Source of the DNA: Flavobacteriales bacterium
GTDB taxonomy: Bacteria > Bacteroidota > Bacteroidia > CAIKAF01
Assembly (NCBI GenBank): GCA_025451235.1
Contig: JANWKT010000044.1
Span: 1-64,000 of the forward strand
Length of the DNA stretch: 64,000 nucleotides
Direction: 5' to 3'
Shown in pieces: positions 1-64,000 of this stretch. The position numbers and the translations under genes were made by a program. How positions within the stretch are numbered: the first letter of the stretch is position 1; every line of letters begins with the position of its first letter. A model generated the notes under the pieces. It had not been told where the DNA came from and did no database searches. It saw only the letters and a list, made by a program, of their open reading frames with translations.

Positions 1-160
1 CACACAACGTGTATTTGTAGGTATTAAAACAGCCATCCCTTTTGTTACTTTTAAGCAATAGTAATGTTATTGCCGAAAAGTATGAGCCCTTCTTTAGCAA
101 ATGACATAAATGTCGCGAAAAAAATAATTTCAAATATTGTTAAACTAAATTATATATATC

Positions 161-700
161 ATGAACAATTTATTCCCATTAACTCCCAGCGGCAAAGGCT
201 ATACAAAAAAGGATGGCACGAGAGGCTTTACATCTCAACCTCTTAAATGGTCCGATGCCATTCCCATGATTACCGAATACAGATCAAATCCAAAAAAACT
301 CACTAAAATTTACAAAGATCCTGCAACAGGTCAACCGGTTCAAAAAATCCTACAAGGGTTCCGAATTGACTCCGCTGATCTGCAAGACTTAATAAATAGA
401 GGCGCAACTGAGGTCTTTATTTCTTTTGCGGTTAGTCCAAAATGTGTTGGGAAAGATCCCGAAAAGCAAGGATTTACTATAATCGTTGCGGGTGTAAAAC
501 CAACTGAAACAAGTGGAGAATGTGGAGAGTTAATGCTAGATGATGTTGAAGAACCAGTTTTTGAATATTGTGATCCTTGCCCTCCTAAATGCCCCGTAAA
601 TTTATATTCGGAAATTGGAGCTAGTCAAGGAGACTTACCATGTTGTGGAAACTGCGAGTATGATACTCCCTGTGAAGATCCAAAAACAAAAAAGGCATAA
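161..700 (+). CDS. Small Cys-motif protein, first gene of a two-component operon
   Basis: I do not recognise the family. The 179-residue product has no signal peptide or membrane segment. Its N-terminal half is basic and polar. A central stretch (GFRIDSADLQDLI, then VFISFAV) aligns loosely with the next gene's product, so the two look like paralogs. Near residue 134 it carries EYCDPCPPKCP, a CxxCxxxC cluster, followed by more cysteines (PCCGNC) in the acidic C-terminus. Cysteine clusters of this kind often bind metal or form disulfides, but that is inference. It lies 21 bases before the next gene and opens a run of five plus-strand genes ending in a histidine kinase and response regulator, which suggests a shared role. 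The ATG at 161 is the first in frame and precedes the region matching the paralog. Confidence 0.75.
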   Translation: MNNLFPLTPSGKGYTKKDGTRGFTSQPLKWSDAIPMITEYRSNPKKLTKIYKDPATGQPVQKILQGFRIDSADLQDLINRGATEVFISFAVSPKCVGKDPEKQGFTIIVAGVKPTETSGECGELMLDDVEEPVFEYCDPCPPKCPVNLYSEIGASQGDLPCCGNCEYDTPCEDPKTKKA

Positions 701-721
701 TATTACTTAACCCTCCAAAAT

Positions 722-1234
722 ATGATAAATTTAAAAAGAAAAGTCCTAGTAGGATACTCCGTTTTAATAACTATAGGTTTTGCCGTGATACTACTCATGT
801 ATATTTCGAATATTCCAAAGAGTGGGAGCATTGAAAAAATAACATCTATAGATGTATCCTTGAATTCCACAAGGGAGTGGCACCAAGCATATTTAGACGA
901 TACTACTGCTTTGAAATACACGCATCCTGATGGTTCCAAGGAAACACTTGTTGGTTTTGCCTTGGATCGGGATGATATTAAACGAATAAAACAGAGTATT
1001 CTTATTCTTCCAAAACAGATTTTTATATTTTTTGGAAAAAAGGAAGATGAAGATGGGCAACAAAACTATGTTTTGATGTTTTCCGCTGTAGATAAGTATG
1101 TAGATGATAAATCCGCCTTAATACTTTTACCAGACGACTCAATGAGTACAGATACACATCTTTTGTACGAATATTGCGACCCCTGTCCTCCCAAATGTCC
1201 TTCAAATGTTGATAGCTTGAAGCGCAGGCGTTAA
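722..1234 (+). CDS. Membrane-anchored paralog with the same Cys motif
   Basis: Unknown family. The 170-residue product begins with a basic stretch and one hydrophobic helix (about residues 8-27), so it is probably anchored in the inner membrane with its body outside the cytoplasm. The body contains GFALDRDDIKRI followed by a hydrophobic strand, parallel to GFRIDSADLQDLI in the preceding product. Near the C-terminus it carries the identical eleven residues EYCDPCPPKCP. The two DNA copies of that motif differ only at synonymous third positions, so the protein sequence is under selection. Soluble and anchored versions next to each other suggest that they act on the same ligand or on each other (inference). 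The next gene starts 17 bases downstream. Confidence 0.75.
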   Translation: MINLKRKVLVGYSVLITIGFAVILLMYISNIPKSGSIEKITSIDVSLNSTREWHQAYLDDTTALKYTHPDGSKETLVGFALDRDDIKRIKQSILILPKQIFIFFGKKEDEDGQQNYVLMFSAVDKYVDDKSALILLPDDSMSTDTHLLYEYCDPCPPKCPSNVDSLKRRR

Positions 1235-1251
1235 TAAAAAAATGTATTTTT

Positions 1252-1286
1252 ATGGACCGTATGATGAACTTAATGATACGGTCCAT
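1252..1286 (+). promoter_or_regulatory. Inverted repeat overlapping the start codon of the membrane protein
   Basis: ATGGACCGTAT (1252-1262) and ATACGGTCCAT (1276-1286) are perfect reverse complements separated by 13 bases. In mRNA this would form an 11-bp hairpin that hides the first start codon. No T-run follows on the plus strand, so it does not look like an intrinsic terminator. It may control translation of the membrane protein and kinase relative to the two upstream Cys-motif genes, or stabilise a processed transcript (inference). Confidence 0.6.
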
Positions 1287-1923
1287 TATTCACTTAGTAA
1301 TAATAGGGACCATTTTTATACTTGGGTATTGCAAGTTTGCCAATTTAAGACGTCCGTATCGCTTCTTAACAGGTCTTTTATTAGTTACATTTTTGAGTGA
1401 ACTGCTTGCCCTTCTATTAAAAATTACTACTAAAAATGCAGCCATTGTATATCATTTTTTTGTACCTATAGAATATTGTATGTTAAGTATTGTGCTTTAT
1501 CATCTGGCTTTGAAAAATTTAAAATGGTCACAGGTCTTTATTGTCCTTAGTGTCATTGCGGTTTGTATTTTTAGCATTACTAATATACTATTCCTACAAT
1601 CCCAGAAAGAGTTTCCAATATACCCCATTATCGTTTCAAGTGTTTTATGTTCCTTTCAGGGTCTGAGTATGTATGCATATATGATCAGGAACACCGAAAA
1701 CACCCCCTTGCATTTACAAGGAATATTTTGGCTAACAACAGGTTGTTTTATTTTTTACAGTATTGCGTTTTTTATTTTCAGTTCATCTGAATTTATGGAT
1801 GCTACAACTAACTTATTTCAACTTCTATTTGACATACTATGGTCAATGAACATCATAATGTACCTATTTTATGGACTGTCCATATATCTGGAGGCAAAAG
1901 CAAATAATTCGGTCGCAAAATGA
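1252..1923 (+). CDS. Seven-helix integral membrane protein, possible sensor partner of the kinase
   Basis: Unknown family. The 223-residue product is almost entirely hydrophobic. I count seven likely transmembrane segments, at about residues 10-28, 35-57, 63-85, 93-115, 122-144, 155-178 and 186-212, with short loops. Its stop codon overlaps the kinase start as ATGA at 1920-1923, so translation is probably coupled. The downstream kinase has only one helix and no sensory domain, so this protein may provide signal input (inference). The annotated ATG lies inside a perfect 11-bp inverted repeat. In-frame ATGs at codons 4, 5 and 8 are alternative starts that would leave all seven helices intact. 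Confidence 0.75.
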   Translation: MDRMMNLMIRSIIHLVIIGTIFILGYCKFANLRRPYRFLTGLLLVTFLSELLALLLKITTKNAAIVYHFFVPIEYCMLSIVLYHLALKNLKWSQVFIVLSVIAVCIFSITNILFLQSQKEFPIYPIIVSSVLCSFQGLSMYAYMIRNTENTPLHLQGIFWLTTGCFIFYSIAFFIFSSSEFMDATTNLFQLLFDILWSMNIIMYLFYGLSIYLEAKANNSVAK

Positions 1924-2702
1924 ACAACACAATATTTACCTTATCCGGCATATGCTTTTGTCTTTTAATTACAGGTTTTATCACCTATTTTATCTTCTTC
2001 TATCGCAAAAAACAAATCCAAAATGAACAGGAACAAAAAAGGCTGCAACTAAAATACAACCAAGCCCTCTTAGAATCCCAAATAGAGATCCAACAACAAC
2101 TATTACAACAGGTTTCTGGGGAGATCCATGATAATCTCGGGCAAGTAGCTGCTTTGATCAAATTGAACCTGGTTACTTTTCCCAAAGATATCCCACAGGA
2201 AGCTGCCAGTAAATTGGAACAGACCCGGGAGCTGATGAAGAAACTGATAACAGATCTAAAAGCATTGTCGATCAGCTTGAATACCGATTACCTGGAAGAT
2301 GAAGGTTTGTTCAAAATATTGGAAGTGGAATGTGAACGGCTCAATAGATCCGGATCGATCAAAGCAATTTTTGCTGCCTCTGGTTCTCAACCCTTATTGG
2401 ACATTGGCAAAGAGATCTTCCTCTATCGCATGGTACAGGAATTAATAGGCAATGTGTTGAAGCATGCGGAGGCTACCGAACTTATCCTGTCAGTAGATGG
2501 GAATGAAAAAGAATTAAGTATAGAGATCAGAGATAATGGCAAGGGCTTTGGCCTGGAAGAAATTGGAAAAAACGGGAACAAAACCAGCACAGGTTTGCGT
2601 AGTTTAAAAAAACGCTGTTTCCTTATTGGAGCTGAATTAAATATTAACACCAAGCAAGGAAATGGAACTCAGGTAAAAATTCGATTACCTTTAAGCGAAT
2701 AA
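1920..2702 (+). CDS. Sensor histidine kinase, NarL-partner type, without sensor domain
   Basis: A 260-residue kinase. One N-terminal transmembrane helix (about 7-27) is followed by a Gln-rich coiled coil and then the HisKA_3-type dimerisation motif GEIHDNLGQ, with the likely phospho-accepting His70. The HATPase part shows an N-box (ELIGNVLKHA, Asn178) and a G1 box (DNGKGFG, 205-211). Kinases of this group phosphorylate LuxR/NarL-type regulators, and such a regulator starts one base after this stop. There is no periplasmic, PAS, GAF or TPR input domain, so the signal probably comes through another protein. The coupled seven-helix membrane protein is the obvious candidate. Confidence 0.92.
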   Translation: MNNTIFTLSGICFCLLITGFITYFIFFYRKKQIQNEQEQKRLQLKYNQALLESQIEIQQQLLQQVSGEIHDNLGQVAALIKLNLVTFPKDIPQEAASKLEQTRELMKKLITDLKALSISLNTDYLEDEGLFKILEVECERLNRSGSIKAIFAASGSQPLLDIGKEIFLYRMVQELIGNVLKHAEATELILSVDGNEKELSIEIRDNGKGFGLEEIGKNGNKTSTGLRSLKKRCFLIGAELNINTKQGNGTQVKIRLPLSE

Positions 2703-2703
2703 A

Positions 2704-3357
2704 ATGGCAGAAAAACTCACCATAGGCGTAGTAGACGACCATACCTTGTTCCGCAAGGGATTGGTTGGTCTCATCAATGAACTCAAAGAAGGATACCAGG
2801 TAATATGGGAAGCGGACAACGGAGAACAATGCCTGATAAGACTTGAAAAGGAATCGGTGCCTGATATCCTCATGATGGATATCACCATGCCTATCATGGA
2901 TGGATATCAATTGGCGGAAATCGTCCGGAAAAAATATCCTTCATTACCTATACTAGTAGTATCGATGGTTGAAAAGGAAGAAGCATTGATCCGAATGCTG
3001 CGTTTGGGGATACGGGGATATCTATCCAAAGATATTGAGCCCGAAGAATTGCATACTGCCATTATCTCCATCAACAACAAAGGATACTATTATACGGATC
3101 ATGTTACTGGGAAACTCATTCGAGCCTTACAAGACGATTCCTTGAATCATGAAAATTCTATCCCGCTTTCGGAACGCGAAAAACAATTGCTCGAGTTGGT
3201 TTGCTCGGATGATACGTATAAAGAAATTGCAGATAAAATGTGCCTGAGTCCAAAAACAGTAGATACCTATCGAATGTCACTTTTCGAAAAACTACAGGTA
3301 AAATCCAGAACCGGCTTAGTCTTATATGCCATTAAGAGTGGAATGGTAAAAGTATAG
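2704..3357 (+). CDS. LuxR/NarL-family response regulator
   Basis: A 217-residue two-domain regulator. The receiver domain (about 1-120) has the acidic pair Asp11-Asp12, the phospho-acceptor Asp59 in MMDITMP, Ser87 and the conserved Lys109. The C-terminal GerE/LuxR helix-turn-helix (about 150-215) shows LSEREKQLLELV and the recognition helix region LSPKTVDTYR. It should dimerise and bind DNA after phosphorylation by the kinase encoded immediately upstream. Its target promoter is not evident. I find no clear direct or inverted repeat before the first gene of the operon. Confidence 0.95.
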   Translation: MAEKLTIGVVDDHTLFRKGLVGLINELKEGYQVIWEADNGEQCLIRLEKESVPDILMMDITMPIMDGYQLAEIVRKKYPSLPILVVSMVEKEEALIRMLRLGIRGYLSKDIEPEELHTAIISINNKGYYYTDHVTGKLIRALQDDSLNHENSIPLSEREKQLLELVCSDDTYKEIADKMCLSPKTVDTYRMSLFEKLQVKSRTGLVLYAIKSGMVKV

Positions 3358-3413
3358 ACAAATTCTTTTCAACACCTCTTCCATATATGGGTTTGATTGC
3401 ATAAATTTAATCA

Positions 3414-4307
3414 ATGGAAAAAAGTCGAAAATCAGGGAGTATTATAAGCCTTATTTTGATTGCCGGAACAATGATCACCGTTTGGATCATTCGGGGAAAC
3501 AGTTCCAACAACTCTATAGAGAGGACTAAATATAAAACCAAAGAATTTGAATTTACCTTAGAAGATGCACCTGAAAAAATTCAGATGCATGACTTACTGG
3601 CTCAATACCAGCCCATGTATCCAGTTAAGAACCCCTGGATGTTCGTGCATTGGCAATGTTTAAAAAACGATGTTCGTAAAAGTCCCAGGTTTTTAGGAGT
3701 GGGAAATACCTTATATGTGGGTACCATATGGCAAAAAGATTTTACCTCCACCCGAACTACTCTCGAAAATCTTGGACTCAGTGAGCAAGAAATGAAACGT
3801 ATTGTTAAACGGGGTCAACCATCTTCCTGTGGTGTTTCTCGACTGACTGGTATAGATATTCATGCATTCCTGGATTTGGACACGAATTATTTTAATAAAA
3901 TAGACCTGGAGCTAGGGGCATTTATCAAAACCTCTAAAAAAACAGAAGTGGTGATCGAAAGTTTTGTGCCCATTGATCTGCTTACAGGGGATTTTATTGA
4001 CATGCTGGATAGCAGTAAAGACAATACCCGAAAAAAATACCTGAGATGGTTCAACGAGCCGGGAAATCTTATTTGTACCTGGACCTACGAGGTGAATGGA
4101 ATGTCTGTACTTGTTGAATCGGAGGATACGATTGGGGGAAACTTAAAAGCCAAACTTCAAAACAATCTACAATCTCCACCCGTTGATTTGCAACTAAGAA
4201 CAGGTTTTAAATATGTAAATAATAAGACGATCCAGATCAGCACCTCACAACCCTTCTATGTAATAGGTGGAGTAAAAAAAGTAATGAATGTAAAGCCTAA
4301 GAAATAG
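3414..4307 (+). CDS. Membrane-anchored protein of unknown function
   Basis: I do not recognise this 297-residue product. It has a short basic N-terminus, one hydrophobic helix (about 11-27) and a long polar region that is probably periplasmic. Two cysteines (in HWQCLKN and SSCGVSRL) could form a disulfide. The rest looks like a mixed alpha/beta fold with no motif I can name. It lies 56 bases after the response regulator on the same strand with no terminator in between, so it may belong to the same transcription unit. It converges with the M28 peptidase gene, with only two bases between the stop codons. Confidence 0.7.
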   Translation: MEKSRKSGSIISLILIAGTMITVWIIRGNSSNNSIERTKYKTKEFEFTLEDAPEKIQMHDLLAQYQPMYPVKNPWMFVHWQCLKNDVRKSPRFLGVGNTLYVGTIWQKDFTSTRTTLENLGLSEQEMKRIVKRGQPSSCGVSRLTGIDIHAFLDLDTNYFNKIDLELGAFIKTSKKTEVVIESFVPIDLLTGDFIDMLDSSKDNTRKKYLRWFNEPGNLICTWTYEVNGMSVLVESEDTIGGNLKAKLQNNLQSPPVDLQLRTGFKYVNNKTIQISTSQPFYVIGGVKKVMNVKPKK

Positions 4308-4309
4308 AA

Positions 4310-5983
4310 TTAAAACTTCACCTCCACCACTTTCTCCTCTGCCCCTCTTTTTAAAGTTACTTTTACCACATCTCCTTTTTTGAATTTACCCAATGCTCCC
4401 ATATAAGCATAGATATCTTTTATTTTATGCTCTCCCATCTGGATAATGATATCGCCTGCTATGATGCCTGCAACCGAAGCAGGCTTACCATCCGTTACTC
4501 CATCAACCCGCAATCCTTCTCCTTCATACGCATAATCAGGCACCACTCCTAAGGTAACTTTAAATGCTGATACCTTTCCACCTTCGGTGTCTTTTGTTTT
4601 GGTAAATTCCAGTTTGCCTTTTGAATCGAGTTCGGAAATAATCTTCATCATATAGTCACCAATTAACCTCATTCCAGTCGTATTGATCTTTTCCCAATCG
4701 TCGGTAGGTTTATGATAATCGTTATGCGTACCACTGAAAAAATGGATGGCTGGCACATCTTTGAAATAAAAAGATGTATGGTCGGAGGGACCTATTCCTC
4801 CTTCTGTAGTTTTTACTTTAAAAGTAGTATCGGGTCCAAACTGAACTTTTCCCATCACTTCCTTCCATGAGGGGGAAGTGCCGACTCCATTCACAATTAA
4901 AATATTTTCTGAAGGATCCAGTCGGCCCACCATATCCATATTGAGCATATAGTTGATCTTGAATTGATCCATCAGACCGCTTTTAGTAAAATACGAAGAT
5001 CCATATAACCCTAATTCCTCTCCGCTAAAAGCAATAAATAAATAGTTGTTACTCTTGAATTTCGATTTCTTAAGCAGGGTAGCTAACTCCAGCATCAATG
5101 AGATCCCGCTGGCATTATCATCGGCCCCATTATGCACCGCCGGTTCTCCACGGTATAATGAATGTGAGCCACCATAACCCAAATGGTCATAATGTGCACC
5201 AATCACCACTGTATGGGGTGCCCAGTTATTGATAAAGCCCAGAACATTATGCCCTTCTGATTTTACCCGTTCTATATCTACCTGTAAACTTATATCGTCC
5301 ACTTCAAGATAGTCAAATTCTCTTTTTACAAAAACAACCGGAATATCATAAGGGGTTACTTTAGGATTCAACTCATCGGAGGGGTCGTTTTCCGCATCTC
5401 CTTTATTGATAAAAATAATCCCGGCTGCTCCCTCCTCTTTTGCTATTGATATTTTTTTATCTAGCTTTAAATAATCGGCAAATTTTGAATGTGGATGATT
5501 TCCATCAGGTGCTCCTAATTCAATCACAAATATTTTTCCCTTCCTATCACCCTTTCCATCATAATTGCTATAGTTAAGCTCCGGGGCTTTGATACCAAAT
5601 CCTGCAAAAAAAAGGTCAGTGCCCACTAATCCATTCCCTGAGCCATCAACGGGATAATAATCCGTACCCGCCTGCCAGTTTTCACCATTTACCTTGAGCC
5701 ATGTTTTTTCAGTTGGTTGTACGTCTGCAATAAATTCGAAAGCCTGCAGATAGCTGTTGGCATCACCCCCTGGTATTATTCCCAGAGATTTAAATTTCTT
5801 ACTGATATAGACAGCGGATAGCATTTCACCTGGTGAGCCTGTGAGTCTACCCTCCAGCTTATCATCTGCCAGGTATTTTATATGGGCCAATAATTTTTTT
5901 TCGGTCGAAGGTTTTAAGTATTGAGCAGGAAGGCCAATTCCCGCGATTAAAAATAAAACAAGCGAAATAAGTTTTTTAAACAT
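4310..5983 (-). CDS. Secreted M28-family zinc aminopeptidase with C-terminal PDZ domain
   Basis: The 557-residue product has a signal peptide ending around residue 20 (GLPAQ). It then has an inserted PA-like region (about 110-240) and an M28 catalytic domain. The co-catalytic zinc site is complete by motif: GAHYDHLG (His264, Asp266), GADDNASG (Asp288/Asp289), SGEELGLYGS (Glu322 catalytic, Glu323 ligand), NMDMVG (Asp350) and GTHNDYHKPTD (His424). A PDZ domain fills about residues 470-557 and contains the typical hydrophobic peptide-binding strand. The enzyme should remove N-terminal residues from peptides in the periplasm or outside the cell. A TAcaTTTG promoter box lies about 42 bases upstream. 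Confidence 0.93.
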   Translation of the reverse strand: MFKKLISLVLFLIAGIGLPAQYLKPSTEKKLLAHIKYLADDKLEGRLTGSPGEMLSAVYISKKFKSLGIIPGGDANSYLQAFEFIADVQPTEKTWLKVNGENWQAGTDYYPVDGSGNGLVGTDLFFAGFGIKAPELNYSNYDGKGDRKGKIFVIELGAPDGNHPHSKFADYLKLDKKISIAKEEGAAGIIFINKGDAENDPSDELNPKVTPYDIPVVFVKREFDYLEVDDISLQVDIERVKSEGHNVLGFINNWAPHTVVIGAHYDHLGYGGSHSLYRGEPAVHNGADDNASGISLMLELATLLKKSKFKSNNYLFIAFSGEELGLYGSSYFTKSGLMDQFKINYMLNMDMVGRLDPSENILIVNGVGTSPSWKEVMGKVQFGPDTTFKVKTTEGGIGPSDHTSFYFKDVPAIHFFSGTHNDYHKPTDDWEKINTTGMRLIGDYMMKIISELDSKGKLEFTKTKDTEGGKVSAFKVTLGVVPDYAYEGEGLRVDGVTDGKPASVAGIIAGDIIIQMGEHKIKDIYAYMGALGKFKKGDVVKVTLKRGAEEKVVEVKF

Positions 5984-6024
5984 AATTTTCTCTAATTAAC
6001 AAATATGGAAAAATGAAAGCAGCA

Positions 6025-6032
6025 CAAATGTA
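6025..6032 (-). promoter_or_regulatory. Bacteroidota -7 promoter box for the M28 peptidase
   Basis: On the minus strand the sequence reads TACATTTG, which matches the Bacteroidota -7 consensus TAnnTTTG. Its distance from the peptidase ATG at 5983 allows a leader of about 35 bases. Confidence 0.5.
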
Positions 6033-6068
6033 CGATATCAACCAATATTAAAAACAAACGTAGCAGAA

Positions 6069-6929
6069 TCACTTAAACAATGAACGACTCTTTGCCTGGC
6101 CCGGTGCTATTTGATACATACCATGAGGCATGCTTTCCAACAAGATCTGCTGCGGGGCTTTTATAAAACCTTCCTTCTTGCTACCCAGATAAAAACTGAC
6201 CAATGGCCGTTTTCCTTCTTTTTCGATACAAAGATAATCCAACCAATTGTCATTGTTAAAATCGTAAAATACATAAGGACTTGGTGCTATTATGGGCCGC
6301 TTGATGCAATCCGCTTTGAAACCTCCGCTATGTAGGCCTGTACGATAATTGGTGAAAACAATGCAGCCATACTGCTGCTGCGAACCATTCTCCACCACAA
6401 ATGTATAGTAAACCAGGAGATAGGACGTATCATCAAAATGTCCCCGGGTAAAATTCACTATGTATAACCCTTCAACATAAAACTGATCACGGTCTTCCTC
6501 ATCCACCCATGATAAAAGAGGAATATTCAGCAAAGGGATCCGGCCCATGGGATCGGCCCACTCAAAATACATGCGGTTGTTTTGGTGGTTATAATGGAAA
6601 AATATATTAGAATTTGGGAAATTGGAATAATCAATTGACTCCCCTACCGCATAATCATGCTGTTCACCTCTTTGGTGCACCTCGGTAACTACGCTTCTTA
6701 ATTTGTTTCCAAAACAACGAAAGTGAAAATACTTTTTGAGCAAATACAAGTTGTTAAAGTTGATCTCTTCTTCCCCTAAGCCAAAATCTGTTGTGAATAT
6801 AGAATATTGCACAGGTCTGATAGGTTTTCCGCCTAGCCTACCTGGATTTTGAGTTTCCGCATATATGCCTACAATCCAAATGAAACAAAAACAGCAAAAA
6901 ATAAGCGGTAATAGGTTTTTCATATTCAT
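6069..6929 (-). CDS. Exported FG-GAP-like protein, second of a tandem pair
   Basis: Unknown function. The 286-residue product has an N-terminal signal peptide (hydrophobic to about residue 24). Its body matches the product encoded immediately upstream: both have a TDFG motif followed by a (D/N)FxN element near the start, and both have a PYxFxDxNxDxWLDY segment near residue 215. That last segment resembles the acidic loop of VCBS/FG-GAP repeats, which can bind calcium, but only one or two blades are visible. The pair probably arose by tandem duplication followed by strong divergence. Only three bases separate the two genes, so they are co-transcribed. An alternative ATG lies two codons downstream. 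Confidence 0.75.
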   Translation of the reverse strand: MNMKNLLPLIFCCFCFIWIVGIYAETQNPGRLGGKPIRPVQYSIFTTDFGLGEEEINFNNLYLLKKYFHFRCFGNKLRSVVTEVHQRGEQHDYAVGESIDYSNFPNSNIFFHYNHQNNRMYFEWADPMGRIPLLNIPLLSWVDEEDRDQFYVEGLYIVNFTRGHFDDTSYLLVYYTFVVENGSQQQYGCIVFTNYRTGLHSGGFKADCIKRPIIAPSPYVFYDFNNDNWLDYLCIEKEGKRPLVSFYLGSKKEGFIKAPQQILLESMPHGMYQIAPGQAKSRSLFK

Positions 6930-6932
6930 GTT

Positions 6933-7769
6933 TTAACGGCATGAGTCCGGCAAAGCCAAATTTAAGCTATCTACAGCAAATAGTTGGTCCCCTGTATAAG
7001 AAACAGGTATTTTATACGAACTGTTCCGGATAAAATTTACTCCCTTGCCATCGTAAAAACTCACCTCAGGCTTCGCTGCATAGGGATTGAAATGAATATA
7101 ATCCAACCATCCATCGCAATTATAATCCATAAATGCGTAGGGTGAAGTGCTGATCTGCCGATAGGGCAAAAGTCGGTAACTAAAATCTCCCTCTAAAGTT
7201 TTACAAAAAAGGAGAATACAGGATTCAAGATATGTGTTATTGGGTACCATAAAGCAGAAAAAGACCACCATATATTCAGTAGCCGGACCTGCCCCAGGGG
7301 CCAGACGAATGGTATAGGCAGAAGGAATAGTAAAAAGTACATTATAATCTGGATCCACCCCAACCTGGGTTGATAGGCTTCCCTGATGCTTGTAATGAGG
7401 CGGCTTACCAATACCAAAATTTATTTTACCGGTGTTCACATTAAAATCAAGGAAAACGATGTGATAGACCCAGGAATCATTTTCGAGTAAATAATGACAG
7501 TCGGCCCTGGCATCTACCTTCATTTCTTTAGCAATTGCCTGGTTGTTGTTGATCATCTTGTAATGAAAATGGCGGCACAAAGAAAAATTATCGAAATCGA
7601 TGGTCTGAGTTTCGTATCCAAAGTCTGTTTCGAACAAAGTGAATTCCACTTTTTTTAAAGACTTGGCTTGAGAAGGGTTTTGAGCAGCATCCTTTTGTGC
7701 CATAACGAATGCTGGGAAAAATAAAAGCCAGGTCACGCAAATGAGCGTCGTTTTATGAATAATGGTCAT
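6933..7769 (-). CDS. Exported FG-GAP-like protein, first of a tandem pair
   Basis: A 278-residue exported protein of unknown function with a signal peptide ending near residue 25 (VMAQK). Shared landmarks with the downstream paralog are ETDFGYETQTIDFDNF near the start and SPYAFMDYNCDGWLDY near residue 215. The latter resembles an FG-GAP/VCBS calcium loop. The cysteine content is moderate (HYLLEN and ESCILLFCKT regions), so disulfides are possible. It lies upstream in a two-gene unit. I see no clear TAnnTTTG box before it. Confidence 0.75.
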   Translation of the reverse strand: MTIIHKTTLICVTWLLFFPAFVMAQKDAAQNPSQAKSLKKVEFTLFETDFGYETQTIDFDNFSLCRHFHYKMINNNQAIAKEMKVDARADCHYLLENDSWVYHIVFLDFNVNTGKINFGIGKPPHYKHQGSLSTQVGVDPDYNVLFTIPSAYTIRLAPGAGPATEYMVVFFCFMVPNNTYLESCILLFCKTLEGDFSYRLLPYRQISTSPYAFMDYNCDGWLDYIHFNPYAAKPEVSFYDGKGVNFIRNSSYKIPVSYTGDQLFAVDSLNLALPDSCR

Positions 7770-7887
7770 GCCGTTTGGATCGTTGGATTAGGTGATATAA
7801 AAATAAGAAATTCTTAAAACGAGATCTTTATTGGATGACCTATCCTGCGCCCCCGATAGAAGCAAGTACCGCCCCATAGCCGAAGCC

Positions 7888-7948
7888 AGCCATGGAGTAC
7901 AGCGGGAATTTATGCAATAACATGGTCCGCTGTTTACTGTATATGGCT
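7888..7948. repeat. Imperfect long intergenic inverted repeat
   Basis: AGCCAT (7888-7893) pairs with ATGGCT (7943-7948), and ACAGCGG (7899-7905) pairs with CCGCTGT (7927-7933), giving an interrupted hairpin between divergent genes. A further partial copy (GGAGTACTG and AGCGGGAATTA) follows at about 7960-7985. It is probably a degenerate dispersed palindromic element rather than a terminator, because no T-run follows. Confidence 0.45.
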
Positions 7949-8024
7949 GAGGCTGTGTGGAGTACTGTGGATAGCGGGAATTAGCGCCCCGACACCTAAA
8001 CCGCTAATAAATAAGGAAATAATG

Positions 8025-8032
8025 TATCTTTG
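8025..8032 (+). promoter_or_regulatory. -7 promoter box for the DUF349 gene
   Basis: TATCTTTG is a full match to the Bacteroidota TAnnTTTG box. It lies 21 bases before the ATG at 8054, which implies a leader of about 15 bases. No TTG is seen at the usual -33 distance. Confidence 0.65.
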
Positions 8033-8053
8033 TAGACGTTATAAGGGTTTAGA

Positions 8054-9937
8054 ATGGACAAGAATACGCCAGAACAAGAAGATTTGAATGTACACAATGA
8101 GCAGGATGCCCTGGCAGGCCTGGAGGAAAATGTGGACCTAGCAGAGTCGCACGAGGATGCTGAGGTAGTTGCGGCAATCGCCGAACTGGAAGAAGAAGAA
8201 CATTTCGATAGTTATGATCTTACCAAGATCTATACCCGGGTAAAAGATATCTTGGACAACAATAAACTCAAAGAGTTTCGTAAGAGTTTTGTAAATGCCC
8301 GCCGCAGATATAAAGAAATTTTTGAAGAAGAGCGCAACCGCATTTTCCAAACCTTTATTGATGGTGGTGAAAAAGCGGAAGACTTTAAATTTACCCTTAC
8401 CCCCGAAATGGTAAAGGTAAAAGAGGTGTTGAATGCTTACCAGGATAAACTAACTGAAATACGCCGAAAGGAAGAAGCCCAACAGCAGACCAACCTGATG
8501 GCTAAAAGGGATATTGTACACGAGCTGAAGGACCTCATTAGCAATGAAAGTGATATTAAAAAGGCATTTGAAAAATTTAATGAATTACGCAGCCGTTGGA
8601 AAGAAGCAGGTCCGGTACCTGCCCAATTTGCCACCGAACTCTGGAACAATTATAAATTCTTTAGTGATAAGTTTTACGAGTTTGTTGAGATCAATAAAGA
8701 GCTTTTTGAAGTAGAATTACAAAAGAACCTGGCGGCCAAAGAAAACCTGGTACAACGGGTAGAGGCCTTGTTAGAGGTAAATTCCATTCAGAACAGTATT
8801 GCCAGCCTGCACTCTATTCAGAAAGAATGGAGAGAGATGGGCCCTGTACATAAAGACAAAAGCGATGAGATATGGACCCGCTTTAAAACCGCAGTTGACA
8901 ACGTATATAAGCGCCGCGATGAATATTTAAAACAACGGGATGAAAAACGCCACGAAAACCTGACGTTGAAAACCACCCTTTGCGAAAAAGCAGAAACCCT
9001 CGCCAAAGCCGAATACACGAAAATGGCCGAATGGAAAGAGAAAGAAACGGAATTAAAAGCGTTAGACGAGGATTGGAAGAAAATTGGAAGGGTCCCTACT
9101 AAATTTAATGAGAGTATTTGGGAAAGATTTAAAGCTGCCCGTAAAGAATTTTTTAAGCAGAAATATAATTTATTGAAGCATGTTCGTGAAGAACTCCAAC
9201 AAAACTACCTGGCTAAAGTAAAATTATGTGAAGCTGCCGAAGCTCTCAAAGAAAATACCGATTGGAAGGGAACAACCCAAAAACTGATCAAACTCCAAGG
9301 AGATTGGAAAAAAATAGGGTCTGTTGAAAGAAAAAGATCGGATGAGGTGTGGAATCGTTTTAGGGCAGCCTGTGATCATTTCTTTCATGCTAAAGAGCAA
9401 TTCAATGCTGGTCAAGGAGACCGTGAGAATGAAAATCTGGCTGCTAAGCAGGTAATTATTGATGAAGTAATAGCGTATACTCCGGCCGAAACGATTGAAG
9501 AAAATCTTTCCTATATCAATAATCAACGTAAAGCATGGAACGCCCTGGGATTTGTTCCCATTGCACAAAAACAAAAAATAGAAAAAGCTTTCGATGAAGC
9601 TATCAATGGTTTGATGGAAAAATTGAACATTGATAAGGATAAAAAATTCCGTATGGAGTATAAAATGAAGCTGGAACAAATGCTTCAGTCTCCACAGGCA
9701 CAAAAACTCCTGAGTGAAGAACGTAGTTTTGTTGGTACTAGGCTTCGTAAATTACAGGAAGAAGTGGCTCAGCTTGAAAATAATTTAGGTTTCTTTGGTT
9801 ATAGTAAAGGTGCCAATGTAGATGCCATGAAAAAAACCTATACCGATAAAATTGAAAAACTGCAAGCAGAAATTCAACATTTAGAGGGTAAAAAACATCA
9901 GCTAAAAACAGCTTTTAAGCAGCTCGAAACAAAATAA
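8054..9937 (+). CDS. DUF349-repeat protein
   Basis: A 627-residue cytoplasmic, highly charged protein with an acidic, Glu-rich N-terminus (about 1-50) and five DUF349-type helical repeats at about residues 150-210, 225-292, 303-372, 385-452 and 460-525. The repeats are recognised by W(K/R)xxGxVxxxxxxxxWxRFxxAxxxFF, for example RWKEAGPVP, EWREMGPVH, DWKKIGRVP and DWKKIGSVE. A C-terminal coiled coil (about 560-627) closes the protein. DUF349 proteins are widespread in Bacteroidota and Actinobacteria, and their function is not established in my knowledge. The long helical repeats suggest a scaffold or nucleic-acid-associated role, which is inference only. A perfect -7 box sits just upstream. Confidence 0.9.
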   Translation: MDKNTPEQEDLNVHNEQDALAGLEENVDLAESHEDAEVVAAIAELEEEEHFDSYDLTKIYTRVKDILDNNKLKEFRKSFVNARRRYKEIFEEERNRIFQTFIDGGEKAEDFKFTLTPEMVKVKEVLNAYQDKLTEIRRKEEAQQQTNLMAKRDIVHELKDLISNESDIKKAFEKFNELRSRWKEAGPVPAQFATELWNNYKFFSDKFYEFVEINKELFEVELQKNLAAKENLVQRVEALLEVNSIQNSIASLHSIQKEWREMGPVHKDKSDEIWTRFKTAVDNVYKRRDEYLKQRDEKRHENLTLKTTLCEKAETLAKAEYTKMAEWKEKETELKALDEDWKKIGRVPTKFNESIWERFKAARKEFFKQKYNLLKHVREELQQNYLAKVKLCEAAEALKENTDWKGTTQKLIKLQGDWKKIGSVERKRSDEVWNRFRAACDHFFHAKEQFNAGQGDRENENLAAKQVIIDEVIAYTPAETIEENLSYINNQRKAWNALGFVPIAQKQKIEKAFDEAINGLMEKLNIDKDKKFRMEYKMKLEQMLQSPQAQKLLSEERSFVGTRLRKLQEEVAQLENNLGFFGYSKGANVDAMKKTYTDKIEKLQAEIQHLEGKKHQLKTAFKQLETK

Positions 9938-9947
9938 GTTTGAAATG

Positions 9948-10006
9948 GTTTGACGCTTCGCTGTTTGAGGTTTGAAGTTCGAACCCCAAACAGCGAAGCG
10001 TCAAAC
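9948..10006. repeat. 23-bp intergenic inverted repeat of the GCTTCGCTG family
   Basis: The arms 9948-9970 (beginning GTTTGACGCTTCGCTG) and 9984-10006 (ending CAGCGAAGCGTCAAAC) are complementary over 23 bases with one mismatch. The hairpin lies between the DUF349 gene and dusB and has no T-run. Its CGCTTCGCTG core recurs in the palindrome at 17592-17666. Confidence 0.8.
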
Positions 10007-10020
10007 TTCAAATAACCAGA

Positions 10021-11010
10021 ATGGTAAAGATCGGCAACATAGAAATTGGGGAATTCCCTTTGCTCCTCGCTCCTATGGAGGATGTAAGTGATCCGCCTTT
10101 TAGGGCCCTTTGTAAAAAGCATGGGGCCGACCTGATGTTTACCGAATTTATTAGCAGCGAAGGATTGATCAGGGATGCCATTAAGAGCAGGAAAAAATTG
10201 GATATTTTCGATTATGAACGCCCTATTGGGATCCAGATATTTGGAGGAGATGAAGAGGCCATGGCCATGAGTGCAAAGATCGTAGATGCAGTTGAGCCTG
10301 ATCTGGTGGATATAAATTTCGGCTGCCCAGTAAAGAAGGTAGTTTGCAAAGGAGCCGGAGCCGCTGTTTTAAAAGATGTAGAGTTGATGGTACGGCTCAC
10401 CAAAGCAGTGATCAAATCCACCCATTTACCGGTTACTGTAAAAACCAGGTTGGGTTGGGATGATGCAAGCATTAATATTATTGAAGTAGCAGAGCGTTTG
10501 CAGGATATTGGTGTACAAGCATTGTCTATTCATGGACGTACCCGGTCGCAAATGTATAAAGGCGAAGCCAACTGGTCTTTAATAGAAAAAGTAAAAAATA
10601 ATCCCAAAATTCATATTCCGGTATTTGGAAACGGGGATATCAATTCTCCCGAAAAAGCATTGGAGTATAAAAATAAATATGGGGTGGATGGGATCATGAT
10701 AGGAAGGGCCGCCATTGGTTACCCCTGGATATTTAAAGAGATCAAGCATTATATGGCTACCGGCCAACATATAGAACCTCCTACCATTGCCGACCGTGTG
10801 GATGCTGTAAAAGAGCATTTAAAAATGTCGCTTGAATGGAAAGGCCCCGTGGAGGGAATATTTGAAATGCGTCCACATTATGCCAATTATTTCCGGGGCA
10901 TTCCACATTTTAAAGAGTTCAGGATACAATTGGTAACCCTGAATAAGGGGGAGGAGGTTTTTGAAGTATTAGAGGCCATCAAGGAAAACTATTCCGAAGT
11001 AGAGATCTGA
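10021..11010 (+). CDS. dusB: tRNA-dihydrouridine synthase (DusB-like)
   Basis: A 329-residue FMN enzyme that reduces uridine to dihydrouridine in tRNA D-loops, using NADPH. The TIM-barrel signatures are all present: PMEDVSDPPFR at the N-terminus, INFGCPVKKVVCKGAGA with the catalytic Cys in VCKGAG, VKTRLGW, IHGRTRSQMYKG, FGNGDI and GIMIGRAAIG for phosphate binding. Length fits the family. The ATG at 10021 follows a large intergenic hairpin, and I see no separate promoter box, so transcription may come from the DUF349 gene. Confidence 0.95.
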   Translation: MVKIGNIEIGEFPLLLAPMEDVSDPPFRALCKKHGADLMFTEFISSEGLIRDAIKSRKKLDIFDYERPIGIQIFGGDEEAMAMSAKIVDAVEPDLVDINFGCPVKKVVCKGAGAAVLKDVELMVRLTKAVIKSTHLPVTVKTRLGWDDASINIIEVAERLQDIGVQALSIHGRTRSQMYKGEANWSLIEKVKNNPKIHIPVFGNGDINSPEKALEYKNKYGVDGIMIGRAAIGYPWIFKEIKHYMATGQHIEPPTIADRVDAVKEHLKMSLEWKGPVEGIFEMRPHYANYFRGIPHFKEFRIQLVTLNKGEEVFEVLEAIKENYSEVEI

Positions 11011-11165
11011 CAAGACTCAAGGGCAAAAGAATTCACTCATTAAAAAGCCTCATTTACGTTCGAATAAATGGCATTGACTCAATTCACCCAGAAACCTATC
11101 GTTTTTTTGCTATCTTGGCTTATCAATTGCTTATACTGAACACAAACAATTAAATCAAAAAAACT

Positions 11166-11486
11166 ATGAAATTTAAAATTGGCTCTGTACTGTTTTTGGG
11201 TATAGCCTTAGCAGCAGGTATTGGATTATCTTCCTTTAAAAAAGATGATGATGGTAAAGGGTGCCATGTTTATGGTAAAATCAAATTCGTGGATTATGGC
11301 GAAGACTACAAAATTAAATGGGTGGATTATGGAGAGGATTTGAAAATAAAATATGTAGACTACGGTGAAGACAAAGAAGGTAACTGGAAAACAGTTGACT
11401 ATGGAGAAAAATATAAACTCAAAATTGTTACTTACGGAGAAGATATTAAAGTGAAAGAAGTAGATTACGGTCAAGGATGTAATTAA
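11166..11486 (+). CDS. Small exported protein built of VDYGED repeats
   Basis: The product is 106 residues with a signal peptide (hydrophobic to about residue 22). The mature part is made of six short repeats with consensus (K)IKxVDYGED and a period of about 11-14 residues: three exact VDYGED units, then VDYGEK, VTYGED and VDYGQ. Each unit uses different synonymous codons, so the repeats are old and kept at the protein level. There are two cysteines, one just before the array and one near the C-terminus, which could close it by a disulfide. Alternating lysine-rich and acidic strands suggest a small beta solenoid or a cation-binding surface (inference). I do not recognise a named family. A strong terminator follows. 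Confidence 0.8.
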   Translation: MKFKIGSVLFLGIALAAGIGLSSFKKDDDGKGCHVYGKIKFVDYGEDYKIKWVDYGEDLKIKYVDYGEDKEGNWKTVDYGEKYKLKIVTYGEDIKVKEVDYGQGCN

Positions 11487-11540
11487 AACTAAGGATGACC
11501 TAGTCAAAGTTGTAATTAAACTTCACAACTTATCAATCGG

Positions 11541-11574
11541 GCGGAGTGCTTTTTAAAAGTGCTCCGCTTTTTTT
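11541..11574 (+). terminator. Intrinsic terminator after the VDYGED-repeat gene
   Basis: GCGGAGTGCTTTT pairs with AAAAGTGCTCCGC (with two G-U pairs) and is followed by a run of seven T. Confidence 0.9.
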
Positions 11575-11583
11575 ATGATCGAT

Positions 11584-12540
11584 TTAAAAAACTGCCTGAA
11601 CGATTTTTTTAGTGGCTGTAGATTTACCCATGGTAAAATAATGGATACCCGGAACCCCCTTTTGCATCAACTCTTTGCTTTGAGCAATGCACCATTCCAC
11701 CCCCACCTGGCTCACCTCAGCATCTGTTTTGCATTTCAATAATTCTTTGGTAAACGCTTCAGGTAATTCCACATGGAAGAACTTGGGCATAAAATTAATA
11801 TGCTTGAAATTGGTAATGGGTTTTATTCCCGGAAGTATGGGAACCGTTATCCCTGCATCACGGCATTTATCTACGAATTGAAAAAACTTACTGTTATCAA
11901 AGAATAACTGGGTAACAATGTACTCCGCCCCGGCATCAATTTTTTGTTTGAGATAATGCAGATCAACCGATTGATTAGGTGCCTCGAAATGTTTTTCAGG
12001 ATAACCGGCCACTCCAATACAAAAATCAGTAGGTTGGGCTTCCCTTAGCTCATCATCGATATACGACCCCTTATTCATTCCATCAATCTGAGTAACCAAG
12101 TCAACTGCATATGCATGGCCCCCATCTGTAGGATTAAAATGGGTTTCGGTTTTAATAGGATCTCCCCTTAATGCCAATACATTGTCAATTCCTAAGAACT
12201 GAAGATCGATCAAGGCATTTTCGGTTTCTTCACGGTTAAAGCCTCCGCAAATCAAATGTGGAACGGTGTCGATTTTATATTTATTGAAAATAGCCGCACA
12301 AATAGCCACCGTACCGGGTCTTTTACGCATGGATATTTTTTCAAGATATCCCTTCTCTCTTTTCTTATAAGTATATTCTTCTCTATGGTAGGTAACATTA
12401 ATAAAAGATGGATTGAACTCCACCAGGGGATCAATACTATCATAGATCGACATGATACCGTTCCCTTTCAACGGAGGTAAAATCTCAAACGAAAACAGGG
12501 GTTTTCCCTTCTGCGACCTGATCTTTTCGATTACTTTCAT
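11584..12540 (-). CDS. metF: 5,10-methylenetetrahydrofolate reductase
   Basis: A 318-residue FAD-dependent TIM barrel that makes 5-methyl-THF, the methyl donor for methionine synthesis. Family signatures visible are FSFEILPPLKGNG at the N-terminus, FINVTYHREE, PHLICGGFNREE, GIDNVLALRGDP, DFCIGVAGYPEKHFE and EYIVTQLFFDN. Length is typical. Its ATG shares one base with the stop codon of the upstream unknown gene (TAATG at 12538-12542), so translation is probably coupled to that gene. No SAM riboswitch is visible before the two-gene unit, unlike metB elsewhere in the window. Confidence 0.96.
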   Translation of the reverse strand: MKVIEKIRSQKGKPLFSFEILPPLKGNGIMSIYDSIDPLVEFNPSFINVTYHREEYTYKKREKGYLEKISMRKRPGTVAICAAIFNKYKIDTVPHLICGGFNREETENALIDLQFLGIDNVLALRGDPIKTETHFNPTDGGHAYAVDLVTQIDGMNKGSYIDDELREAQPTDFCIGVAGYPEKHFEAPNQSVDLHYLKQKIDAGAEYIVTQLFFDNSKFFQFVDKCRDAGITVPILPGIKPITNFKHINFMPKFFHVELPEAFTKELLKCKTDAEVSQVGVEWCIAQSKELMQKGVPGIHYFTMGKSTATKKIVQAVF

Positions 12541-13928
12541 TATTCAAAACTAAACTGGAATACTGTAGGATTAACTGTATAATAATCATCTCTGATCAAA
12601 ATATATTTTTTATTGAAATAAAGTCCTATATAACGATAGTGCTTATCAATAACACGATTTTTTGCATTGATATATTGATGAATACTTCTATGGATATCAA
12701 AATATTGTGGTTTATACCTTGGAGTTGAGCCCCCGGATTCTGTATAAACTACCATATTTTTGATCGCAGTTTCGTAGGCATCTTTATCAAGACTATTATT
12801 ATGATTAAGTTTTAGATCTTTATCAGCGGAAAAATCAAGCAACCAGTATAATCCCATTCTATAATATTCAATCTTAAAATTAAATTTTCCATCCGCCATT
12901 TTTGGATGGGTAATTCTATAATCAGTTCCTCCCAATACTATATTTGAATCTATCTTTATCTGATCCCAATAGGTATATTCCTCCCTGACTACCAAATTTC
13001 CCTCAACAAATTTGTTTAAAGTTAAAAAGGTTCTGTTGCTTTCGGATTTATCTCCTTTCGCTAAAGTAACGATCAGCGTATTTGTCACATTATTTTCCAT
13101 CCAGCAAAAAGATTCAGCATCACGAAGGTCTCTTGATCCGAAAGGGATCTCTATTTTTTCTCCTGAGGTGGTTGTTCCAGACAAACTCATCCAGGCTGTT
13201 TCATTGGTTAGGATGGTTCTATTATAATCAAAAGACAATTTCCGTACCAGGTATTTCCCAATATCTTCAACCTCCGCATATACCCATCCTCCTTCGTTTG
13301 AGAGAAATCCTAATTGTCTCATGCCTGAAGTTGAGGTCCCTTTAAGATCAAGGAGTTTGTTGACGATAACACCTGAATTGTTGATAGAAGATAAATAGGT
13401 TTTTTCACCTTTGGATAAAACAATGTACATCATGTCATCAACAAAAAATGGATTTGCTTTATCGTGCAATGAAGTAGGTAAATTACCCTCGCCTAATCCA
13501 ATCGTAAACTGTGTTGATTTATTTTCGCCCGAAGCAAGGCTAATAATTTTTAATATACCCCCGCCATAATTCAATCCATAATCAACCTGGTAAATATATT
13601 TGTTGTTATGAAAAATTGTTTGGGCATGATTGGTAAAGTCAATACCATATCCTACCAATAGTGGGGTATTCGTTTCCCATACCATTTTATAATCTTTGTT
13701 GAACAACTGGGTATAATAATTATTGGTTGGTTCTATTCTCAACAAATAATCCCCAGCAACATAATATACCGGCAATTTATCTGTGGCATTAGGATTGGTT
13801 GTTTTATTCCTTTTCCAGTCCTCTAACTTCCCTAAGGGGAGTTCGAAAACTTCATAAGCGGGCTGGCAATATGCTACTCCTAAGCAAGCCAACAAAATGA
13901 TGATTATCCTTTTCAAAAAATAATACAT
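12540..13928 (-). CDS. Exported protein of unknown function, translationally coupled to metF
   Basis: A 462-residue product with a signal peptide (about 1-21, ending CLGVAYCQ). The remainder is rich in aromatic and beta-strand-like segments of about 40-60 residues, some ending in short acidic turns, which suggests a beta-propeller or other all-beta fold. I cannot assign a family. The stop codon overlaps the metF start by one base. A TATATTTG box lies 12 bases upstream of the ATG, giving a very short leader. Nothing in its sequence suggests folate or methionine metabolism, so the link to metF may be only transcriptional. Confidence 0.75.
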   Translation of the reverse strand: MYYFLKRIIIILLACLGVAYCQPAYEVFELPLGKLEDWKRNKTTNPNATDKLPVYYVAGDYLLRIEPTNNYYTQLFNKDYKMVWETNTPLLVGYGIDFTNHAQTIFHNNKYIYQVDYGLNYGGGILKIISLASGENKSTQFTIGLGEGNLPTSLHDKANPFFVDDMMYIVLSKGEKTYLSSINNSGVIVNKLLDLKGTSTSGMRQLGFLSNEGGWVYAEVEDIGKYLVRKLSFDYNRTILTNETAWMSLSGTTTSGEKIEIPFGSRDLRDAESFCWMENNVTNTLIVTLAKGDKSESNRTFLTLNKFVEGNLVVREEYTYWDQIKIDSNIVLGGTDYRITHPKMADGKFNFKIEYYRMGLYWLLDFSADKDLKLNHNNSLDKDAYETAIKNMVVYTESGGSTPRYKPQYFDIHRSIHQYINAKNRVIDKHYRYIGLYFNKKYILIRDDYYTVNPTVFQFSFE

Positions 13929-13940
13929 TTAATGAATGGG

Positions 13941-13948
13941 CAAATATA
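13941..13948 (-). promoter_or_regulatory. -7 promoter box for the unknown-metF unit
   Basis: The minus strand reads TATATTTG, a full match to TAnnTTTG, 12 bases before the ATG at 13928. Confidence 0.55.
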
Positions 13949-14011
13949 CTATCAATTTGGTCATAAAATCCTAAAAATGAAGTATATTAGCTATATAATT
14001 GAACGCTAATT

Positions 14012-15625
14012 GTGTTGCTAAAGAACCTGATCATAACCTTTACTATTATGGTTTTCTGTGGCCTTCGGGCACATTCGCAGCATTACCAGTATTATTTCGA
14101 CCAGTTTGAATATAATCAACTCGAGGGCTATCTTAATAACCTGGATGTCAATTACCATACCTCGGTAAAAGGTTATCGGGAGGCCGAGTTGAAAGAGCAT
14201 ATAGCCCTAGATTCATTGCGGGATATCCCAAACTACAATACCCGGTTCTCCAGGAGTTTTATAGGTCGCAGGCTTTTTAAGGAAGACCTGCTCTATATAA
14301 AAACACCTGTTTTTCAGGCCTCCCTTAATCCTATTTTCAACTTCCAGTTTGGCCGGAACTTCGGGGCGGGGGAAAATGCCACGGTAAATACCAGGGGATT
14401 CAGCGCCAAAGGAAGTTTAGGAAAAATGTTCTCCTTCTATACCGATTTCTATGAGAATCAGGCTGCTTTCGTAGACTATGTAAGAGCCTATATCGACTCC
14501 AACCATGTGGTCCCCAGCCAGGGAAGGACCAAGCAATTCAAGGAATCGAGTTATGATTTCGCTTATGCCACCGGCTACGTTAATTTTACCCCCGTTAAAT
14601 ATGTAAGTTTCGAGCTGGGCCATGGCAAAAACCATATTGGCGATGGTTACCGGTCTTTATTGCTCAGCGATAATTCGCCCAACTATTTCTACGGAAAAAT
14701 ATCCACCCAGGTATGGAAGATCAAGTATGTAAATATCTGGGCGGAATTTCAGGACAATTCCCCCAGTTTTGTATTGGATAACATCAACAATAAAAAATTA
14801 GGCACTTTTCATTACCTGGATTTTAATGCCTGCAAGTATTTTTCGGTCGGCTTTTTCGAATCCATTATTTGGAGTGGACAGGATACCAGCGGGAACATGC
14901 GGGGATTTGATCCTAATTATTTGAACCCTATCATTTTTTACAGGCCCATTGAATATGGATTAGGTTCTCAGGACAATGCTTTTATGGGCTTCAATGTAAA
15001 AATACGGCCCCATGATGATCACCAGGTATATGGACAGATCATCCTGGATGAATTTTTACTGAGTGCCATGCTTGGAAAACCACAAAAGGGCTGGAGAGCA
15101 AATAAGCAAGGGTTCCAGGTGGGATATAAATATTTTAATGTAGCCGGAATTAAAAACCTGAATTTCCAGGCCGAGTTTAATTATGTACGGCCTTATACCT
15201 ATTCTCATTATAAATTCAACAGCAACTATGCCCATTATAACCAGCCTTTGGCCCATCCTTTGGGAGCTAATTTCTGGGAGGCCATCGGCTTTTTGCGTTA
15301 CCAGAACAAAAGGATCATGGCTGAGGCCAGGTTCTCCTATGCCATCCATGGTGTAGATACCGCAGGGGTGAACTATGGAGGCAGCCCGATCGTATTGGAT
15401 GTGAACCATCCGAATGAATACGGAAATTTTGTAGGACAAGGCGTACAAACTTCCATTTTATATGCGGAAGCCAAGGCATCTTATATCATAAATCCAGCTT
15501 ATGGGTTTCGTGTGGAGGCGGGTTTTGTTTTCAGACAACAGGAATCCCAGATCCAGAATTTCACTACTGCCTTTTTCTATATAGGCTTAAGGACTCGACT
15601 CCAGAATTTATATTACGATTATTAG
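14012..15625 (+). CDS. RemB/Wzi-like outer-membrane beta-barrel protein
   Basis: A 537-residue product starting at GTG, with a signal peptide (about 1-22, GLRAHSQ). The body consists of alternating amphipathic strands typical of an outer-membrane barrel. The segment FELGHGKNHIGDGYRSL, followed by SPNYFYGKI, resembles the gliding protein RemB of flavobacteria and the Wzi capsule-attachment family. Wzi-family barrels bind surface polysaccharide at the outer membrane; RemB is linked to gliding. Which role applies here is inference, though gldD and gldE lie a few kilobases away. The gene diverges from the unknown-metF unit and converges with the bacilliredoxin gene. Confidence 0.8.
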   Translation: MLLKNLIITFTIMVFCGLRAHSQHYQYYFDQFEYNQLEGYLNNLDVNYHTSVKGYREAELKEHIALDSLRDIPNYNTRFSRSFIGRRLFKEDLLYIKTPVFQASLNPIFNFQFGRNFGAGENATVNTRGFSAKGSLGKMFSFYTDFYENQAAFVDYVRAYIDSNHVVPSQGRTKQFKESSYDFAYATGYVNFTPVKYVSFELGHGKNHIGDGYRSLLLSDNSPNYFYGKISTQVWKIKYVNIWAEFQDNSPSFVLDNINNKKLGTFHYLDFNACKYFSVGFFESIIWSGQDTSGNMRGFDPNYLNPIIFYRPIEYGLGSQDNAFMGFNVKIRPHDDHQVYGQIILDEFLLSAMLGKPQKGWRANKQGFQVGYKYFNVAGIKNLNFQAEFNYVRPYTYSHYKFNSNYAHYNQPLAHPLGANFWEAIGFLRYQNKRIMAEARFSYAIHGVDTAGVNYGGSPIVLDVNHPNEYGNFVGQGVQTSILYAEAKASYIINPAYGFRVEAGFVFRQQESQIQNFTTAFFYIGLRTRLQNLYYDY

Positions 15626-15641
15626 GAATTGCGCTAATGAA

Positions 15642-16055
15642 TTAGCAAAACTCGTTGTATACTTCCTTTAAATGATCTGCCAATACATGATCAGGTGTAC
15701 CTTCTATTTGGTAACGTTCAATGAAATGTACCAGCTCTCCATTTTTAAACAAAGCAATGGCTGGAGATGAGGGGGGATATGGTTGAAAATATTCACGGGC
15801 TTTGGCCACCGCATCCGAATCAACTCCGGCAAACACAGTTGCTAGCTTCGTGGGCTTATGGTCATTTACCAGGGATTTGATCACCCCTGGACGGGCACCA
15901 CGGGCAGCACAGCCACAAACGCTGTTCACTACCACTAGTACCGTTTCGTCTTTTTTATTCAAGGTATTGGTAACCGCATCGGCAGTTTCCAACGATTCAA
16001 AACCGTTTTTGGTCAACTCTTCTTTACAAGGAATTACTATTTCATCTGGATACAT
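15642..16055 (-). CDS. brxA: BrxA/BrxB-family bacilliredoxin
   Basis: A 137-residue thioredoxin-fold protein with the CGC active site in VNSVCGCAARGARPG, diagnostic of the BrxA/BrxB (YphP/YqiW) family. Other landmarks are YPPSSPAIALF with the cis-Pro region and a short C-terminal helix. In Firmicutes these proteins remove bacillithiol from mixed disulfides. Many Bacteroidota also carry them, so a low-molecular-weight-thiol redox role is likely here. A TACCTTTG promoter box lies about 85 bases upstream, giving a leader that contains a GC-rich palindrome. Confidence 0.9.
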   Translation of the reverse strand: MYPDEIVIPCKEELTKNGFESLETADAVTNTLNKKDETVLVVVNSVCGCAARGARPGVIKSLVNDHKPTKLATVFAGVDSDAVAKAREYFQPYPPSSPAIALFKNGELVHFIERYQIEGTPDHVLADHLKEVYNEFC

Positions 16056-16072
16056 AACTGATTAAATTGAAA

Positions 16073-16093
16073 GCCTGCCTGCCGGCAGGCGGG
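16073..16093. repeat. GC-rich palindrome (GCCTGCCGGCAGGC type)
   Basis: A near-perfect palindrome centred at 16083/16084 with the core CCTGCCGGCAGG. It is much more GC-rich than its surroundings and lies in the leader of the bacilliredoxin gene. It is probably a dispersed repeat rather than a terminator. Confidence 0.6.
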
Positions 16094-16139
16094 TTTAACG
16101 TTGTCGAGGATTCTCTTTTAAATCCTCCCCAAAGGTAAG

Positions 16140-16147
16140 CAGAAATT
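16140..16147 (-). promoter_or_regulatory. -7 promoter box for brxA
   Basis: The minus strand reads TACCTTTG, a full TAnnTTTG match. Transcription would begin near 16133 and include the GC-rich palindrome in a leader of about 78 bases. Confidence 0.5.
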
Positions 16148-16171
16148 ATAAGAATCATCTGTTAAACGATG

Positions 16172-17515
16172 TTATCTGGTGAAGCCAAGCCTCATTCCCA
16201 TGGCCGATTCATCAAATTTTCCCCCGTCATACACCAGGTTTCCGTTCACAAAGGTCTTTTCTACTTTAGAATGGAAGGTTTCCCCTTCCAAAGGACTCCA
16301 ACCACATTTATAGAGAATATTATCTTTATTCACGGTCCATTCTGTATCCGCATTGATCAATACAAGATCGGCATAATATCCTTCGCGGATATACCCTCTT
16401 TTTTCGATCTGAAAAAGATCAGCCACATTGTGACACATTTTTTCCACTATTTTTTCTATGCTTATTTTTCCTCTATGCCAGCATTCAAACATGGCCACTA
16501 CCGAATGCTGGATCAGTGGTCCGCCCGAAGGGCATTGAGTATAAGGCAATGATTTTTCCTCCAAAGTATGAGGAGCATGGTCCGTAGCAATTACATCAAT
16601 TCTATCGTCTAATAAAGCTTCCCAGATCAACTCCCTGTCTTTTTCCGTTTTTACCGCTGGGTTCCATTTGATCAGGTTTCCTTTGGTGGCATAATCTTTA
16701 TCACTGAACCATAAATGATGAATACAGGCCTCCGCGGTAATTTTCTTTTCGGCCAAAGGAATTTTATTGGTAAAAAGCTCGGTTTCCTTCCCAGTTGAAA
16801 TATGCAAAACATGGAACCGGGCCCCATTCTTGGTGGCCAGTTCTATGGCCTTGCTACTGGAGGCGTAGCAAGCCTCGGCACTCCGGATCAATGGATGAAA
16901 CTCAACCGGGATATTCTCTCCATATTGCATTTTATATTTTTCCAGGTTTTGGGCTATCATAGGATCCGATTCACAATGCGAAGCAATGATCACTCTTACC
17001 TTTTTAAAAAGTTGCTCTATCGCCTCTGTAGAATCCACCAGCATATTACCGGTAGACGACCCCATAAAGATCTTTACTCCACAAACTTTTTTATAATCCA
17101 CCTGTAATATCTCCCCCAGGTTATCATTGGTGGTACCCATATAAAATGAATAATTGGCGAGTGAACATTCGGCCGCACGGGTATATTTTTGCTCCAACAG
17201 ATCAATGGTAACTGCTCCGGGTTTGGTATTGGGCATTTCCATATAAGAGGTAACCCCTCCGGCAACTGCGGCTTTGGCTTCCGTATATATTTCTCCCTTA
17301 TGGGTCAATCCTGGCTCCCTAAAGTGTACCTGGTCATCAATGGCTCCAGGTATCAACCATTTTCCTTTGGCATGGATCACCTCGTACCCGGTTGAATCAA
17401 AAATGCCTGACGGGTATACTATTTTTTCGATCAAACCATCCTTAATGGCAATATCCGCCTCGTATTTCTTGCGTTCATTAACAATGGTGGCCTGTTTTAT
17501 ATAATATTTCTTCAT
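16172..17515 (-). CDS. pyrC: Dihydroorotase
   Basis: A 447-residue amidohydrolase that cyclises carbamoyl-aspartate to dihydroorotate in pyrimidine synthesis. Signatures are DDQVHFREPGLTHKGE, MPNTKPG, a metal-region KIFMGSSTGN, HCESDP, HVLHIST and ATDHAPH. The usual first metal ligand pair HxH reads QxH here (Gln in place of the first His). From memory this is the normal form in Bacteroidota dihydroorotases and does not by itself mean loss of activity. The downstream motifs, including the catalytic Asp of ATDHAPH, are intact. A TACCTTTG promoter box precedes the ATG by 20 bases. Confidence 0.93.
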   Translation of the reverse strand: MKKYYIKQATIVNERKKYEADIAIKDGLIEKIVYPSGIFDSTGYEVIHAKGKWLIPGAIDDQVHFREPGLTHKGEIYTEAKAAVAGGVTSYMEMPNTKPGAVTIDLLEQKYTRAAECSLANYSFYMGTTNDNLGEILQVDYKKVCGVKIFMGSSTGNMLVDSTEAIEQLFKKVRVIIASHCESDPMIAQNLEKYKMQYGENIPVEFHPLIRSAEACYASSSKAIELATKNGARFHVLHISTGKETELFTNKIPLAEKKITAEACIHHLWFSDKDYATKGNLIKWNPAVKTEKDRELIWEALLDDRIDVIATDHAPHTLEEKSLPYTQCPSGGPLIQHSVVAMFECWHRGKISIEKIVEKMCHNVADLFQIEKRGYIREGYYADLVLINADTEWTVNKDNILYKCGWSPLEGETFHSKVEKTFVNGNLVYDGGKFDESAMGMRLGFTR

Positions 17516-17534
17516 GCCCTTATTTTCGATAGAG

Positions 17535-17542
17535 CAAAGGTA
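17535..17542 (-). promoter_or_regulatory. -7 promoter box for pyrC
   Basis: The minus strand reads TACCTTTG, matching TAnnTTTG, with a leader of about 13 bases to the ATG at 17515. Confidence 0.6.
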
Positions 17543-17591
17543 TTTAAAATATTCTGGGCAGCCTACGGGGTAGCCATAGAACTAACAGCCA

Positions 17592-17666
17592 AGACCGCTT
17601 CGCTGCAAGAAGCAAGAGCCAAGACCGACTTCGTCAGGGGTCTTGGTTCTTGCAGCGAAGCGGTCT
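17592..17666. repeat. Large intergenic inverted repeat of the GCTTCGCTG family
   Basis: The 20-base arms 17592-17611 and 17647-17666 are perfect reverse complements (core CGCTTCGCTG / CAGCGAAGCG). Inner segments GCCAAGACC and GGTCTTGG also pair, giving a long cruciform. It fills much of the 300-base space between divergent pyrC and the ABC genes. It shares its core with the element at 9948-10006. Confidence 0.8.
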
Positions 17667-17750
17667 AACTTCTTGGTTCTTCTATCTATTAAGATTTCTT
17701 AATTGTGAATAGGTTCTGATAAATTTTTAAGGCTATTTTCAATGTTCCTA

Positions 17751-17758
17751 TATATTTG
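17751..17758 (+). promoter_or_regulatory. -7 promoter box for the ABC exporter genes
   Basis: TATATTTG is a full TAnnTTTG match located 60 bases before the ATG at 17819, implying a leader of about 55 bases. Confidence 0.5.
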
Positions 17759-17818
17759 TAATGATAAGAGCCTTCGTTCACTCCTTATCTTTTTAACCAC
17801 TAACCAAAAAAAAATTGG

Positions 17819-18724
17819 ATGAGTAAAGAAATTGTTCTAGAAGTAACCAATCTCGACAAACGTTTTGGGAAAGTACATGCCCTTAAAAATGTAAGTCTTA
17901 AAATTCCGAGAGGTTCCGTTTTTGGGATCCTGGGTCCCAATGGAAGCGGCAAAACCACGATGCTGGGTATTGTTACGGATATGCAGAAAGCAGATAAAGG
18001 TTCCTATTCATGGTTCGGTCAGGGAAATGACTATACCCTAAGAAAAAAAGTGGGATCCTTGATTGAAACTCCCAACTTCTATTCATATCTGAATGGGTTT
18101 GATAATTTAAAAATTACCCAGCTCATTAGTGGACGGGGAGATAATGAAGAGATCAAATCCGTTTTAAAAAGGTTGGACCTATTTGACAAAAGCCATATTA
18201 AGTTCGGGAATTATTCCTTGGGGATGAAGCAACGATTAGCAGTAGCTGCTGCCATCATGGGTAATCCGGATGTACTGATACTGGATGAGCCTACCAATGG
18301 ATTAGATCCTGAAGGGATCGCTTTTATGAGAAGAATATTGATGGAATTGGCAGCGGAAGGAAAAACCATTATTATCGCCAGCCATTTACTGGAAGAAGTG
18401 CAAAAGATCTGTACCCACGTTTCCATTCTTCAATATGGAGATCTTTTATCCCAGGGAAAAGTAGAAGACTTGCTGGGAGCAAGTTATACGATCGTGATTG
18501 AGGCAGATAATATTGCAGGATTAGATCAACTCCTGAAGAACAAATTCAAGTCCATTCAATCCATTGATGTATTTAAGAATAGGATGGTTCTATCGTTGGA
18601 AGATAAAATATTACCACAGGACATCAATGCATTTTGTTTTGAAAACAAGATCGTTCTATCAAGATTAGAATTGGTAGGTACCAAATTAGAAGATAAGTTT
18701 TTAGAAATAACCCGAAAAAATTAA
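17819..18724 (+). CDS. ABC transporter ATP-binding protein
   Basis: A 301-residue ATPase. The Walker A motif GPNGSGKTT (39-47), signature YSLGMKQRL (about 135-143), Walker B DVLILDEPTNGLDPEG and the H-loop SHLLEE are all present. A C-terminal extension of about 85 residues follows, as in ABC-2-type drug, lantibiotic or Nos-type exporters. Its partner permease begins four bases after the stop. The substrate cannot be told from sequence. Confidence 0.95.
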   Translation: MSKEIVLEVTNLDKRFGKVHALKNVSLKIPRGSVFGILGPNGSGKTTMLGIVTDMQKADKGSYSWFGQGNDYTLRKKVGSLIETPNFYSYLNGFDNLKITQLISGRGDNEEIKSVLKRLDLFDKSHIKFGNYSLGMKQRLAVAAAIMGNPDVLILDEPTNGLDPEGIAFMRRILMELAAEGKTIIIASHLLEEVQKICTHVSILQYGDLLSQGKVEDLLGASYTIVIEADNIAGLDQLLKNKFKSIQSIDVFKNRMVLSLEDKILPQDINAFCFENKIVLSRLELVGTKLEDKFLEITRKN

Positions 18725-18728
18725 GCCC

Positions 18729-19532
18729 ATGTTGACTTTATTACAAATAGAATGGCTCAAGATAAAAAAGTATAAGGCGTTTTGGATCATTTTTGCTTTC
18801 TTGATCTTATTATTCCCCTCAGTAACCATGGGCTTTGGCAGGATCATAGAGAATGTTGCCAAAAATGCGCAAGGAATTAAAATGTTGCTGGGTGGTCCTT
18901 TTGATTTCAACCAAGTGTTTTTTACAGCAGCCTATCTTAACAATGGGCTCAACATTGCCTGGGGGATGCTGTTGATATTAATGATCGGCAATGAGTTTCA
19001 AAGCAGAACCATCCGACAAAATGTAATTGATGGTCAACAAAGAAATGATATTATAACTTCCAAACTTATTCTCGTACTTATTTTCAGCCTGTTTTCCGCT
19101 TTGCTGCTCATGGCAAGCGCATTAATTGCCGGTTTGATATTTGCTGAAAATTCCTTCCATGTAACATCGGATGTTTTTGAAGTATTCGGAACTTTTTTCT
19201 TTGCATCCGTTATGCAAATGTTGTTTGCACTTGTATTTGGATTTTTTATTAAACGTCCTGCCCTGTCGGTTATTTTATACCTGGGGTATACGGTCTTCAT
19301 CGAAAACATCGCAGTAGGGATCCTGGTGGCTATTTTCAAATCCACTTATCCTAAATTATTATTTACACAGGCGGCCGATGAACTTACCACCGTTGCGATT
19401 ACCAGGAACTTCAAAATAGATGGGGAAATGGCCCCGTTGCCTATGGAAGCTCCATGGATCGCTTGTGTAGTGTATGCCGGACTCATCTTATTCTTCCTGT
19501 ACAGGTATATTAACAAGACGATATTGAAGTAA
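18729..19532 (+). CDS. ABC-2-type transporter permease
   Basis: A 267-residue membrane protein with six predicted helices: about 17-37, a second in the 60-80 region, then about 110-135, 145-170, 178-205 and 240-262. A re-entrant-like loop follows the first helix. The layout matches ABC-2 permeases that work with the ATPase encoded immediately upstream. The long segment between helices 1 and 2 (LGGPFDFNQVFF) is typical of the subgroup. No terminator other than the bidirectional-looking hairpin at 19573 follows. Confidence 0.88.
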   Translation: MLTLLQIEWLKIKKYKAFWIIFAFLILLFPSVTMGFGRIIENVAKNAQGIKMLLGGPFDFNQVFFTAAYLNNGLNIAWGMLLILMIGNEFQSRTIRQNVIDGQQRNDIITSKLILVLIFSLFSALLLMASALIAGLIFAENSFHVTSDVFEVFGTFFFASVMQMLFALVFGFFIKRPALSVILYLGYTVFIENIAVGILVAIFKSTYPKLLFTQAADELTTVAITRNFKIDGEMAPLPMEAPWIACVVYAGLILFFLYRYINKTILK

Positions 19533-19572
19533 GGACTGCTTCCAATTGTTCTTCGACCGAACCGGTAAAACC

Positions 19573-19606
19573 AAAAAAGCCCCATCCAAACGGAATGAGG
19601 CTTTCT
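19573..19606 (-). terminator. Intrinsic terminator between convergent genes
   Basis: On the minus strand AAAGCCTCATTCC pairs with GGATGGGGCTTT around a GTTT loop and is followed by a T-run. It terminates the DUF4412 gene and may also stop the ABC unit from the other side. Confidence 0.8.
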
Positions 19607-19623
19607 CTAAAAAAAGATCTTTA

Positions 19624-20292
19624 TTATTTACCCATCTGCATTTTGATAATGGCAGGCACTTCTTCCTTTACCGCATAATCTGAAGGGAAAGTAAATTCCG
19701 AATCACTTACCGTTTTTTTATCGAAGCTTACCATGGTCATAATGATGGTAAAAGTCATCCCCTGTTCGGTAATGTTCATTTCCTGTTTCATCACCACTCC
19801 TTCAACTCCTTTGTACGCTATCTTGCCTCTGAAGTCAACGGTTCCGATATCAATATCCTTGGTAGCCCAAACATAATTGGTTCCACTGGTGGTTTCCACT
19901 TTATATTTCTGGCATTTATATCCTAAAATAGTGGCCGTGCTGCTTTCCTTGGTTACCTTGGGATTGTCTTGCTGATTGTCTCCACCCTTCAATTCGTCGT
20001 TTTTTACTTTGTAAACCACTTTATTGGCAGCTTGTACGAAATAAGTGGTCTTCTCGTCCCCTTTGTTGATCACATCTCCAATCATTGAGCTCATCATCCC
20101 ACCTTCCATCACTACTTTGGTATTGCTTCCTTTGATGGTCACAATATTCGCTGATGGCATTTGTTGTTTGATCATTTCAGCCTGGTCACCTTTATAGTCC
20201 ATCGAAAACTTGATGGTACCTTCAAATCCCTGAGCAGTTAAAAACGCCGGAAAAAGAAGGCCAATAGCAATCATTAATTTTTTCATTCGCAT
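19624..20292 (-). CDS. DUF4412 exported protein
   Basis: A 222-residue product with a signal peptide (cleavage near TAQG, about residue 21). The mature part shows the DUF4412 pattern GFEGTIKFSMDYKG near the start, VVYKVKND, GYKCQKYKVET in the middle and DFKG-like DFRGKIAYKG later. The family is common in Bacteroidota, and no function is established to my knowledge. A second ATG two codons in is equally likely as the start. A dispersed palindromic repeat lies 19 bases upstream of the ATG. Confidence 0.85.
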   Translation of the reverse strand: MRMKKLMIAIGLLFPAFLTAQGFEGTIKFSMDYKGDQAEMIKQQMPSANIVTIKGSNTKVVMEGGMMSSMIGDVINKGDEKTTYFVQAANKVVYKVKNDELKGGDNQQDNPKVTKESSTATILGYKCQKYKVETTSGTNYVWATKDIDIGTVDFRGKIAYKGVEGVVMKQEMNITEQGMTFTIIMTMVSFDKKTVSDSEFTFPSDYAVKEEVPAIIKMQMGK

Positions 20293-20310
20293 ATATGTTT
20301 TTTTTGAGTT

Positions 20311-20358
20311 GAGCTCATGCTCTCATCCCGACTTAACCGGGATTCGGGTCATGATTCT
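20311..20358. repeat. Dispersed palindromic repeat, copy 2 (GCTCATGCT type)
   Basis: The element begins GAGCTCATGCTCTCATCCCGA and contains the hairpin ATCCCG-(7)-CGGGAT, followed by TCATG. It resembles the element at 21091-21133 along its length, including the flanking TCATG. It lies in the leader of the DUF4412 gene. Confidence 0.65.
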
Positions 20359-20426
20359 TTGTTTGTTTAAGGATACAATACTACCAATTATCGGGCAAAA
20401 AATGGGTGGAAAGAAGTTAAATTACT

Positions 20427-21053
20427 TCAAAACCCGTCTACTACTCCAACTCCCCGAAAAGGTCTAAATGTCCACTCAAAGGTCTGGATCATGTGATCCA
20501 TATCCGCTTCAAGAAAGTTAACGACCTGGTACAATGAGTCGTAGTTAGGTTTAAAATTAAAATACAACGCAGCCCGGAAGAAGTGGTGTGTACTGTCTGT
20601 TAAATAAAACTGGTATGGGCAAGCGGCATCTCCTTCTATCCGATATTTCATCCCATATACATCTGATTCCGGGTCTGAGATCAAGGATTCCTGAATGCCC
20701 GACGATTTTACCACATGCTTATATACCAATTCGTGTGAATCGTCCAGGTATTTTTTAAGATCGTTTTTTATGGGATCGTAGGTAAGATAAATCGTAGCAT
20801 TAAACCGCGGATAAATAATATTGAACCAGCAATTTCCTTTTTGTCTGGGATCGGGTGATGGAACCATGATGGCATATTTACTCACTTCCAACGTATAATG
20901 GCAGGTAGAATCAAATTTTACATATTCGGGATTAGGAGTTTCTATATTAAAATAACCCCTGGGTTTAGGAGTATAGGTTTTTTCAGTACATGAAAATAAT
21001 CCTACACTTAATAGGATCAAAACTACGATGGCTAAACAATTATTCTTTTTCAT
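20427..21053 (-). CDS. gldD: Gliding motility lipoprotein GldD
   Basis: A 208-residue lipoprotein needed for gliding and T9SS function in flavobacteria. The signal peptide ends in the lipobox LFSC (Cys22). The mature part opens with the family hallmark YTPKPRGYFNIETP, followed by conserved segments around YPRFNATIYLTY and EGDAACPYQFYLTDS. I chose the ATG at 21053 because it gives a clean lipoprotein signal. The longer frame from 21098 would add 15 residues encoded partly by a palindromic repeat and overlaps the gldE stop as ATGA. It is the last gene of ssb-gldE-gldD, an order conserved in Bacteroidota. Confidence 0.93.
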   Translation of the reverse strand: MKKNNCLAIVVLILLSVGLFSCTEKTYTPKPRGYFNIETPNPEYVKFDSTCHYTLEVSKYAIMVPSPDPRQKGNCWFNIIYPRFNATIYLTYDPIKNDLKKYLDDSHELVYKHVVKSSGIQESLISDPESDVYGMKYRIEGDAACPYQFYLTDSTHHFFRAALYFNFKPNYDSLYQVVNFLEADMDHMIQTFEWTFRPFRGVGVVDGF

Positions 21054-21090
21054 CCAATAGTTATTCGCAAAATTATTTATTTTTTTAAAG

Positions 21091-21133
21091 AAGCTCATGC
21101 TTTCGCCCCGATTAAATCGGGGCTCATGTCCTG
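21091..21133. repeat. Dispersed palindromic repeat forming the gldE 3' end, copy 1
   Basis: The arms GCCCCGATT (21105-21113) and AATCGGGGC (21115-21123) are perfect reverse complements with one base between them, flanked on both sides by CTCATG. On the minus strand this element encodes the last residues of GldE (DMSPDLIGAKA), its stop codon and an overlapping ATG. Confidence 0.75.
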
Positions 21134-22450
21134 TTTGGTAACTTTTACTCTTTTAATTCTTCTGTTGTCTACCGACTCTACTTTGAACCTCAGAAGATCA
21201 CAATCGATCACTTGCTCTTTTTCCGGAAGTTTTCCATTTAATTCAAGCAACAATCCTGCAATCGTATCGGCATCGGCTACATAAGGTTCAATATCCGAAT
21301 ATTCAATATTAATGATCCTGCACATATTGATGAGAGGTGTTTTACCTTCAAAAACAAAATTATGATCGTCTAATTTCGAATAAACGATCTCTTCGTCATC
21401 AAATTCATCGTTGATCTCACCAACAATTTCCTCTATTACATCTTCCAGGGTAACGATCCCTGCACTTCCGCCATATTCATCCACCACTACGGCCATATGT
21501 ACCTTTTTTTCCTGAAATTCTTTTAGCAAGTCATCAATTTTTTTATTCTCCGGTACAAAATAAACCTGCCTAAGCAATTTCTGCCATTCAAAACCATCAC
21601 CATTGTCAAGGTATGGCAGTAGATCCTTGATATATAGCACCCCTTCAATTTTATCAAAATTTCCTTTATAAACAGGCAAACGGCTATACCCGGCTTTTAA
21701 TATAACGGCCATTACCTCCTTGAAATTGTATTCAACGTCCAAAGCAATTACATCCAGCCTGGGTTTCATGGTTTCTTTCACTGATATAGTGCCAAATTCC
21801 ACAATTCCCTTCCATATTTTTTTTTCCTCCTCCGTAACAGTTTTATCCTTGGTCAATTCGATCACAGCTTCCAGGTCATCAGCACTTAATCCAGTATTGT
21901 TCCGTCTGAGCTTTCGATCGAACAAAGAGCTGGATAGCATCAAAGGAGCTGTCATCCATATCATTAATTTGTTTAGCAACAACAAAGGTTGTACCATCCA
22001 TTTAATAATGGATTTAGGATATTGAGTGCCATAAACTTTAGGGATCACCTCGCCAAATAAGAGAATGATCATAGTGATCAACACCACCTGTAGTAAAAAT
22101 AAAACCCCAGGATGTATACCACTATCGGGTGGGATTAGTTCTTCTTTTAAAAACTCCGATAAAATAATAATGGATAAATTAACCCCATTATGAATAACCA
22201 ATATGGTGGCCAATAATTTTTTGGGGCGATCGAGCAGCTTGAGAACATTTTTTCTCAGGCCCTCATTCATTTCGTCGATTTGCTTGCGGGTAACAGAGAA
22301 AAAAGCCACTTCAGCGGCACTCATGGTGGCAACACAAACCAATAACACCAGGATGGCCAGGATATACCAGAAAACTCCGCCAATATGAAAGCTGGTCAAA
22401 GGGAGGGTGGTGATTAACGAGGTACCGGTGTAACTCAGAGGGTCGTCCAA
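21095..22450 (-). CDS. gldE: Gliding-associated membrane protein GldE (CNNM/CorC family)
   Basis: The 451-residue product has a DUF21/CNNM membrane domain with three to four helices (about 22-45, 85-110, 115-140, 150-175), a pair of CBS domains (about 205-330, with YSRLPVYKG and VVVDEYGGSAGIVTLEDVIEEIVGE-type motifs) and a CorC/HlyC C-terminal domain. In flavobacteria GldE is linked to GldD and gliding, and CNNM relatives handle Mg2+ or other cations. It lies between ssb and gldD in the expected order. The last eleven residues come from a palindromic repeat and are probably a recent replacement of the original C-terminus. Confidence 0.93.
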   Translation of the reverse strand: MDDPLSYTGTSLITTLPLTSFHIGGVFWYILAILVLLVCVATMSAAEVAFFSVTRKQIDEMNEGLRKNVLKLLDRPKKLLATILVIHNGVNLSIIILSEFLKEELIPPDSGIHPGVLFLLQVVLITMIILLFGEVIPKVYGTQYPKSIIKWMVQPLLLLNKLMIWMTAPLMLSSSLFDRKLRRNNTGLSADDLEAVIELTKDKTVTEEEKKIWKGIVEFGTISVKETMKPRLDVIALDVEYNFKEVMAVILKAGYSRLPVYKGNFDKIEGVLYIKDLLPYLDNGDGFEWQKLLRQVYFVPENKKIDDLLKEFQEKKVHMAVVVDEYGGSAGIVTLEDVIEEIVGEINDEFDDEEIVYSKLDDHNFVFEGKTPLINMCRIINIEYSDIEPYVADADTIAGLLLELNGKLPEKEQVIDCDLLRFKVESVDNRRIKRVKVTKQDMSPDLIGAKA

Positions 22451-22469
22451 TGTTGGGTATATTAATTAG

Positions 22470-22940
22470 TTAAAACGGCAAATCGTCATTTTCCGGCGGA
22501 GCGTTTTCATTACTTATATTTCCTGAACTATAGGTATTAGAAGGCGCACCGCTATCGTTTGTGCCGCTATTGTAGGAATTATTTGTGTACCCACCGCCAC
22601 CTGTGGTTGGTGCTTTATCCAGCAACAACATATCCGTAGCCTCAATTTCGGTCACATACTTTTTGTTTCCGTCTTTATCATCATATTGCCGGTTACGCAA
22701 TTTCCCTTCAATATAAACTTTGTTCCCTTTTTTCAGGTACTTTTCTGCTACCCCTGCCAAACCTCTCCACAATACAATATTATGCCATTCGGTATTTTCT
22801 ATTTTCTGGCCTTCCTTGTTGGTATAAGATTCTGAAGTAGCTAAAGAAAACCTCGCCACCTGGGCCCCGCTTTGCACCGTTCTCACTTCCGGATCCTTTC
22901 CAAGGTTCCCAACTAAAATCACTTTATTTATCCCTGCCAT
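22470..22940 (-). CDS. ssb: Single-stranded DNA-binding protein
   Basis: A 156-residue SSB. The OB fold (about 1-108) starts MAGINKVILVGNLGKDPE and contains the WHNIVLW and GNKVYIEGKLRNRQYDD strands. A Gly/Asn/Ser-rich linker follows, and the acidic tip ends in DDLPF, which binds partner repair and replication proteins. It opens the ssb-gldE-gldD operon with 19 bases to gldE. A promoter with both -33 TTG and -7 TATATTTG at 19-base spacing lies directly upstream. Confidence 0.97.
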   Translation of the reverse strand: MAGINKVILVGNLGKDPEVRTVQSGAQVARFSLATSESYTNKEGQKIENTEWHNIVLWRGLAGVAEKYLKKGNKVYIEGKLRNRQYDDKDGNKKYVTEIEATDMLLLDKAPTTGGGGYTNNSYNSGTNDSGAPSNTYSSGNISNENAPPENDDLPF

Positions 22941-22959
22941 TATATCAATTAATTTATCT

Positions 22960-22989
22960 CAAATATAGAAAAATGGGGCTAAAAAACAA
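22960..22989 (-). promoter_or_regulatory. Complete Bacteroidota promoter for ssb-gldE-gldD
   Basis: On the minus strand TTG (22987-22989) is followed after exactly 19 bases by TATATTTG (22960-22967), matching the Bacteroidota -33/-7 promoter. The leader to the ssb ATG at 22940 is about 13 bases. Confidence 0.75.
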
Positions 22990-23020
22990 TTCATATTTTA
23001 TACAAAGCCACGTAAATACC

Positions 23021-23028
23021 TATCTTTG
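23021..23028 (+). promoter_or_regulatory. -7 promoter box that fixes the ridA start
   Basis: TATCTTTG is a full match. It lies 21 bases before the ATG at 23050. The longer reading frame from a TTG at 23026 would begin inside this box and so cannot be the real start. Confidence 0.65.
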
Positions 23029-23049
23029 CCTATATATCAACGATTTCAA

Positions 23050-23478
23050 ATGAATAATAATATCAAAATCGAGTCCAGTAAGGCTCCTGAGCCGGTTGGT
23101 TTATATCCACATGCCAGAAAAGTTGGCGACTTTATCTATTATAGTGGGATAGGTCCCAGAGAAAAAGGGGCAAAAAAAATTCCAGGGGTTGAACTAGATG
23201 AAAAAGGGAATATTACCAGTTATGATATTGCCACCCAATGTCATTCCGTATTTAAAAACCTTCAATATGTGGTGGAAGATTCCGGTGCTGATTGGAAAAA
23301 TGTGGTGGATGTAACCATTTTCCTTACCAATATGAAAGATGACTTTCCGATCTATAATAAAATCTATGCAGAATATTTTAAGGATAATCAGCCTTGCAGA
23401 ACTACCATAGAGATTAAATCCTTACCAACGCCCATTGCCATCGAAGTAAAGGCGATTGCTTATGTTGGGAATAAATAG
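23050..23478 (+). CDS. ridA: RidA-family enamine/imine deaminase
   Basis: A 142-residue trimeric protein of the YjgF/YER057c/UK114 family, which hydrolyses reactive enamine/imine intermediates from PLP enzymes. Visible landmarks are YYSGIGP near residue 30, NVVDVTIFLTNM, and the C-terminal signature CRTTIEIKSLPTPIAIEVKAIA, whose Arg is the usual substrate-carboxylate ligand. There is an insertion around EKGAKKIPGVELDEKGN, so a related deaminase subgroup (2-aminomuconate deaminase-like) is possible. It converges with the PLP enzyme metB, a sensible neighbour for a RidA. Confidence 0.88.
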   Translation: MNNNIKIESSKAPEPVGLYPHARKVGDFIYYSGIGPREKGAKKIPGVELDEKGNITSYDIATQCHSVFKNLQYVVEDSGADWKNVVDVTIFLTNMKDDFPIYNKIYAEYFKDNQPCRTTIEIKSLPTPIAIEVKAIAYVGNK

Positions 23479-23517
23479 TTATCACGTCTTCGTTAGATTT
23501 ATTTCGTTCACCCAAGT

Positions 23518-23537
23518 GGACGGACCATCGTCCGTCC
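23518..23537. repeat. Short perfect hairpin between convergent ridA and metB
   Basis: GGACGGAC and GTCCGTCC pair around a CATC loop. No T-run follows on either strand, so it is either a dispersed palindrome or a weak terminator. Confidence 0.55.
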
Positions 23538-23557
23538 TTACAATATGGCTTTGAGCA

Positions 23558-24730
23558 TCAAACCCTCTCCAATTGATTTATTTTTTCTTTCGCCAATGCA
23601 AACACCGTTTTTAAATCATCTATCAGATCTTCTGCATCCTCTAATCCAACGGATAAACGGATCAAACTATCGGTTACTCCAGCAGCATATCTTTTTTCCC
23701 GTGGAACTGATTTATGTGTCATTTCACAAGGCAGGCAGCATAAACTTTTTACACCTCCCAGGCTTTCTGCGAGCTTAAAATATTTGGTATTGCTTACAAT
23801 CAACGAGGCCACTTCTTTGTCATCCACTTTCAGATCGAAACTAATTACTCCGCCCAGGTATTTTTGTTGTTTTTTGGCTATTTCATGATTTGGATGGGAT
23901 TTTAATCCAGGATAGTATACATGTTGAATCAGGTCTACTGTAGTTAAGAATTCTGCCACCTGTTGTGCATTCTCGGCATGTTGCTTTACCCTTAAATTCA
24001 ACGTTTCAATTCCACGAATTACCAACCAGCTATCAAATGGAGCTAAAATAGCCCCGGAGGCATTTTGGATAAATTTTATTTTTTCTGCTAATTCAACAGT
24101 TTTTGTCACCACTAAGCCCGCAATCAAATCACTATGTCCTCCTAAATATTTGGTGCCTGAATGAACAACGATGTCTGCTCCCAGCTCGATTGGTTTTTGT
24201 GCTGCCGGCGAAGCAAAGGTATTATCTACACAAAGTAGACAATTGTTGGCCTTTGCAATTTTGGCAATAGTAGCTATGTCCGAAATTTTTAAGGTGGGAT
24301 TGGTTGGACTTTCAATCCAGATGAGTTTGGTTTTAGAAGTAATCGCCTCCGCAACATGATCGGCATTGGTGGTATCTACATATTTAATATGTATACCGAA
24401 TTTTTGATAGATATGGGTAAATAACCTAAATGCACCGCCATAAATATCATCTACTGCAATAATTTCGTCACCTGTTTCAAGCAATTTCACCACTGCATCA
24501 ATGGCAGCCAATCCACTGGCAAAGGCATAGCCGCTGGTTCCATTTTCGAGAGAAGCAATTAAATCCTCCAACACTTTGCGGGTTGGATTATTGCTTCTTG
24601 CATAATCGTACCCTTTATGTATCCCAGGTGCATCCTGTACATAGGTAGAAGTTTGGTAAATGGGTACGGCAATTGATCCGGTTAATGGGTCCACCGGGAT
24701 CTGATGGATTAATTTTGTCTGGTCTTTCAT
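23558..24730 (-). CDS. metB: Cystathionine gamma-synthase (Cys/Met metabolism PLP enzyme)
   Basis: A 390-residue fold-type I PLP enzyme of the trans-sulfuration family. PLP-binding Lys194 lies in HSGTKYLGGHSD, Asp169 in CVDNTFASP, and YDYARSNNPTRK near residue 41 provides the phosphate and tetramer contacts. Length is typical. Sequence alone does not separate cystathionine gamma-synthase from gamma-lyase or O-acylhomoserine sulfhydrylase. The SAM-I riboswitch immediately upstream shows that the gene is shut down when S-adenosylmethionine is plentiful, which fits a methionine-making step. It stands alone between a riboswitch leader and convergent ridA. Confidence 0.9.
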   Translation of the reverse strand: MKDQTKLIHQIPVDPLTGSIAVPIYQTSTYVQDAPGIHKGYDYARSNNPTRKVLEDLIASLENGTSGYAFASGLAAIDAVVKLLETGDEIIAVDDIYGGAFRLFTHIYQKFGIHIKYVDTTNADHVAEAITSKTKLIWIESPTNPTLKISDIATIAKIAKANNCLLCVDNTFASPAAQKPIELGADIVVHSGTKYLGGHSDLIAGLVVTKTVELAEKIKFIQNASGAILAPFDSWLVIRGIETLNLRVKQHAENAQQVAEFLTTVDLIQHVYYPGLKSHPNHEIAKKQQKYLGGVISFDLKVDDKEVASLIVSNTKYFKLAESLGGVKSLCCLPCEMTHKSVPREKRYAAGVTDSLIRLSVGLEDAEDLIDDLKTVFALAKEKINQLERV

Positions 24731-24810
24731 TTTCTTTTAGTATAAGTGTTAAACAATTATTTTTTGTTTACACTACTTACCAAAAAACTATCGAAAGAAC
24801 CCTTTTAAAC

Positions 24811-24845
24811 AAAAAAAGCTCTCCCGACAAGTCAGAAGAGCTTTT
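24811..24845 (-). terminator. Riboswitch-controlled terminator before metB
   Basis: On the minus strand a 14-bp stem (AAAAGCTCTTCTGA with TCGGGAGAGCTTTT, two G-U pairs) with a CTTG loop is followed by a T-run. Its left arm contains CTGACT, which is complementary to AGTCAG in the 3' part of the aptamer, a plausible antiterminator pairing. Confidence 0.85.
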
Positions 24846-24878
24846 ATATAGAGTTTTTATATAATCACTTTTATCTAA

Positions 24879-24999
24879 CTTATCTTCTCCTGACTATTAC
24901 GTCAGAATTGGATTTGGCACCTTTCCTCTGTTATCCTTGGATAGCAGAAGCAGGTTGTCAAGACATCATAGGGCCATTCCCTCCGTCTTTCTTGATAAG
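24879..24999 (-). ncRNA. SAM-I (S-box) riboswitch
   Basis: Minus-strand leader RNA of metB. The P1 stem CTTATC/GATAAG closes at 24994-24999 and 24879-24884. The conserved core reads GGAGGGAATGGCCC, then TGACAACC, a P3 hairpin (GCTATCC AAGGATAAC region), GGTGCCAAATCC, and the P4 stem CTGAC-GTAATA-GTCAG. This is the S-box layout in the correct order. Binding of S-adenosylmethionine should favour the downstream terminator and turn off metB. The aptamer begins about 12 bases after the predicted transcription start. Confidence 0.95.
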
Positions 25000-25017
25000 T
25001 AATGTAAAGAACCGATA

Positions 25018-25025
25018 CAAATGTA
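25018..25025 (-). promoter_or_regulatory. -7 promoter box for the SAM-I/metB transcript
   Basis: The minus strand reads TACATTTG, a TAnnTTTG match placed just upstream of the riboswitch 5' end, as expected for a leader riboswitch. Confidence 0.65.
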
Positions 25026-25077
25026 TATATAAAATTAAACCAGTTAAATGTTTAACAAAACATTTGCAATTATTGTC

Positions 25078-26922
25078 TTAGTGTTGTATGATCAGTTTTT
25101 CGACCAGTTCTTTTCCGTCAATGTTCATATGCATAAAATACATCCCATTTTTATATCCTGAAAGATCTACTGAAGCAAGATGGGCAGCTATATTTTGCGG
25201 ACAATAAATAATATTTCCGCAAACATCGTAGATTTTTATATCATATAATGTGGCTTTTCCTGAAAGAGTAATGGTATAAGGTCCCGTGCTTGGATTTGGA
25301 AATACATTCAAAGAAGCATTTCCCGAATTATCAATACTAATAACCAGATAGTACTTAAACTCCCCATTTATATCCGTTTGTTTTAACCTGTAATAATTAA
25401 TTCCGGGATCAGGATTCTTGTCGAACGAATGATAGCTTAGTACACTATTACTGTTTCCAGCTCCGTCCACTATATCTATAGTTCTATAGGTTATTCCATC
25501 ATCAGATTGTTCAACAGTAAAATATTGGTTATTGACTTCAATATTTGTTGTCCATTCCAGAACATTTTCATCATTTTGGTAAAACCCGCTAAAAGAAACC
25601 AACTCAATCGGTAATGGTTCCGGGCAGATTATATTCAAGCCAATAAAAGAAGGCTGGGTTTGTACATTAAGAACGGATGTAATTCCAGGCACCTCAACAA
25701 CGGTTGGTAAATTAACATGTGCTCCATTAGCTATAGACTGAAAAACTGAAGTAGGATTTTCACAATGGATCGATCCATCATTGGTTGTTTTCAATAAACT
25801 GGAAGTTCCATCTACCAGGGAAAAGCCCAAAGCAGCATTTTCTCTTATAGAGGTGGCTGAAGTCATTACAAATGAAAGATAACCCTTGCACCATACCATA
25901 TCCAGGTTCGCATTCATTTTCAATAAAAAAAGCGGTCCATGATCATTATACCCTCCTCCACAACCAATATATTCTCCATTCGCTAATACATCCAATGATG
26001 CAAAACCCAGGTCTGTCATTCCTCCTCCTCCTAAAGTATGTTCAAATGCTCCAATATCAAGTATATTACCAGCCAAATCGAGTTTGAGTATCACTGCCTT
26101 ACTTTTAAATCCAGGCACTTCTCCACCTACGAAGCCTCCAACAATATATCCGCCTGGAATTTCCCATATTTCACGTCCGGAAGAGGCTATACCTGCATTA
26201 CATGCCAAATTATATTGATGTTGCCAAGTGATGGCCCCCAGATTATCTAATTTGATCACGTACATATTGACGGGCATTGCATCCTCAGATCCACTATTGC
26301 CGGTTACAATATAACCGCCATCGCTTGTTTGTTTAATATTCTGTGCACTTCCAACACTAGGCACCGACAAAACAGTTTGCCATTGTACAACTCCAACATT
26401 ATCTGTTTTAATGATGTAAATGTCTCCTTTTGTATGAACATTGGGAGGTATCATTCCTAAAGGGACATTCTTCGAGCCTCCAATAATATAGCCACCATCG
26501 GAGGTTTGCTCTACCCAAATACCATTATCATCTCCCAGCCCTCCAAAACTTTTACTCCAGGTAACTATTCCTGCATTGTCTGTTTTTATTAGAACTATAT
26601 CATTATTTCCTGCCGCCCCATATGTTCCAGTAATTATATATCCATTGTCGGAAGTTACCTGAATACATCTAAGATAGGCATTCACACCCAATGGGATGAC
26701 ACCATTGGTAAATTCCTTAGTCCAGGTGGGTGTGCCTTCTGCATTTGTTTCCATTAGCTGATTGCTAAAAAGCAATATATAATTGCCATTATTTAATTCA
26801 CGCTGGCAGGTCAACATGGACGGCCATGCATTATATTGGTTTTTAAAGTCCTGGGCAAAAAGATGGTTAGACAATGCAAAGGCAATTCCCAGGAATACTT
26901 GAGTGTAGTGGTTCCTCATCAT
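25078..26922 (-). CDS. T9SS cargo protein with repeated GGYIIGG strands
   Basis: A 614-residue secreted protein. After a signal peptide (about 1-23, HLFAQ) comes a series of about 50-residue repeats with the pattern ...TSDGGYIIxGG...IxxIKxDxxGxxxW, typical of a beta-propeller-like family of surface proteins (about residues 45-370). A module LEWTTNIEVNNQYFTVEQS...GAGNSNS...YYRLKQTDINGE occupies about 465-540. The last 75 residues form a type A T9SS sorting domain (VFPNPSTG...NGMYFMHM...KLIIQH). The protein should cross the outer membrane by T9SS and stay attached to the surface or be released. Confidence 0.9.
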   Translation of the reverse strand: MMRNHYTQVFLGIAFALSNHLFAQDFKNQYNAWPSMLTCQRELNNGNYILLFSNQLMETNAEGTPTWTKEFTNGVIPLGVNAYLRCIQVTSDNGYIITGTYGAAGNNDIVLIKTDNAGIVTWSKSFGGLGDDNGIWVEQTSDGGYIIGGSKNVPLGMIPPNVHTKGDIYIIKTDNVGVVQWQTVLSVPSVGSAQNIKQTSDGGYIVTGNSGSEDAMPVNMYVIKLDNLGAITWQHQYNLACNAGIASSGREIWEIPGGYIVGGFVGGEVPGFKSKAVILKLDLAGNILDIGAFEHTLGGGGMTDLGFASLDVLANGEYIGCGGGYNDHGPLFLLKMNANLDMVWCKGYLSFVMTSATSIRENAALGFSLVDGTSSLLKTTNDGSIHCENPTSVFQSIANGAHVNLPTVVEVPGITSVLNVQTQPSFIGLNIICPEPLPIELVSFSGFYQNDENVLEWTTNIEVNNQYFTVEQSDDGITYRTIDIVDGAGNSNSVLSYHSFDKNPDPGINYYRLKQTDINGEFKYYLVISIDNSGNASLNVFPNPSTGPYTITLSGKATLYDIKIYDVCGNIIYCPQNIAAHLASVDLSGYKNGMYFMHMNIDGKELVEKLIIQH

Positions 26923-27309
26923 TTCTTTTATAAACTTGGTGTTCTGTTTTTAGATGGTATTTAACCAGAGATAGTTGCTTTAATTAAAAAAAATTTAAAA
27001 AAGTTCGTCCAAAGGAACAGAATGAAGTTTTTTTTAATGGTTTTCAAATGGGTTTTAAATGATTTTTTGATTGATATGATCGTATAACCACAAAGAGGAT
27101 AAGATCATAAAACTCATAAAACAGACCTACTAAACCGCTTCAGTTGATTAAATAATCATTAAATGCAACTTGCCAACAACTCACTAGCATCTTATTAAAT
27201 AGATAACCATTAAAAAAAACAAAGACCCACATCAGAAAAAAAATCTGTGAACTCCCATCACATCCACATACAATCCACAAATCAAATCTGGTACAAAAAA
27301 ACTCAACTA
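26923..27309. other. AT-rich intergenic region between divergent T9SS cargo genes
   Basis: About 390 bases, very A/T-rich, containing poly-A/T stretches. I see no convincing gene, hairpin or full TAnnTTTG box. The nearest is TATCTCTG on the minus strand at 26966-26973, with one mismatch. A GTG-started extension of the downstream frame from 27247 lacks signal-peptide character and is rejected. Confidence 0.5.
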
Positions 27310-27723
27310 ATGGGAACAAAAAAACTCTTCATCGCCCTTATCATCTTCGCTTCAGCGTTGATAGGTGTTCAGGCACAATCCAATGTTGTGGCAAATGATA
27401 ATACTCCAAAACCATCTTATGATGTTCGCCTTCTCAATCATTATTCAGTTGATGAGTTGATTGAAATGGAAACACTCTATCCACAGGATTATAAAATCTT
27501 CTCTTATTTTCTTACGCAATCATACGCTATAGAAATGATCGATTGCTCCGATTGTACTAAAATCAATCCGGCAACCTTCGACATCAGCAAATATGAATAC
27601 TTAAGAAAAAAAGACATCAACGTAATATATGAAGACCCAAAACATGGATTCAAACTTACCGTTTATTCTATGCGCTCTCTTCTATATCTTACTCCTCAGC
27701 AGGAATACTTACTCAACCACTAA
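27310..27723 (+). CDS. Small exported protein upstream of a T9SS cargo gene
   Basis: Unknown family. The 137-residue product has a clear signal peptide (about 1-22, ALIGVQAQ) from the ATG at 27310, which is why I prefer it to the upstream GTG. The mature protein is acidic and aromatic with a CxxC motif (IDCSDCTKI, near residue 78) and the segment VDELIEMETLYPQDYKIFSYF. It has no sorting tail of its own. It precedes the next cargo gene by only 22 bases and is probably co-expressed with it, which suggests a periplasmic partner or helper of that cargo (inference). Confidence 0.75.
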   Translation: MGTKKLFIALIIFASALIGVQAQSNVVANDNTPKPSYDVRLLNHYSVDELIEMETLYPQDYKIFSYFLTQSYAIEMIDCSDCTKINPATFDISKYEYLRKKDINVIYEDPKHGFKLTVYSMRSLLYLTPQQEYLLNH

Positions 27724-27745
27724 GAACCTGATAATTCCATTTATT

Positions 27746-29230
27746 ATGAAATCGATAAAATTTTACTCAATTATATGCGTTTTTATATTAGCTATTAATA
27801 TAAATGCTCAAGTAGTAGATATGTCAACCGCTGTACATTTATCTACATCAACCCAATGCGGAGGAACTCTTATTGACAATCCAGGAGCTTATACCAATAA
27901 CTTTGAAAGAACGGTTAGCATTTGTCCCAGCATTCCTGGTCAATATGTACGGGTTACATTTACTACTTTTGATACCCAGGCAGGAGGAGACGTACTATTT
28001 GTTTTCAATGGAGGTTTTGGAGGCACGTTGATCGGGACCTATTCAGGTCTGCCAGCTTTACCATTTACCATTACCTCTTCTGACCCCGGCGGTTGCTTAA
28101 GCTTTCGTTTTACCACAAATGCCATTACCACCCGCCCTGGATTCTCGGCCAACATAAGTTGCGTTGCCGCTCCAGGTGCCAACCCTCCAGGTGGCTCTCC
28201 ACAGGATTGTGTAGGTGGACAGGGAATGACCATTTGTAGCAACAGCACCTTTAGTGCCAATAGCAGCGGGGTAGGTCTTCAGGAACTTTCGGCTACCAAC
28301 AGAGGTTGTTTAAGCACGAATGAAAGACAAAGCTCCTGGTATTATTTCTCTCCAACTGCTGCCGGATTTGTGGCCTTTACCATTTCACCTCAAAATGCTG
28401 CCGATGATTATGATTTTGCTATTTGGGGTCCTTATCCAAGCATTACTTGTCCATATATTTCAGGAGACCTCCCTACCAGATGTTCCTATTCCGGTTTAAG
28501 CGGGAATACGGGACTATTGAATGGTGCCGGAGACAATACCGAGGGAGCAGGAGGAGATAAATTCGTGGAAGATCTGAATGTATTGGCGGGTGAAGTATAT
28601 GTTATGGTGATTGATAATTTTAGTGTTAGCGGACAGCCATTCGATCTCATCTTTACTCCCGGAAGTGCTCCGCTCGATTGTACTCCTTTGCCGGTTGTGC
28701 TTACCCGATTTATGGGAAAAGCCCAGGAGTCGAATAATTTAATAGAATGGACCACTGCAACTGAAGTCAACAATCAATATTTTACGGTTGAAAAAAGCAA
28801 TGATGCAATGAACTGGAGCGAACTGGGCAGAGTGAATGGCGCCGGTAATTCAAACGAGGTACACAACTATTCCATGATTGATCCCGTTCCATTTCAAACT
28901 ACCTATTATAGGTTAAGTCAAACAGATTATAATGGAGCAAAAACAACCTTTCAAACCATTTCCGTAGAACGGGCATCCGGTGGAATTTCAGGTGAGATGT
29001 TGAGCTTCTATCCAAATCCGGTTACAGAACAAGTATTTATACAAACCTATCAGGAGGGTGAAAATAAAATAAGCATATTAGACCAAACCGGTAAAGTGGT
29101 GTTCAATACCATTATTAATGGAATCGTCATTGAACCTATTCAATTGATGAACCTAAGTTCGGGGTTGTACTTTATCAATATTGAAAATAATGGTCGGGTT
29201 CAAAATGAAAAGATCATTGTTAGACGATAG
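27746..29230 (+). CDS. T9SS cargo protein with CUB-like domain
   Basis: A 494-residue protein from the ATG at 27746, which gives a signal peptide (about 1-21, INAQ). The first 120 mature residues contain a Cys-rich, beta-sandwich region that looks CUB-like (AVHLSTSTQCGGTLID, YVRVTFTTFDTQ). A second jelly-roll-like domain follows (SSWYYFSPTAAGFVAFTIS, DYDFAIWGP), then the WTTATEVNNQYFTVEKS...YYRLSQTDYNG module, and finally a type A sorting tail (SFYPNPVTE...GLYFINIE...EKIIVRR). It should be exported through the T9SS. A hairpin terminator follows the stop. Confidence 0.9.
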   Translation: MKSIKFYSIICVFILAININAQVVDMSTAVHLSTSTQCGGTLIDNPGAYTNNFERTVSICPSIPGQYVRVTFTTFDTQAGGDVLFVFNGGFGGTLIGTYSGLPALPFTITSSDPGGCLSFRFTTNAITTRPGFSANISCVAAPGANPPGGSPQDCVGGQGMTICSNSTFSANSSGVGLQELSATNRGCLSTNERQSSWYYFSPTAAGFVAFTISPQNAADDYDFAIWGPYPSITCPYISGDLPTRCSYSGLSGNTGLLNGAGDNTEGAGGDKFVEDLNVLAGEVYVMVIDNFSVSGQPFDLIFTPGSAPLDCTPLPVVLTRFMGKAQESNNLIEWTTATEVNNQYFTVEKSNDAMNWSELGRVNGAGNSNEVHNYSMIDPVPFQTTYYRLSQTDYNGAKTTFQTISVERASGGISGEMLSFYPNPVTEQVFIQTYQEGENKISILDQTGKVVFNTIINGIVIEPIQLMNLSSGLYFINIENNGRVQNEKIIVRR

Positions 29231-29253
29231 TATAAGTGGGATTATTAAGGTGA

Positions 29254-29286
29254 AAAAAAGCAGCTTTCGAAAGGAAGCTGCTTTTT
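29254..29286 (+). terminator. Intrinsic terminator after the CUB-like T9SS cargo gene
   Basis: AAAAAGCAGCTT pairs with AAGCTGCTTTTT around TCGAAAGG, with the T-run as part of the right arm. Confidence 0.85.
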
Positions 29287-29499
29287 AATTGATACCACTG
29301 GATGAAGGAATAGTCCAGTAGTCCAACCCTAAAGTTGTTTATTTAATCCAGATCCCTTCAATAATTTTTTAGCACAAACCCCAGGAGGTCATTTTTCAAT
29401 GTATTTATTATGATATATTTACTGAACTGTTGAACCAGCTAATCTTTCTACATCGATCAAAAAATGTATGGAACTTTGCGATCAAGATGGCCAAGTAAA

Positions 29500-31464
29500 A
29501 TGAAAAACAAATATCTCCTATACCTTTTACTACTGTTTATTCCTGCACTCCGGGTAAATATTGTTTACACGCAATCCGTGGAGGAAATGAAAAAGGATAT
29601 TGCGAACGCTGAAGTAATGGACAGCGCACTGGCCAAGAAATGCTATTTATTGGCTCAATATTATATTGCCACCCATGTTGATTCTTCTTTAAAGTACACA
29701 AATATTGGTTTTAAAACGGCGATAGATTTGAAAAATAAGAAGCTAACAGCTGACGGTTTTATCACCTATGCCGGAATAGCTTTGAGAAGTCAGCAGCCTG
29801 AAAAATCCAGGAATTTAGCGTTAAACGCGTTGAAGTTGTATGAGCAATTGGGTAACAATGCAGGAATTGGATTAGCCTTTGGAATGATCGCCTCTTCGTA
29901 TACCTCCGAAGGTAAATTTAAAGAAACCGTTAAATATAGGTTTTACGCTATCAAATATTTAGAAAAAAGTGGGGACCTTCTATCTATCTCTTCCGCTTAT
30001 TCGAATTTAGCGTCGGACTATAGAAATATGAATGATATGCAAAAGGCATTGGAGGCAATGAAGTACTCCGTTAAGATCAAAGAAAAAATAAATAATCCCA
30101 TATCGTTAACTTATGGGTATATAAATCTTGGAGGCACTTATCAAGATTTAAAAAACTTTCAATACTCTTTCATCTATTATAAAAAAGCATTGGTTCTTGC
30201 GCAGCAAAACGGTTTAGATAATCTATTACCTACCATCCATTTGGGATTAAGTAGTGCTCTGGTGGAATTGCAAAGGCCAGAGGAAGCCTTCGAATATTTA
30301 AAGTTCAATTTGGATAGGTATCACGACTTAAAAAACAATACCTTATACATGTACACCCATTTATCAAGAGGGAAAATTTACCTGGTTACTAATAAAACAA
30401 GTCTTGCTATCAATGATTATGAAAAAGCGTTGGAATTTGCGGAAGCGGAACAAGATCCGGCACATATAAGGCTATGCCACGATCAGCTATATCAATTATA
30501 TACAGGCGATGTGAGTAATCCAGAAAAAGCCTTGATGCATTTTAAGGCCATCATCGAAATGGATAAACAAAATCAAGTATCTGAAGCGAGTTTGCTAGCT
30601 GAAGACCTGAAAGTAAAATATGAGACGGAGAAAAAAGAGCAAAACATTACTTTATTGGAAAGTGAAAACAGGTTGCTGGAAACCAATGAAGAAAAAAGAA
30701 AATTATGGTTTGCGGTTCTGGGCATCAGCGGATTGCTATTACTTCTGTTATTGGTTTTTACTACCACCTTATATATTGCCAGGAATCGGCATCAAAAGAA
30801 AATAAGGGAAATAGAATTAATAAAAACAAAGATAGAATTTGAGCAAAAGGTGATCAGGGCTCAAATGAACCCTCATTTTATTTTCAACTCTTTAAATAGC
30901 ATCCAACATTATATCCTCAACAACGAGACAAAATATGCATATGATTATTTGGCCAGGTTTAGCAAACTTATCCGCCTGGTATTGTCGAACTCCGAGCAAG
31001 GAGCCATTAGTTTAAACAAAGAAATCGAATTTTTAGAGATCTATATTGACCTTGAGCAACGCAGGTTCCAAAACAGGTTTAGTTATGAAATAAGCATTGA
31101 TAAGGAAATAAAAACGGATGAGATAAAAATTCCGGTCATGCTCATACAACCATTTATAGAAAACGCCATATGGCATGGGATCATGAATTTGGAGGAAGGG
31201 CAAAATGGCAAACTCTTCCTTAGCTTTTCAATAGAAAACAAGCTATTGAAAATAACCATCAGGGATAATGGAATTGGCAGAAAAGCTGCGGAAAAGTTAA
31301 AAACAGGCCAAGACCATGAATCGGTGGGTATACTGTTTTCGCAAAAAAGGTTAGATATGTTAAAGGCAACTAGTGGAAATAATTCGCAAATTATTATTAC
31401 AGACTTATACAATGAGGCCGGCCGTGTTGCTGGCACAAGAGTGGATATCCTGTTAAATGTGTAG
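29500..31464 (+). CDS. TPR-containing LytS-type sensor histidine kinase
   Basis: A 654-residue kinase from the ATG at 29500. It has a signal peptide/first helix (about 4-24), about six tetratricopeptide repeats forming a periplasmic input domain (about 40-380), a transmembrane helix (LWFAVLGISGLLLLLLLVF region, about 405-430), a short coiled coil and a His_kinase domain with MNPHFIFNSLNSIQHYIL, where the His is phosphorylated. The ATPase part has the N-box PFIENAIWHG and G-box RDNGIGR. The partner LytTR regulator starts three bases after the stop. A longer start at 29464 is possible but would disrupt the signal sequence. Confidence 0.93.
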   Translation: MKNKYLLYLLLLFIPALRVNIVYTQSVEEMKKDIANAEVMDSALAKKCYLLAQYYIATHVDSSLKYTNIGFKTAIDLKNKKLTADGFITYAGIALRSQQPEKSRNLALNALKLYEQLGNNAGIGLAFGMIASSYTSEGKFKETVKYRFYAIKYLEKSGDLLSISSAYSNLASDYRNMNDMQKALEAMKYSVKIKEKINNPISLTYGYINLGGTYQDLKNFQYSFIYYKKALVLAQQNGLDNLLPTIHLGLSSALVELQRPEEAFEYLKFNLDRYHDLKNNTLYMYTHLSRGKIYLVTNKTSLAINDYEKALEFAEAEQDPAHIRLCHDQLYQLYTGDVSNPEKALMHFKAIIEMDKQNQVSEASLLAEDLKVKYETEKKEQNITLLESENRLLETNEEKRKLWFAVLGISGLLLLLLLVFTTTLYIARNRHQKKIREIELIKTKIEFEQKVIRAQMNPHFIFNSLNSIQHYILNNETKYAYDYLARFSKLIRLVLSNSEQGAISLNKEIEFLEIYIDLEQRRFQNRFSYEISIDKEIKTDEIKIPVMLIQPFIENAIWHGIMNLEEGQNGKLFLSFSIENKLLKITIRDNGIGRKAAEKLKTGQDHESVGILFSQKRLDMLKATSGNNSQIIITDLYNEAGRVAGTRVDILLNV

Positions 31465-31467
31465 AAA

Positions 31468-32223
31468 ATGGAACTAACCGGTATTATAGTAGATGATGAA
31501 GCTTCAAGCAGAAGTGTTTTAAAAACTTTGCTAAAGATGTATTGTCCTCAGGTAATTCTCTTAGCAGAAGCCAGCAATGTAAACGATGCCTATCAAAAGA
31601 TCATTGATTTGAAGCCCTCTATTGTGTTTTTGGATATTCAAATGCCTGGAGGAAATGGAATTAGTTTATTGAAAAAATTTCCCGAAGTTCCCTTTCAGGT
31701 TATTTTTGTTACCAGCTATGATAAATATGCCATTGAAGCAGTAAAATTTAGTGCCCTGTACTATTTAATGAAACCGATCGAGGTGGAAGACTTAAAGGAG
31801 GCGGTACAAAAAATTCAAAAAACCATCATCAATCAGAAAGCCCATAAGCAACAAGTATTGAACGTGATTTTTAATATGGAAAGTACGGGCCTGGAAAAAA
31901 AGATGGCCATGCATGATAATGATCATGTTGTTTTTATTCCCCTGGATGAGATTATTTACCTGGAGGGTGATAGCAACTATACTTTGATCCAGACAAAGGG
32001 TAAAAAATACACTTCTTCGAAAAACCTGGGTAAACTGGAAGAAATGCTAGAAGAGTTTAAGCAGTTCTTTAGAATAAACAGAAGTTGTATCATTAACCTG
32101 AACTATATTAACCAATATAGCAAGGGTGAGCCTTGCATCATTACGCTATCAGATAAATGGAATTTTGAGATTTCGAGAAGGAAAAAGCAAGAATTTCTGG
32201 ACAGAATAAGGTCCAACTCCTGA
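31468..32223 (+). CDS. LytTR-family response regulator
   Basis: A 251-residue regulator. The receiver domain (about 1-125) carries the acidic pair in VDDEASS, the phospho-acceptor Asp56 in FLDIQMPGG, and Lys in LMKPIEVEDL. The LytTR DNA-binding domain (about 145-250) shows DEIIYLEGDSNYTLI, the KNLGKLEEML region and FRINRSCIINLNYINQY. It should be activated by the TPR kinase encoded immediately upstream and bind promoter repeats elsewhere. The target genes are not evident. Confidence 0.95.
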   Translation: MELTGIIVDDEASSRSVLKTLLKMYCPQVILLAEASNVNDAYQKIIDLKPSIVFLDIQMPGGNGISLLKKFPEVPFQVIFVTSYDKYAIEAVKFSALYYLMKPIEVEDLKEAVQKIQKTIINQKAHKQQVLNVIFNMESTGLEKKMAMHDNDHVVFIPLDEIIYLEGDSNYTLIQTKGKKYTSSKNLGKLEEMLEEFKQFFRINRSCIINLNYINQYSKGEPCIITLSDKWNFEISRRKKQEFLDRIRSNS

Positions 32224-32293
32224 GGGAGTAAAAATAGAGAAAAGGGCCCGAAAAGGGTCCCTTCATTATAACAGATGGTTAAAAAACGGAATT

Positions 32294-32331
32294 AAAAGAA
32301 CGGGCCCTGAGTGCCGGAATCCCATTCTTTT
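32294..32331 (-). terminator. Intrinsic terminator of the SWIB gene
   Basis: On the minus strand AAAAGAATGGG pairs with CCCGTTCTTTT over 11 bases (one G-U pair), with further pairing inside the loop and a T-rich end. Confidence 0.75.
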
Positions 32332-32345
32332 AATAAACCCATTTA

Positions 32346-32771
32346 TTATTTCAAATGTTTTGAAAGATGTTTGGCCATATCAAACATAGATACCTGACCT
32401 TTGCCACCGAAAACTGGTTTTAGTTTTGCATCAGCATTGATCATGCGGCCATTGTTTTTATCCTGCAATTTATTTGCTTTGATATAAGCCCACATTTTTT
32501 TCACCACTTCAGTACGTGGTAAAGCTTTGCTTCCTACTACTTCTGCTAATGCAGAGCTAGGAGTAAGTGGTTTCATGAATGCTGCAGAAGGTTTACGTGC
32601 AGATTTCTTTTTAGGGGCTGCTTTCTTTTTAGGAGCAGCTTTTTTCTTAGGAGCAGCTTTTTTTGCTGGTTTTTTGGTAGCTTTTTTTGCTGCCGCTTTT
32701 TTAGCCGGTTTTTTAGCAGCTTTTTTTGCTGCTGGTTTTTTAGCAGCTTTTTTTGCAACTTTCTTTGCCAT
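32346..32771 (-). CDS. Histone-H1-like Lys/Ala-rich tail fused to a SWIB domain
   Basis: A 141-residue basic protein. Residues 1-62 are nearly all Lys, Ala and Pro in short repeats (AAKKPAKK, APKKKAAPKKK), like the C-terminal tail of eukaryotic H1 or the Hc/AlgP-type bacterial tails. Residues 64-141 form a SWIB/MDM2 domain (AFMKPLTPSSALAEVVG, MWAYIKANKLQDKNNGRMINAD, FDMAKHLSKHL). In eukaryotes SWIB belongs to SWI/SNF chromatin complexes; in bacteria the combination is found in Chlamydiae and Bacteroidota and is thought to act on the nucleoid. A -7 box and a strong terminator make it a single-gene unit. Confidence 0.93.
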   Translation of the reverse strand: MAKKVAKKAAKKPAAKKAAKKPAKKAAAKKATKKPAKKAAPKKKAAPKKKAAPKKKSARKPSAAFMKPLTPSSALAEVVGSKALPRTEVVKKMWAYIKANKLQDKNNGRMINADAKLKPVFGGKGQVSMFDMAKHLSKHLK

Positions 32772-32816
32772 ATTAATTTAATTTAGATTTGATAGATGTT
32801 CAGTGATTAACGGAAT

Positions 32817-32824
32817 CAAATATA
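32817..32824 (-). promoter_or_regulatory. -7 promoter box for the SWIB gene
   Basis: The minus strand reads TATATTTG, a full match, giving a leader of about 40 bases to the ATG at 32771. Confidence 0.55.
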
Positions 32825-33096
32825 TAGTATTTGTATTCAATAGAAACCTATATCCAAATAATTTCTTCAGCATCTTTACACGCTTTTCTGTTAATAAGTT
32901 TTCTACAGGGAAGCCTATAGGGAGAGAATACCCTCCAAAATGGTATCCAAATAATACAAAAACGAAGGAGATTTATCTCTTCGCATCCCTCTAGATTAAG
33001 CATATACAGAATATACGGGCCCGTTTTATACCCCCTTTATTCTTTTCAGGAAAGAAAGGTCTTCTGGCCCTCTTTTTTATATTAGCCTTCCCATAT

Positions 33097-33306
33097 TTCC
33101 CTGTAAAAATTCTCCTTTTCTCTATGAAAATTTCTGTTTTTGCCCTTAAAAACCCATTTTCCCCCTATGAAAATGTCTCTTTTTCCCTGTGAAAATCAAG
33201 TTTCCCCTCATTAAAACCCGGTTTTCCCCTTTGGAAATCCGATTCTATCCTATGAAAATGGCCATTTCCCCACTAGAAATCCCCTTTTTCTTCTCGGTAA
33301 ACACCG
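33097..33306. repeat. Ten-unit ~21.6-bp array of alternating T- and A-tracts (predicted bent DNA)
   Basis: This gene-free stretch is made of about ten degenerate units of 20-22 bases with consensus TTTTCCCCTATGAAAATCC. A-tracts centre at about 33107, 33128, 33150, 33171, 33193, 33214, 33236, 33256, 33278 and 33300, and T-tracts lie about half-way between. The mean tract-to-tract step is about 10.6 bp, one helical turn, which predicts strong intrinsic curvature. The mix of 21- and 22-base units breaks reading frames, so it is not coding. The rest of the 740-base gap (32825-33096 and 33307-33483) shows nothing recognisable. Confidence 0.75.
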
Positions 33307-33483
33307 TAACCACCTCTTGGAAAAAGGATGTACCTATGAGTTCATTATATAGGATAGATATGTTTTTTAGATAAGCAATAGACACCTAAATGGATAAATG
33401 TATCCTCTTATAATAAGGTATACCGCTAAAATGATCACCTCTAAATGGGATCATTACCGATGATATTGGCAAGGACCTAATAA

Positions 33484-33509
33484 AAAAGCGAAGCTTCCGC
33501 TTCGCTTTT
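33484..33509 (-). terminator. Intrinsic terminator of tRNA-Arg
   Basis: AAAAGCGAAGC and GCTTCGCTTTT pair perfectly (11 bp) around a four-base loop, with a T-run on the minus strand. It begins one base after the tRNA 3' end. Confidence 0.9.
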
Positions 33510-33510
33510 G

Positions 33511-33582
33511 TGGCCCCGATGAGAATCGAACTCATATCTAAAGTTTAGGAAACTTCTATTCTATCCATTGAACTACGGCGCC
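33511..33582 (-). tRNA. tRNA-Arg (anticodon CCU)
   Basis: A 72-base cloverleaf on the minus strand. The anticodon loop is TTCCTAA with anticodon CCT, stem GAAGT/ACTTT; D arm GTTC...GAAT; T arm ATGAG-TTCGATT-CTCAT; discriminator A, with no encoded CCA. It decodes AGG. The acceptor stem GGCGCCG/CGGGGCC has a G-G mismatch at pair 4-69; all other pairs are Watson-Crick. A promoter box and terminator flank it closely. Confidence 0.93.
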
Positions 33583-33603
33583 ATGGTGGGTAAGAACCCG
33601 CCG

Positions 33604-33611
33604 CAAAAGTA
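33604..33611 (-). promoter_or_regulatory. -7 promoter box for tRNA-Arg
   Basis: The minus strand reads TACTTTTG, matching TAnnTTTG, 21 bases before the mature tRNA 5' end. Confidence 0.6.
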
Positions 33612-33783
33612 ATGAATAAGCACATCCATTGCAAAATAGGCCACAGTGGCACGGAAAAGGGCCGGAGCGAAGCGACCTACCTTAGGTAAATCCAAGAAGG
33701 TGAGAGGTAGAGGCTGCCCAAGCTCCATTCGATAAGAAAAAATCACCAGTGTTAACATAATTTTCACATATCATTCTTTTCTA

Positions 33784-33791
33784 TACCTTTG
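33784..33791 (+). promoter_or_regulatory. -7 promoter box for the lipoprotein-permease-hydrolase unit
   Basis: TACCTTTG is a full match, 19 bases before the ATG at 33811. Confidence 0.65.
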
Positions 33792-33810
33792 TGCATCATC
33801 AAGAAACAAT

Positions 33811-35094
33811 ATGAAACCACTAGCCTTTGTCCTTGCCGTATCTATGCTTGCCTTGGCAGCTTGCGGCAACAAAAAAACCACGGATAAGAATTCGAAAAAC
33901 GATTCTACTCAGGTAGATTCCACAGCAAATAAACCTGCTCCCAAAGTTGATATTCAATTGGATGACCTGGCAAGATTGCTGGGTGGACTCCCAACCAACC
34001 AATATTATAAAAATGCAACAGATAGTAACTTCTATCGAAAATATAAAGAGTCAATGGACTTTGAGTGGAATAAAGTGGAGAAGGATTTTAGGCAACCCAT
34101 TTTAAAATGGACTACCGAAAATGTAAACCATACCCTGAAAGGAAATAAAACTTGCTTCTACCCATTCAGTGGAGCCGATTTTCTATATGCCAATTTGTTT
34201 TTTCCGAATGCGGACAATTATATCCTGATTGGCCTGGAACCTCCGGGATCCCTGAACGATCCTGACAAGATGAGCAAGGATGAGGTAGGGACCTATTTAT
34301 ATCAGAATGACAATGCCATGGGTGTAAGTCACGACAAAGGGTTTTACAGGACCAATTCCATGAGGGTTGACTTTAACAAAAAGCATTTGAACGGAACTGT
34401 CCACAATATTTTATTTTATGTAGTTCGTTTGGGTTATAAGGTTACAGGGATCAATTATTTTGACCTGGATCCCAGCACCGGTGCACCTCAATATACCAAA
34501 GCCGTGTACGGGGAGAAAAATGATAAAAAGGGGGTAAAGGTGAGCTATACAGATGACAAAGGAAGCGATAAATCCATTTACTACCTGGGATACAATATAT
34601 GGAACCCCATGCTGACCGGGGAAAAGGACCCGATCTTTCAATTCATGGATTCGTTTGGCGGACATTATACATTTTTAAAAGCAGCGTCTTATTTATCACA
34701 ATATCCCGGGTATACTTTGGTACATAACTATATGCTGAATACTTCCAGCGTTATTATCCAGGATGATAGCGGCATTCCATATAGTAGCTTGAACAACGAA
34801 GCCTGGAAAGTGGAACTATGGGGTGATTTCGAAACAGTATTGCCTTTATTCCATAATTACAATCAACCAGATTTGAAAAAAGCATATAACGATCAAGGCG
34901 AAACAAAAAAACTTCCATTTTTTATTGGCTACAATGTTTCGATCGGAAAATCGAACCTGCAATATTGTGTCAGGGACTTTAATAAAAAGCCATTCCTCAA
35001 AGAGATCCGCAAAGAGGATATGACGGCCAAAGATGAAGGCGAAGAGGAGGAAACGAAAGTCACTAAGGTGAAAAAGAAAAACGTTAAGGACTAG
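33811..35094 (+). CDS. Lipoprotein of unknown function
   Basis: A 427-residue product with a lipoprotein signal (LALAAC, Cys18), a Lys/Ser/Thr/Asp-rich linker (about 19-50) and a globular body that I cannot assign. Notable segments are CFYPFSGADFLYANLFFP near residue 117 and DSFGGHYTFLKAASYLSQYPGYTLVHNYML in the second half (only part of it is likely a helix pair). The C-terminus (about 405-427) is highly charged. The stop codon overlaps the GTG start of the next gene by one base, so it is co-translated with an amino-acid permease. Its role is unknown. Confidence 0.78.
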   Translation: MKPLAFVLAVSMLALAACGNKKTTDKNSKNDSTQVDSTANKPAPKVDIQLDDLARLLGGLPTNQYYKNATDSNFYRKYKESMDFEWNKVEKDFRQPILKWTTENVNHTLKGNKTCFYPFSGADFLYANLFFPNADNYILIGLEPPGSLNDPDKMSKDEVGTYLYQNDNAMGVSHDKGFYRTNSMRVDFNKKHLNGTVHNILFYVVRLGYKVTGINYFDLDPSTGAPQYTKAVYGEKNDKKGVKVSYTDDKGSDKSIYYLGYNIWNPMLTGEKDPIFQFMDSFGGHYTFLKAASYLSQYPGYTLVHNYMLNTSSVIIQDDSGIPYSSLNNEAWKVELWGDFETVLPLFHNYNQPDLKKAYNDQGETKKLPFFIGYNVSIGKSNLQYCVRDFNKKPFLKEIRKEDMTAKDEGEEEETKVTKVKKKNVKD

Positions 35095-36452
35095 TGTCTA
35101 AAAAAACCTCTTATTCATTATATACAGCCACCATGATCGTGGTGGCCAATATGATCGGTGCTGGTGTATTTACCAGCCTTGGCTTCCAGGTACTGGGTTT
35201 ATCGAGTGGTTATTCTATTATCTGGCTATGGTTATTAGGGGGGATAGTATCCTTGTTCGGGGCCGGATGCTATGCAGAAATTGCTACCCGGCTGAAAGGA
35301 TCAGGAGGGGAATATAACTTCTTATCAAAGATTTATGGGAATGCGATTGGCTTCTCAGCAGGATGGATCTCTTTTACCGTAGGTTTTGCAGCACCCATTG
35401 CTGCAGCTTGTATTGCCCTGGGAACTTATTTCAGCCGCTCCCTGCATATTTCGAATGTATATGTAGCAGGTATGGAAGTAGCCATATCAAAAGTAATTGC
35501 AGTAAATGCATTGCTCCTGCTCACGATCCTTCAACTCGTCAGCAAAAAAATAGGGGCCATTTTTCAAAATATATCCACCACCTTTAAGATCATTCTGGTA
35601 GCAGTTATCTGCAGCCTGGGATTTATCTTTATCAATCACAATGTTACCATAGTTAGTTTTGGCAAAGGGATTCAATGGAACGAGTTGGTCTCCGGATCTT
35701 TTTTTATATCCCTGTTTTTTGTTTCTTATGCATATAGTGGCTGGAATGCTTCAGCCTATATAGCGGGAGAAATAGAAAACCCCAAAAAGAATATCCCCAG
35801 GAGTCTATTATTAGGAACTGGTATTGTTACTGTATTATATGTATTGCTGAATCTTGCATTTATGCTGGTACTTCCATTCGACGAGATCAAAGGTCAGGAA
35901 GATGTAGGCAGGATATTTTCTACCAAGATATTTGGGGATATCATTGGTGGATTGATAGGATTGGTGATTTCTATTCTTCTTGTTTCAAGCATTAGCTCTA
36001 TGATCATTACCGGGCCCAGGGTTACCCGAAGCATGGGAGAAAATCACGGTTTGTTTAAATGGTTCAGCAAAGCAACCACCACTCAGGTGCCTCAAAGGGC
36101 CATCCTTATTCAATCCTTGATCAGTCTGGTCTTTATCATTACCTCCAGTTTTGAATCCGTGATCGTGTTTATTGGTTTTACACTCAATATCTTTACCATG
36201 CTCACCGTATTCGGCTTATTTATCCTAAGGGCAAAGGATAAAAAGACCCAATCAACAACCCATGGTTATAAAGTATTCGGATACCCGGTAGTACCTGCCT
36301 TGTTCATATTGATATATTTGTTTATGCTGGGTTTTGGTCTCTATAGAAAGCCTGTAGAATCATTTGTTGGCCTGGGATTTGCTGTACTTGGGGTAGTGAT
36401 TTATGCAATTAGTCCGAACAAGAAAATATCAAAATCTAAAGACAACCCTTAG
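35094..36452 (+). CDS. APC-superfamily amino-acid permease
   Basis: A 452-residue membrane protein starting at GTG, which shares a base with the preceding stop. About twelve transmembrane helices are visible, beginning with the family signature MIGAGVFTSLGFQ in helix 1 and GGEYNFLSKIYG after helix 2, and YSGWNASAYIAGEIENPKKNIPRS around helices 6-7. It should import or exchange amino acids or polyamines; the substrate is not predictable. The end of the gene overlaps the start of the hydrolase gene by 50 bases. Confidence 0.92.
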   Translation: MSKKTSYSLYTATMIVVANMIGAGVFTSLGFQVLGLSSGYSIIWLWLLGGIVSLFGAGCYAEIATRLKGSGGEYNFLSKIYGNAIGFSAGWISFTVGFAAPIAAACIALGTYFSRSLHISNVYVAGMEVAISKVIAVNALLLLTILQLVSKKIGAIFQNISTTFKIILVAVICSLGFIFINHNVTIVSFGKGIQWNELVSGSFFISLFFVSYAYSGWNASAYIAGEIENPKKNIPRSLLLGTGIVTVLYVLLNLAFMLVLPFDEIKGQEDVGRIFSTKIFGDIIGGLIGLVISILLVSSISSMIITGPRVTRSMGENHGLFKWFSKATTTQVPQRAILIQSLISLVFIITSSFESVIVFIGFTLNIFTMLTVFGLFILRAKDKKTQSTTHGYKVFGYPVVPALFILIYLFMLGFGLYRKPVESFVGLGFAVLGVVIYAISPNKKISKSKDNP

Positions 36453-37710
36453 TTGCCTGATTTTCTATTGGTCGTTTAGTGTATTTTCTTCTGCCCAGTT
36501 TAGTTTTTCAGAGAATTCCTTCTCCCCCGTTATCGATAGCTTATTCAAAACCGAAAAATCTTTTTTCGAGAAGTATGCCAATTTTAGAAATTTCTATAAG
36601 ATCCAGATCATTTATACCCAAATAGACCGAGATGCAAAAAATAATCCCAGCTTTACCCATCATACCTGGAGGTTAAGCTCTGATGAATATTTTAATCCAG
36701 CCAGTTTTGTAAAAGTCCCTGCCGCCATTTTTGCCATGGAAAAGGTCAATAACGAATTGAGCAAATATGGGATCGACAAGTACAGTCCTACGTTATTTGA
36801 GAGAAGCCAGGAATGCCAGCAGGAACAAGTATGGGATTCCACCTGTATCTGCTTATATCCCAACATTGCCCATTTCATTAAAAGAGCATTGATCGTAAGC
36901 GAAAATAGTCCCTATAAAAGACTCTATGAATTCCTGGGCCAGGAATATATTCAAAACCGATTAAAGAAGATTGGATTTGAAGGTACCAGAATTATTCAGC
37001 GATTTGTAAGTGATTGTGATGAAGAAGGGAACCGCTATACGAATGCCATCAATTTTTTTGATGCCGATAGCAATTTATTATACCGCCAACCTGAACAATA
37101 CAATGCCCACTATATGCATGGCAAGGATTCAACCTTCATGATCGGCAACTATATCATGGATGGCCGCAAGAAAATAAGAGGTGGTAAAGACTTTTCCAAT
37201 TCAAACCGGGTTCTTCTGCATCATATCCACCAATTCATGATGGCTGTCTTCTTTCCTAAACAAATGCCCAAAGAACTACAATTCAATTTAAACCAGGACG
37301 ACCTGAACCTGATGAGAAAATACCTGGGATTAAATCCGGAAGAGTCGATCGATCCAAAATATGATATGAATGAGTATTGGCCGGCTTACAACAACTATTT
37401 TTTTTATGGCCAAGGCAGGCATGCTGCTATGATGCCCCAGGTACGCATATTCAATAAGGTGGCCATGGCTTATGGGTTTCTTTCTGAAACTGCGTATGTG
37501 GCAGACTTTAAAAACAAGCGGGAATTCTTTTTATCCGCCACTATATACGTTAACGAAGACGGCGTGCTGCTTGACAATAAATATGATTATGCCGATGTAG
37601 GCATGCCCTTTTTGCAAAACTTATCCTGGCTGATTTATAAGCATGAATTGAAAAGGAAGTTGGCCCATGAACCTGACTTTGCCGAACTTGAACAATTGTT
37701 CACCAAATAA
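36403..37710 (+). CDS. Exported class-A beta-lactamase-like serine hydrolase
   Basis: The 435-residue product has a hydrophobic signal (about 14-31, VFSSAQF). The active-site pattern fits the serine beta-lactamase/PBP fold: S101-F-V-K104 in NPASFVKVPAAIFAME, SEN at 166-168 in VSENSPYKRLYEFLG (the SDN-like motif), and a late K-x-A motif in FNKVAMAYGFLSETAYVAD in the KTG position. It is longer than true class A lactamases (about 290) by an inserted region (about 215-300). Substrates could be a peptide or cell-wall fragment; beta-lactam resistance is not implied. It overlaps the permease gene, so the two are translationally linked. Confidence 0.85.
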   Translation: MQLVRTRKYQNLKTTLSCLIFYWSFSVFSSAQFSFSENSFSPVIDSLFKTEKSFFEKYANFRNFYKIQIIYTQIDRDAKNNPSFTHHTWRLSSDEYFNPASFVKVPAAIFAMEKVNNELSKYGIDKYSPTLFERSQECQQEQVWDSTCICLYPNIAHFIKRALIVSENSPYKRLYEFLGQEYIQNRLKKIGFEGTRIIQRFVSDCDEEGNRYTNAINFFDADSNLLYRQPEQYNAHYMHGKDSTFMIGNYIMDGRKKIRGGKDFSNSNRVLLHHIHQFMMAVFFPKQMPKELQFNLNQDDLNLMRKYLGLNPEESIDPKYDMNEYWPAYNNYFFYGQGRHAAMMPQVRIFNKVAMAYGFLSETAYVADFKNKREFFLSATIYVNEDGVLLDNKYDYADVGMPFLQNLSWLIYKHELKRKLAHEPDFAELEQLFTK

Positions 37711-37873
37711 GTTCAAAATGAGAAATGGAGTCTCATTTTTTCAAATACGCAGCCCTGCTTTTCATATCCATTCATCCTAACTTATTCTTCTCCAATTATT
37801 TTCTTTCCCTTGATGAAAAAAATGACCTGCAGGGCATCTTATTTGGGGATTTATTCATTTATCAAATAAAACA

Positions 37874-38314
37874 ATGATTATGAAAACCCTGAAAAGAATA
37901 TTTTATCCGGCCATTCTCCTCCTTGGTATTTCCTTTTTATCTGCCTGCAACAATGGAGCTACACGCCGAGAAAAAGCTGAAACCCAGGCTGACATCGACA
38001 GCCTTCAGCGGGAAAAAGAAAAACTGAACATGAAATTGGAGGCGCAAAAGAAAAAAATAGACGACCGTATTGCGGAGTTGAAAGAGGAAAAGAAAGAAGT
38101 CAAGGAAAAAGAGGCCACTGAGTTTTATGATAGGTCCATTGATCGTTTGAATAAAGCCAGTGATAGCCTGCAAGTAAAAATGGACCGGTTTGATAAAGAA
38201 ACCGAAAAGGATTGGAAGCAGCTTAAAAAAGAAATGGACGAAGCATTTGATTCAGCTGAAAGAGAGTGGGAAGATGTGAGAAAAGCGATTGCTGATTTCT
38301 TTAAAACAAAATAA
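37874..38314 (+). CDS. Small coiled-coil lipoprotein
   Basis: The 146-residue product has a lipoprotein signal ending SFLSAC (Cys25), then a highly charged, almost wholly helical body (about 35-140) rich in Glu, Lys and Arg with heptad spacing, likely a long coiled coil. A start at the third codon (ATG) is equally good. I know no specific function; such proteins often tether the envelope or act as small stress lipoproteins. A perfect GC-rich terminator follows. Confidence 0.82.
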   Translation: MIMKTLKRIFYPAILLLGISFLSACNNGATRREKAETQADIDSLQREKEKLNMKLEAQKKKIDDRIAELKEEKKEVKEKEATEFYDRSIDRLNKASDSLQVKMDRFDKETEKDWKQLKKEMDEAFDSAEREWEDVRKAIADFFKTK

Positions 38315-38319
38315 GCATT

Positions 38320-38357
38320 AAAAAAGCCGCCCCGGTTGAACCGGGGCGACTTTTTTG
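38320..38357. terminator. Bidirectional intrinsic terminator
   Basis: AAAAAAG and GCCGCCCCGGTT pair with the matching right half ACCGGGGCGAC and CTTTTTT, giving a long GC-rich stem with A/T runs on both sides. It serves both convergent genes. Confidence 0.93.
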
Positions 38358-38358
38358 T

Positions 38359-39978
38359 TTAATCTTTTTTCTCGAAGTCGGATGCCTTCGGCATAATATC
38401 ACTTGGGTTATGAAGTTTAGATCTCCTTCTACCATAGGCAAAGTAAATGATCAACCCTAATACCATCCAAATGGCAGCTACACTTAAAGTAGTTAAATCC
38501 AAGCTAATGATCATCAGCAAACAAATACCTGCCCCTAAAACCGCCACTAGCGGGCCTAATGGTGCCTTAAACGGTCGCTTTATTTCGGGTGATTTTATCC
38601 TCATGATGAATACGCCTATGCTCACCAAAACAAAGGCGAATAACGTCCCGAAAGAAGTTAAATCACCGGCCACGTGAATTGGCACAAAAGCTGCAAATAG
38701 GCCTACAAAAACAAAGAGAATCATATTTGCTTTATAAGGAGTTTTGAATTTCGGATGTAAAACACTGAATGCTTTTGGTAATAATCCATCCTTGCTCATA
38801 GAGAAAAACACACGGCTTTGTCCCATTAGCATCACCAGAATTACAGATGAAAATCCTGCAAGGATCGCTATGGTAACCGAAGTGGAAAGCCAGCTAAATC
38901 TAGGAATCCAGGTACCTCTGGGATCTACAATATTTCCGGCGGCGTCAATGGCATTCCCATTTGCATCCATTGTATGCGCTATTGGTTCAAAATGACCAGC
39001 CATATGATCGATTGCATATACTACCGACGCTTCGCCACCTTTTGCAGGATCCGCAAAATCTTTCCAGTTGGCAACACCTGTCAATACGTGTCCAAAGAGT
39101 ATGTATAAAATGGTACAAACGACCAATGATCCAAGAATTCCAATAGGCATATCGCGTTTTGGGTTTTTAGCTTCCTGTGCTGCAGTTGAAACGGCATCAA
39201 ATCCGATAAAAGCAAAAAATACTATAGCAGCTCCACCCAATATTCCCCCAAATCCATGTCTAAAGAAGCTCTTGTAACTATTGTGAACCGTTCCATCCGG
39301 ATTCAACACATCAGGTGTGTTTTCAGGAATCATGTAAGGGGTATAATTGGTAGGATTGATAAACTGCCATCCGATAAAAATAAATAACAACACGATCGCC
39401 ACTTTTACAAATACAATGATCATATTGATAACGGCTGATTCCTGTGTTCCCTTGATTAATAATAAAGTAAGAGCTACAAGGATTCCTATGGCCGGTATAT
39501 TCATAATTCCCCGTACTCCGGATTTCGACATCTCAAACGGGGAATGGCACCATTCATAGGGGATCTTGCCTCCTAACAAGTTGTTAAGGTATTCACTCCA
39601 TGCAATTGAAACAGTGGCTGCCCCCAAGGCATATTCCATGATCAAGGCCCACCCAATGATCCAGGCCACCACCTCACCCATGGTTACATAACTATAAGCA
39701 TAAGCGCTCCCTGCTATGGGGATCATTGAAGCAAATTCCGCATAACATAAGCCGGCAAATAAACATCCAATGGCAGCTACTACAAAGGCCAACGTAACAG
39801 CGGGTCCTGATGCCTGGCCAGCAGCAGCAGCAGTTCTTACAAATAATCCTGCACCAATAATGGCCCCAATTCCAAGGGCGATCAGGTTCCCGGCTCCCAG
39901 GGTTCGTTTCAATCCTTTCCCTGAATCCTCTGCCTGTGCAAGCATGTCGCCTAAAGGCTTTGTTCTGAATAAACTCAT
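38359..39978 (-). CDS. APC-family amino-acid permease (cationic amino-acid transporter type)
   Basis: A 539-residue membrane protein with about twelve to fourteen helices. The N-terminus reads GLKRTLGAGNLIALGIGAIIGAGLFV, the classical helix 1 signature of the APC/CAT group. FFAFIGFDAVSTAAQEAKNPKRDMPIGI is in the helix 6-7 region. A hydrophilic loop (about 320-360) carries a Gly/Asp-rich insertion (MDANGNAIDAAGNIVDPRG). The enzyme should move amino acids by proton symport or exchange. It is a single-gene unit, convergent with the coiled-coil lipoprotein gene. Confidence 0.93.
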   Translation of the reverse strand: MSLFRTKPLGDMLAQAEDSGKGLKRTLGAGNLIALGIGAIIGAGLFVRTAAAAGQASGPAVTLAFVVAAIGCLFAGLCYAEFASMIPIAGSAYAYSYVTMGEVVAWIIGWALIMEYALGAATVSIAWSEYLNNLLGGKIPYEWCHSPFEMSKSGVRGIMNIPAIGILVALTLLLIKGTQESAVINMIIVFVKVAIVLLFIFIGWQFINPTNYTPYMIPENTPDVLNPDGTVHNSYKSFFRHGFGGILGGAAIVFFAFIGFDAVSTAAQEAKNPKRDMPIGILGSLVVCTILYILFGHVLTGVANWKDFADPAKGGEASVVYAIDHMAGHFEPIAHTMDANGNAIDAAGNIVDPRGTWIPRFSWLSTSVTIAILAGFSSVILVMLMGQSRVFFSMSKDGLLPKAFSVLHPKFKTPYKANMILFVFVGLFAAFVPIHVAGDLTSFGTLFAFVLVSIGVFIMRIKSPEIKRPFKAPLGPLVAVLGAGICLLMIISLDLTTLSVAAIWMVLGLIIYFAYGRRRSKLHNPSDIMPKASDFEKKD

Positions 39979-40078
39979 ATGTTCAGTGGTCTATTGATAA
40001 ATATGGGATGAAAATACATAATTATTTAATATAGGTATTAATCCTGGTTTTTTATTGAAATTCAGTCCATTATCTACC

Positions 40079-40564
40079 TCACCTGCGAAGGAGAGACAAG
40101 CCAACAAAAGGGGCCCAGATAAACAATACCGACAATAGAAGTCTTACCCATACCAACAGGAAGTGGGGATATTTAAAACTAACACCAATACTTACCAAGG
40201 TAAGAAGGATCAAAAAACCTGCCCCCACCGTTAGCATCATTTGAGCCATTGGAAGTTTCAACATGGATTCCCAGAGACCAATGGTAACAACAGCCATACA
40301 AAGTCCGCCTACAAGTCCAAAGATCATTTTAGCAATGGTATATACATTGCCTTTGGGATTCTTCATCAGATCCTTTGGATTTACATTCGAAAAAATAAGA
40401 ATGCCTAGCAACATATAATATGTGGCAAGGGTAAGCAAGCTAATGGTGAGTGTAAGATTGGCGAAAGACCAATGAAGGATTTTAAACCAAACTCCTAAAT
40501 ACACCAATAACCCCAGTATTACTTCAGGGATGGCAATCAATAAGAAGGGTTTTAGTTCTTTCAT
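40079..40564 (-). CDS. Four-helix membrane protein downstream of metG
   Basis: Unknown function. The 161-residue product has four predicted helices (about 8-27, 33-60, 75-100, 110-155 with a break). GVWFKILHWSFANLTL near residue 20 recalls the GldL-type N-terminal pattern (FKIxHW), but there is no T9SS neighbour and no Glu-rich periplasmic part, so GldL identity is not supported. Its ATG directly follows the metG stop (TAAATG), so it is co-translated with metG and could have a housekeeping role. Confidence 0.75.
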   Translation of the reverse strand: MKELKPFLLIAIPEVILGLLVYLGVWFKILHWSFANLTLTISLLTLATYYMLLGILIFSNVNPKDLMKNPKGNVYTIAKMIFGLVGGLCMAVVTIGLWESMLKLPMAQMMLTVGAGFLILLTLVSIGVSFKYPHFLLVWVRLLLSVLFIWAPFVGLSLLRR

Positions 40565-42649
40565 TTATTTTACAATCGCCCCATTGGGTGATTTGCCTTC
40601 TGTAGGACTTACAAATTTCAAACTTCCATCAGGTGCTTCCGCCATCAATATCATTCCCTGTGATTCAATTCCTGCCAGCATCCGGGGTTCTAAATTCACC
40701 AATATCAATACTTGTTGACCTATCACTTCTTCCGGAGAAAAATATTCTGCAATTCCACTCACCACTGTTCTTTCGTCAATACCGGTGTTGATGGTAAGCT
40801 TTAATAGTTTCTTGGTCTTAGCCACTTTTTCCGCAGTCAAAATAGTTCCAACACGGATATCCATTTTCGAAAAATCATCGTAACTAATGCTTTCTTTTTG
40901 TGCAGGAATGTTCGTTGGTTCCATATTCAATTTTTTAGCTTCTTCCAATCTCAACAATTGTTTTTCGATCACATCGTCTTCGATCTTGCTGAATAAATGT
41001 TCCGCAGGATTTATTTGATGATGATTGGGTAGGGTTAATTCATCTTCCCAACCATACACTTCCTTGGGCATATTCACCATTCTGAATATTTTTTTAGCAG
41101 TATCCGGCATAAAGGGCTGGATCACTGCAGCCAGGTGAAGAATGAGAATGAGATTGTTGTTAAGTATCTCTCTTACCTTCACTGGATCGGTAGCAAATAA
41201 TTTCCATGGTTCCAGATCCGTTAAATATTTATTTCCGAACCGTGCTAACTCCATGGCGTCAAATTGTGCCTGACGAAATTTATACTGTTCCAGGTTTGCA
41301 CCCAATGCATCATATATCTTTCCTACAAAATCATGTAAGGCTTGATCCGTAAAATCAAGTTGATCTGTGGCGGATTCTATTTTACCTGAAAAATATTTAT
41401 GATACAAAACCATTACCCGGTTCACATAATTTCCAAGAATAGACAACAATTCACTGTTCACCCTTGTTTGAAAATCCTTCCAGGTAAATTCACTATCCCC
41501 ATTTTCCGGTGCTATACTCGTAAGAACATAACGCAGTTCATCACGTCGTCCAGGAAAATCTTCCAGGTATTCATGTAGCCAAACTGCATGATTTCTAGAA
41601 GTGGAAATTTTATCTCCTTCCAAATTCAAAAACTCGTTGGCAGGAATATTATCTGGTAATATATAACCACCATTCTCTTTTAAAATAATAGGAAAAATAA
41701 TACAATGGAAAACAATATTGTCCTTACCTATAAAGTGCAATAACTTGGTATCCTCACTTTTCCAATAAGGTTCCCAATCTTTTCCCGCATCTTTTGCCCA
41801 TTGTTTGGTAGCACTGATATAACCAATGGGAGCATCCAGCCAAACATACAATACCTTTCCCTTGGCTTCAGGCAATGGAACCGGAACACCCCAGTCCAGA
41901 TCACGGGTCATGGCCCTGGGTCTTAACCCGTCTTTTAACCAGCTTAAACATTGTCCTTTTACATTCCCTTTCCATTCTTCAGGATCATGCCAGGCGATCG
42001 GCTTTTCCATACCCGTAAACTTGCCGGTCTTGATCCATTCTTCCACCCATTGCTGTGAATCCTGCATAGGTAAAAACCAATGTTCCGTGGTTTTTAGCAC
42101 TGGAGGTTTTTTACTGAGGATAGAATGTGGATTGATCAGATCTGTTGGGCTTAATGCCGTTCCACATTTTTCACATTGATCACCATACGCATTTGGATTA
42201 GCACATTTTGGGCAAGTACCCATAATATATCTATCTGCCAGGAACTGGTTAAATTCTTCGTCATAGAATTGTTCTGTAGTCTCTACAGTAAGTTTCCCGT
42301 TCTTCAGCAATGTTTTAAAAATTTCCTGGGCAGTTTCATAATGTAATGGATCGCTGGTGCGATGATAAATATCGAACGAGATCCCAAAATCCTCAAATGC
42401 TTTTTTATTCAGGATATGATATTTATCAATGATCTCTTTAGGAGTAATTCCTTCTTTTTTGGCTCTGAGGGTAATCGCTGCACCATGCTCATCACTTCCA
42501 CAAATAAAAGCTACATCCCGTTTCCAAAGTCTTAAATACCTTACATAGATATCCGCGGGCAAATAAGCACCGGCTATATGACCAATATGCAAAGGCCCAT
42601 TGGCATAAGGCAAAGCCGAAGTAACCGTATATCTTTTTGGTACAGACAT
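40565..42649 (-). CDS. metG: Methionyl-tRNA synthetase
   Basis: A 694-residue enzyme that charges tRNA-Met. The class I signatures are PYANGPLHIGH (HIGH), KISTS (KMSKS equivalent, in GDKISTSRNHAVW) and a zinc knuckle of CPKCANPN and CEKC. The C-terminal OB-fold tRNA-binding domain (about 595-694, DFSKMDIRVG, AGIESQGMIL) makes it the MetG1 type of dimeric enzymes. I start at the ATG at 42649. A GTG two codons upstream falls at the edge of a promoter-like TATTTTTG at 42655-42662, which is too close to be trusted. Confidence 0.97.
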   Translation of the reverse strand: MSVPKRYTVTSALPYANGPLHIGHIAGAYLPADIYVRYLRLWKRDVAFICGSDEHGAAITLRAKKEGITPKEIIDKYHILNKKAFEDFGISFDIYHRTSDPLHYETAQEIFKTLLKNGKLTVETTEQFYDEEFNQFLADRYIMGTCPKCANPNAYGDQCEKCGTALSPTDLINPHSILSKKPPVLKTTEHWFLPMQDSQQWVEEWIKTGKFTGMEKPIAWHDPEEWKGNVKGQCLSWLKDGLRPRAMTRDLDWGVPVPLPEAKGKVLYVWLDAPIGYISATKQWAKDAGKDWEPYWKSEDTKLLHFIGKDNIVFHCIIFPIILKENGGYILPDNIPANEFLNLEGDKISTSRNHAVWLHEYLEDFPGRRDELRYVLTSIAPENGDSEFTWKDFQTRVNSELLSILGNYVNRVMVLYHKYFSGKIESATDQLDFTDQALHDFVGKIYDALGANLEQYKFRQAQFDAMELARFGNKYLTDLEPWKLFATDPVKVREILNNNLILILHLAAVIQPFMPDTAKKIFRMVNMPKEVYGWEDELTLPNHHQINPAEHLFSKIEDDVIEKQLLRLEEAKKLNMEPTNIPAQKESISYDDFSKMDIRVGTILTAEKVAKTKKLLKLTINTGIDERTVVSGIAEYFSPEEVIGQQVLILVNLEPRMLAGIESQGMILMAEAPDGSLKFVSPTEGKSPNGAIVK

Positions 42650-42694
42650 TTGCACAAAAATAAGGAAAATGTTGGTCCCAACGAAAGTTGGTTG

Positions 42695-44455
42695 CTATTT
42701 CACCAATATCCTCTTTTTTACGGATGCATGAGAACTGCCCACTTCAACAATATAGGTTCCTGGACTTACCTGAAGATTGATCAGTTGCAGGTTACTGGTT
42801 AAAGCAGACGTATAGATCCTTTTACCTAATATATCATAGATATAAATATAGCTGGTCACATCTATCGTTGGGCATCCAACATAAAAATATCCAGTGCTTG
42901 GATTTGGATAAATGGAAACATCCATATTGTTCGTATTTTCTATCCCTGCACATCCAATAACAAAAATGCTGGCTGTATCCATATTGGTACAACCATTACT
43001 ATCCGTATAAGTATAGGTAATCGGATAGACCCCTGCACCAATCCCAGGATCAAAACTTCCTGCCGTTACTCCTGTTCCTGCATAGGTTCCCCCTGCAGGT
43101 AAACCTGTGGTTAATGCGAATGCTGCAGTTGTGGTACAAACTGTATCCAAAACCAAATCAAATGAAACGGATGGTAATGCATTGATGATAACATTTATTG
43201 TATCATAATTAAAACAACCTTCTGGAGATGAAACCTGAACATCATACACCCCTGAATTGGTAATCAGGATAGTTTGTGTAGTATCAGCGGTATTCCAAAC
43301 AAAACTAATTCCATTGCTGGTAGCAGTAATTGATCCACTGTCACAAAATGCAATGTCAGGACCCAAACTAACTGTAGGAATTGAATTGACAACAATATTT
43401 ATCGTATCTGCGGCCATACAGTTTTGTGGGTTTACCAGACTCACTGCATACATTCCGGAGGAAGTAACATTGATCATTTGAACGGTGTCAGCTGTATTCC
43501 ACAAATAGGTACTTCCAGCATTGCCTGCATCAAGAACAATGGGTCCGCAATAAGCACTATCGGGTCCGAGGTTAACAGAAAATGCCCCATTAAAAGTATA
43601 CGTAGGAGCCGGTGTAACATTGTTCTTGGTATAATACCAAAGATCCGGATAACCATAATGATAATTGGTCAATGTATTGGTGGGAAAAGTATTCTGTGAG
43701 CAACCATTACAATACCGCATATCGATATAAGTAAGGTGCTGGCCAATTTGAGAAGAGGTACCAAAATAATATCCGTCGCTGGCCCCTTGAAATAACTGCA
43801 GTACATATATAGTACTCTGGGTAAGCCATATCGGATTAGGTAGGCTTCCATAGCTGTATTGGGCCGCAGGACCTGATACCTGGATCTGCTGAATAACAGC
43901 TTGTGTAGTATTGTCAAATAAGGTAACATATCTGGTGGTTCCGGTAGGTTCTCTTTTACCAAAATCAGTAACAAGGATATCCTGAGTAGGAGAAAAGCGA
44001 AACCCCCTTTGGCTATTACCCACTCCACCAGCACCTCCGGAGGCAACACTATCTGTTGAAGAATGCGGGCCGAGAAAGGTTCCATTCACTGCCGAAGCGG
44101 TAAGAGCTGATGAATTTCCATAGAACATAAAGATATTCTGGGTCTGACTGGCAAACAACGTATCAATTTTTACCCATACCACTGTAGTAGGGGTATTGAT
44201 CCCTGATTCAATCCAATAGTTGAGATTGGCGGTATCACATAAGGTTCCAAAACGGAGGTCGCTCCCATCCATATTCATTTCTCCATTTGAAATCAAAGTT
44301 TGTGAATCAAATGTAATTTGCAGCTGATAGTTCGCAATGGTAGCTCCTGAATTTTCAGTAACGGCAATTACATTCGTATGATTCCAGCCAGCGGGTTGCG
44401 AAAATGCAACCGAAAAAGTAAACCATGCTGTTACAAGGGTAAAGATTCTTTTCAT
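42695..44455 (-). CDS. T9SS cargo protein with DUF2341 and Ig-like repeats
   Basis: A 586-residue secreted protein. After the signal peptide (about 1-19, AFSQ) come a DUF2341 domain (about 25-130, GSDLRFGTLCDT and FMFYGNSSA), a region with a jelly-roll-like motif, then two to three Ig/PKD-type repeats of the form SLGPD...C...L.....YLWNTADTxQ.I.V..SGxY.V (about 290-440). The last 75 residues form a type A sorting domain (VSIYPNPSTGYFYVG...PGTYIVEV...KRILVK). The repeat WNTADT appears twice, as expected for adhesin-like surface proteins. A perfect -7 box lies upstream. Confidence 0.9.
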   Translation of the reverse strand: MKRIFTLVTAWFTFSVAFSQPAGWNHTNVIAVTENSGATIANYQLQITFDSQTLISNGEMNMDGSDLRFGTLCDTANLNYWIESGINTPTTVVWVKIDTLFASQTQNIFMFYGNSSALTASAVNGTFLGPHSSTDSVASGGAGGVGNSQRGFRFSPTQDILVTDFGKREPTGTTRYVTLFDNTTQAVIQQIQVSGPAAQYSYGSLPNPIWLTQSTIYVLQLFQGASDGYYFGTSSQIGQHLTYIDMRYCNGCSQNTFPTNTLTNYHYGYPDLWYYTKNNVTPAPTYTFNGAFSVNLGPDSAYCGPIVLDAGNAGSTYLWNTADTVQMINVTSSGMYAVSLVNPQNCMAADTINIVVNSIPTVSLGPDIAFCDSGSITATSNGISFVWNTADTTQTILITNSGVYDVQVSSPEGCFNYDTINVIINALPSVSFDLVLDTVCTTTAAFALTTGLPAGGTYAGTGVTAGSFDPGIGAGVYPITYTYTDSNGCTNMDTASIFVIGCAGIENTNNMDVSIYPNPSTGYFYVGCPTIDVTSYIYIYDILGKRIYTSALTSNLQLINLQVSPGTYIVEVGSSHASVKKRILVK

Positions 44456-44472
44456 GATGGTGAGATTTAAAA

Positions 44473-44480
44473 CAAAGATA
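44473..44480 (-). promoter_or_regulatory. -7 promoter box for the DUF2341 T9SS cargo gene
   Basis: The minus strand reads TATCTTTG, a full match, 17 bases before the ATG at 44455. Confidence 0.65.
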
Positions 44481-44529
44481 ATAAACTAGCACTGGCTATG
44501 AAGCCCCCCAACAAGAGTTTGGATGAATA

Positions 44530-44555
44530 GGAGCATTAGATATCAACTATGCTCC
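44530..44555. repeat. Short intergenic hairpin
   Basis: GGAGCAT (44530-44536) and ATGCTCC (44549-44555) pair around 12 bases. No T-run follows, so its role is unknown. Confidence 0.4.
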
Positions 44556-44665
44556 CCCAGCATATAATTGTAAAATAGTATGTTAGATATATTCCGGTTC
44601 ATTTTCTTGTCCCTCTCCAACAAATTTCATAAATTGGTCATTGGAACCTATCCTTAGAAAAAGAA

Positions 44666-44693
44666 TGCAAGTTTATTTTTAAATAAACTTGCA
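44666..44693 (+). promoter_or_regulatory. Perfect 28-base palindrome in the leader of the metzincin-like gene
   Basis: TGCAAGTTTATTT and AAATAAACTTGCA are perfect reverse complements separated by TT, and end 23 bases before the ATG at 44717. It may be a protein-binding site, a leader hairpin or a terminator-like attenuator. A later run of six T at 44699-44704 is compatible with partial termination. Confidence 0.5.
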
Positions 44694-44716
44694 GGCATTT
44701 TTTAAAAGGAAGATTT

Positions 44717-46834
44717 ATGAATAAGAAATTTAGCGCAACACTGTTCTTACTTGGTTGGTTTTTTGTTGGTTTTTTGCAGGCACAAAGTTGCATGCTCTAT
44801 CCCGTTAGCTTATCACAAAGGATCCATAATGCTTCCATAGTAGTGGAAGGTAAAGTAGTCGACAAAACATCATATTGGAATGATGCCCATACCCAGATCC
44901 TCACTGCTTATTTTATTGAAGTATACAAAGTATTTAAAGGAAATCAGGTTCCTGATACGGTCGCCTTCGTAACACAAGGAGGACAAGTAGGTTTAGAAAT
45001 ATTGAAAGTGGAGCCTGGGATCGAATTTAATCCCGGAGATTACGGAGTATTTACGTTGGATGAGTTAAGCACAGATTTTGTAAATATAGGCATAACCGCC
45101 AGTTGGAACCATGTTGATTTTTACAGGGATTATGGATGGTCCCAAGCTTTCATATCGATCAACGAAGGGATCGTGCATGATATTTTTTATAACTATAAGG
45201 ACAATCTTCTGCAAAATTTATACGAAACCATGTTCGATATCATGGGCATTTCATCCTATACAGAACTCAAACAAACCCCTGATGAATATTTAATGCCTTC
45301 ACCTGGTGAATTAAAAGCTATTACTGGTTTTAGTCCGGCTAATGTTACGGCCGGCACATTAGGTCCTGCGGGTGTATTAACCATCAATGGAGTAGGATTT
45401 GGAGCAGTGAGGGGAACAGGGTTGGTGAGATTCAGAAACGCAGATGATGGAGGGGCCACCTTTGTAAATGTGGGAACAGACCTGCTCACCGATTTTATTT
45501 CATGGAGCGATGTGCAGGTGGTGGTTCGTGTTCCTTCGGGAGCTGGAACCGGAACTTTTCAGTTAATCACCAACGGAGGAGGCTCTACGTTTACAAGTGG
45601 AACTGCGGTGGTGGTGGATTATAATGCTTTAGATATCATCTTCGATCCGGGAACAGGATTTCAACGCTATGAACCGGATCTGGTAAATGATAACGGAGTT
45701 GCTGTGGGTGATTATACCCTCACTTTCAATACTGGTTTTTTTGGCAACGCTCCGGCCGTCGCTTCATTCCGTGATGCATTAGCCAATTGGGTATTTAGAA
45801 CAGGTGTAAATTTTGTAGATGCCGGTGCAGCTACAAGCGCTATTGCAGCCAATGCGGGTGGTGATGGAGTGAACATAGTTACTTTTAATGCTGCTTTAGG
45901 TGTTGGCGTATTAGGTGTATCTTTCAGTTCATGGAATGGTTGTTTCAGTGGCGGTGGTCTGCATTGGTTCCTGCTTGATGTAGATTTATTATTTGACCCT
46001 ACGCCCGGTGCAGGTACTTGGTATTTTGGTTGCCCGGAAGTAGGCATCGCAGGTGCTCAATTTGATTTTGAATCCGTTGCAGTGCATGAACTGGGGCATC
46101 ACCATCAATTAGGACATATCATCAACGCTGCAGGTGTAATGCATTTTTCCATTGCAAACGGTCAGGTTAAAAGATTGATTGCACCCAATGATGAAGCAGG
46201 TGGTGATTACGAAATGGTTCATAGTATGATCGCTAATCCTTGTGGTCCTGCAGCCATGACTTTCCTTGCGGGTCCTCCACCTGTATGTGCTCCCTTGCCA
46301 GTAGAATTGGTTTCTTTTGATGCCGTTGTGAATGAAAGAGAAGAAGTCGAACTTTCATGGACCACTGCATCTGAGATCAACAATGATTATTTTAAGATCC
46401 AACGGTCTACTAACCTGATTGATTTTTTTGATATAGCTGAAGTAAATGGAGCAGGGAACTCATCAGTTCCTCTTAATTATACATTTACTGACATGGAGCC
46501 TTTTGATGGAATATCCTATTATAGGTTACATCAGGTTGATTTTAACGGACAATTTTCCAATACCGCCTATAAAGCGGTATCCATTGGTCACGACGATGTT
46601 CCTTTGTTAAGCATTATACCAAATCCAGCCCATGATTTTATTACACTTCAATTTTCCGATCATCATAGCCATGAGGTGAAAATATATGATGGTTCCGGAA
46701 AATTACTTTTGATAAGAAATGCCAACCCAGGAGATTTGATCGATATTGAAGATCTTGCCAATGGGTTTTATTTTATCCAGGCAATGACAGCCCATGGAAA
46801 AATCAACACCGGAAAGTTCTTGATTTCTCATTGA
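44717..46834 (+). CDS. T9SS cargo with IPT/TIG domain and metzincin-like zinc motif
   Basis: A 705-residue secreted protein. The signal peptide ends around residue 22 (FLQAQS). Residues about 200-300 form an IPT/TIG beta-sandwich (AITGFSPANVTAGTLGPAGVLTI). Then comes a domain with HELGHHHQLGH near residue 457 and VMHFS about 20 residues later, as in metzincins with a Met-turn. The motif is HExxHxxxxxH, but its Gly is at position 10, not 8, and is preceded by an extra His. The SWTTASEINNDYFKIQRS...YYRLHQVDFNG module and a type A sorting domain (SIIPNPAHDFITL...GFYFIQAM...KFLISH) follow. It is probably a surface or secreted protease. Confidence 0.88.
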   Translation: MNKKFSATLFLLGWFFVGFLQAQSCMLYPVSLSQRIHNASIVVEGKVVDKTSYWNDAHTQILTAYFIEVYKVFKGNQVPDTVAFVTQGGQVGLEILKVEPGIEFNPGDYGVFTLDELSTDFVNIGITASWNHVDFYRDYGWSQAFISINEGIVHDIFYNYKDNLLQNLYETMFDIMGISSYTELKQTPDEYLMPSPGELKAITGFSPANVTAGTLGPAGVLTINGVGFGAVRGTGLVRFRNADDGGATFVNVGTDLLTDFISWSDVQVVVRVPSGAGTGTFQLITNGGGSTFTSGTAVVVDYNALDIIFDPGTGFQRYEPDLVNDNGVAVGDYTLTFNTGFFGNAPAVASFRDALANWVFRTGVNFVDAGAATSAIAANAGGDGVNIVTFNAALGVGVLGVSFSSWNGCFSGGGLHWFLLDVDLLFDPTPGAGTWYFGCPEVGIAGAQFDFESVAVHELGHHHQLGHIINAAGVMHFSIANGQVKRLIAPNDEAGGDYEMVHSMIANPCGPAAMTFLAGPPPVCAPLPVELVSFDAVVNEREEVELSWTTASEINNDYFKIQRSTNLIDFFDIAEVNGAGNSSVPLNYTFTDMEPFDGISYYRLHQVDFNGQFSNTAYKAVSIGHDDVPLLSIIPNPAHDFITLQFSDHHSHEVKIYDGSGKLLLIRNANPGDLIDIEDLANGFYFIQAMTAHGKINTGKFLISH

Positions 46835-46870
46835 GCATTTTCTTTTTTTTTTAAAGGAATCCCTCCTTAT

Positions 46871-47029
46871 TGGGTTAAACCCATTATTGTTGTATGCTTC
46901 ATCATCCGTTGACTAAAGTCGACAGCAGTAACCTTGATAAATATCTAATTGATTGAAGATCCTTTCTGATCTGTTGCAGTTGACTTTAGTCAACGGTAAA
47001 GAAATTTTATGAAGAAGGGCTTTAGTCCC
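46871..47029. repeat. Cluster of intergenic palindromes (GACTAAAGTC and GGGCTTTAGTCCC types)
   Basis: CCGTTGACTAAAGTC (46906-46920) is the perfect reverse complement of GACTTTAGTCAACGG (46982-46996). TGGGTTAAACCCA (46871-46883) and GGGCTTTAGTCCC (47017-47029) are near-perfect palindromes nearby. All fall in the 280-base gap before the oxidase terminator. Confidence 0.65.
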
Positions 47030-47051
47030 ATCAACAAGTCAGCCATCTCCC

Positions 47052-47090
47052 AAAAATCAAAACTCCCCAAACAACTTGTTGTTTGAGGAG
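47052..47090 (-). terminator. Intrinsic terminator of the act-cta operon
   Basis: On the minus strand CTCCTCAAACAAC pairs with GTTGTTTGGGGAG over 13 bases with an AA loop, followed by TTTTGATTTTT. Confidence 0.9.
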
Positions 47091-47117
47091 CTTTGAAAAT
47101 CCAAAATCTAAAATAAA

Positions 47118-48959
47118 TTATGGGTGCTTGTAATCTTCCAGCTGCTTGGTCTCTTCCTCAGTTAAAGGAGTATCCTGGGTTACAAAATCCTCTTCTCTAC
47201 CAGGCAAGCTATAATCATAAGGCCAACGGTGTACGGTTGGAATTTCACCTGGCCAGTTACCATGTAAATGTTCTACGGGTGCAGTCCACTCCAGGGTAGT
47301 TGAGTTCCATGGGTTTTTAGGTGCCCTTGGGCCTTTGATCGCACTGTAAATAAAGTTGAAGAAGAAGATAAGCTGAGCTGATCCGCCAACGAATGCAAAA
47401 CATGAGATCACTTGGTTAATATCCGCAAATCCCTGGAATATTTCGAAGGAAGTATAGTTATAATACCTACGTGGTACACCGGCAAGCCCAATGTAGTGCA
47501 TAGGGAAAAATACTCCGTAAGCACCTACCAGGGTCAACCAGAAATGTACATATCCTAATTTATTATTCATCATTCGTCCAAACATCCGCGGGAACCAATG
47601 GTATACTCCGGCAAATGTTCCGAACATCGAAGCAACTCCCATTACAATGTGGAAGTGAGCCACCACGAAATATGTATTGTGAAGATTTACGTCGAGGGCC
47701 GAGTCAGCAAGTACCAATCCGGTTACACCACCTGTAATAAACAGGGATACCACACCGATGGCGAAAAGCATACCTGGTGTAAACCTGATATTTCCCCTCC
47801 ATAGGGTAGTGATATAGTTAAATGCCTTGATCGCCGATGGGATCGCAATCAACAAGGTAGTAAATACGAATACAGATCCAAGGAATGGATTCATACCGGT
47901 AATGTACATATGGTGACCCCAAACGATGAAGGATAAGAAAGCGATGGCCAGCAATGAAGCAATCATTGCCCTGTATCCGAAAATAGGTTTACGTGAGTTA
48001 ACCGACAATACCTCCGAAGTAATTCCCAACGACGGGATCAAAATGATATATACCTCAGGGTGACCCAAGAACCAGAACAAGTGCTGGAATAAAATCGGGC
48101 TTCCACCGGTTTGCTCCAATGCTTGTCCGCTTACAAAAATATCCGATAAGTAGAAGCTGGTTCCTAAACTTCTGTCGAAGATCAATAAAAGACCTGCGGA
48201 TAAAAGTACAGGGAAAGACATCAATGCAAGAATAGCCGTAATTAAGAAGGCCCAAACCGTTAGTGGAAGTTTGGTCATCGACATCCCTTTTGTACGAAGG
48301 TTAACAACTGTAGTAATATAATTCAATCCTCCCAATAGCACCGAAACAACGAAGGCAACGATCGAGAATAACCAAAGGGTCATCCCCAATCCTGAACCTG
48401 GTGCAGCTTGCGGTAAAGCAGACAATGGAGGATAAACTACCCATCCACCCGAGGCCCCGCCGGTTTCGACGAAGAGAGAGATCAACATTAAAAAGCTTGA
48501 TATAAAGAAGAACCAATACGACAGCATATTCAGGAAGGGTGCTGCCATATCCCTGGCTCCACATTGCAATGGAATAAGTAAGTTAGAGAACGTACCACTC
48601 AATCCTGCAGTTAATACCATGAATACGATAATGGTTCCGTGGATGGTTACTGCAGTGAGGTAAAAGTTCGGGTCCATAATACCACCTGGAGCCCACTTAC
48701 CAAGAAACGTTTCAAGGATCGGGTTGGGTTGGTTAGGCCAACCTAACTGCATACGGAAGAACATACTCAACATCATCCCCACAAATCCCATGATCATACC
48801 TGTGATCAGAAACTGCTTGGAGATCATTTTATGATCCTGGCTGAAAATGTATTTGGTAATGAAAGAGTCCTTGTGTACATGGTGCTCATCATGACCATGT
48901 ACGTGATCATGGTGGTCCTTTGTGTGGCTGTCTACGTGTGTAGTGTGCATATCACTCAT
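47118..48959 (-). CDS. ctaD: Cytochrome c oxidase subunit I (haem-copper oxidase)
   Basis: A 613-residue integral membrane protein with about twelve helices that reduces oxygen to water and pumps protons. Ligand motifs are present: HGTIIVFM for the low-spin haem, GHPEVYI for CuB with the cross-linked Tyr (A-type oxidase), WGHHMYITG for the other two CuB His, and VVAHFHIVMG for haem a3 and the low-spin haem. The N-terminus has a His-rich tail of eleven His in the first 30 residues. It is the last gene of the act-cta operon and is followed by a terminator. Subunits III and IV and assembly genes are not in this window. Confidence 0.96.
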   Translation of the reverse strand: MSDMHTTHVDSHTKDHHDHVHGHDEHHVHKDSFITKYIFSQDHKMISKQFLITGMIMGFVGMMLSMFFRMQLGWPNQPNPILETFLGKWAPGGIMDPNFYLTAVTIHGTIIVFMVLTAGLSGTFSNLLIPLQCGARDMAAPFLNMLSYWFFFISSFLMLISLFVETGGASGGWVVYPPLSALPQAAPGSGLGMTLWLFSIVAFVVSVLLGGLNYITTVVNLRTKGMSMTKLPLTVWAFLITAILALMSFPVLLSAGLLLIFDRSLGTSFYLSDIFVSGQALEQTGGSPILFQHLFWFLGHPEVYIILIPSLGITSEVLSVNSRKPIFGYRAMIASLLAIAFLSFIVWGHHMYITGMNPFLGSVFVFTTLLIAIPSAIKAFNYITTLWRGNIRFTPGMLFAIGVVSLFITGGVTGLVLADSALDVNLHNTYFVVAHFHIVMGVASMFGTFAGVYHWFPRMFGRMMNNKLGYVHFWLTLVGAYGVFFPMHYIGLAGVPRRYYNYTSFEIFQGFADINQVISCFAFVGGSAQLIFFFNFIYSAIKGPRAPKNPWNSTTLEWTAPVEHLHGNWPGEIPTVHRWPYDYSLPGREEDFVTQDTPLTEEETKQLEDYKHP

Positions 48960-48984
48960 ATTAATATCTTTTATCTACCTGTTA

Positions 48985-50220
48985 TTAATGTGGATTATTC
49001 ATTGTAACTACTGGAACTGAATCAGCTTTTACTGTTGCCGAATCAGGTACAGTTACTTCGGGCATCAACCCAGCCCTAAATGTTTTTTGTCCTTTCATCC
49101 ATTTGTCCCAATCCTCCTGGGTATCTACCACAATTTTCATCTGCATGTTAAAGTGAGCTGCTCCGCAAACATTGTTACATAGCAATAAATAATCAAAAGT
49201 GGGTTTTCCTAATTTATCTCTCATTTCGGCTGTAGTAACAATCGGCATAAATGTAAACCTGGTTTGTACACCTGGTACACTATACATCTGAACCCTGAAA
49301 TGAGGGAAATATACAGAGTGCAATACATCCTGCGAACGGATTTGCAATTCTATTGTTCTGTTCACCGGTAAATGGATCTCTTGTTGTAAAACCACATCAT
49401 CATATCCGGTGGTAAATTTTTTATCCTTTACCTGGTTTTTAAATTCGATCACCCGTTGGATCTGGAAATTTTTCCGTCTGCGGGCAGTTTTCAACTCTCC
49501 GTATTTTTTCTTGTTCGGGAACGAAAACTTCAATAAGGAATCCAGTTCAGCCAGGTCTTTTCTGCATTTTGCCAATTGCCGGTCGATGGTTTCCGGAGTG
49601 ATCACCCCTAAAATATTATCGTCGGAGATCATGGTGAAATTCGCATCTCCCAAAGTTTTGTCCTCTCCCGAAAAACGGGCTGTCCAATCAAACTGACGTG
49701 AATAGATCTCAATCGTTAATTTATTCGGATCATTTTCCGGCCACATTTGCAGGTTCCAAACGATCAATCCTTTTCCGATCAAAAATACAAGTACGATGGC
49801 TGGTAAAACGGTCCATACGATCTCAAGTTTGGTGTTATGGGCAAAGTGGGCCGCACGGCGTTTTTTGTTATACCGGTATTTATAGGCAAACCACATTAAG
49901 AAAACCTGGCAAATAAGAAAAGCGATGCTGATCACCACGAAGTTCAAATGCAAAAGCTTGTCAACCTCGATACCATGCTTAGATGCATTCGGTAACATGG
50001 TGGCCGGATGATAATATTTATGGTTAAGGAAAAAGAACATCCCACTTAAGCCCACTAATGATAATAATACCAACAGGGCATTCATGTTGTTTTCCGACTC
50101 ACTGATCTCGTAAGGCTCCTTGCCCCTTAATTTAGCTGCCAGATCAAATACTTTCATTAACCTGAAAGAGGTAAGAATTGTGAGGAGTATAACCAGTATT
50201 AGCAGAATATTCATGTACAT
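48985..50220 (-). CDS. ctaC: Cytochrome c oxidase subunit II with extra helices and coiled-coil insert
   Basis: A 411-residue subunit carrying the CuA centre that accepts electrons from cytochrome c. The CuA ligands are visible: His301, Cys348, Cys352, His356 and Met359 in LCNNVCGAAHFNM. Oddities: there are four likely helices (about 3-20, 47-65, 92-115, 133-155) instead of the usual two, and a Lys/Arg-rich coiled-coil insert (about 210-270) lies between the second half of the CuA-domain entrance and its strands. No fused haem domain is present. It lies 25 bases before ctaD. Confidence 0.95.
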   Translation of the reverse strand: MYMNILLILVILLTILTSFRLMKVFDLAAKLRGKEPYEISESENNMNALLVLLSLVGLSGMFFFLNHKYYHPATMLPNASKHGIEVDKLLHLNFVVISIAFLICQVFLMWFAYKYRYNKKRRAAHFAHNTKLEIVWTVLPAIVLVFLIGKGLIVWNLQMWPENDPNKLTIEIYSRQFDWTARFSGEDKTLGDANFTMISDDNILGVITPETIDRQLAKCRKDLAELDSLLKFSFPNKKKYGELKTARRRKNFQIQRVIEFKNQVKDKKFTTGYDDVVLQQEIHLPVNRTIELQIRSQDVLHSVYFPHFRVQMYSVPGVQTRFTFMPIVTTAEMRDKLGKPTFDYLLLCNNVCGAAHFNMQMKIVVDTQEDWDKWMKGQKTFRAGLMPEVTVPDSATVKADSVPVVTMNNPH

Positions 50221-50245
50221 CTCTCTATAATTTTAAATATCAATA

Positions 50246-51430
50246 TTAAATATGATGTTGTTTCGCCTCATTAAGGAATGGATGGTTCTTAGGAACCAGC
50301 GCATGTTTGCTTAATGAATTAAGTACTACAAATAAAAATAAGCCAAGGAAACCTGCAAACATTCCTAACTCGGTAAAACCAATTGACCATTTATCTTTTA
50401 TTGTACCTGGCATAATTACCTGGAACCAATCCAAATAATGTCCGAATAAAATAATACAAGCTGCAAAAGTTACATAGCCATATCTTCTTTTTGATTTTCT
50501 TCCCATTAGGAATATCAATGGGAATACAAAGTTTAACACCAAAGCAGTTAAGGTTACAAATCTATAGTTGGTACTAAACCTTTCAAGGAAATAATTGATC
50601 TCTTCAGGAAGATTTACATACCAGATCAGCATATACTGTCCAAACCATACATAGGTCCAGAAAATACTGAAGGCAAATATCAGTTTGGTTAAATCGTGAA
50701 TATGATTTTCATTTACCCATGGCATTAAGCCCTGGCGTTTCAAATGCAAAGTAATCAGGGTAACCATACAAAGTCCGGAAACGAACATCCCTGCGAATGT
50801 ATACCATCCGAACATGGTAGAGAACCAGTGTGCATCGATCGACATTAAGAAATCCCATGCAGCGGTAGATGAAGTTACTCCAAACAATACCAAGAAAATA
50901 GAGCTGGCAATCATAGATTTCCTATGATTCCCTAAACCACCGATGATATCTTCTTGTCTTGACCATTTGCGAAGCATATAAGAAAAGCCCCACCATATAG
51001 CAATATAACCGATTACACGGCCAATAAAAAATCCATTGTTTAACCAGGTCTTTTTACCGGAATTAAGATATACACGGTCAGTTTTCTGAAATTCAGGATC
51101 CATCCATTCCCAGATCTTAAACGTTTCGCTGGTGGAGAACATATCAAAAACCACCAATCCCAATAGCAAGAACATGCCAATCGGTAGAAATGAAGCAAAT
51201 GCTTCAGGAACTCTTTTTACTGCTGAATACCAACCTCCCTGACCAGCATAATGCACAGCAATAAATACCGTACCGCCAATAGATATGGCAGTAAAAATAA
51301 AGGCATTCAATAATAAATTAGGTAACAATCTCTCCGGTGTAGCTACTGCTCCGTAAATGATCGCAGCCAATCCTATTACCGCCAGGACGATAGTTAAAAT
51401 CTTTGTTTTTCCGCCGAATGTATAGTTCAT
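50246..51430 (-). CDS. actF: Alternative complex III subunit ActF
   Basis: A 394-residue membrane protein with about ten helices, one of two quinol-site subunits of alternative complex III (ACIII), homologous to ActC. The family pattern of a long N-terminal helix and a hydrophilic FxxAVHYAGQGGWYSAVKRVPEA loop is present, and WDFLMSIDAHWFSTMFGWYTFAGMF around residue 190-215 is conserved in the NrfD/Act group. It sits between ActE and ctaC and belongs to the same operon. Confidence 0.93.
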   Translation of the reverse strand: MNYTFGGKTKILTIVLAVIGLAAIIYGAVATPERLLPNLLLNAFIFTAISIGGTVFIAVHYAGQGGWYSAVKRVPEAFASFLPIGMFLLLGLVVFDMFSTSETFKIWEWMDPEFQKTDRVYLNSGKKTWLNNGFFIGRVIGYIAIWWGFSYMLRKWSRQEDIIGGLGNHRKSMIASSIFLVLFGVTSSTAAWDFLMSIDAHWFSTMFGWYTFAGMFVSGLCMVTLITLHLKRQGLMPWVNENHIHDLTKLIFAFSIFWTYVWFGQYMLIWYVNLPEEINYFLERFSTNYRFVTLTALVLNFVFPLIFLMGRKSKRRYGYVTFAACIILFGHYLDWFQVIMPGTIKDKWSIGFTELGMFAGFLGLFLFVVLNSLSKHALVPKNHPFLNEAKQHHI

Positions 51431-51452
51431 CTTTAAAGCTTTTTATTCTAAA

Positions 51453-52109
51453 TTAATGTATTGAATCATTTTGTGCCGCAGTACTGTCAGGTGAAGTTCC
51501 TCCACCCTGTAAAGTTTGTACATACATAACTACCTGCCATCTTTCAAATGCACTTAACTGAGCATTATAAGGTCCCATATTCCCTTTACCATATTGGGTA
51601 GCATAAAATATTTGCCCTTCTGTAGCATTCTTCGCCTGATCAGAGCTATAAGCTGGTGGGAGCAATCCCATATTGCCTCTTTTATCCAACAACTTTACAA
51701 CCGGTCCATCCGCCATCCCTTTTTTACCATGACAAGCAATACAATATATATTGTACAATCTTTCTCCCTCGGCCATATTGGCTTCCGTTTTTTGCAAAGG
51801 ATTTTTTAAGAATGCAATGGCAGAATCTCTTCCTCCCAATGTATTTGGGTAAGGAAACGGCATGTAATTGATCATTTTCTCTCTGTCGAAAGAATGAGGA
51901 ATGGTACCCTCCACCTGGTTCTGCATAGTGAGTCCATTTGGAAATACATTGTTATCCTCGTAAGCCTTATAAGATTGAGTACGGTACATATCAAATTCTC
52001 CCATGTACTCGTAACCCGGGCTATTCTTATCTTTTTTCTGACAGGATGTTAGCAAAAGAGCCGTGGCTGCTATTGCCATCAAACTGATATTTAATTTGTT
52101 CATCTTCAT
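51453..52109 (-). CDS. actE: Alternative complex III cytochrome c subunit ActE
   Basis: A 218-residue lipoprotein (signal MKMNKLNISLMAIAATALLL, lipobox LLTSC, Cys23) with one class I c-type haem: CIACH near residue 122 in LYNIYCIACHGKKG. Sixth-ligand Met candidates lie later (GKGNMGPYNAQL). It passes electrons from the complex towards the oxidase CuA centre. The next gene downstream, actF, starts 22 bases after its stop. Confidence 0.92.
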   Translation of the reverse strand: MKMNKLNISLMAIAATALLLTSCQKKDKNSPGYEYMGEFDMYRTQSYKAYEDNNVFPNGLTMQNQVEGTIPHSFDREKMINYMPFPYPNTLGGRDSAIAFLKNPLQKTEANMAEGERLYNIYCIACHGKKGMADGPVVKLLDKRGNMGLLPPAYSSDQAKNATEGQIFYATQYGKGNMGPYNAQLSAFERWQVVMYVQTLQGGGTSPDSTAAQNDSIH

Positions 52110-52121
52110 GTATAGGATGAA

Positions 52122-52682
52122 TTAGTCTTTATATAATAAATGAGAATCGTTCACTTCAACCACTTTTGTTTCTTGTAAGGCAGATTTTATATCATCACCC
52201 GACATTTTTTTATTGTCATCCAATACAATTTCCATCACGAATTTATCGTCAGTAGATCTTGGATCAGGATTCATATTATTTAAACCTGGAAATAACCTGG
52301 AAGTAAATAAAAATGTAAAGTTCATCAAGTGAGCAGCGATCAATACAGTTAACTCGAACGTAATAGGAATATATGCCGGAAGATTCTGAGCCAGCGAGAA
52401 GCTTGGCTTACCTCCGATATCCATCGCCCAGTCTTCGATATTCATATACCATATCATCAATAAAGCCAGAAAAGTACCGGTAGCTCCATAGAAAAATGCA
52501 ATGGTAGATACACGGGTAGGTTTTATTCCTAATACATGATCAATTCCGTGGATCGGAAATGGTGAATAGATCTCCCTGATCTTGATACCCTTCCCCATTA
52601 ATGCCTTGGCACCTGCCAACGTATTATCCGGGTCATCGAAAACCGCTAATATTGTTTTTTTACTTTCCTTTTTGCTGCTCAT
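52122..52682 (-). CDS. actD: Alternative complex III subunit ActD (DUF3341)
   Basis: A 186-residue protein. A soluble N-terminal part starts with FDDPDNTLAGAKALMGKG and IREIYSPFPIHGIDHVLG, hallmarks of DUF3341/ActD. Two helices follow (about 62-82 and 105-127). It helps to connect the soluble and membrane parts of the complex. It lies 24 bases after actC and 12 before actE. Confidence 0.93.
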   Translation of the reverse strand: MSSKKESKKTILAVFDDPDNTLAGAKALMGKGIKIREIYSPFPIHGIDHVLGIKPTRVSTIAFFYGATGTFLALLMIWYMNIEDWAMDIGGKPSFSLAQNLPAYIPITFELTVLIAAHLMNFTFLFTSRLFPGLNNMNPDPRSTDDKFVMEIVLDDNKKMSGDDIKSALQETKVVEVNDSHLLYKD

Positions 52683-52706
52683 AATCTTTTTAGCATTTAT
52701 GGAATA

Positions 52707-54119
52707 TTAATGATGATGTTCTGTATTACCCATTTTTTCGTAATCACTCTCTGTTTTCTTTTTCCAACCGTCACCGCTTTGTTTCAAAATGGATTTCGTT
52801 TCTGCAATGGCAATTACCGGGAACGACCTGGAGAATAATAGGAAAAGTGTAAAGAAGATCCCAAGTGTTCCGATAAAGATCCCCACATCTACCCATGTTG
52901 GATAGAACATGGTCCAGCTTGATGGTAAATAATCTCTATGCAATGAAGTAACAATGATCACGAAACGTTCGAACCACATACCAATATTTACAATGATGGA
53001 TAAGAAGAATGACCACATCAAACTTCTCCGGATCTTCTTGATCCAGAAGAGCTGCGGGCTGATCACATTACAACTCATCATGCTCCAGTAGGCCCACCAA
53101 TAAGGACCGGTAGCTCGGTTAAGGAATGCATAATGTTCATATTGTACACCCGAATACCAGGCGATCACTAACTCTGTAATATAAGCTACCCCTACAATGG
53201 AACCCGTTAGCATGATGATCTTGTTCATCGATTCCATGTGGTTGATCGTAATATATTCTTCCAGGTTGAGCACCTTTCGCATCACTAATAATAAGGTAGA
53301 CACCATGGCGAAGCCCGAGAAGATCGCACCGGCAACGAAATAGGGAGGAAAGATGGTGGTATGCCAACCGGGAACAACCGAAGTAGCAAAGTCCATGGAT
53401 ACGATCGTATGCACCGAAAGTACCAGGGGGGTAGATAAACCTGCCAATACCAAGGATACTTCCTCAAATCGCTGCCATTGTTTCACATTCCCGCTCCACC
53501 CAAAACTTACTGTTCTATATATTTTTCTCATGAAAGGAATGATCTGTCGGTCACGGACCGTTGCAAAATCAGGGATCAATCCTATATACCAGAATCCAAG
53601 TGATACGGAGAAATACGTGGAGATCGCAAAAAGGTCCCAAAGAAGTGGAGAGTTAAAGTTTACCCATAAAGATCCAAACTCGTTCGGTAATGGGAAGAAC
53701 CAATATACTACCCAAACACGACCTACGTGAATTCCTGGGAAAGTGGCGGCACAGATCACCGCAAAAATTGTCATCGCTTCAGCAGAACGGTTAATGGCCA
53801 TTCTCCATTTCTGACGGAACAATAAAAGTACCGCAGAGATCAACGTTCCTGCGTGCCCGATCCCGATCCACCAAACGAAGTTGGTAATATCCCAGGCCCA
53901 TCCTACTGTTTTATTCAAACCCCATACCCCGATACCTGTACCGAATGTATAGAAGATCAATCCTAATCCCCACAAGGCAGTCATGGCAGAAATAGTAAAT
54001 ACCAGGTACCACATTTTATTGGCCCTGCCCTCAATAGGCTTTACAATGTCTTCCGTGATCTGGTGGTATGATTTATTCCCCAGGATTAACGGTTCTCTTA
54101 TTGGCGACTCTATATTCAT
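52707..54119 (-). CDS. actC: Alternative complex III subunit ActC (NrfD-like)
   Basis: A 470-residue membrane protein with about ten helices, homologous to NrfD/PsrC and to ActF, providing a quinol-oxidation site near the Fe-S subunit. Features include the N-terminal REPLILGNKSYHQITEDI and the conserved FVWWIGIGHAGTLISAVLLLFRQKWR near residue 95. The C-terminus ends in a His run (NTEHHH). It lies 37 bases after actB. Confidence 0.94.
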   Translation of the reverse strand: MNIESPIREPLILGNKSYHQITEDIVKPIEGRANKMWYLVFTISAMTALWGLGLIFYTFGTGIGVWGLNKTVGWAWDITNFVWWIGIGHAGTLISAVLLLFRQKWRMAINRSAEAMTIFAVICAATFPGIHVGRVWVVYWFFPLPNEFGSLWVNFNSPLLWDLFAISTYFSVSLGFWYIGLIPDFATVRDRQIIPFMRKIYRTVSFGWSGNVKQWQRFEEVSLVLAGLSTPLVLSVHTIVSMDFATSVVPGWHTTIFPPYFVAGAIFSGFAMVSTLLLVMRKVLNLEEYITINHMESMNKIIMLTGSIVGVAYITELVIAWYSGVQYEHYAFLNRATGPYWWAYWSMMSCNVISPQLFWIKKIRRSLMWSFFLSIIVNIGMWFERFVIIVTSLHRDYLPSSWTMFYPTWVDVGIFIGTLGIFFTLFLLFSRSFPVIAIAETKSILKQSGDGWKKKTESDYEKMGNTEHHH

Positions 54120-54156
54120 ACTGCTGTTAAGCTTTTAACTATTCTCTTATTTATAA

Positions 54157-57100
54157 TTAATGTCCTCCGTGATCTTCATGTCCACCTTCTTTTTTCTCCC
54201 CTCCTTCTGAATGCGCTTCCTCTCCTTCTTCATGACTAACACCTGCATTTGGATCCTCATGTTTATATTCTTCTTCCACATTCCTGATCTTGGTTTGGTA
54301 GATCACATTAGGTTTAACACCGATCTCTTCCAATAATTTATAAGATCTTGGATTCTTTTGTTCCATCTCGGTGATCTTGCTGTCCTTATCATTGTAATCT
54401 CCAAAAATGATCGCATTCGTAGGACATGCTTCCGAACAGGCTGTTTGAATTTCCTGGTCTTTTACCATCCTCGATTGTTTTTTAGCTTCCAGTTTTCCTG
54501 ACTGAATTCTTTGAACACACATACTGCATTTTTCCATGACCCCACGTGAACGAACCGTAACATCTGGATTCAACACCATTTTGCCTAAGTCGTTATTCAT
54601 ATAGAAATCAAACTTATCATTGTCGGCATATTTAAACCAGTTGAAACGACGTACTTTATATGGACAGTTGTTGGCACAATAACGTGTACCGATACAACGG
54701 TTATAGGTCATTTGATTCAATCCCTCGGTACTATGCGTTGTAGCCAACACCGGGCAAACTGTTTCACAAGGTGCATGGTTACAATGCTGACACATGATCG
54801 GTTGGAAAGCCACCTTCGGATTGTTCGAAGGAGTTTCCATTTTCTTGGCCTGAGAAATATTGTAAATACCACTTTCGTAACGATGGCTTTCATCTGCATC
54901 AGAAGTATAATAACGGTCGATACGTAACCAATGCATATCACGTGATACGTGAACTTCTTTTTTACCAACTACAGGAACATTGTTCTCAATATGACAAGCC
55001 ACCACACAAGCACCGCAACCTGTACATGAGTTCAGGTCGATCGACAACCCCCAACGGTGATTGATCATTTTGAAATCTTTCCAGTAATCGATCTTGTCAA
55101 TATCTGCATGACCATGTGGAGCAATATCCTTCACATTGGTGTGCATGGTCTTTTTATAGTTCCCTGATTTAGGATCAAGCTTGAATTCTTTCAAAGAAGT
55201 TTCTTTGATGATATCACGACCCATCATGGTATGGTGAGTTTGGGTACTCGCCATTTTATATTTTTTATTCGTCTTGGTAACATTTGCATTCAAAGCAACA
55301 TTCATATAGTAGTTGCCTGAAGTGGCCATGAATGGGTAAGCGTTCTTACCGATCATTTGATCTGTTTTATTCCCAAAAACCGCCAGGTTCGTTCCATAGA
55401 TCCTTCCATAACCCACTGCAATTCCAATGGTGCCTGGTTTTTGTCCTGGTACGGCCACTACCGGAAGATCAATACTTTTTTGGTTCACCGAAACAGTAGC
55501 AATATTTGCACTGTTCATCTCTCCCATTTTTTTATTGAACTTGAATTCGGCTTTATCCATATCTTCGGGAGACATGGTAATATAGTTATCCCAAACACAA
55601 CGTGTAATAGGATCAGGTAACTCCTGTAGCATTGGATTAAAATACTGGGTACCGGTTCCGATACCTACCTTCTCATACAAGATCACTTCCCAGCTTTTGC
55701 TGGCTTTCTGCATCTCTACTAATTTGGCAGCAGCATCTCCAATAGATAAACTACCGGTAGTAATGATGGTAGTGCCTTCAATATTAGGAGTAATATTTAC
55801 AACCGTTGAATCAGTTCCAGAATGGTTATGTCCCAACGTAGGTTGGTCTGTACTTGTACCATGTCCGGTTGAATAACAGCCGTCATGTAAAGTAACATTC
55901 CAGAACTCATCGAAGGTTAAATATCCTGAAGAAGCAAACAAAGTATCCTTCCAGGTCTTCTTCATATATTCTCTATATGCAGCTCCGGTTTTATCTTTTC
56001 TCACTGCAAAACCCGACCATACCATTAAACTTTCCTGCGCTGATCTTGTATCATACAAAGGATGGATAGTAGGCTGCTGAATAATATAATGTCCTCCTTG
56101 TGGATTATAATCATTCCATGCTTCCAGGTAATGATGATCCGGACATAAATAAGTGGCATTTGTTTCTTCACTGCGATCACCAAACGAAACCGAAAGTTCC
56201 AAGCCTCCGATAAATTTGTTGAATTCCTCACCATTTGGAAGTGTATAAGCAGGATTGGTTCCGTAAAGGATCACTGCTTTTACAGCTTTGTCTTTTACAA
56301 GATCCATCACCGCCTTATCCTGGCCGTTGTATAACTTCACTTCTTTATCTAGGTGAATGGTATTGCCATAAGAACCCAACATATCATTAATGCTGTTGGT
56401 GATCAGCTGCGCATTTACATCATTCAATCCACAAACCACCAAGGCTTTTCCCCTGTTGGCCCATAGATAATCTCCAGCGACTGCAATATCTTTTTCGAAA
56501 TCAATTTTGCTTCCGCTCAACGTAGGTCGGCCGGCTTTAACCGCTAAATAATTATACATAGCAACCAGTCCAACACCAATCTCCGATGCTTTTACCATCG
56601 TGCGGTAATCAGCATTGGCTCCTGCCAGCGACATAATAGATTCAAACTGGAAATGGCGGCTCATAAGTCCTTTATCAGGATTACGGGTAACCGCATATTG
56701 TTTTTCATATACTCCGCTCATCAACCATCCGTTCAGGAAATCAGCTCCGAAAGAAGCAATCGCCATGGCTTTATCAAAATGATAACCAGGGATCACTGAT
56801 TTACCGAAGGATAATAAATTCGCTTCTCTGAATGCAGAATAAGATACTGCATCATATTGTATATGCTGAACATTGGTAAACTTGGTAGTAAAATCTTTAA
56901 TCACACCCGTTGTAGATGGACTGATGATCGTGTTCGACAAGATCACAATTTTTCCTCCTTTTACTGCAATATCTGTTAGTTTATCATTGATCTCTTTATC
57001 TGCGGCAGCCCAGGTAATAGGTGATCCACCTTTCATCGGGGTTTTTGCTCTTTTATTATCATATAAAGACAAAACAGATCCTTGGGCTCTTGCATTCGTT

Positions 57101-57492
57101 GCTCCTTGGGTAACATGACATAGTCTGTTTCCGTCGATCTTAATGGGGCGACCTTCACGGGTCTTTACCAGAATTCCATAATAATCACTTCCATCATAAT
57201 AAGCGGATGCAAAATAGTTGGCTACGCCCGGTGTAATGGTTTCGGGTTTTATTACATAAGGAATTGCTTTCTTAACAGGTGTTTCGCAGGCTGCTAAAGT
57301 AGCGGCCGTTACAGAGAATCCTAAAAACTTTAGGAAATCCCTCCGATTGGTGCTTGATGAAGCTGTTTTTTCATCTGCCAGGAACTCGTCCATTGGCAAA
57401 TCCTGCTTGAACTCTTTTTCTTTGTTCTTCAGGAAGTCTGCATCATTTTCCAGTTCTTCGAAACCTTTCCAGTAAACTTTCTTGTTACTCAT
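54157..57492 (-). CDS. actB: Alternative complex III subunit ActB (molybdopterin-type fold plus Fe-S)
   Basis: A 1111-residue peripheral subunit. A Tat-like signal (NRRDFLKFLGFS, twin Arg at 50-51) ends in LAAC (Cys69), so it is probably lipidated and exported folded. The long N-terminal domain has a molybdopterin-oxidoreductase fold, which in ACIII lacks the cofactor. The C-terminal third has the iron-sulfur ferredoxin motifs CTGCGACVVACHIEN, CQHCNHAPCETVCP, CIGTRYCANNCP and CSMCVQRI plus CSEACPTNAI. These carry electrons from the quinol site towards ActA haems. The C-terminus is an acidic, His- and Gly-rich tail (last 45 residues). Confidence 0.95.
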   Translation of the reverse strand: MSNKKVYWKGFEELENDADFLKNKEKEFKQDLPMDEFLADEKTASSSTNRRDFLKFLGFSVTAATLAACETPVKKAIPYVIKPETITPGVANYFASAYYDGSDYYGILVKTREGRPIKIDGNRLCHVTQGATNARAQGSVLSLYDNKRAKTPMKGGSPITWAAADKEINDKLTDIAVKGGKIVILSNTIISPSTTGVIKDFTTKFTNVQHIQYDAVSYSAFREANLLSFGKSVIPGYHFDKAMAIASFGADFLNGWLMSGVYEKQYAVTRNPDKGLMSRHFQFESIMSLAGANADYRTMVKASEIGVGLVAMYNYLAVKAGRPTLSGSKIDFEKDIAVAGDYLWANRGKALVVCGLNDVNAQLITNSINDMLGSYGNTIHLDKEVKLYNGQDKAVMDLVKDKAVKAVILYGTNPAYTLPNGEEFNKFIGGLELSVSFGDRSEETNATYLCPDHHYLEAWNDYNPQGGHYIIQQPTIHPLYDTRSAQESLMVWSGFAVRKDKTGAAYREYMKKTWKDTLFASSGYLTFDEFWNVTLHDGCYSTGHGTSTDQPTLGHNHSGTDSTVVNITPNIEGTTIITTGSLSIGDAAAKLVEMQKASKSWEVILYEKVGIGTGTQYFNPMLQELPDPITRCVWDNYITMSPEDMDKAEFKFNKKMGEMNSANIATVSVNQKSIDLPVVAVPGQKPGTIGIAVGYGRIYGTNLAVFGNKTDQMIGKNAYPFMATSGNYYMNVALNANVTKTNKKYKMASTQTHHTMMGRDIIKETSLKEFKLDPKSGNYKKTMHTNVKDIAPHGHADIDKIDYWKDFKMINHRWGLSIDLNSCTGCGACVVACHIENNVPVVGKKEVHVSRDMHWLRIDRYYTSDADESHRYESGIYNISQAKKMETPSNNPKVAFQPIMCQHCNHAPCETVCPVLATTHSTEGLNQMTYNRCIGTRYCANNCPYKVRRFNWFKYADNDKFDFYMNNDLGKMVLNPDVTVRSRGVMEKCSMCVQRIQSGKLEAKKQSRMVKDQEIQTACSEACPTNAIIFGDYNDKDSKITEMEQKNPRSYKLLEEIGVKPNVIYQTKIRNVEEEYKHEDPNAGVSHEEGEEAHSEGGEKKEGGHEDHGGH

Positions 57493-57527
57493 ATGATTTG
57501 ATCCTTATGGATATTATTTTTAATTAA

Positions 57528-58913
57528 TTAATAATGACATTTTGAACATTCCAATCCGCCGATCTTCTCAACCGTAAAGGCCTGTCCTTTTCTCATTTCG
57601 TATTCACCGTAATGCTCTTTATAATAATTATGTAGTCTCTCGTAATATCCATTGCTGGCAAATTGTACTTCCGTTTTGCGGTGACAGTTGATGCACCATC
57701 CCATGGTAAGAGGAGCAAATTGCTCAACTGTTTCCATCTCTTCAATTTTACCATGACATTCAGCACAATCAATTTTGCCCACTTTTACGTGTTGCTGGTG
57801 GCTAAAGAATACATGATCAGGCAATACGTGTACCTGGTTCCATTTAACCGGTTTCTGTATTTGTGCTTCCATGCCTTCAAAAGATCCAGGTTCTTCTGCC
57901 AGCCACTCCTTAAATACTTTTTTGATCTTCTCAGGATCCATGGATTGGTAATTGTCGAAATATTTCAAGTCAACAGGGTTCCATCCAATGGCTGCATATA
58001 TTTTTGAAATTTCTGATCTTTTGGTTTTCGGACCCTCATTCACTGCTTTATGACAGTTCATACAAACATTCGAGGAAGGAATACCTGCATGACGTGATTT
58101 CTCGGCAGTTGAATGGCAGTATTTACAATCGATCCCGTTTTGTTTTACATGGGTAACGTGTGAAAATTTGATCGGTTGCTCAGGTTTATTGTTGGTATAA
58201 ACTCCTAGTTTGCTCAGAGCCATAAAGGCTTCATACGACAACCATGAGCTTAAAATAATTCCAAGGAAGAGGGCTAGTTTTTTATGGGCACCCAGCCATT
58301 TCCACAAATTGGTAAAGAAGTCGAACGGGGTCCTTTCCGGATGCAGGTCCTCCCCGGTTTCTTTTCGGCTGATATTATCCATCGACCGGCTTACAGTGCT
58401 CAATGCACGGGCCAGCACCAACAGCACAATGGCCGCAATAACCAATACTATAATGATGATATTCCTGCTAGTACTGCCTTTGGAATCAGTCTTTTCACCG
58501 CCTGGGCCAACGACTGGTCCTTCAGTTACAACAGGGGCTTCCCCTTTTTCAATATAAGCTAAAACGTCGGCTATTTCTTCATCCTTTAAGTTAAAGGAAG
58601 GCATTACAGAACTATTGAATTGGGCGAAAAGATCGTTGGCGTATTTATCGCCGGTTTTTAGAAATTCCTGTGAGTTTTTGATCCATTTATGCAAGTTGGC
58701 CTCATCACTCCAACGGTCTTTTACCCCAGCCAAGCCAGGACCAATCATCTTCTGATCCGTTACATAATGGCAACGGGCGCAATTGGCTTTAAAAATTGTT
58801 TTTCCGTTATCCGGGTTTCCGGCTGCCCAGGAAAAGGCGGTGGTCATCACCAGGAAAAAGGCTACCAGTAGGGCTTTTAAGTGGTGGTTAGTGGAGGATT
58901 TTTCGCTGCTCAT
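57528..58913 (-). CDS. actA: Alternative complex III multihaem cytochrome ActA
   Basis: A 461-residue cytochrome that opens the operon. Six CxxCH motifs are visible: CARCH (about residue 45) in an N-terminal class I cytochrome-like module after a signal peptide, and CKYCH, CMNCH, CAECH, CINCH and CSKCH in the C-terminal half. Two helices (about 150-170 and 217-237) separate the parts. ActA is described as pentahaem in well-studied complexes, so the additional N-terminal monohaem module is a fusion or a lineage variant. The final CSKCH is only two residues from the C-terminus. Confidence 0.92.
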   Translation of the reverse strand: MSSEKSSTNHHLKALLVAFFLVMTTAFSWAAGNPDNGKTIFKANCARCHYVTDQKMIGPGLAGVKDRWSDEANLHKWIKNSQEFLKTGDKYANDLFAQFNSSVMPSFNLKDEEIADVLAYIEKGEAPVVTEGPVVGPGGEKTDSKGSTSRNIIIIVLVIAAIVLLVLARALSTVSRSMDNISRKETGEDLHPERTPFDFFTNLWKWLGAHKKLALFLGIILSSWLSYEAFMALSKLGVYTNNKPEQPIKFSHVTHVKQNGIDCKYCHSTAEKSRHAGIPSSNVCMNCHKAVNEGPKTKRSEISKIYAAIGWNPVDLKYFDNYQSMDPEKIKKVFKEWLAEEPGSFEGMEAQIQKPVKWNQVHVLPDHVFFSHQQHVKVGKIDCAECHGKIEEMETVEQFAPLTMGWCINCHRKTEVQFASNGYYERLHNYYKEHYGEYEMRKGQAFTVEKIGGLECSKCHY

Positions 58914-58965
58914 AGAAATTTTCTACTAATTCCAAACCTGTTAAAAAAGGTCAAGTTTTCGTGTG

Positions 58966-58973
58966 CAAAATTA
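58966..58973 (-). promoter_or_regulatory. -7 promoter box for the act-cta operon
   Basis: The minus strand reads TAATTTTG, matching TAnnTTTG, with a leader of about 45 bases before the actA ATG. Confidence 0.5.
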
Positions 58974-59348
58974 TACATTCATGCATATTACGTATGCGTA
59001 GAGCCAAAAAAATTCAGGACTTTGCTTATTTAAAATGATTCTAAATAAGAAAATAATCGATCTTTCAGTTTTAACAATACCTAAGGATGGCTAAAACCCT
59101 CACCAACATTAGGTATTCGCCTAAACCTAAACCGATTAGTGTCAAAAGTCACATCCTTCGGCTGCCCTCTCCCTCCCCTCAATTTGGGGATTGATAACTA
59201 ATAATTCGTGATTTGGTTGGACCATGATCCTTCCGAATCCCCAAAAAGCCACCCGATCACTCCAGCCTTTTCCGCTGCCAAACAACCAACAACGAACAGC
59301 AGGCAATCAAAAAAGTTTTCGCAAAAATATTAGTCTATAGCTATCTGT
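58974..59348. other. Intergenic region between actA and corA
   Basis: Apart from the actA promoter at its edge, I see no gene, strong hairpin or obvious regulatory repeat in this stretch. The downstream side lacks a clear terminator for corA. Confidence 0.5.
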
Positions 59349-60458
59349 CTATAACCATTTCCTGAAACGGAAATAAATGATCAGGACCAAGGCAGTAACC
59401 GCCATTAATCCAAGAGCCGTTGGATATCCATATACCCATTTCAGCTCAGGCATATTGTATTTCGATACCTCGGGATCAAAGTTCATCCCGTAAATTCCGG
59501 CAATTAACGACAAGGCCATGAATATAGCTGATACGATCGTTAAGGTTTTCATGATACTGTTCATCATGTTATTGGTCCCCGATTGGTAAATACCCATGAG
59601 TCCGTATACCTTGTCACGCGATTGAATAATGGTATCATCAATACTGGTTACATGATCGTATAGATCACGTGTATAAATATGGGTCCGCTTGGTGATCAGC
59701 CGATGTTCGGTCCTGTACATATTGTACACCACATCTTTCATCGGGTGCACCACTCTTTTGAGGGTATTATAATGTTTTTTTGCTTCCTTGATCTTGATCA
59801 GCTGACGCCTATGGGTAGTGGCATATAAAAGATCTTCCAGGTCATCCAGGTAATGATCAAAAGTTTCGGTAACCACAATATAATTGTCGATAATGGCATC
59901 CATTAGGGCGTAGGCCAAATAATCAATCCCACGAACCCTTATCTTCGAAGTGCCTGCCCTGATCCTTCCTCTTACTCCATCAAAAACATCTCCTGTTTCT
60001 TCCTGAAAAGTAATGAGCATGTTTTCCTTGATCACCATGCTGATCTGCTCCATCCCAAAATTACCTTGCTCGGGGCAATGCATATCCTTTAAAATAATAA
60101 AAATATAGCTCTCAAATTCTTCAAATTTCGGTCGGCTCTCAATATTCATGACGTCCTCCAGCGTCAGGTTTTCCAGATGCATGAGTTTCCCACAATCATT
60201 GATCACTTTGGGATCATGCACTCCATCAATATTGATCCAGGTAAGATGTCCGGTCTCTAATTTCTGAGCCAGTTCGTCAATCGATTTGGCTGTATATTCT
60301 ACTACTTTGTCCTCTTTATATTGAATAGCCGTGATCACCGGAAGCTGGGTGTTTTTTTCTCCGGTATAAATAAGGGTCCCTGGGGGCACACCTGTTTTCA
60401 GAACAGTTTTTGCCTCGGGATCCTCTTTCCTGAATTTATAATTTTTCTTTCCTACCAT
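59349..60458 (-). CDS. corA: CorA-family magnesium/cobalt transporter
   Basis: A 369-residue pentameric channel subunit. A long cytoplasmic alpha/beta funnel (about 1-305) is followed by two C-terminal helices, with the diagnostic YGMN motif at the end of the first (AGIYGMNFDPEVS). The C-terminus is short and basic (FRFRKWL). It should take up Mg2+ down the membrane potential. It starts seven bases after the mscS stop, so the two are in one operon. Confidence 0.95.
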   Translation of the reverse strand: MVGKKNYKFRKEDPEAKTVLKTGVPPGTLIYTGEKNTQLPVITAIQYKEDKVVEYTAKSIDELAQKLETGHLTWINIDGVHDPKVINDCGKLMHLENLTLEDVMNIESRPKFEEFESYIFIILKDMHCPEQGNFGMEQISMVIKENMLITFQEETGDVFDGVRGRIRAGTSKIRVRGIDYLAYALMDAIIDNYIVVTETFDHYLDDLEDLLYATTHRRQLIKIKEAKKHYNTLKRVVHPMKDVVYNMYRTEHRLITKRTHIYTRDLYDHVTSIDDTIIQSRDKVYGLMGIYQSGTNNMMNSIMKTLTIVSAIFMALSLIAGIYGMNFDPEVSKYNMPELKWVYGYPTALGLMAVTALVLIIYFRFRKWL

Positions 60459-60465
60459 CTTGCAT

Positions 60466-61341
60466 TTATTTAGTTGGTGGATTTTTTAAAATTACATTCA
60501 TATAGGGAAGCGGTATTTCAATCCCTTCCTTGTCAAATCTCTTTTTAATGATCTTGTAGAGGTCAGTCACCAGTACAAAAGATTCCGGCGAGTTCTCTCC
60601 GCAAACGTAGGCCCTTAGCTGGATCCCATATTCTGCTAATCGCATCACCCTTACTTCTACCAGGTCCTCATTGGCTGCAATGGCTTCAGGAGTTCTTGAA
60701 TCTATGAACATAGGATGGTTTTCACATTCTTCCTGGATAAGTGAAACCGCCTTATCGATATCAGCCGTATAGCTGATCTGAATATCCAGATAGCGGATCA
60801 CCTTTTCATCCACAATGCTTCGGTTCACAATAATTTCATTGCTGATCACGGTATTGGGAACAATGATCCTTTTGTTCTCGAAATTTTTGATAATGGTATG
60901 ACGCAAGGTAATGTCTTCCACCCGGCCTATATACTCCTGTTTATTCCCTATCTCGATCAGGTCACCGATCCTGAAAGGTTTAAAGATAACCAGGAAAATT
61001 CCATTGATGATATTGGAAAAGGCGGCCTGTGAGGCAAAACCCACGATAGCGGCCAGGATACCGGCCCCGGCAAAGAGCGTCATGGCAATTTGCTTAAAGG
61101 GAGGGATCATATAGATCACCGAAATGGTTGTAATGATGACGATTAAAAACGTAAAGGCGTTTTTTACAAAGCTATAGGTAGTAGGATCTACATTGATTCT
61201 TGGCGATTCTCTCTTGAAATAGTTATGCACCAGAAACCTAACCACAAAATTGATGGTAAAAGCAGAAATGATCACAATCGCGATTTTTCCGATGATCATG
61301 AAGGTGTCAGTATTGCTTTCAAGCCAATGGGTGATCCACAT
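60466..61341 (-). CDS. mscS: Small-conductance mechanosensitive channel (MscS family)
   Basis: A 291-residue channel. Three helices occupy about residues 14-40, 55-78 and 85-120; the third, Gly/Ala-rich (GAGILAAIVGFASQ), lines the pore. The beta domain follows with the signature FKPFRIGDLIEIGN and NKRIIVPNTVISNEIIVN. The C-terminal alpha/beta domain is typical. It should relieve turgor on hypo-osmotic shock. A -7-like TATCTTTA with one mismatch lies 22 bases upstream. Confidence 0.94.
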   Translation of the reverse strand: MWITHWLESNTDTFMIIGKIAIVIISAFTINFVVRFLVHNYFKRESPRINVDPTTYSFVKNAFTFLIVIITTISVIYMIPPFKQIAMTLFAGAGILAAIVGFASQAAFSNIINGIFLVIFKPFRIGDLIEIGNKQEYIGRVEDITLRHTIIKNFENKRIIVPNTVISNEIIVNRSIVDEKVIRYLDIQISYTADIDKAVSLIQEECENHPMFIDSRTPEAIAANEDLVEVRVMRLAEYGIQLRAYVCGENSPESFVLVTDLYKIIKKRFDKEGIEIPLPYMNVILKNPPTK

Positions 61342-61460
61342 TTCAGCAAAATTAAATCTAAGGTAAAGATATTAAACCAATTAAGAGAATCAAGCTGGTA
61401 GCAGCTTTCAGCAAAAATATTAATATATCTAAAAACAGCCCGGTGCCTTCAAGAAACATA

Positions 61461-61468
61461 TATCTTTG
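61461..61468 (+). promoter_or_regulatory. Distal -7 promoter box upstream of the Crp/Fnr gene
   Basis: TATCTTTG is a full match about 207 bases before the regulator ATG. A transcript from here would include the CRP-like site, so this could be a second, long-leader promoter. Confidence 0.35.
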
Positions 61469-61564
61469 CCCTGTCAAAATTTAGGGTCGAAACCATACCG
61501 TCCAATCCACCCAAAAAAGCACGATAATTTCAACATAAAAGTTACCGTGAAAGCCCTTGATTAA

Positions 61565-61580
61565 TGTGACATGTATCACA
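61565..61580. promoter_or_regulatory. Perfect CRP-type operator TGTGA-N6-TCACA
   Basis: TGTGACATGTATCACA has both half-sites of the CRP/HcpR type. It is centred about 80 bases upstream of the predicted transcription start of the adjacent Crp/Fnr gene, which is consistent with activation or autoregulation. Confidence 0.8.
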
Positions 61581-61596
61581 AATGGCCATGCCATTT
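61580..61596. repeat. Palindrome adjoining the CRP-type site
   Basis: AAATGGC and GCCATTT pair perfectly around CAT directly after the TCACA half-site. It may be a second operator or part of the same regulatory complex. Confidence 0.4.
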
Positions 61597-61638
61597 GGAT
61601 CGCGTAAAAAATTTATTAGTTTGGTATCTAAATGTGAT

Positions 61639-61646
61639 TAGATTTG
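61639..61646 (+). promoter_or_regulatory. -7 promoter box for the Crp/Fnr regulator
   Basis: TAGATTTG is a full TAnnTTTG match, 29 bases before the ATG. It overlaps an inverted repeat ATCTAA-(6)-TTAGAT at 61626-61643, a possible operator. Confidence 0.6.
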
Positions 61647-61674
61647 TTCGATTTTTACCTCTTAACCTTGAAAT

Positions 61675-62370
61675 ATGTTGAACCCGGTTAGCGATTGTGA
61701 AACGGGGGTAGAGAAGCCCCTATGTATTACGAATTGCCTAAACCAAGATGAAAAAGAATTTTTTGATAGGGAAAAAGTCTCCAGAACCTATAAAAAAGGA
61801 GAATATATCTATCGAGCAGGCTTCAGTGCCTCTGACTTTGTAATGATCTACGAAGGAGTAGTGAAAATTACACGTCAGAAAAACGGCGGGGAAGAATATT
61901 TGCTGGATTTTAGAAAAGGCAATGACCTTATCGGACTTGAATCTATTATTGACAATAATCGTTACGAAAGTTCTGCTATTGCGTTTACCGATGTTACCAT
62001 TTACATTATCAAACGCGAAGTGATCCTTTCTCTCATTCAGCAAAACCCTGAAGCCAATAAATTTTTATTTCAATCTTTTGTTTCCAGTACCTCTTCTTTG
62101 TTACGTCGCATCCAGGATCTTTCCGAAGGATTGGCACAAGTAAGATTAGGACGCACCTTACATATGCTCTATCATTATATTCCAGAGTTCAAGGAAAAAG
62201 GATTGATCATTAAAAGAGATGAGCTGGCAGAAATTTCCGGGATCTCCAGGGAAACAGTTTCCAGGGGACTTTCCATCCTGAAAGAAAAAAAGATCATCAG
62301 TATTGTGAACCGTCGTATTCATTTGCTGGATGAAAAAAGAATAGATAAATTATCTCATTCAAAAAACTAA
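61675..62370 (+). CDS. Crp/Fnr-family transcriptional regulator
   Basis: A 231-residue regulator. The cyclic-nucleotide-binding-like beta roll (about 25-140), a dimer helix and a winged helix-turn-helix (about 175-225) are visible. The recognition helix ISRETVSRGLSIL has the SRETVxR pattern of CRP, in which Arg and Glu read TGTGA. This fits the TGTGA-N6-TCACA sites on either side of the gene. Three cysteines in the first 21 residues (C8, C17 and C21) could bind a metal or Fe-S cluster as in Fnr, but the spacing differs. The effector is unknown; HcpR-type nitrosative-stress sensing is one possibility. Confidence 0.93.
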   Translation: MLNPVSDCETGVEKPLCITNCLNQDEKEFFDREKVSRTYKKGEYIYRAGFSASDFVMIYEGVVKITRQKNGGEEYLLDFRKGNDLIGLESIIDNNRYESSAIAFTDVTIYIIKREVILSLIQQNPEANKFLFQSFVSSTSSLLRRIQDLSEGLAQVRLGRTLHMLYHYIPEFKEKGLIIKRDELAEISGISRETVSRGLSILKEKKIISIVNRRIHLLDEKRIDKLSHSKN

Positions 62371-62387
62371 ACAGCCTGGTTTCTCTT

Positions 62388-62403
62388 CGTGACGTATATC
62401 ACA
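62388..62403. promoter_or_regulatory. CRP-type operator before the receiver-like gene
   Basis: CGTGACGTATATCACA matches TGTGA-N6-TCACA except for the first base. It is centred 82 bases before the ATG at 62478. Confidence 0.65.
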
Positions 62404-62477
62404 TAATCCGGTGTATTTCATCCTGTTATATATAAAGTGGACTGCTTAATTTAGCTGCTCACTTAACCACAGGGCAT

Positions 62478-62873
62478 ATGCTTCAACAATATGTTTTTAT
62501 TTATCTCATTGGCGAGAATGAAGAGGAGAACAAAACCTATAAGGAAAGGATAAAATCGTTCATCATTAATGCGGTGGTTGAAACCTATAAGAACAGTTTA
62601 ATTGCATTCAATGCCTTGAGAAGTGATTCGGTTTCGGGCCGTCAACCTGATATTATTTTGCTCGATCAGCACCAAGTAAAAAAACATGGATTTAATTTCC
62701 TGGAAGAATATAAAGATGCCGAATTCCTCGATATAAAAAAGACCAAATTATATCTTCTTTCTTCTCCACATTCTCCCCTCCTCGATCACCTCATCATTGC
62801 TGATCCTCTCATGATAACCACCATCCCCAAGCCTCTCACCGAGGAGGAAATTGAAAAGTTGATCGAGTATTAA
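62478..62873 (+). CDS. Stand-alone degenerate response-regulator receiver
   Basis: The 131-residue product has a probable CheY-like fold. Asp63 in DIILLDQHQ occupies the phospho-acceptor position, Ser95/Ser96 the Thr/Ser position and Lys118 in TTIPKPLTEEE the conserved Lys. The N-terminal acidic pair of the usual motif is replaced by GENEEE, so phosphorylation chemistry may be altered. The assignment rests on this pattern only and needs a fold search. It has no output domain. A CRP-type site upstream suggests control by the preceding regulator. Confidence 0.65.
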   Translation: MLQQYVFIYLIGENEEENKTYKERIKSFIINAVVETYKNSLIAFNALRSDSVSGRQPDIILLDQHQVKKHGFNFLEEYKDAEFLDIKKTKLYLLSSPHSPLLDHLIIADPLMITTIPKPLTEEEIEKLIEY

Positions 62874-62941
62874 AACCCTCTTACTTTTTTCGATACCACT
62901 CCCGCTGAATACATGATTCTCGCAGCTGCGCTTAGCAGGTA

Positions 62942-64000
62942 TCAATCAAACGCCAATTGCATCTTCCTTACCCTCTCCTCCAAACTCTCATTCGTATAAC
63001 TCTCCCTGATCCTTTCCACCATAATCGGATAAGCAAATGGAGTTAACCGCTCAGGGTATTTCAGTACAATGTTTTGTCGCTGGATCCTCTCCAAGGCATT
63101 TCTCATTCGGGTTTGCTCCAACTGGAATTCGAATACCTCTTCATACGCTTGTCGAAGTAAAAGATGGTTAGGTTCATGTTCCGTAAACACTTCAAAAAAC
63201 AATTGACTGCTCGATTGCAAATGTTTATCTGCTTTATAATTTCCTGGGAATCCGGTAAACACCAGCCCACCTATGGTGGCTATGTCACGGAATTTACGCC
63301 GCGCCATTTGGTTACTGTTAATGCTGGCTTGAATATCGGTCAATAAATGTTCGGTAGAAAATATATCCGAATCAATGGCAAGTTCGATGGGAATATCCTG
63401 ATCGGATAACAATTCAAAACCATAATCATTCATGGCAATGGAAAAAGAAAATTTACCGATATGCCCCAGGCGATGGGCCAATAGGGCGGCCATTCCTTCA
63501 TGTACGAACCGGCCTTCGAACGGATAGCAAAGTAAATGGGTACCTTCCTCGGTGGTGAATTTTTCGATGAGGAATTCATTTTCTCCCGGCACGATGCTGA
63601 TCTCTTTCTGGATGTCGAACAAAGGCATCAAAGCCCTTAGTTCAATATGTTCACTGGAACTGGAAGCTTCATAAATTTTCTGCCGCAATACATCTCCCAA
63701 TTGGGCCGATAAAGGTAAACGTCCACCACCCCAGCTGGGGATCATTCCTTTTTTGGCCGGTGATTTACGAACATAACCTGTCATCCCTTCTATTTTTATC
63801 AACTCCAAATTGATCCCGGCAAGGTTAAAAACGTCACCAGGCATGAGGCGACTGATAAAACTTTCTTCAATGCTGCCTATATTTTTTCCACCTAAATATT
63901 TTACACGGATCATTACATCGCTTACGATGGTGCCAATGGAAAGCCGGTGTCGCTGGGCGATCCGTCTATCTTCTACTTTTATCAATCCATTTTCAAAAAC
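62942..64000 (-). CDS. Lhr-type DEXH helicase, C-terminal part (runs off the window)
   Basis: The frame is open to the window edge, so the 5' part with the ATPase motifs is missing. The visible 352 residues match the C-terminal winged-helix and accessory region of the ligase-associated, DNA-damage-response DEXH box helicase (Lhr) group: DRRIAQRHRLSIGTIVSD, KNIGSIEESFISRLMPGDVF, KKGMIPSWGGGRLPLS and TGFPGNYKADKHLQSSSQLFF. These enzymes unwind DNA or RNA-DNA hybrids and often sit beside a DNA ligase and a nuclease. The other genes of that set would be outside this window. Confidence 0.85.
   Translation of the reverse strand, partial: VFENGLIKVEDRRIAQRHRLSIGTIVSDVMIRVKYLGGKNIGSIEESFISRLMPGDVFNLAGINLELIKIEGMTGYVRKSPAKKGMIPSWGGGRLPLSAQLGDVLRQKIYEASSSSEHIELRALMPLFDIQKEISIVPGENEFLIEKFTTEEGTHLLCYPFEGRFVHEGMAALLAHRLGHIGKFSFSIAMNDYGFELLSDQDIPIELAIDSDIFSTEHLLTDIQASINSNQMARRKFRDIATIGGLVFTGFPGNYKADKHLQSSSQLFFEVFTEHEPNHLLLRQAYEEVFEFQLEQTRMRNALERIQRQNIVLKYPERLTPFAYPIMVERIRESYTNESLEERVRKMQLAFD

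Follow-up and report, generated by a model that had tools for sequence, protein, structure and literature searches.

The 64,000-nucleotide stretch of DNA analyzed here (the window) carries one copy of a Bacteroidota-wide signaling module, in which a small tailed protein and a seven-helix membrane protein (7TM) probably form the sensor for a histidine kinase without a sensor domain; we put the probability of this reading at roughly 55%. Small protein, 7TM, kinase, and regulator constitute a real, conserved, and unnamed signaling module of the Bacteroidota; the small proteins and the 7TM protein represent two families, neither of which has an entry in Pfam or NCBIfam. The small protein and the 7TM are read as the sensor because the kinase is sensor-less, because the pair is constant, and because the pair also precedes PAS-HisKA kinases. 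The data behind this reading are the protein family itself, its gene neighborhood, the predicted fold of the 7TM, and the locus-specific sharing of tails.

The window copy of the module comprises the following features:

161..700, + strand, small protein 1 (179 aa; domain at about residues 21-134, tail EYCDPCPPKCP at residues 135-145)
563..595, + strand, EYCDPCPPKCP codons of small protein 1 (copy 1)
722..1234, + strand, small protein 2 (170 aa; helix at about residues 12-30, domain at residues 38-149, tail at residues 150-160)
1169..1201, + strand, EYCDPCPPKCP codons of small protein 2 (copy 2)
1252..1923, + strand, seven-helix membrane protein (223 aa; assigned by AlphaFold, alignment, conservation, and charge)
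1920..2702, + strand, histidine kinase (260 aa; HisKA_3 with H70, and HATPase_c)
2704..3357, + strand, NarL/LuxR-type response regulator (217 aa; Response_reg with D59, and GerE)

The gaps between successive genes are 21, 17, −4, and 1 bases. The kinase has one helix and no sensor domain, with phospho-acceptor H70 and the N and G boxes present, and the regulator has a REC domain with D59 plus GerE; as a HisKA_3 kinase with a NarL/LuxR regulator, the two make up a two-component system. The AlphaFold model, the domain matches, and the gaps confirmed the compact operon with a seven-helix protein, a sensor-less kinase, and a LuxR-type regulator that an initial annotation of this DNA had described. 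Just 3' of the regulator, positions 3414-4307 (+) encode a 297-aa protein with one N-terminal helix and no Pfam match; this protein was not seen within the conserved module in relatives. Positions 6069-6929 and 6933-7769 (−) encode adjacent, similar-looking secreted proteins of 286 and 278 aa, one of which has a sub-threshold FG-GAP match; the pair resembles a tandem duplication.

The same annotation had reported EYCDPCPPKCP in both small proteins, and the two copies, at 563-595 and 1169-1201, were found to differ at 7 of 11 codons. Every difference is synonymous, which supports its further claim of purifying selection acting on the motif at the protein level. It had also described one protein as soluble-looking and the other as anchored by one helix, and both assignments stood. 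Small protein 1 lacks any hydrophobic segment, and the in-frame TAA stop 15 bases 5' of its ATG rules out a missed leader or hidden signal peptide. Small protein 2 has a single N-terminal helix, with KRK ahead of the helix, and is N-in by charge; by the positive-inside rule, its domain should therefore face outside.

The two small proteins have more than the tail in common. A domain of ∼100 residues aligns over both, and one profile finds both. Its pattern runs "IS..A..W...Y", a short strand-helix element, "[VI]R.Y.G", and "..[LT]...VG.[DK]", followed by a linker and the tail. AlphaFold predicted an alpha/beta core of moderate confidence (block means, 74 to 90) and a low-confidence tail. Long variants of 246 to 270 aa (L078, L079, L081, L083, L087, and L146) have a similar-looking second domain ahead of the profiled domain and the C-terminal end YDW[ATS][KQ]PCPP. 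Among 74 small proteins, an export signal or anchor was absent in 61 and present in 13, and some members are exported lipoproteins or anchored proteins.

Relatives of the small proteins were collected with a profile that started from the window pair and three proteins of a related genome (G011, the MAG "Bacteroidia bacterium isolate Desfum bin_9"). Profiles of 5 and then 11 sequences found relatives in 8/395 genomes of the class and 37/395 genomes of the phylum, and with a profile of 38 sequences, copies turned up in 7 of the 16 genomes from the window's own family. Given these relatives, chance is excluded. Genome contigs yielded no relatives when searched with a single sequence and two loci when searched with an alignment; tblastn of plasmids with two family members as queries found nothing, and one match of the first profile (L022 in G163) was false, with no module at the locus. 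The module occurs in at least 16 Bacteroidota family codes, inside and outside the class (f1, f11, f15, f20, f22, f35, f38, f40, f49, f52, f54, f61, f63, f68, f81, and f105). The window's own genome (G000) has two further loci beyond the window, on contigs C8 and C34. The first, at ∼302.6 to 303.6 kb of C8, is a complete module; the second (L127, at ∼64 to 73 kb of C34, with the small protein at ∼68 kb) has a small protein and a 7TM only. At L127 a tyrosine recombinase gene adjoins the pair and a kinase is absent nearby, leaving a sensor pair without its own output.

The small proteins had no Pfam or NCBIfam match above the curated cutoffs and no significant relative by PDB sequence search or Foldseek, and PADLOC gave no match for them and no link to defense. 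The initial annotation had proposed that the unit is undescribed. It indeed looks so within the limits of Pfam, NCBIfam, the PDB, and the open-access literature, to which the claim is confined and with all of which it is consistent; the literature searched held nothing relevant.

Next, the gene neighborhoods were annotated by profiles and recounted over all six frames. For the phylum, 34 loci were chosen by the small protein alone, with contig-edge locus L091 left out. A 7TM gene lay within 5 kb downstream on the same strand at 34/34 of these loci, a HisKA_3 kinase was found at 33/34 and a regulator at 33/34, and all three partners were found at 32/34. Among nine loci in the window's own family, the profile detected the 7TM in seven, and the module was complete in five. 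Several of the incomplete loci are cut by contig ends: L129 and L132 are cut by or near such ends, and L132 has a seven-helix ORF under the profile threshold. At L133, two small-protein genes stand with neither a 7TM nor another partner nearby. The co-occurrence predicted by the initial annotation was thus borne out; the case that it had set against itself, homologs that for the most part lack the kinase and membrane protein, did not materialize.

A reverse search by 7TM profile yielded 31 loci, with a small-protein profile match in 16. At most of the remaining 15, an unannotated ORF, usually of 140 to 310 aa, lies immediately upstream. The upstream ORFs of L158, L160, L164, and L165 are homologous to the small domain by profile-profile comparison (probability, 92%; E, 7e-7; reversed control, 0.4%). 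These divergent upstream members often have proline-containing tails without cysteine, and by eye they are often lipoproteins. The kinase can be exchanged while the pair is kept: at L139 (2071-5172) and L090 (4424-7622), the small protein and 7TM are followed by a PAS-HisKA-HATPase kinase (with a REC domain also in L090), which stands in for the HisKA_3/NarL pair. L135 was rejected as such a swap, since an NqrF-like gene rather than a retained small protein lies upstream of its 7TM, kinase, and LytTR regulator.

Two further features of the neighborhoods were observed. At L075, L141, L150, and L157, two or three consecutive 7TM genes lie between small protein and kinase, which suggests receptor duplication. 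In several g63 genomes (L021, L057, L062, L067, and L071), one to three tandem genes lie divergently to the module and encode 183- to 185-aa proteins that resemble homologues of phage tail-collar (microcystin-dependent) proteins; genes for 382- and 311-aa proteins then follow, and the genes of this divergent group may be targets.

AlphaFold modeled the window 7TM with seven helices at a mean pLDDT of 94.6. Over 31 7TM members, Lys plus Arg came to 3.0, 2.1, 1.7, and 2.7 in loops 1-2, 3-4, and 5-6 and the C terminus, respectively, and to 0.4 to 1.1 in the N terminus and the remaining loops; by the positive-inside rule, this charge distribution gives an N-out/C-in orientation. The best-conserved polar positions (N62/63, H68, E74, E50, 122, and 180), as placed by helix boundaries, would sit toward the outer half. 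Neither PDB sequence search nor Foldseek gave a significant relative, and the closest solved folds, GPCRs and proteorhodopsins, had nonsignificant Foldseek E values of ≥0.02. Sub-cutoff Pfam matches to 7TMR-DISM_7TM occurred in 7/31 members (best E, 0.00045) and not in the window protein. Homology to 7TMR-DISM (PF07695) was rejected, with a profile-profile probability of 7.6% that was no better than the reversed control. Identity as a microbial rhodopsin (PF01036) was likewise rejected (profile-profile probability, 0.1%), and helix 7 of the window protein has no Lys before its cytoplasmic end and so none for a retinal Schiff base.

The tail typically reads [YF]-[DE]-x-x-x-P-C-P-P-x-C, and its cysteines bear on the rival explanation that survives best, in which the disulfide or metal state of a CPxxC tail gates the 7TM and kinase as a redox or metal sensor. 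In its favor, 54 of 74 members have CPxxC, the three motif cysteines are kept in both window copies, and small protein 1, whose C terminus beyond the tail is Cys-rich, has nine cysteines in total. However, 14 members have one tail Cys (CP only) and 6 have none, and relatives with the same operon lack the second Cys or both (tails RPCPPYGDP and TRPSPPF); the divergent members with Cys-free proline tails point the same way. Leaderless and exported members alike carry the tail, so that it encounters differing redox environments, and the best-conserved columns of the 7TM include no Cys. Because Cys is missing in members with intact operons, cysteine chemistry cannot be the general mechanism, and we consider such a sensor unlikely; it may operate in the CPxxC majority, and a reading restricted to that subfamily could still hold. 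Of the signaling unit proposed in the initial annotation, the conserved set of small protein, membrane protein, and kinase therefore stood, and the Cys-cluster ligand-binding or redox module, taken as a general feature, did not. That annotation had also counted motif variation against itself. Such variation is present around C-P in the window's own family (for example, EYLKPCPDNCP), but it is locus specific and common to paralogues and therefore points to a role in recognition.

Locus specificity was examined by comparing tails within and between loci. Paralogues at the same locus shared 7 to 8 of 9 scored tail positions in 4/6 pairs (the window, L026, L021, and L057); the pairs at L085 and L133 had no shared tail. 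Between loci, equal sharing was found in 6/2,195 pairs with domain identity of <0.30. The Fisher P value was 3e-9, or 5e-7 with the related L021 and L057 counted once, values that serve as guides because the pairs are not fully independent. The shared tails of the four pairs differ by three to seven synonymous codons. In the window, the domains are ∼20% identical and the tails are identical, and in the domain tree the two paralogues are not sisters: protein 1 groups with L020/L025/L026, and protein 2 lies near L019. The two paralogues of L026 are sisters. The AU test does not reject sisterhood of the window paralogues (P = 0.065), so tail sharing could partly be ancestry.

Tail distance was also compared with the distances of the partner proteins. 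In a partial Mantel analysis of 57 loci, it tracked the 7TM (r = 0.14, P = 0.004, given domain, kinase, and regulator) and did not track the kinase (P = 0.22), the regulator (P = 0.78), or the tail's own domain (P = 0.39). This signal is suggestive only, given its small size and the strong intercorrelation of the matrices (0.74 to 0.95). Taken together, the sequences point to a tail that behaves like a recognition peptide rather than a general Cys module.

In the favored model, the small domain protein, with its flexible C-terminal tail, and the receptor-like 7TM would form a two-part sensor. This pair would control the HisKA_3 kinase, which in turn would signal through the NarL/LuxR-type DNA-binding regulator. 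The most likely role of the tail is to dock on the 7TM and thereby relay to the kinase whether the small domain is ligand-bound or free, or has been released; both window small proteins carry the same tail and therefore would address the same receptor. Physical docking of the tail on the 7TM, control of the kinase by the 7TM, and the existence of a ligand are inferred. A bolder and clearly less likely form of the model makes the tail a locus-specific key for a GPCR-like, stand-alone 7TM, with an invariant pair onto which kinases are plugged and which may act in protein-ligand sensing or cell-to-cell signaling.

The main weakness of the favored model is topological. In the window, at L021, and at L057, one paralogue is leaderless and the other is exported or anchored, with the same or nearly the same tail, and one docking site cannot simply serve small proteins on both sides of the membrane. 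We see three options: leaderless small proteins may exit the cell by some route, the docking site may be reachable from inside with the anchored forms inserted otherwise than predicted, or leaderless and anchored small proteins may do different things.

Another explanation would make the small protein, or a C-terminal tail released from it, an agonist of the cognate 7TM in a pheromone-like autocrine system. The locus-specific tail that tracks the 7TM, the placement of conserved polar residues close to the outer ends of the 7TM helices, and the members that are exported lipoproteins or anchored proteins would all suit such a system. Most members lack a signal peptide, however, the module neighborhoods yielded neither a processing site nor an exporter, and near relatives conserve the tail more than the domain, unlike fast-diversifying pheromones. 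We regard the explanation as rather improbable; should the tail indeed be an agonist of the 7TM, the two would represent a novel type of receptor-ligand pair in bacteria.

It is quite improbable that the small protein is instead a cytosolic accessory regulator of the kinase, as NreA is for NreB, with the 7TM sensing independently. Most members are leaderless, and the distances of domain and kinase are correlated as well (r = 0.22, P = 0.002), as would be expected of such a regulator. Against this, small protein and 7TM stay together at L090 and L139, where the kinase is of the PAS-HisKA type, and at L127, which is without a kinase, and exported members exist. Finally, identity of the window tails as leftover ancestry or an old 3'-end gene conversion without functional meaning is very unlikely: it would accord with the AU result and with the sister paralogues of L026, but an identical tail on domains that are only ∼20% identical, with 7/11 codons synonymously different, indicates that selection kept the tail, and L021 and L057 repeat the pattern.

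Many Bacteroidota genomes encode histidine kinases without a recognizable sensor. For one class of these, the favored model offers a testable answer, namely, that sensing is the task of a 7TM with a gene of its own and of its small tailed partner. Under this model, new protein families would supply the sensor within the known multicomponent histidine kinase systems, with a recurring gene order and a short tail as the candidate for specificity.

Several known systems resemble the module. In UhpB/UhpC-UhpA and NreABC, a sensor-less or accessory-dependent HisKA_3 kinase works with a NarL-type regulator, and sensing is done by a partner protein; UhpC is a 12-helix transporter homologue, and NreA is a GAF protein. 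The searches made here matched neither the small protein nor the 7TM to either kind, and by Pfam the small proteins have no GAF domain. In systems of the LiaF/LiaS type, a short HisKA_3 kinase is controlled by a separately encoded membrane protein. The window kinase has a sub-cutoff match to this type (NCBIfam NF052531; 67 of 450 bits), whereas the partner of the module's kinase is a 7TM with a small tailed protein. GPCRs and microbial rhodopsins likewise are seven-helix bundles with N-out/C-in orientation, with TM-scores to the module 7TM of up to 0.66 (proteorhodopsin), but hhalign gave no sequence relation. In 7TMR-DISM proteins (PF07695 with DISMED), as in the module, seven membrane helices feed histidine kinases in Bacteroidota; there, the 7TM is fused to DISMED and an output domain, whereas here the 7TM, the outer or accessory domain, and the kinase are encoded by separate genes.
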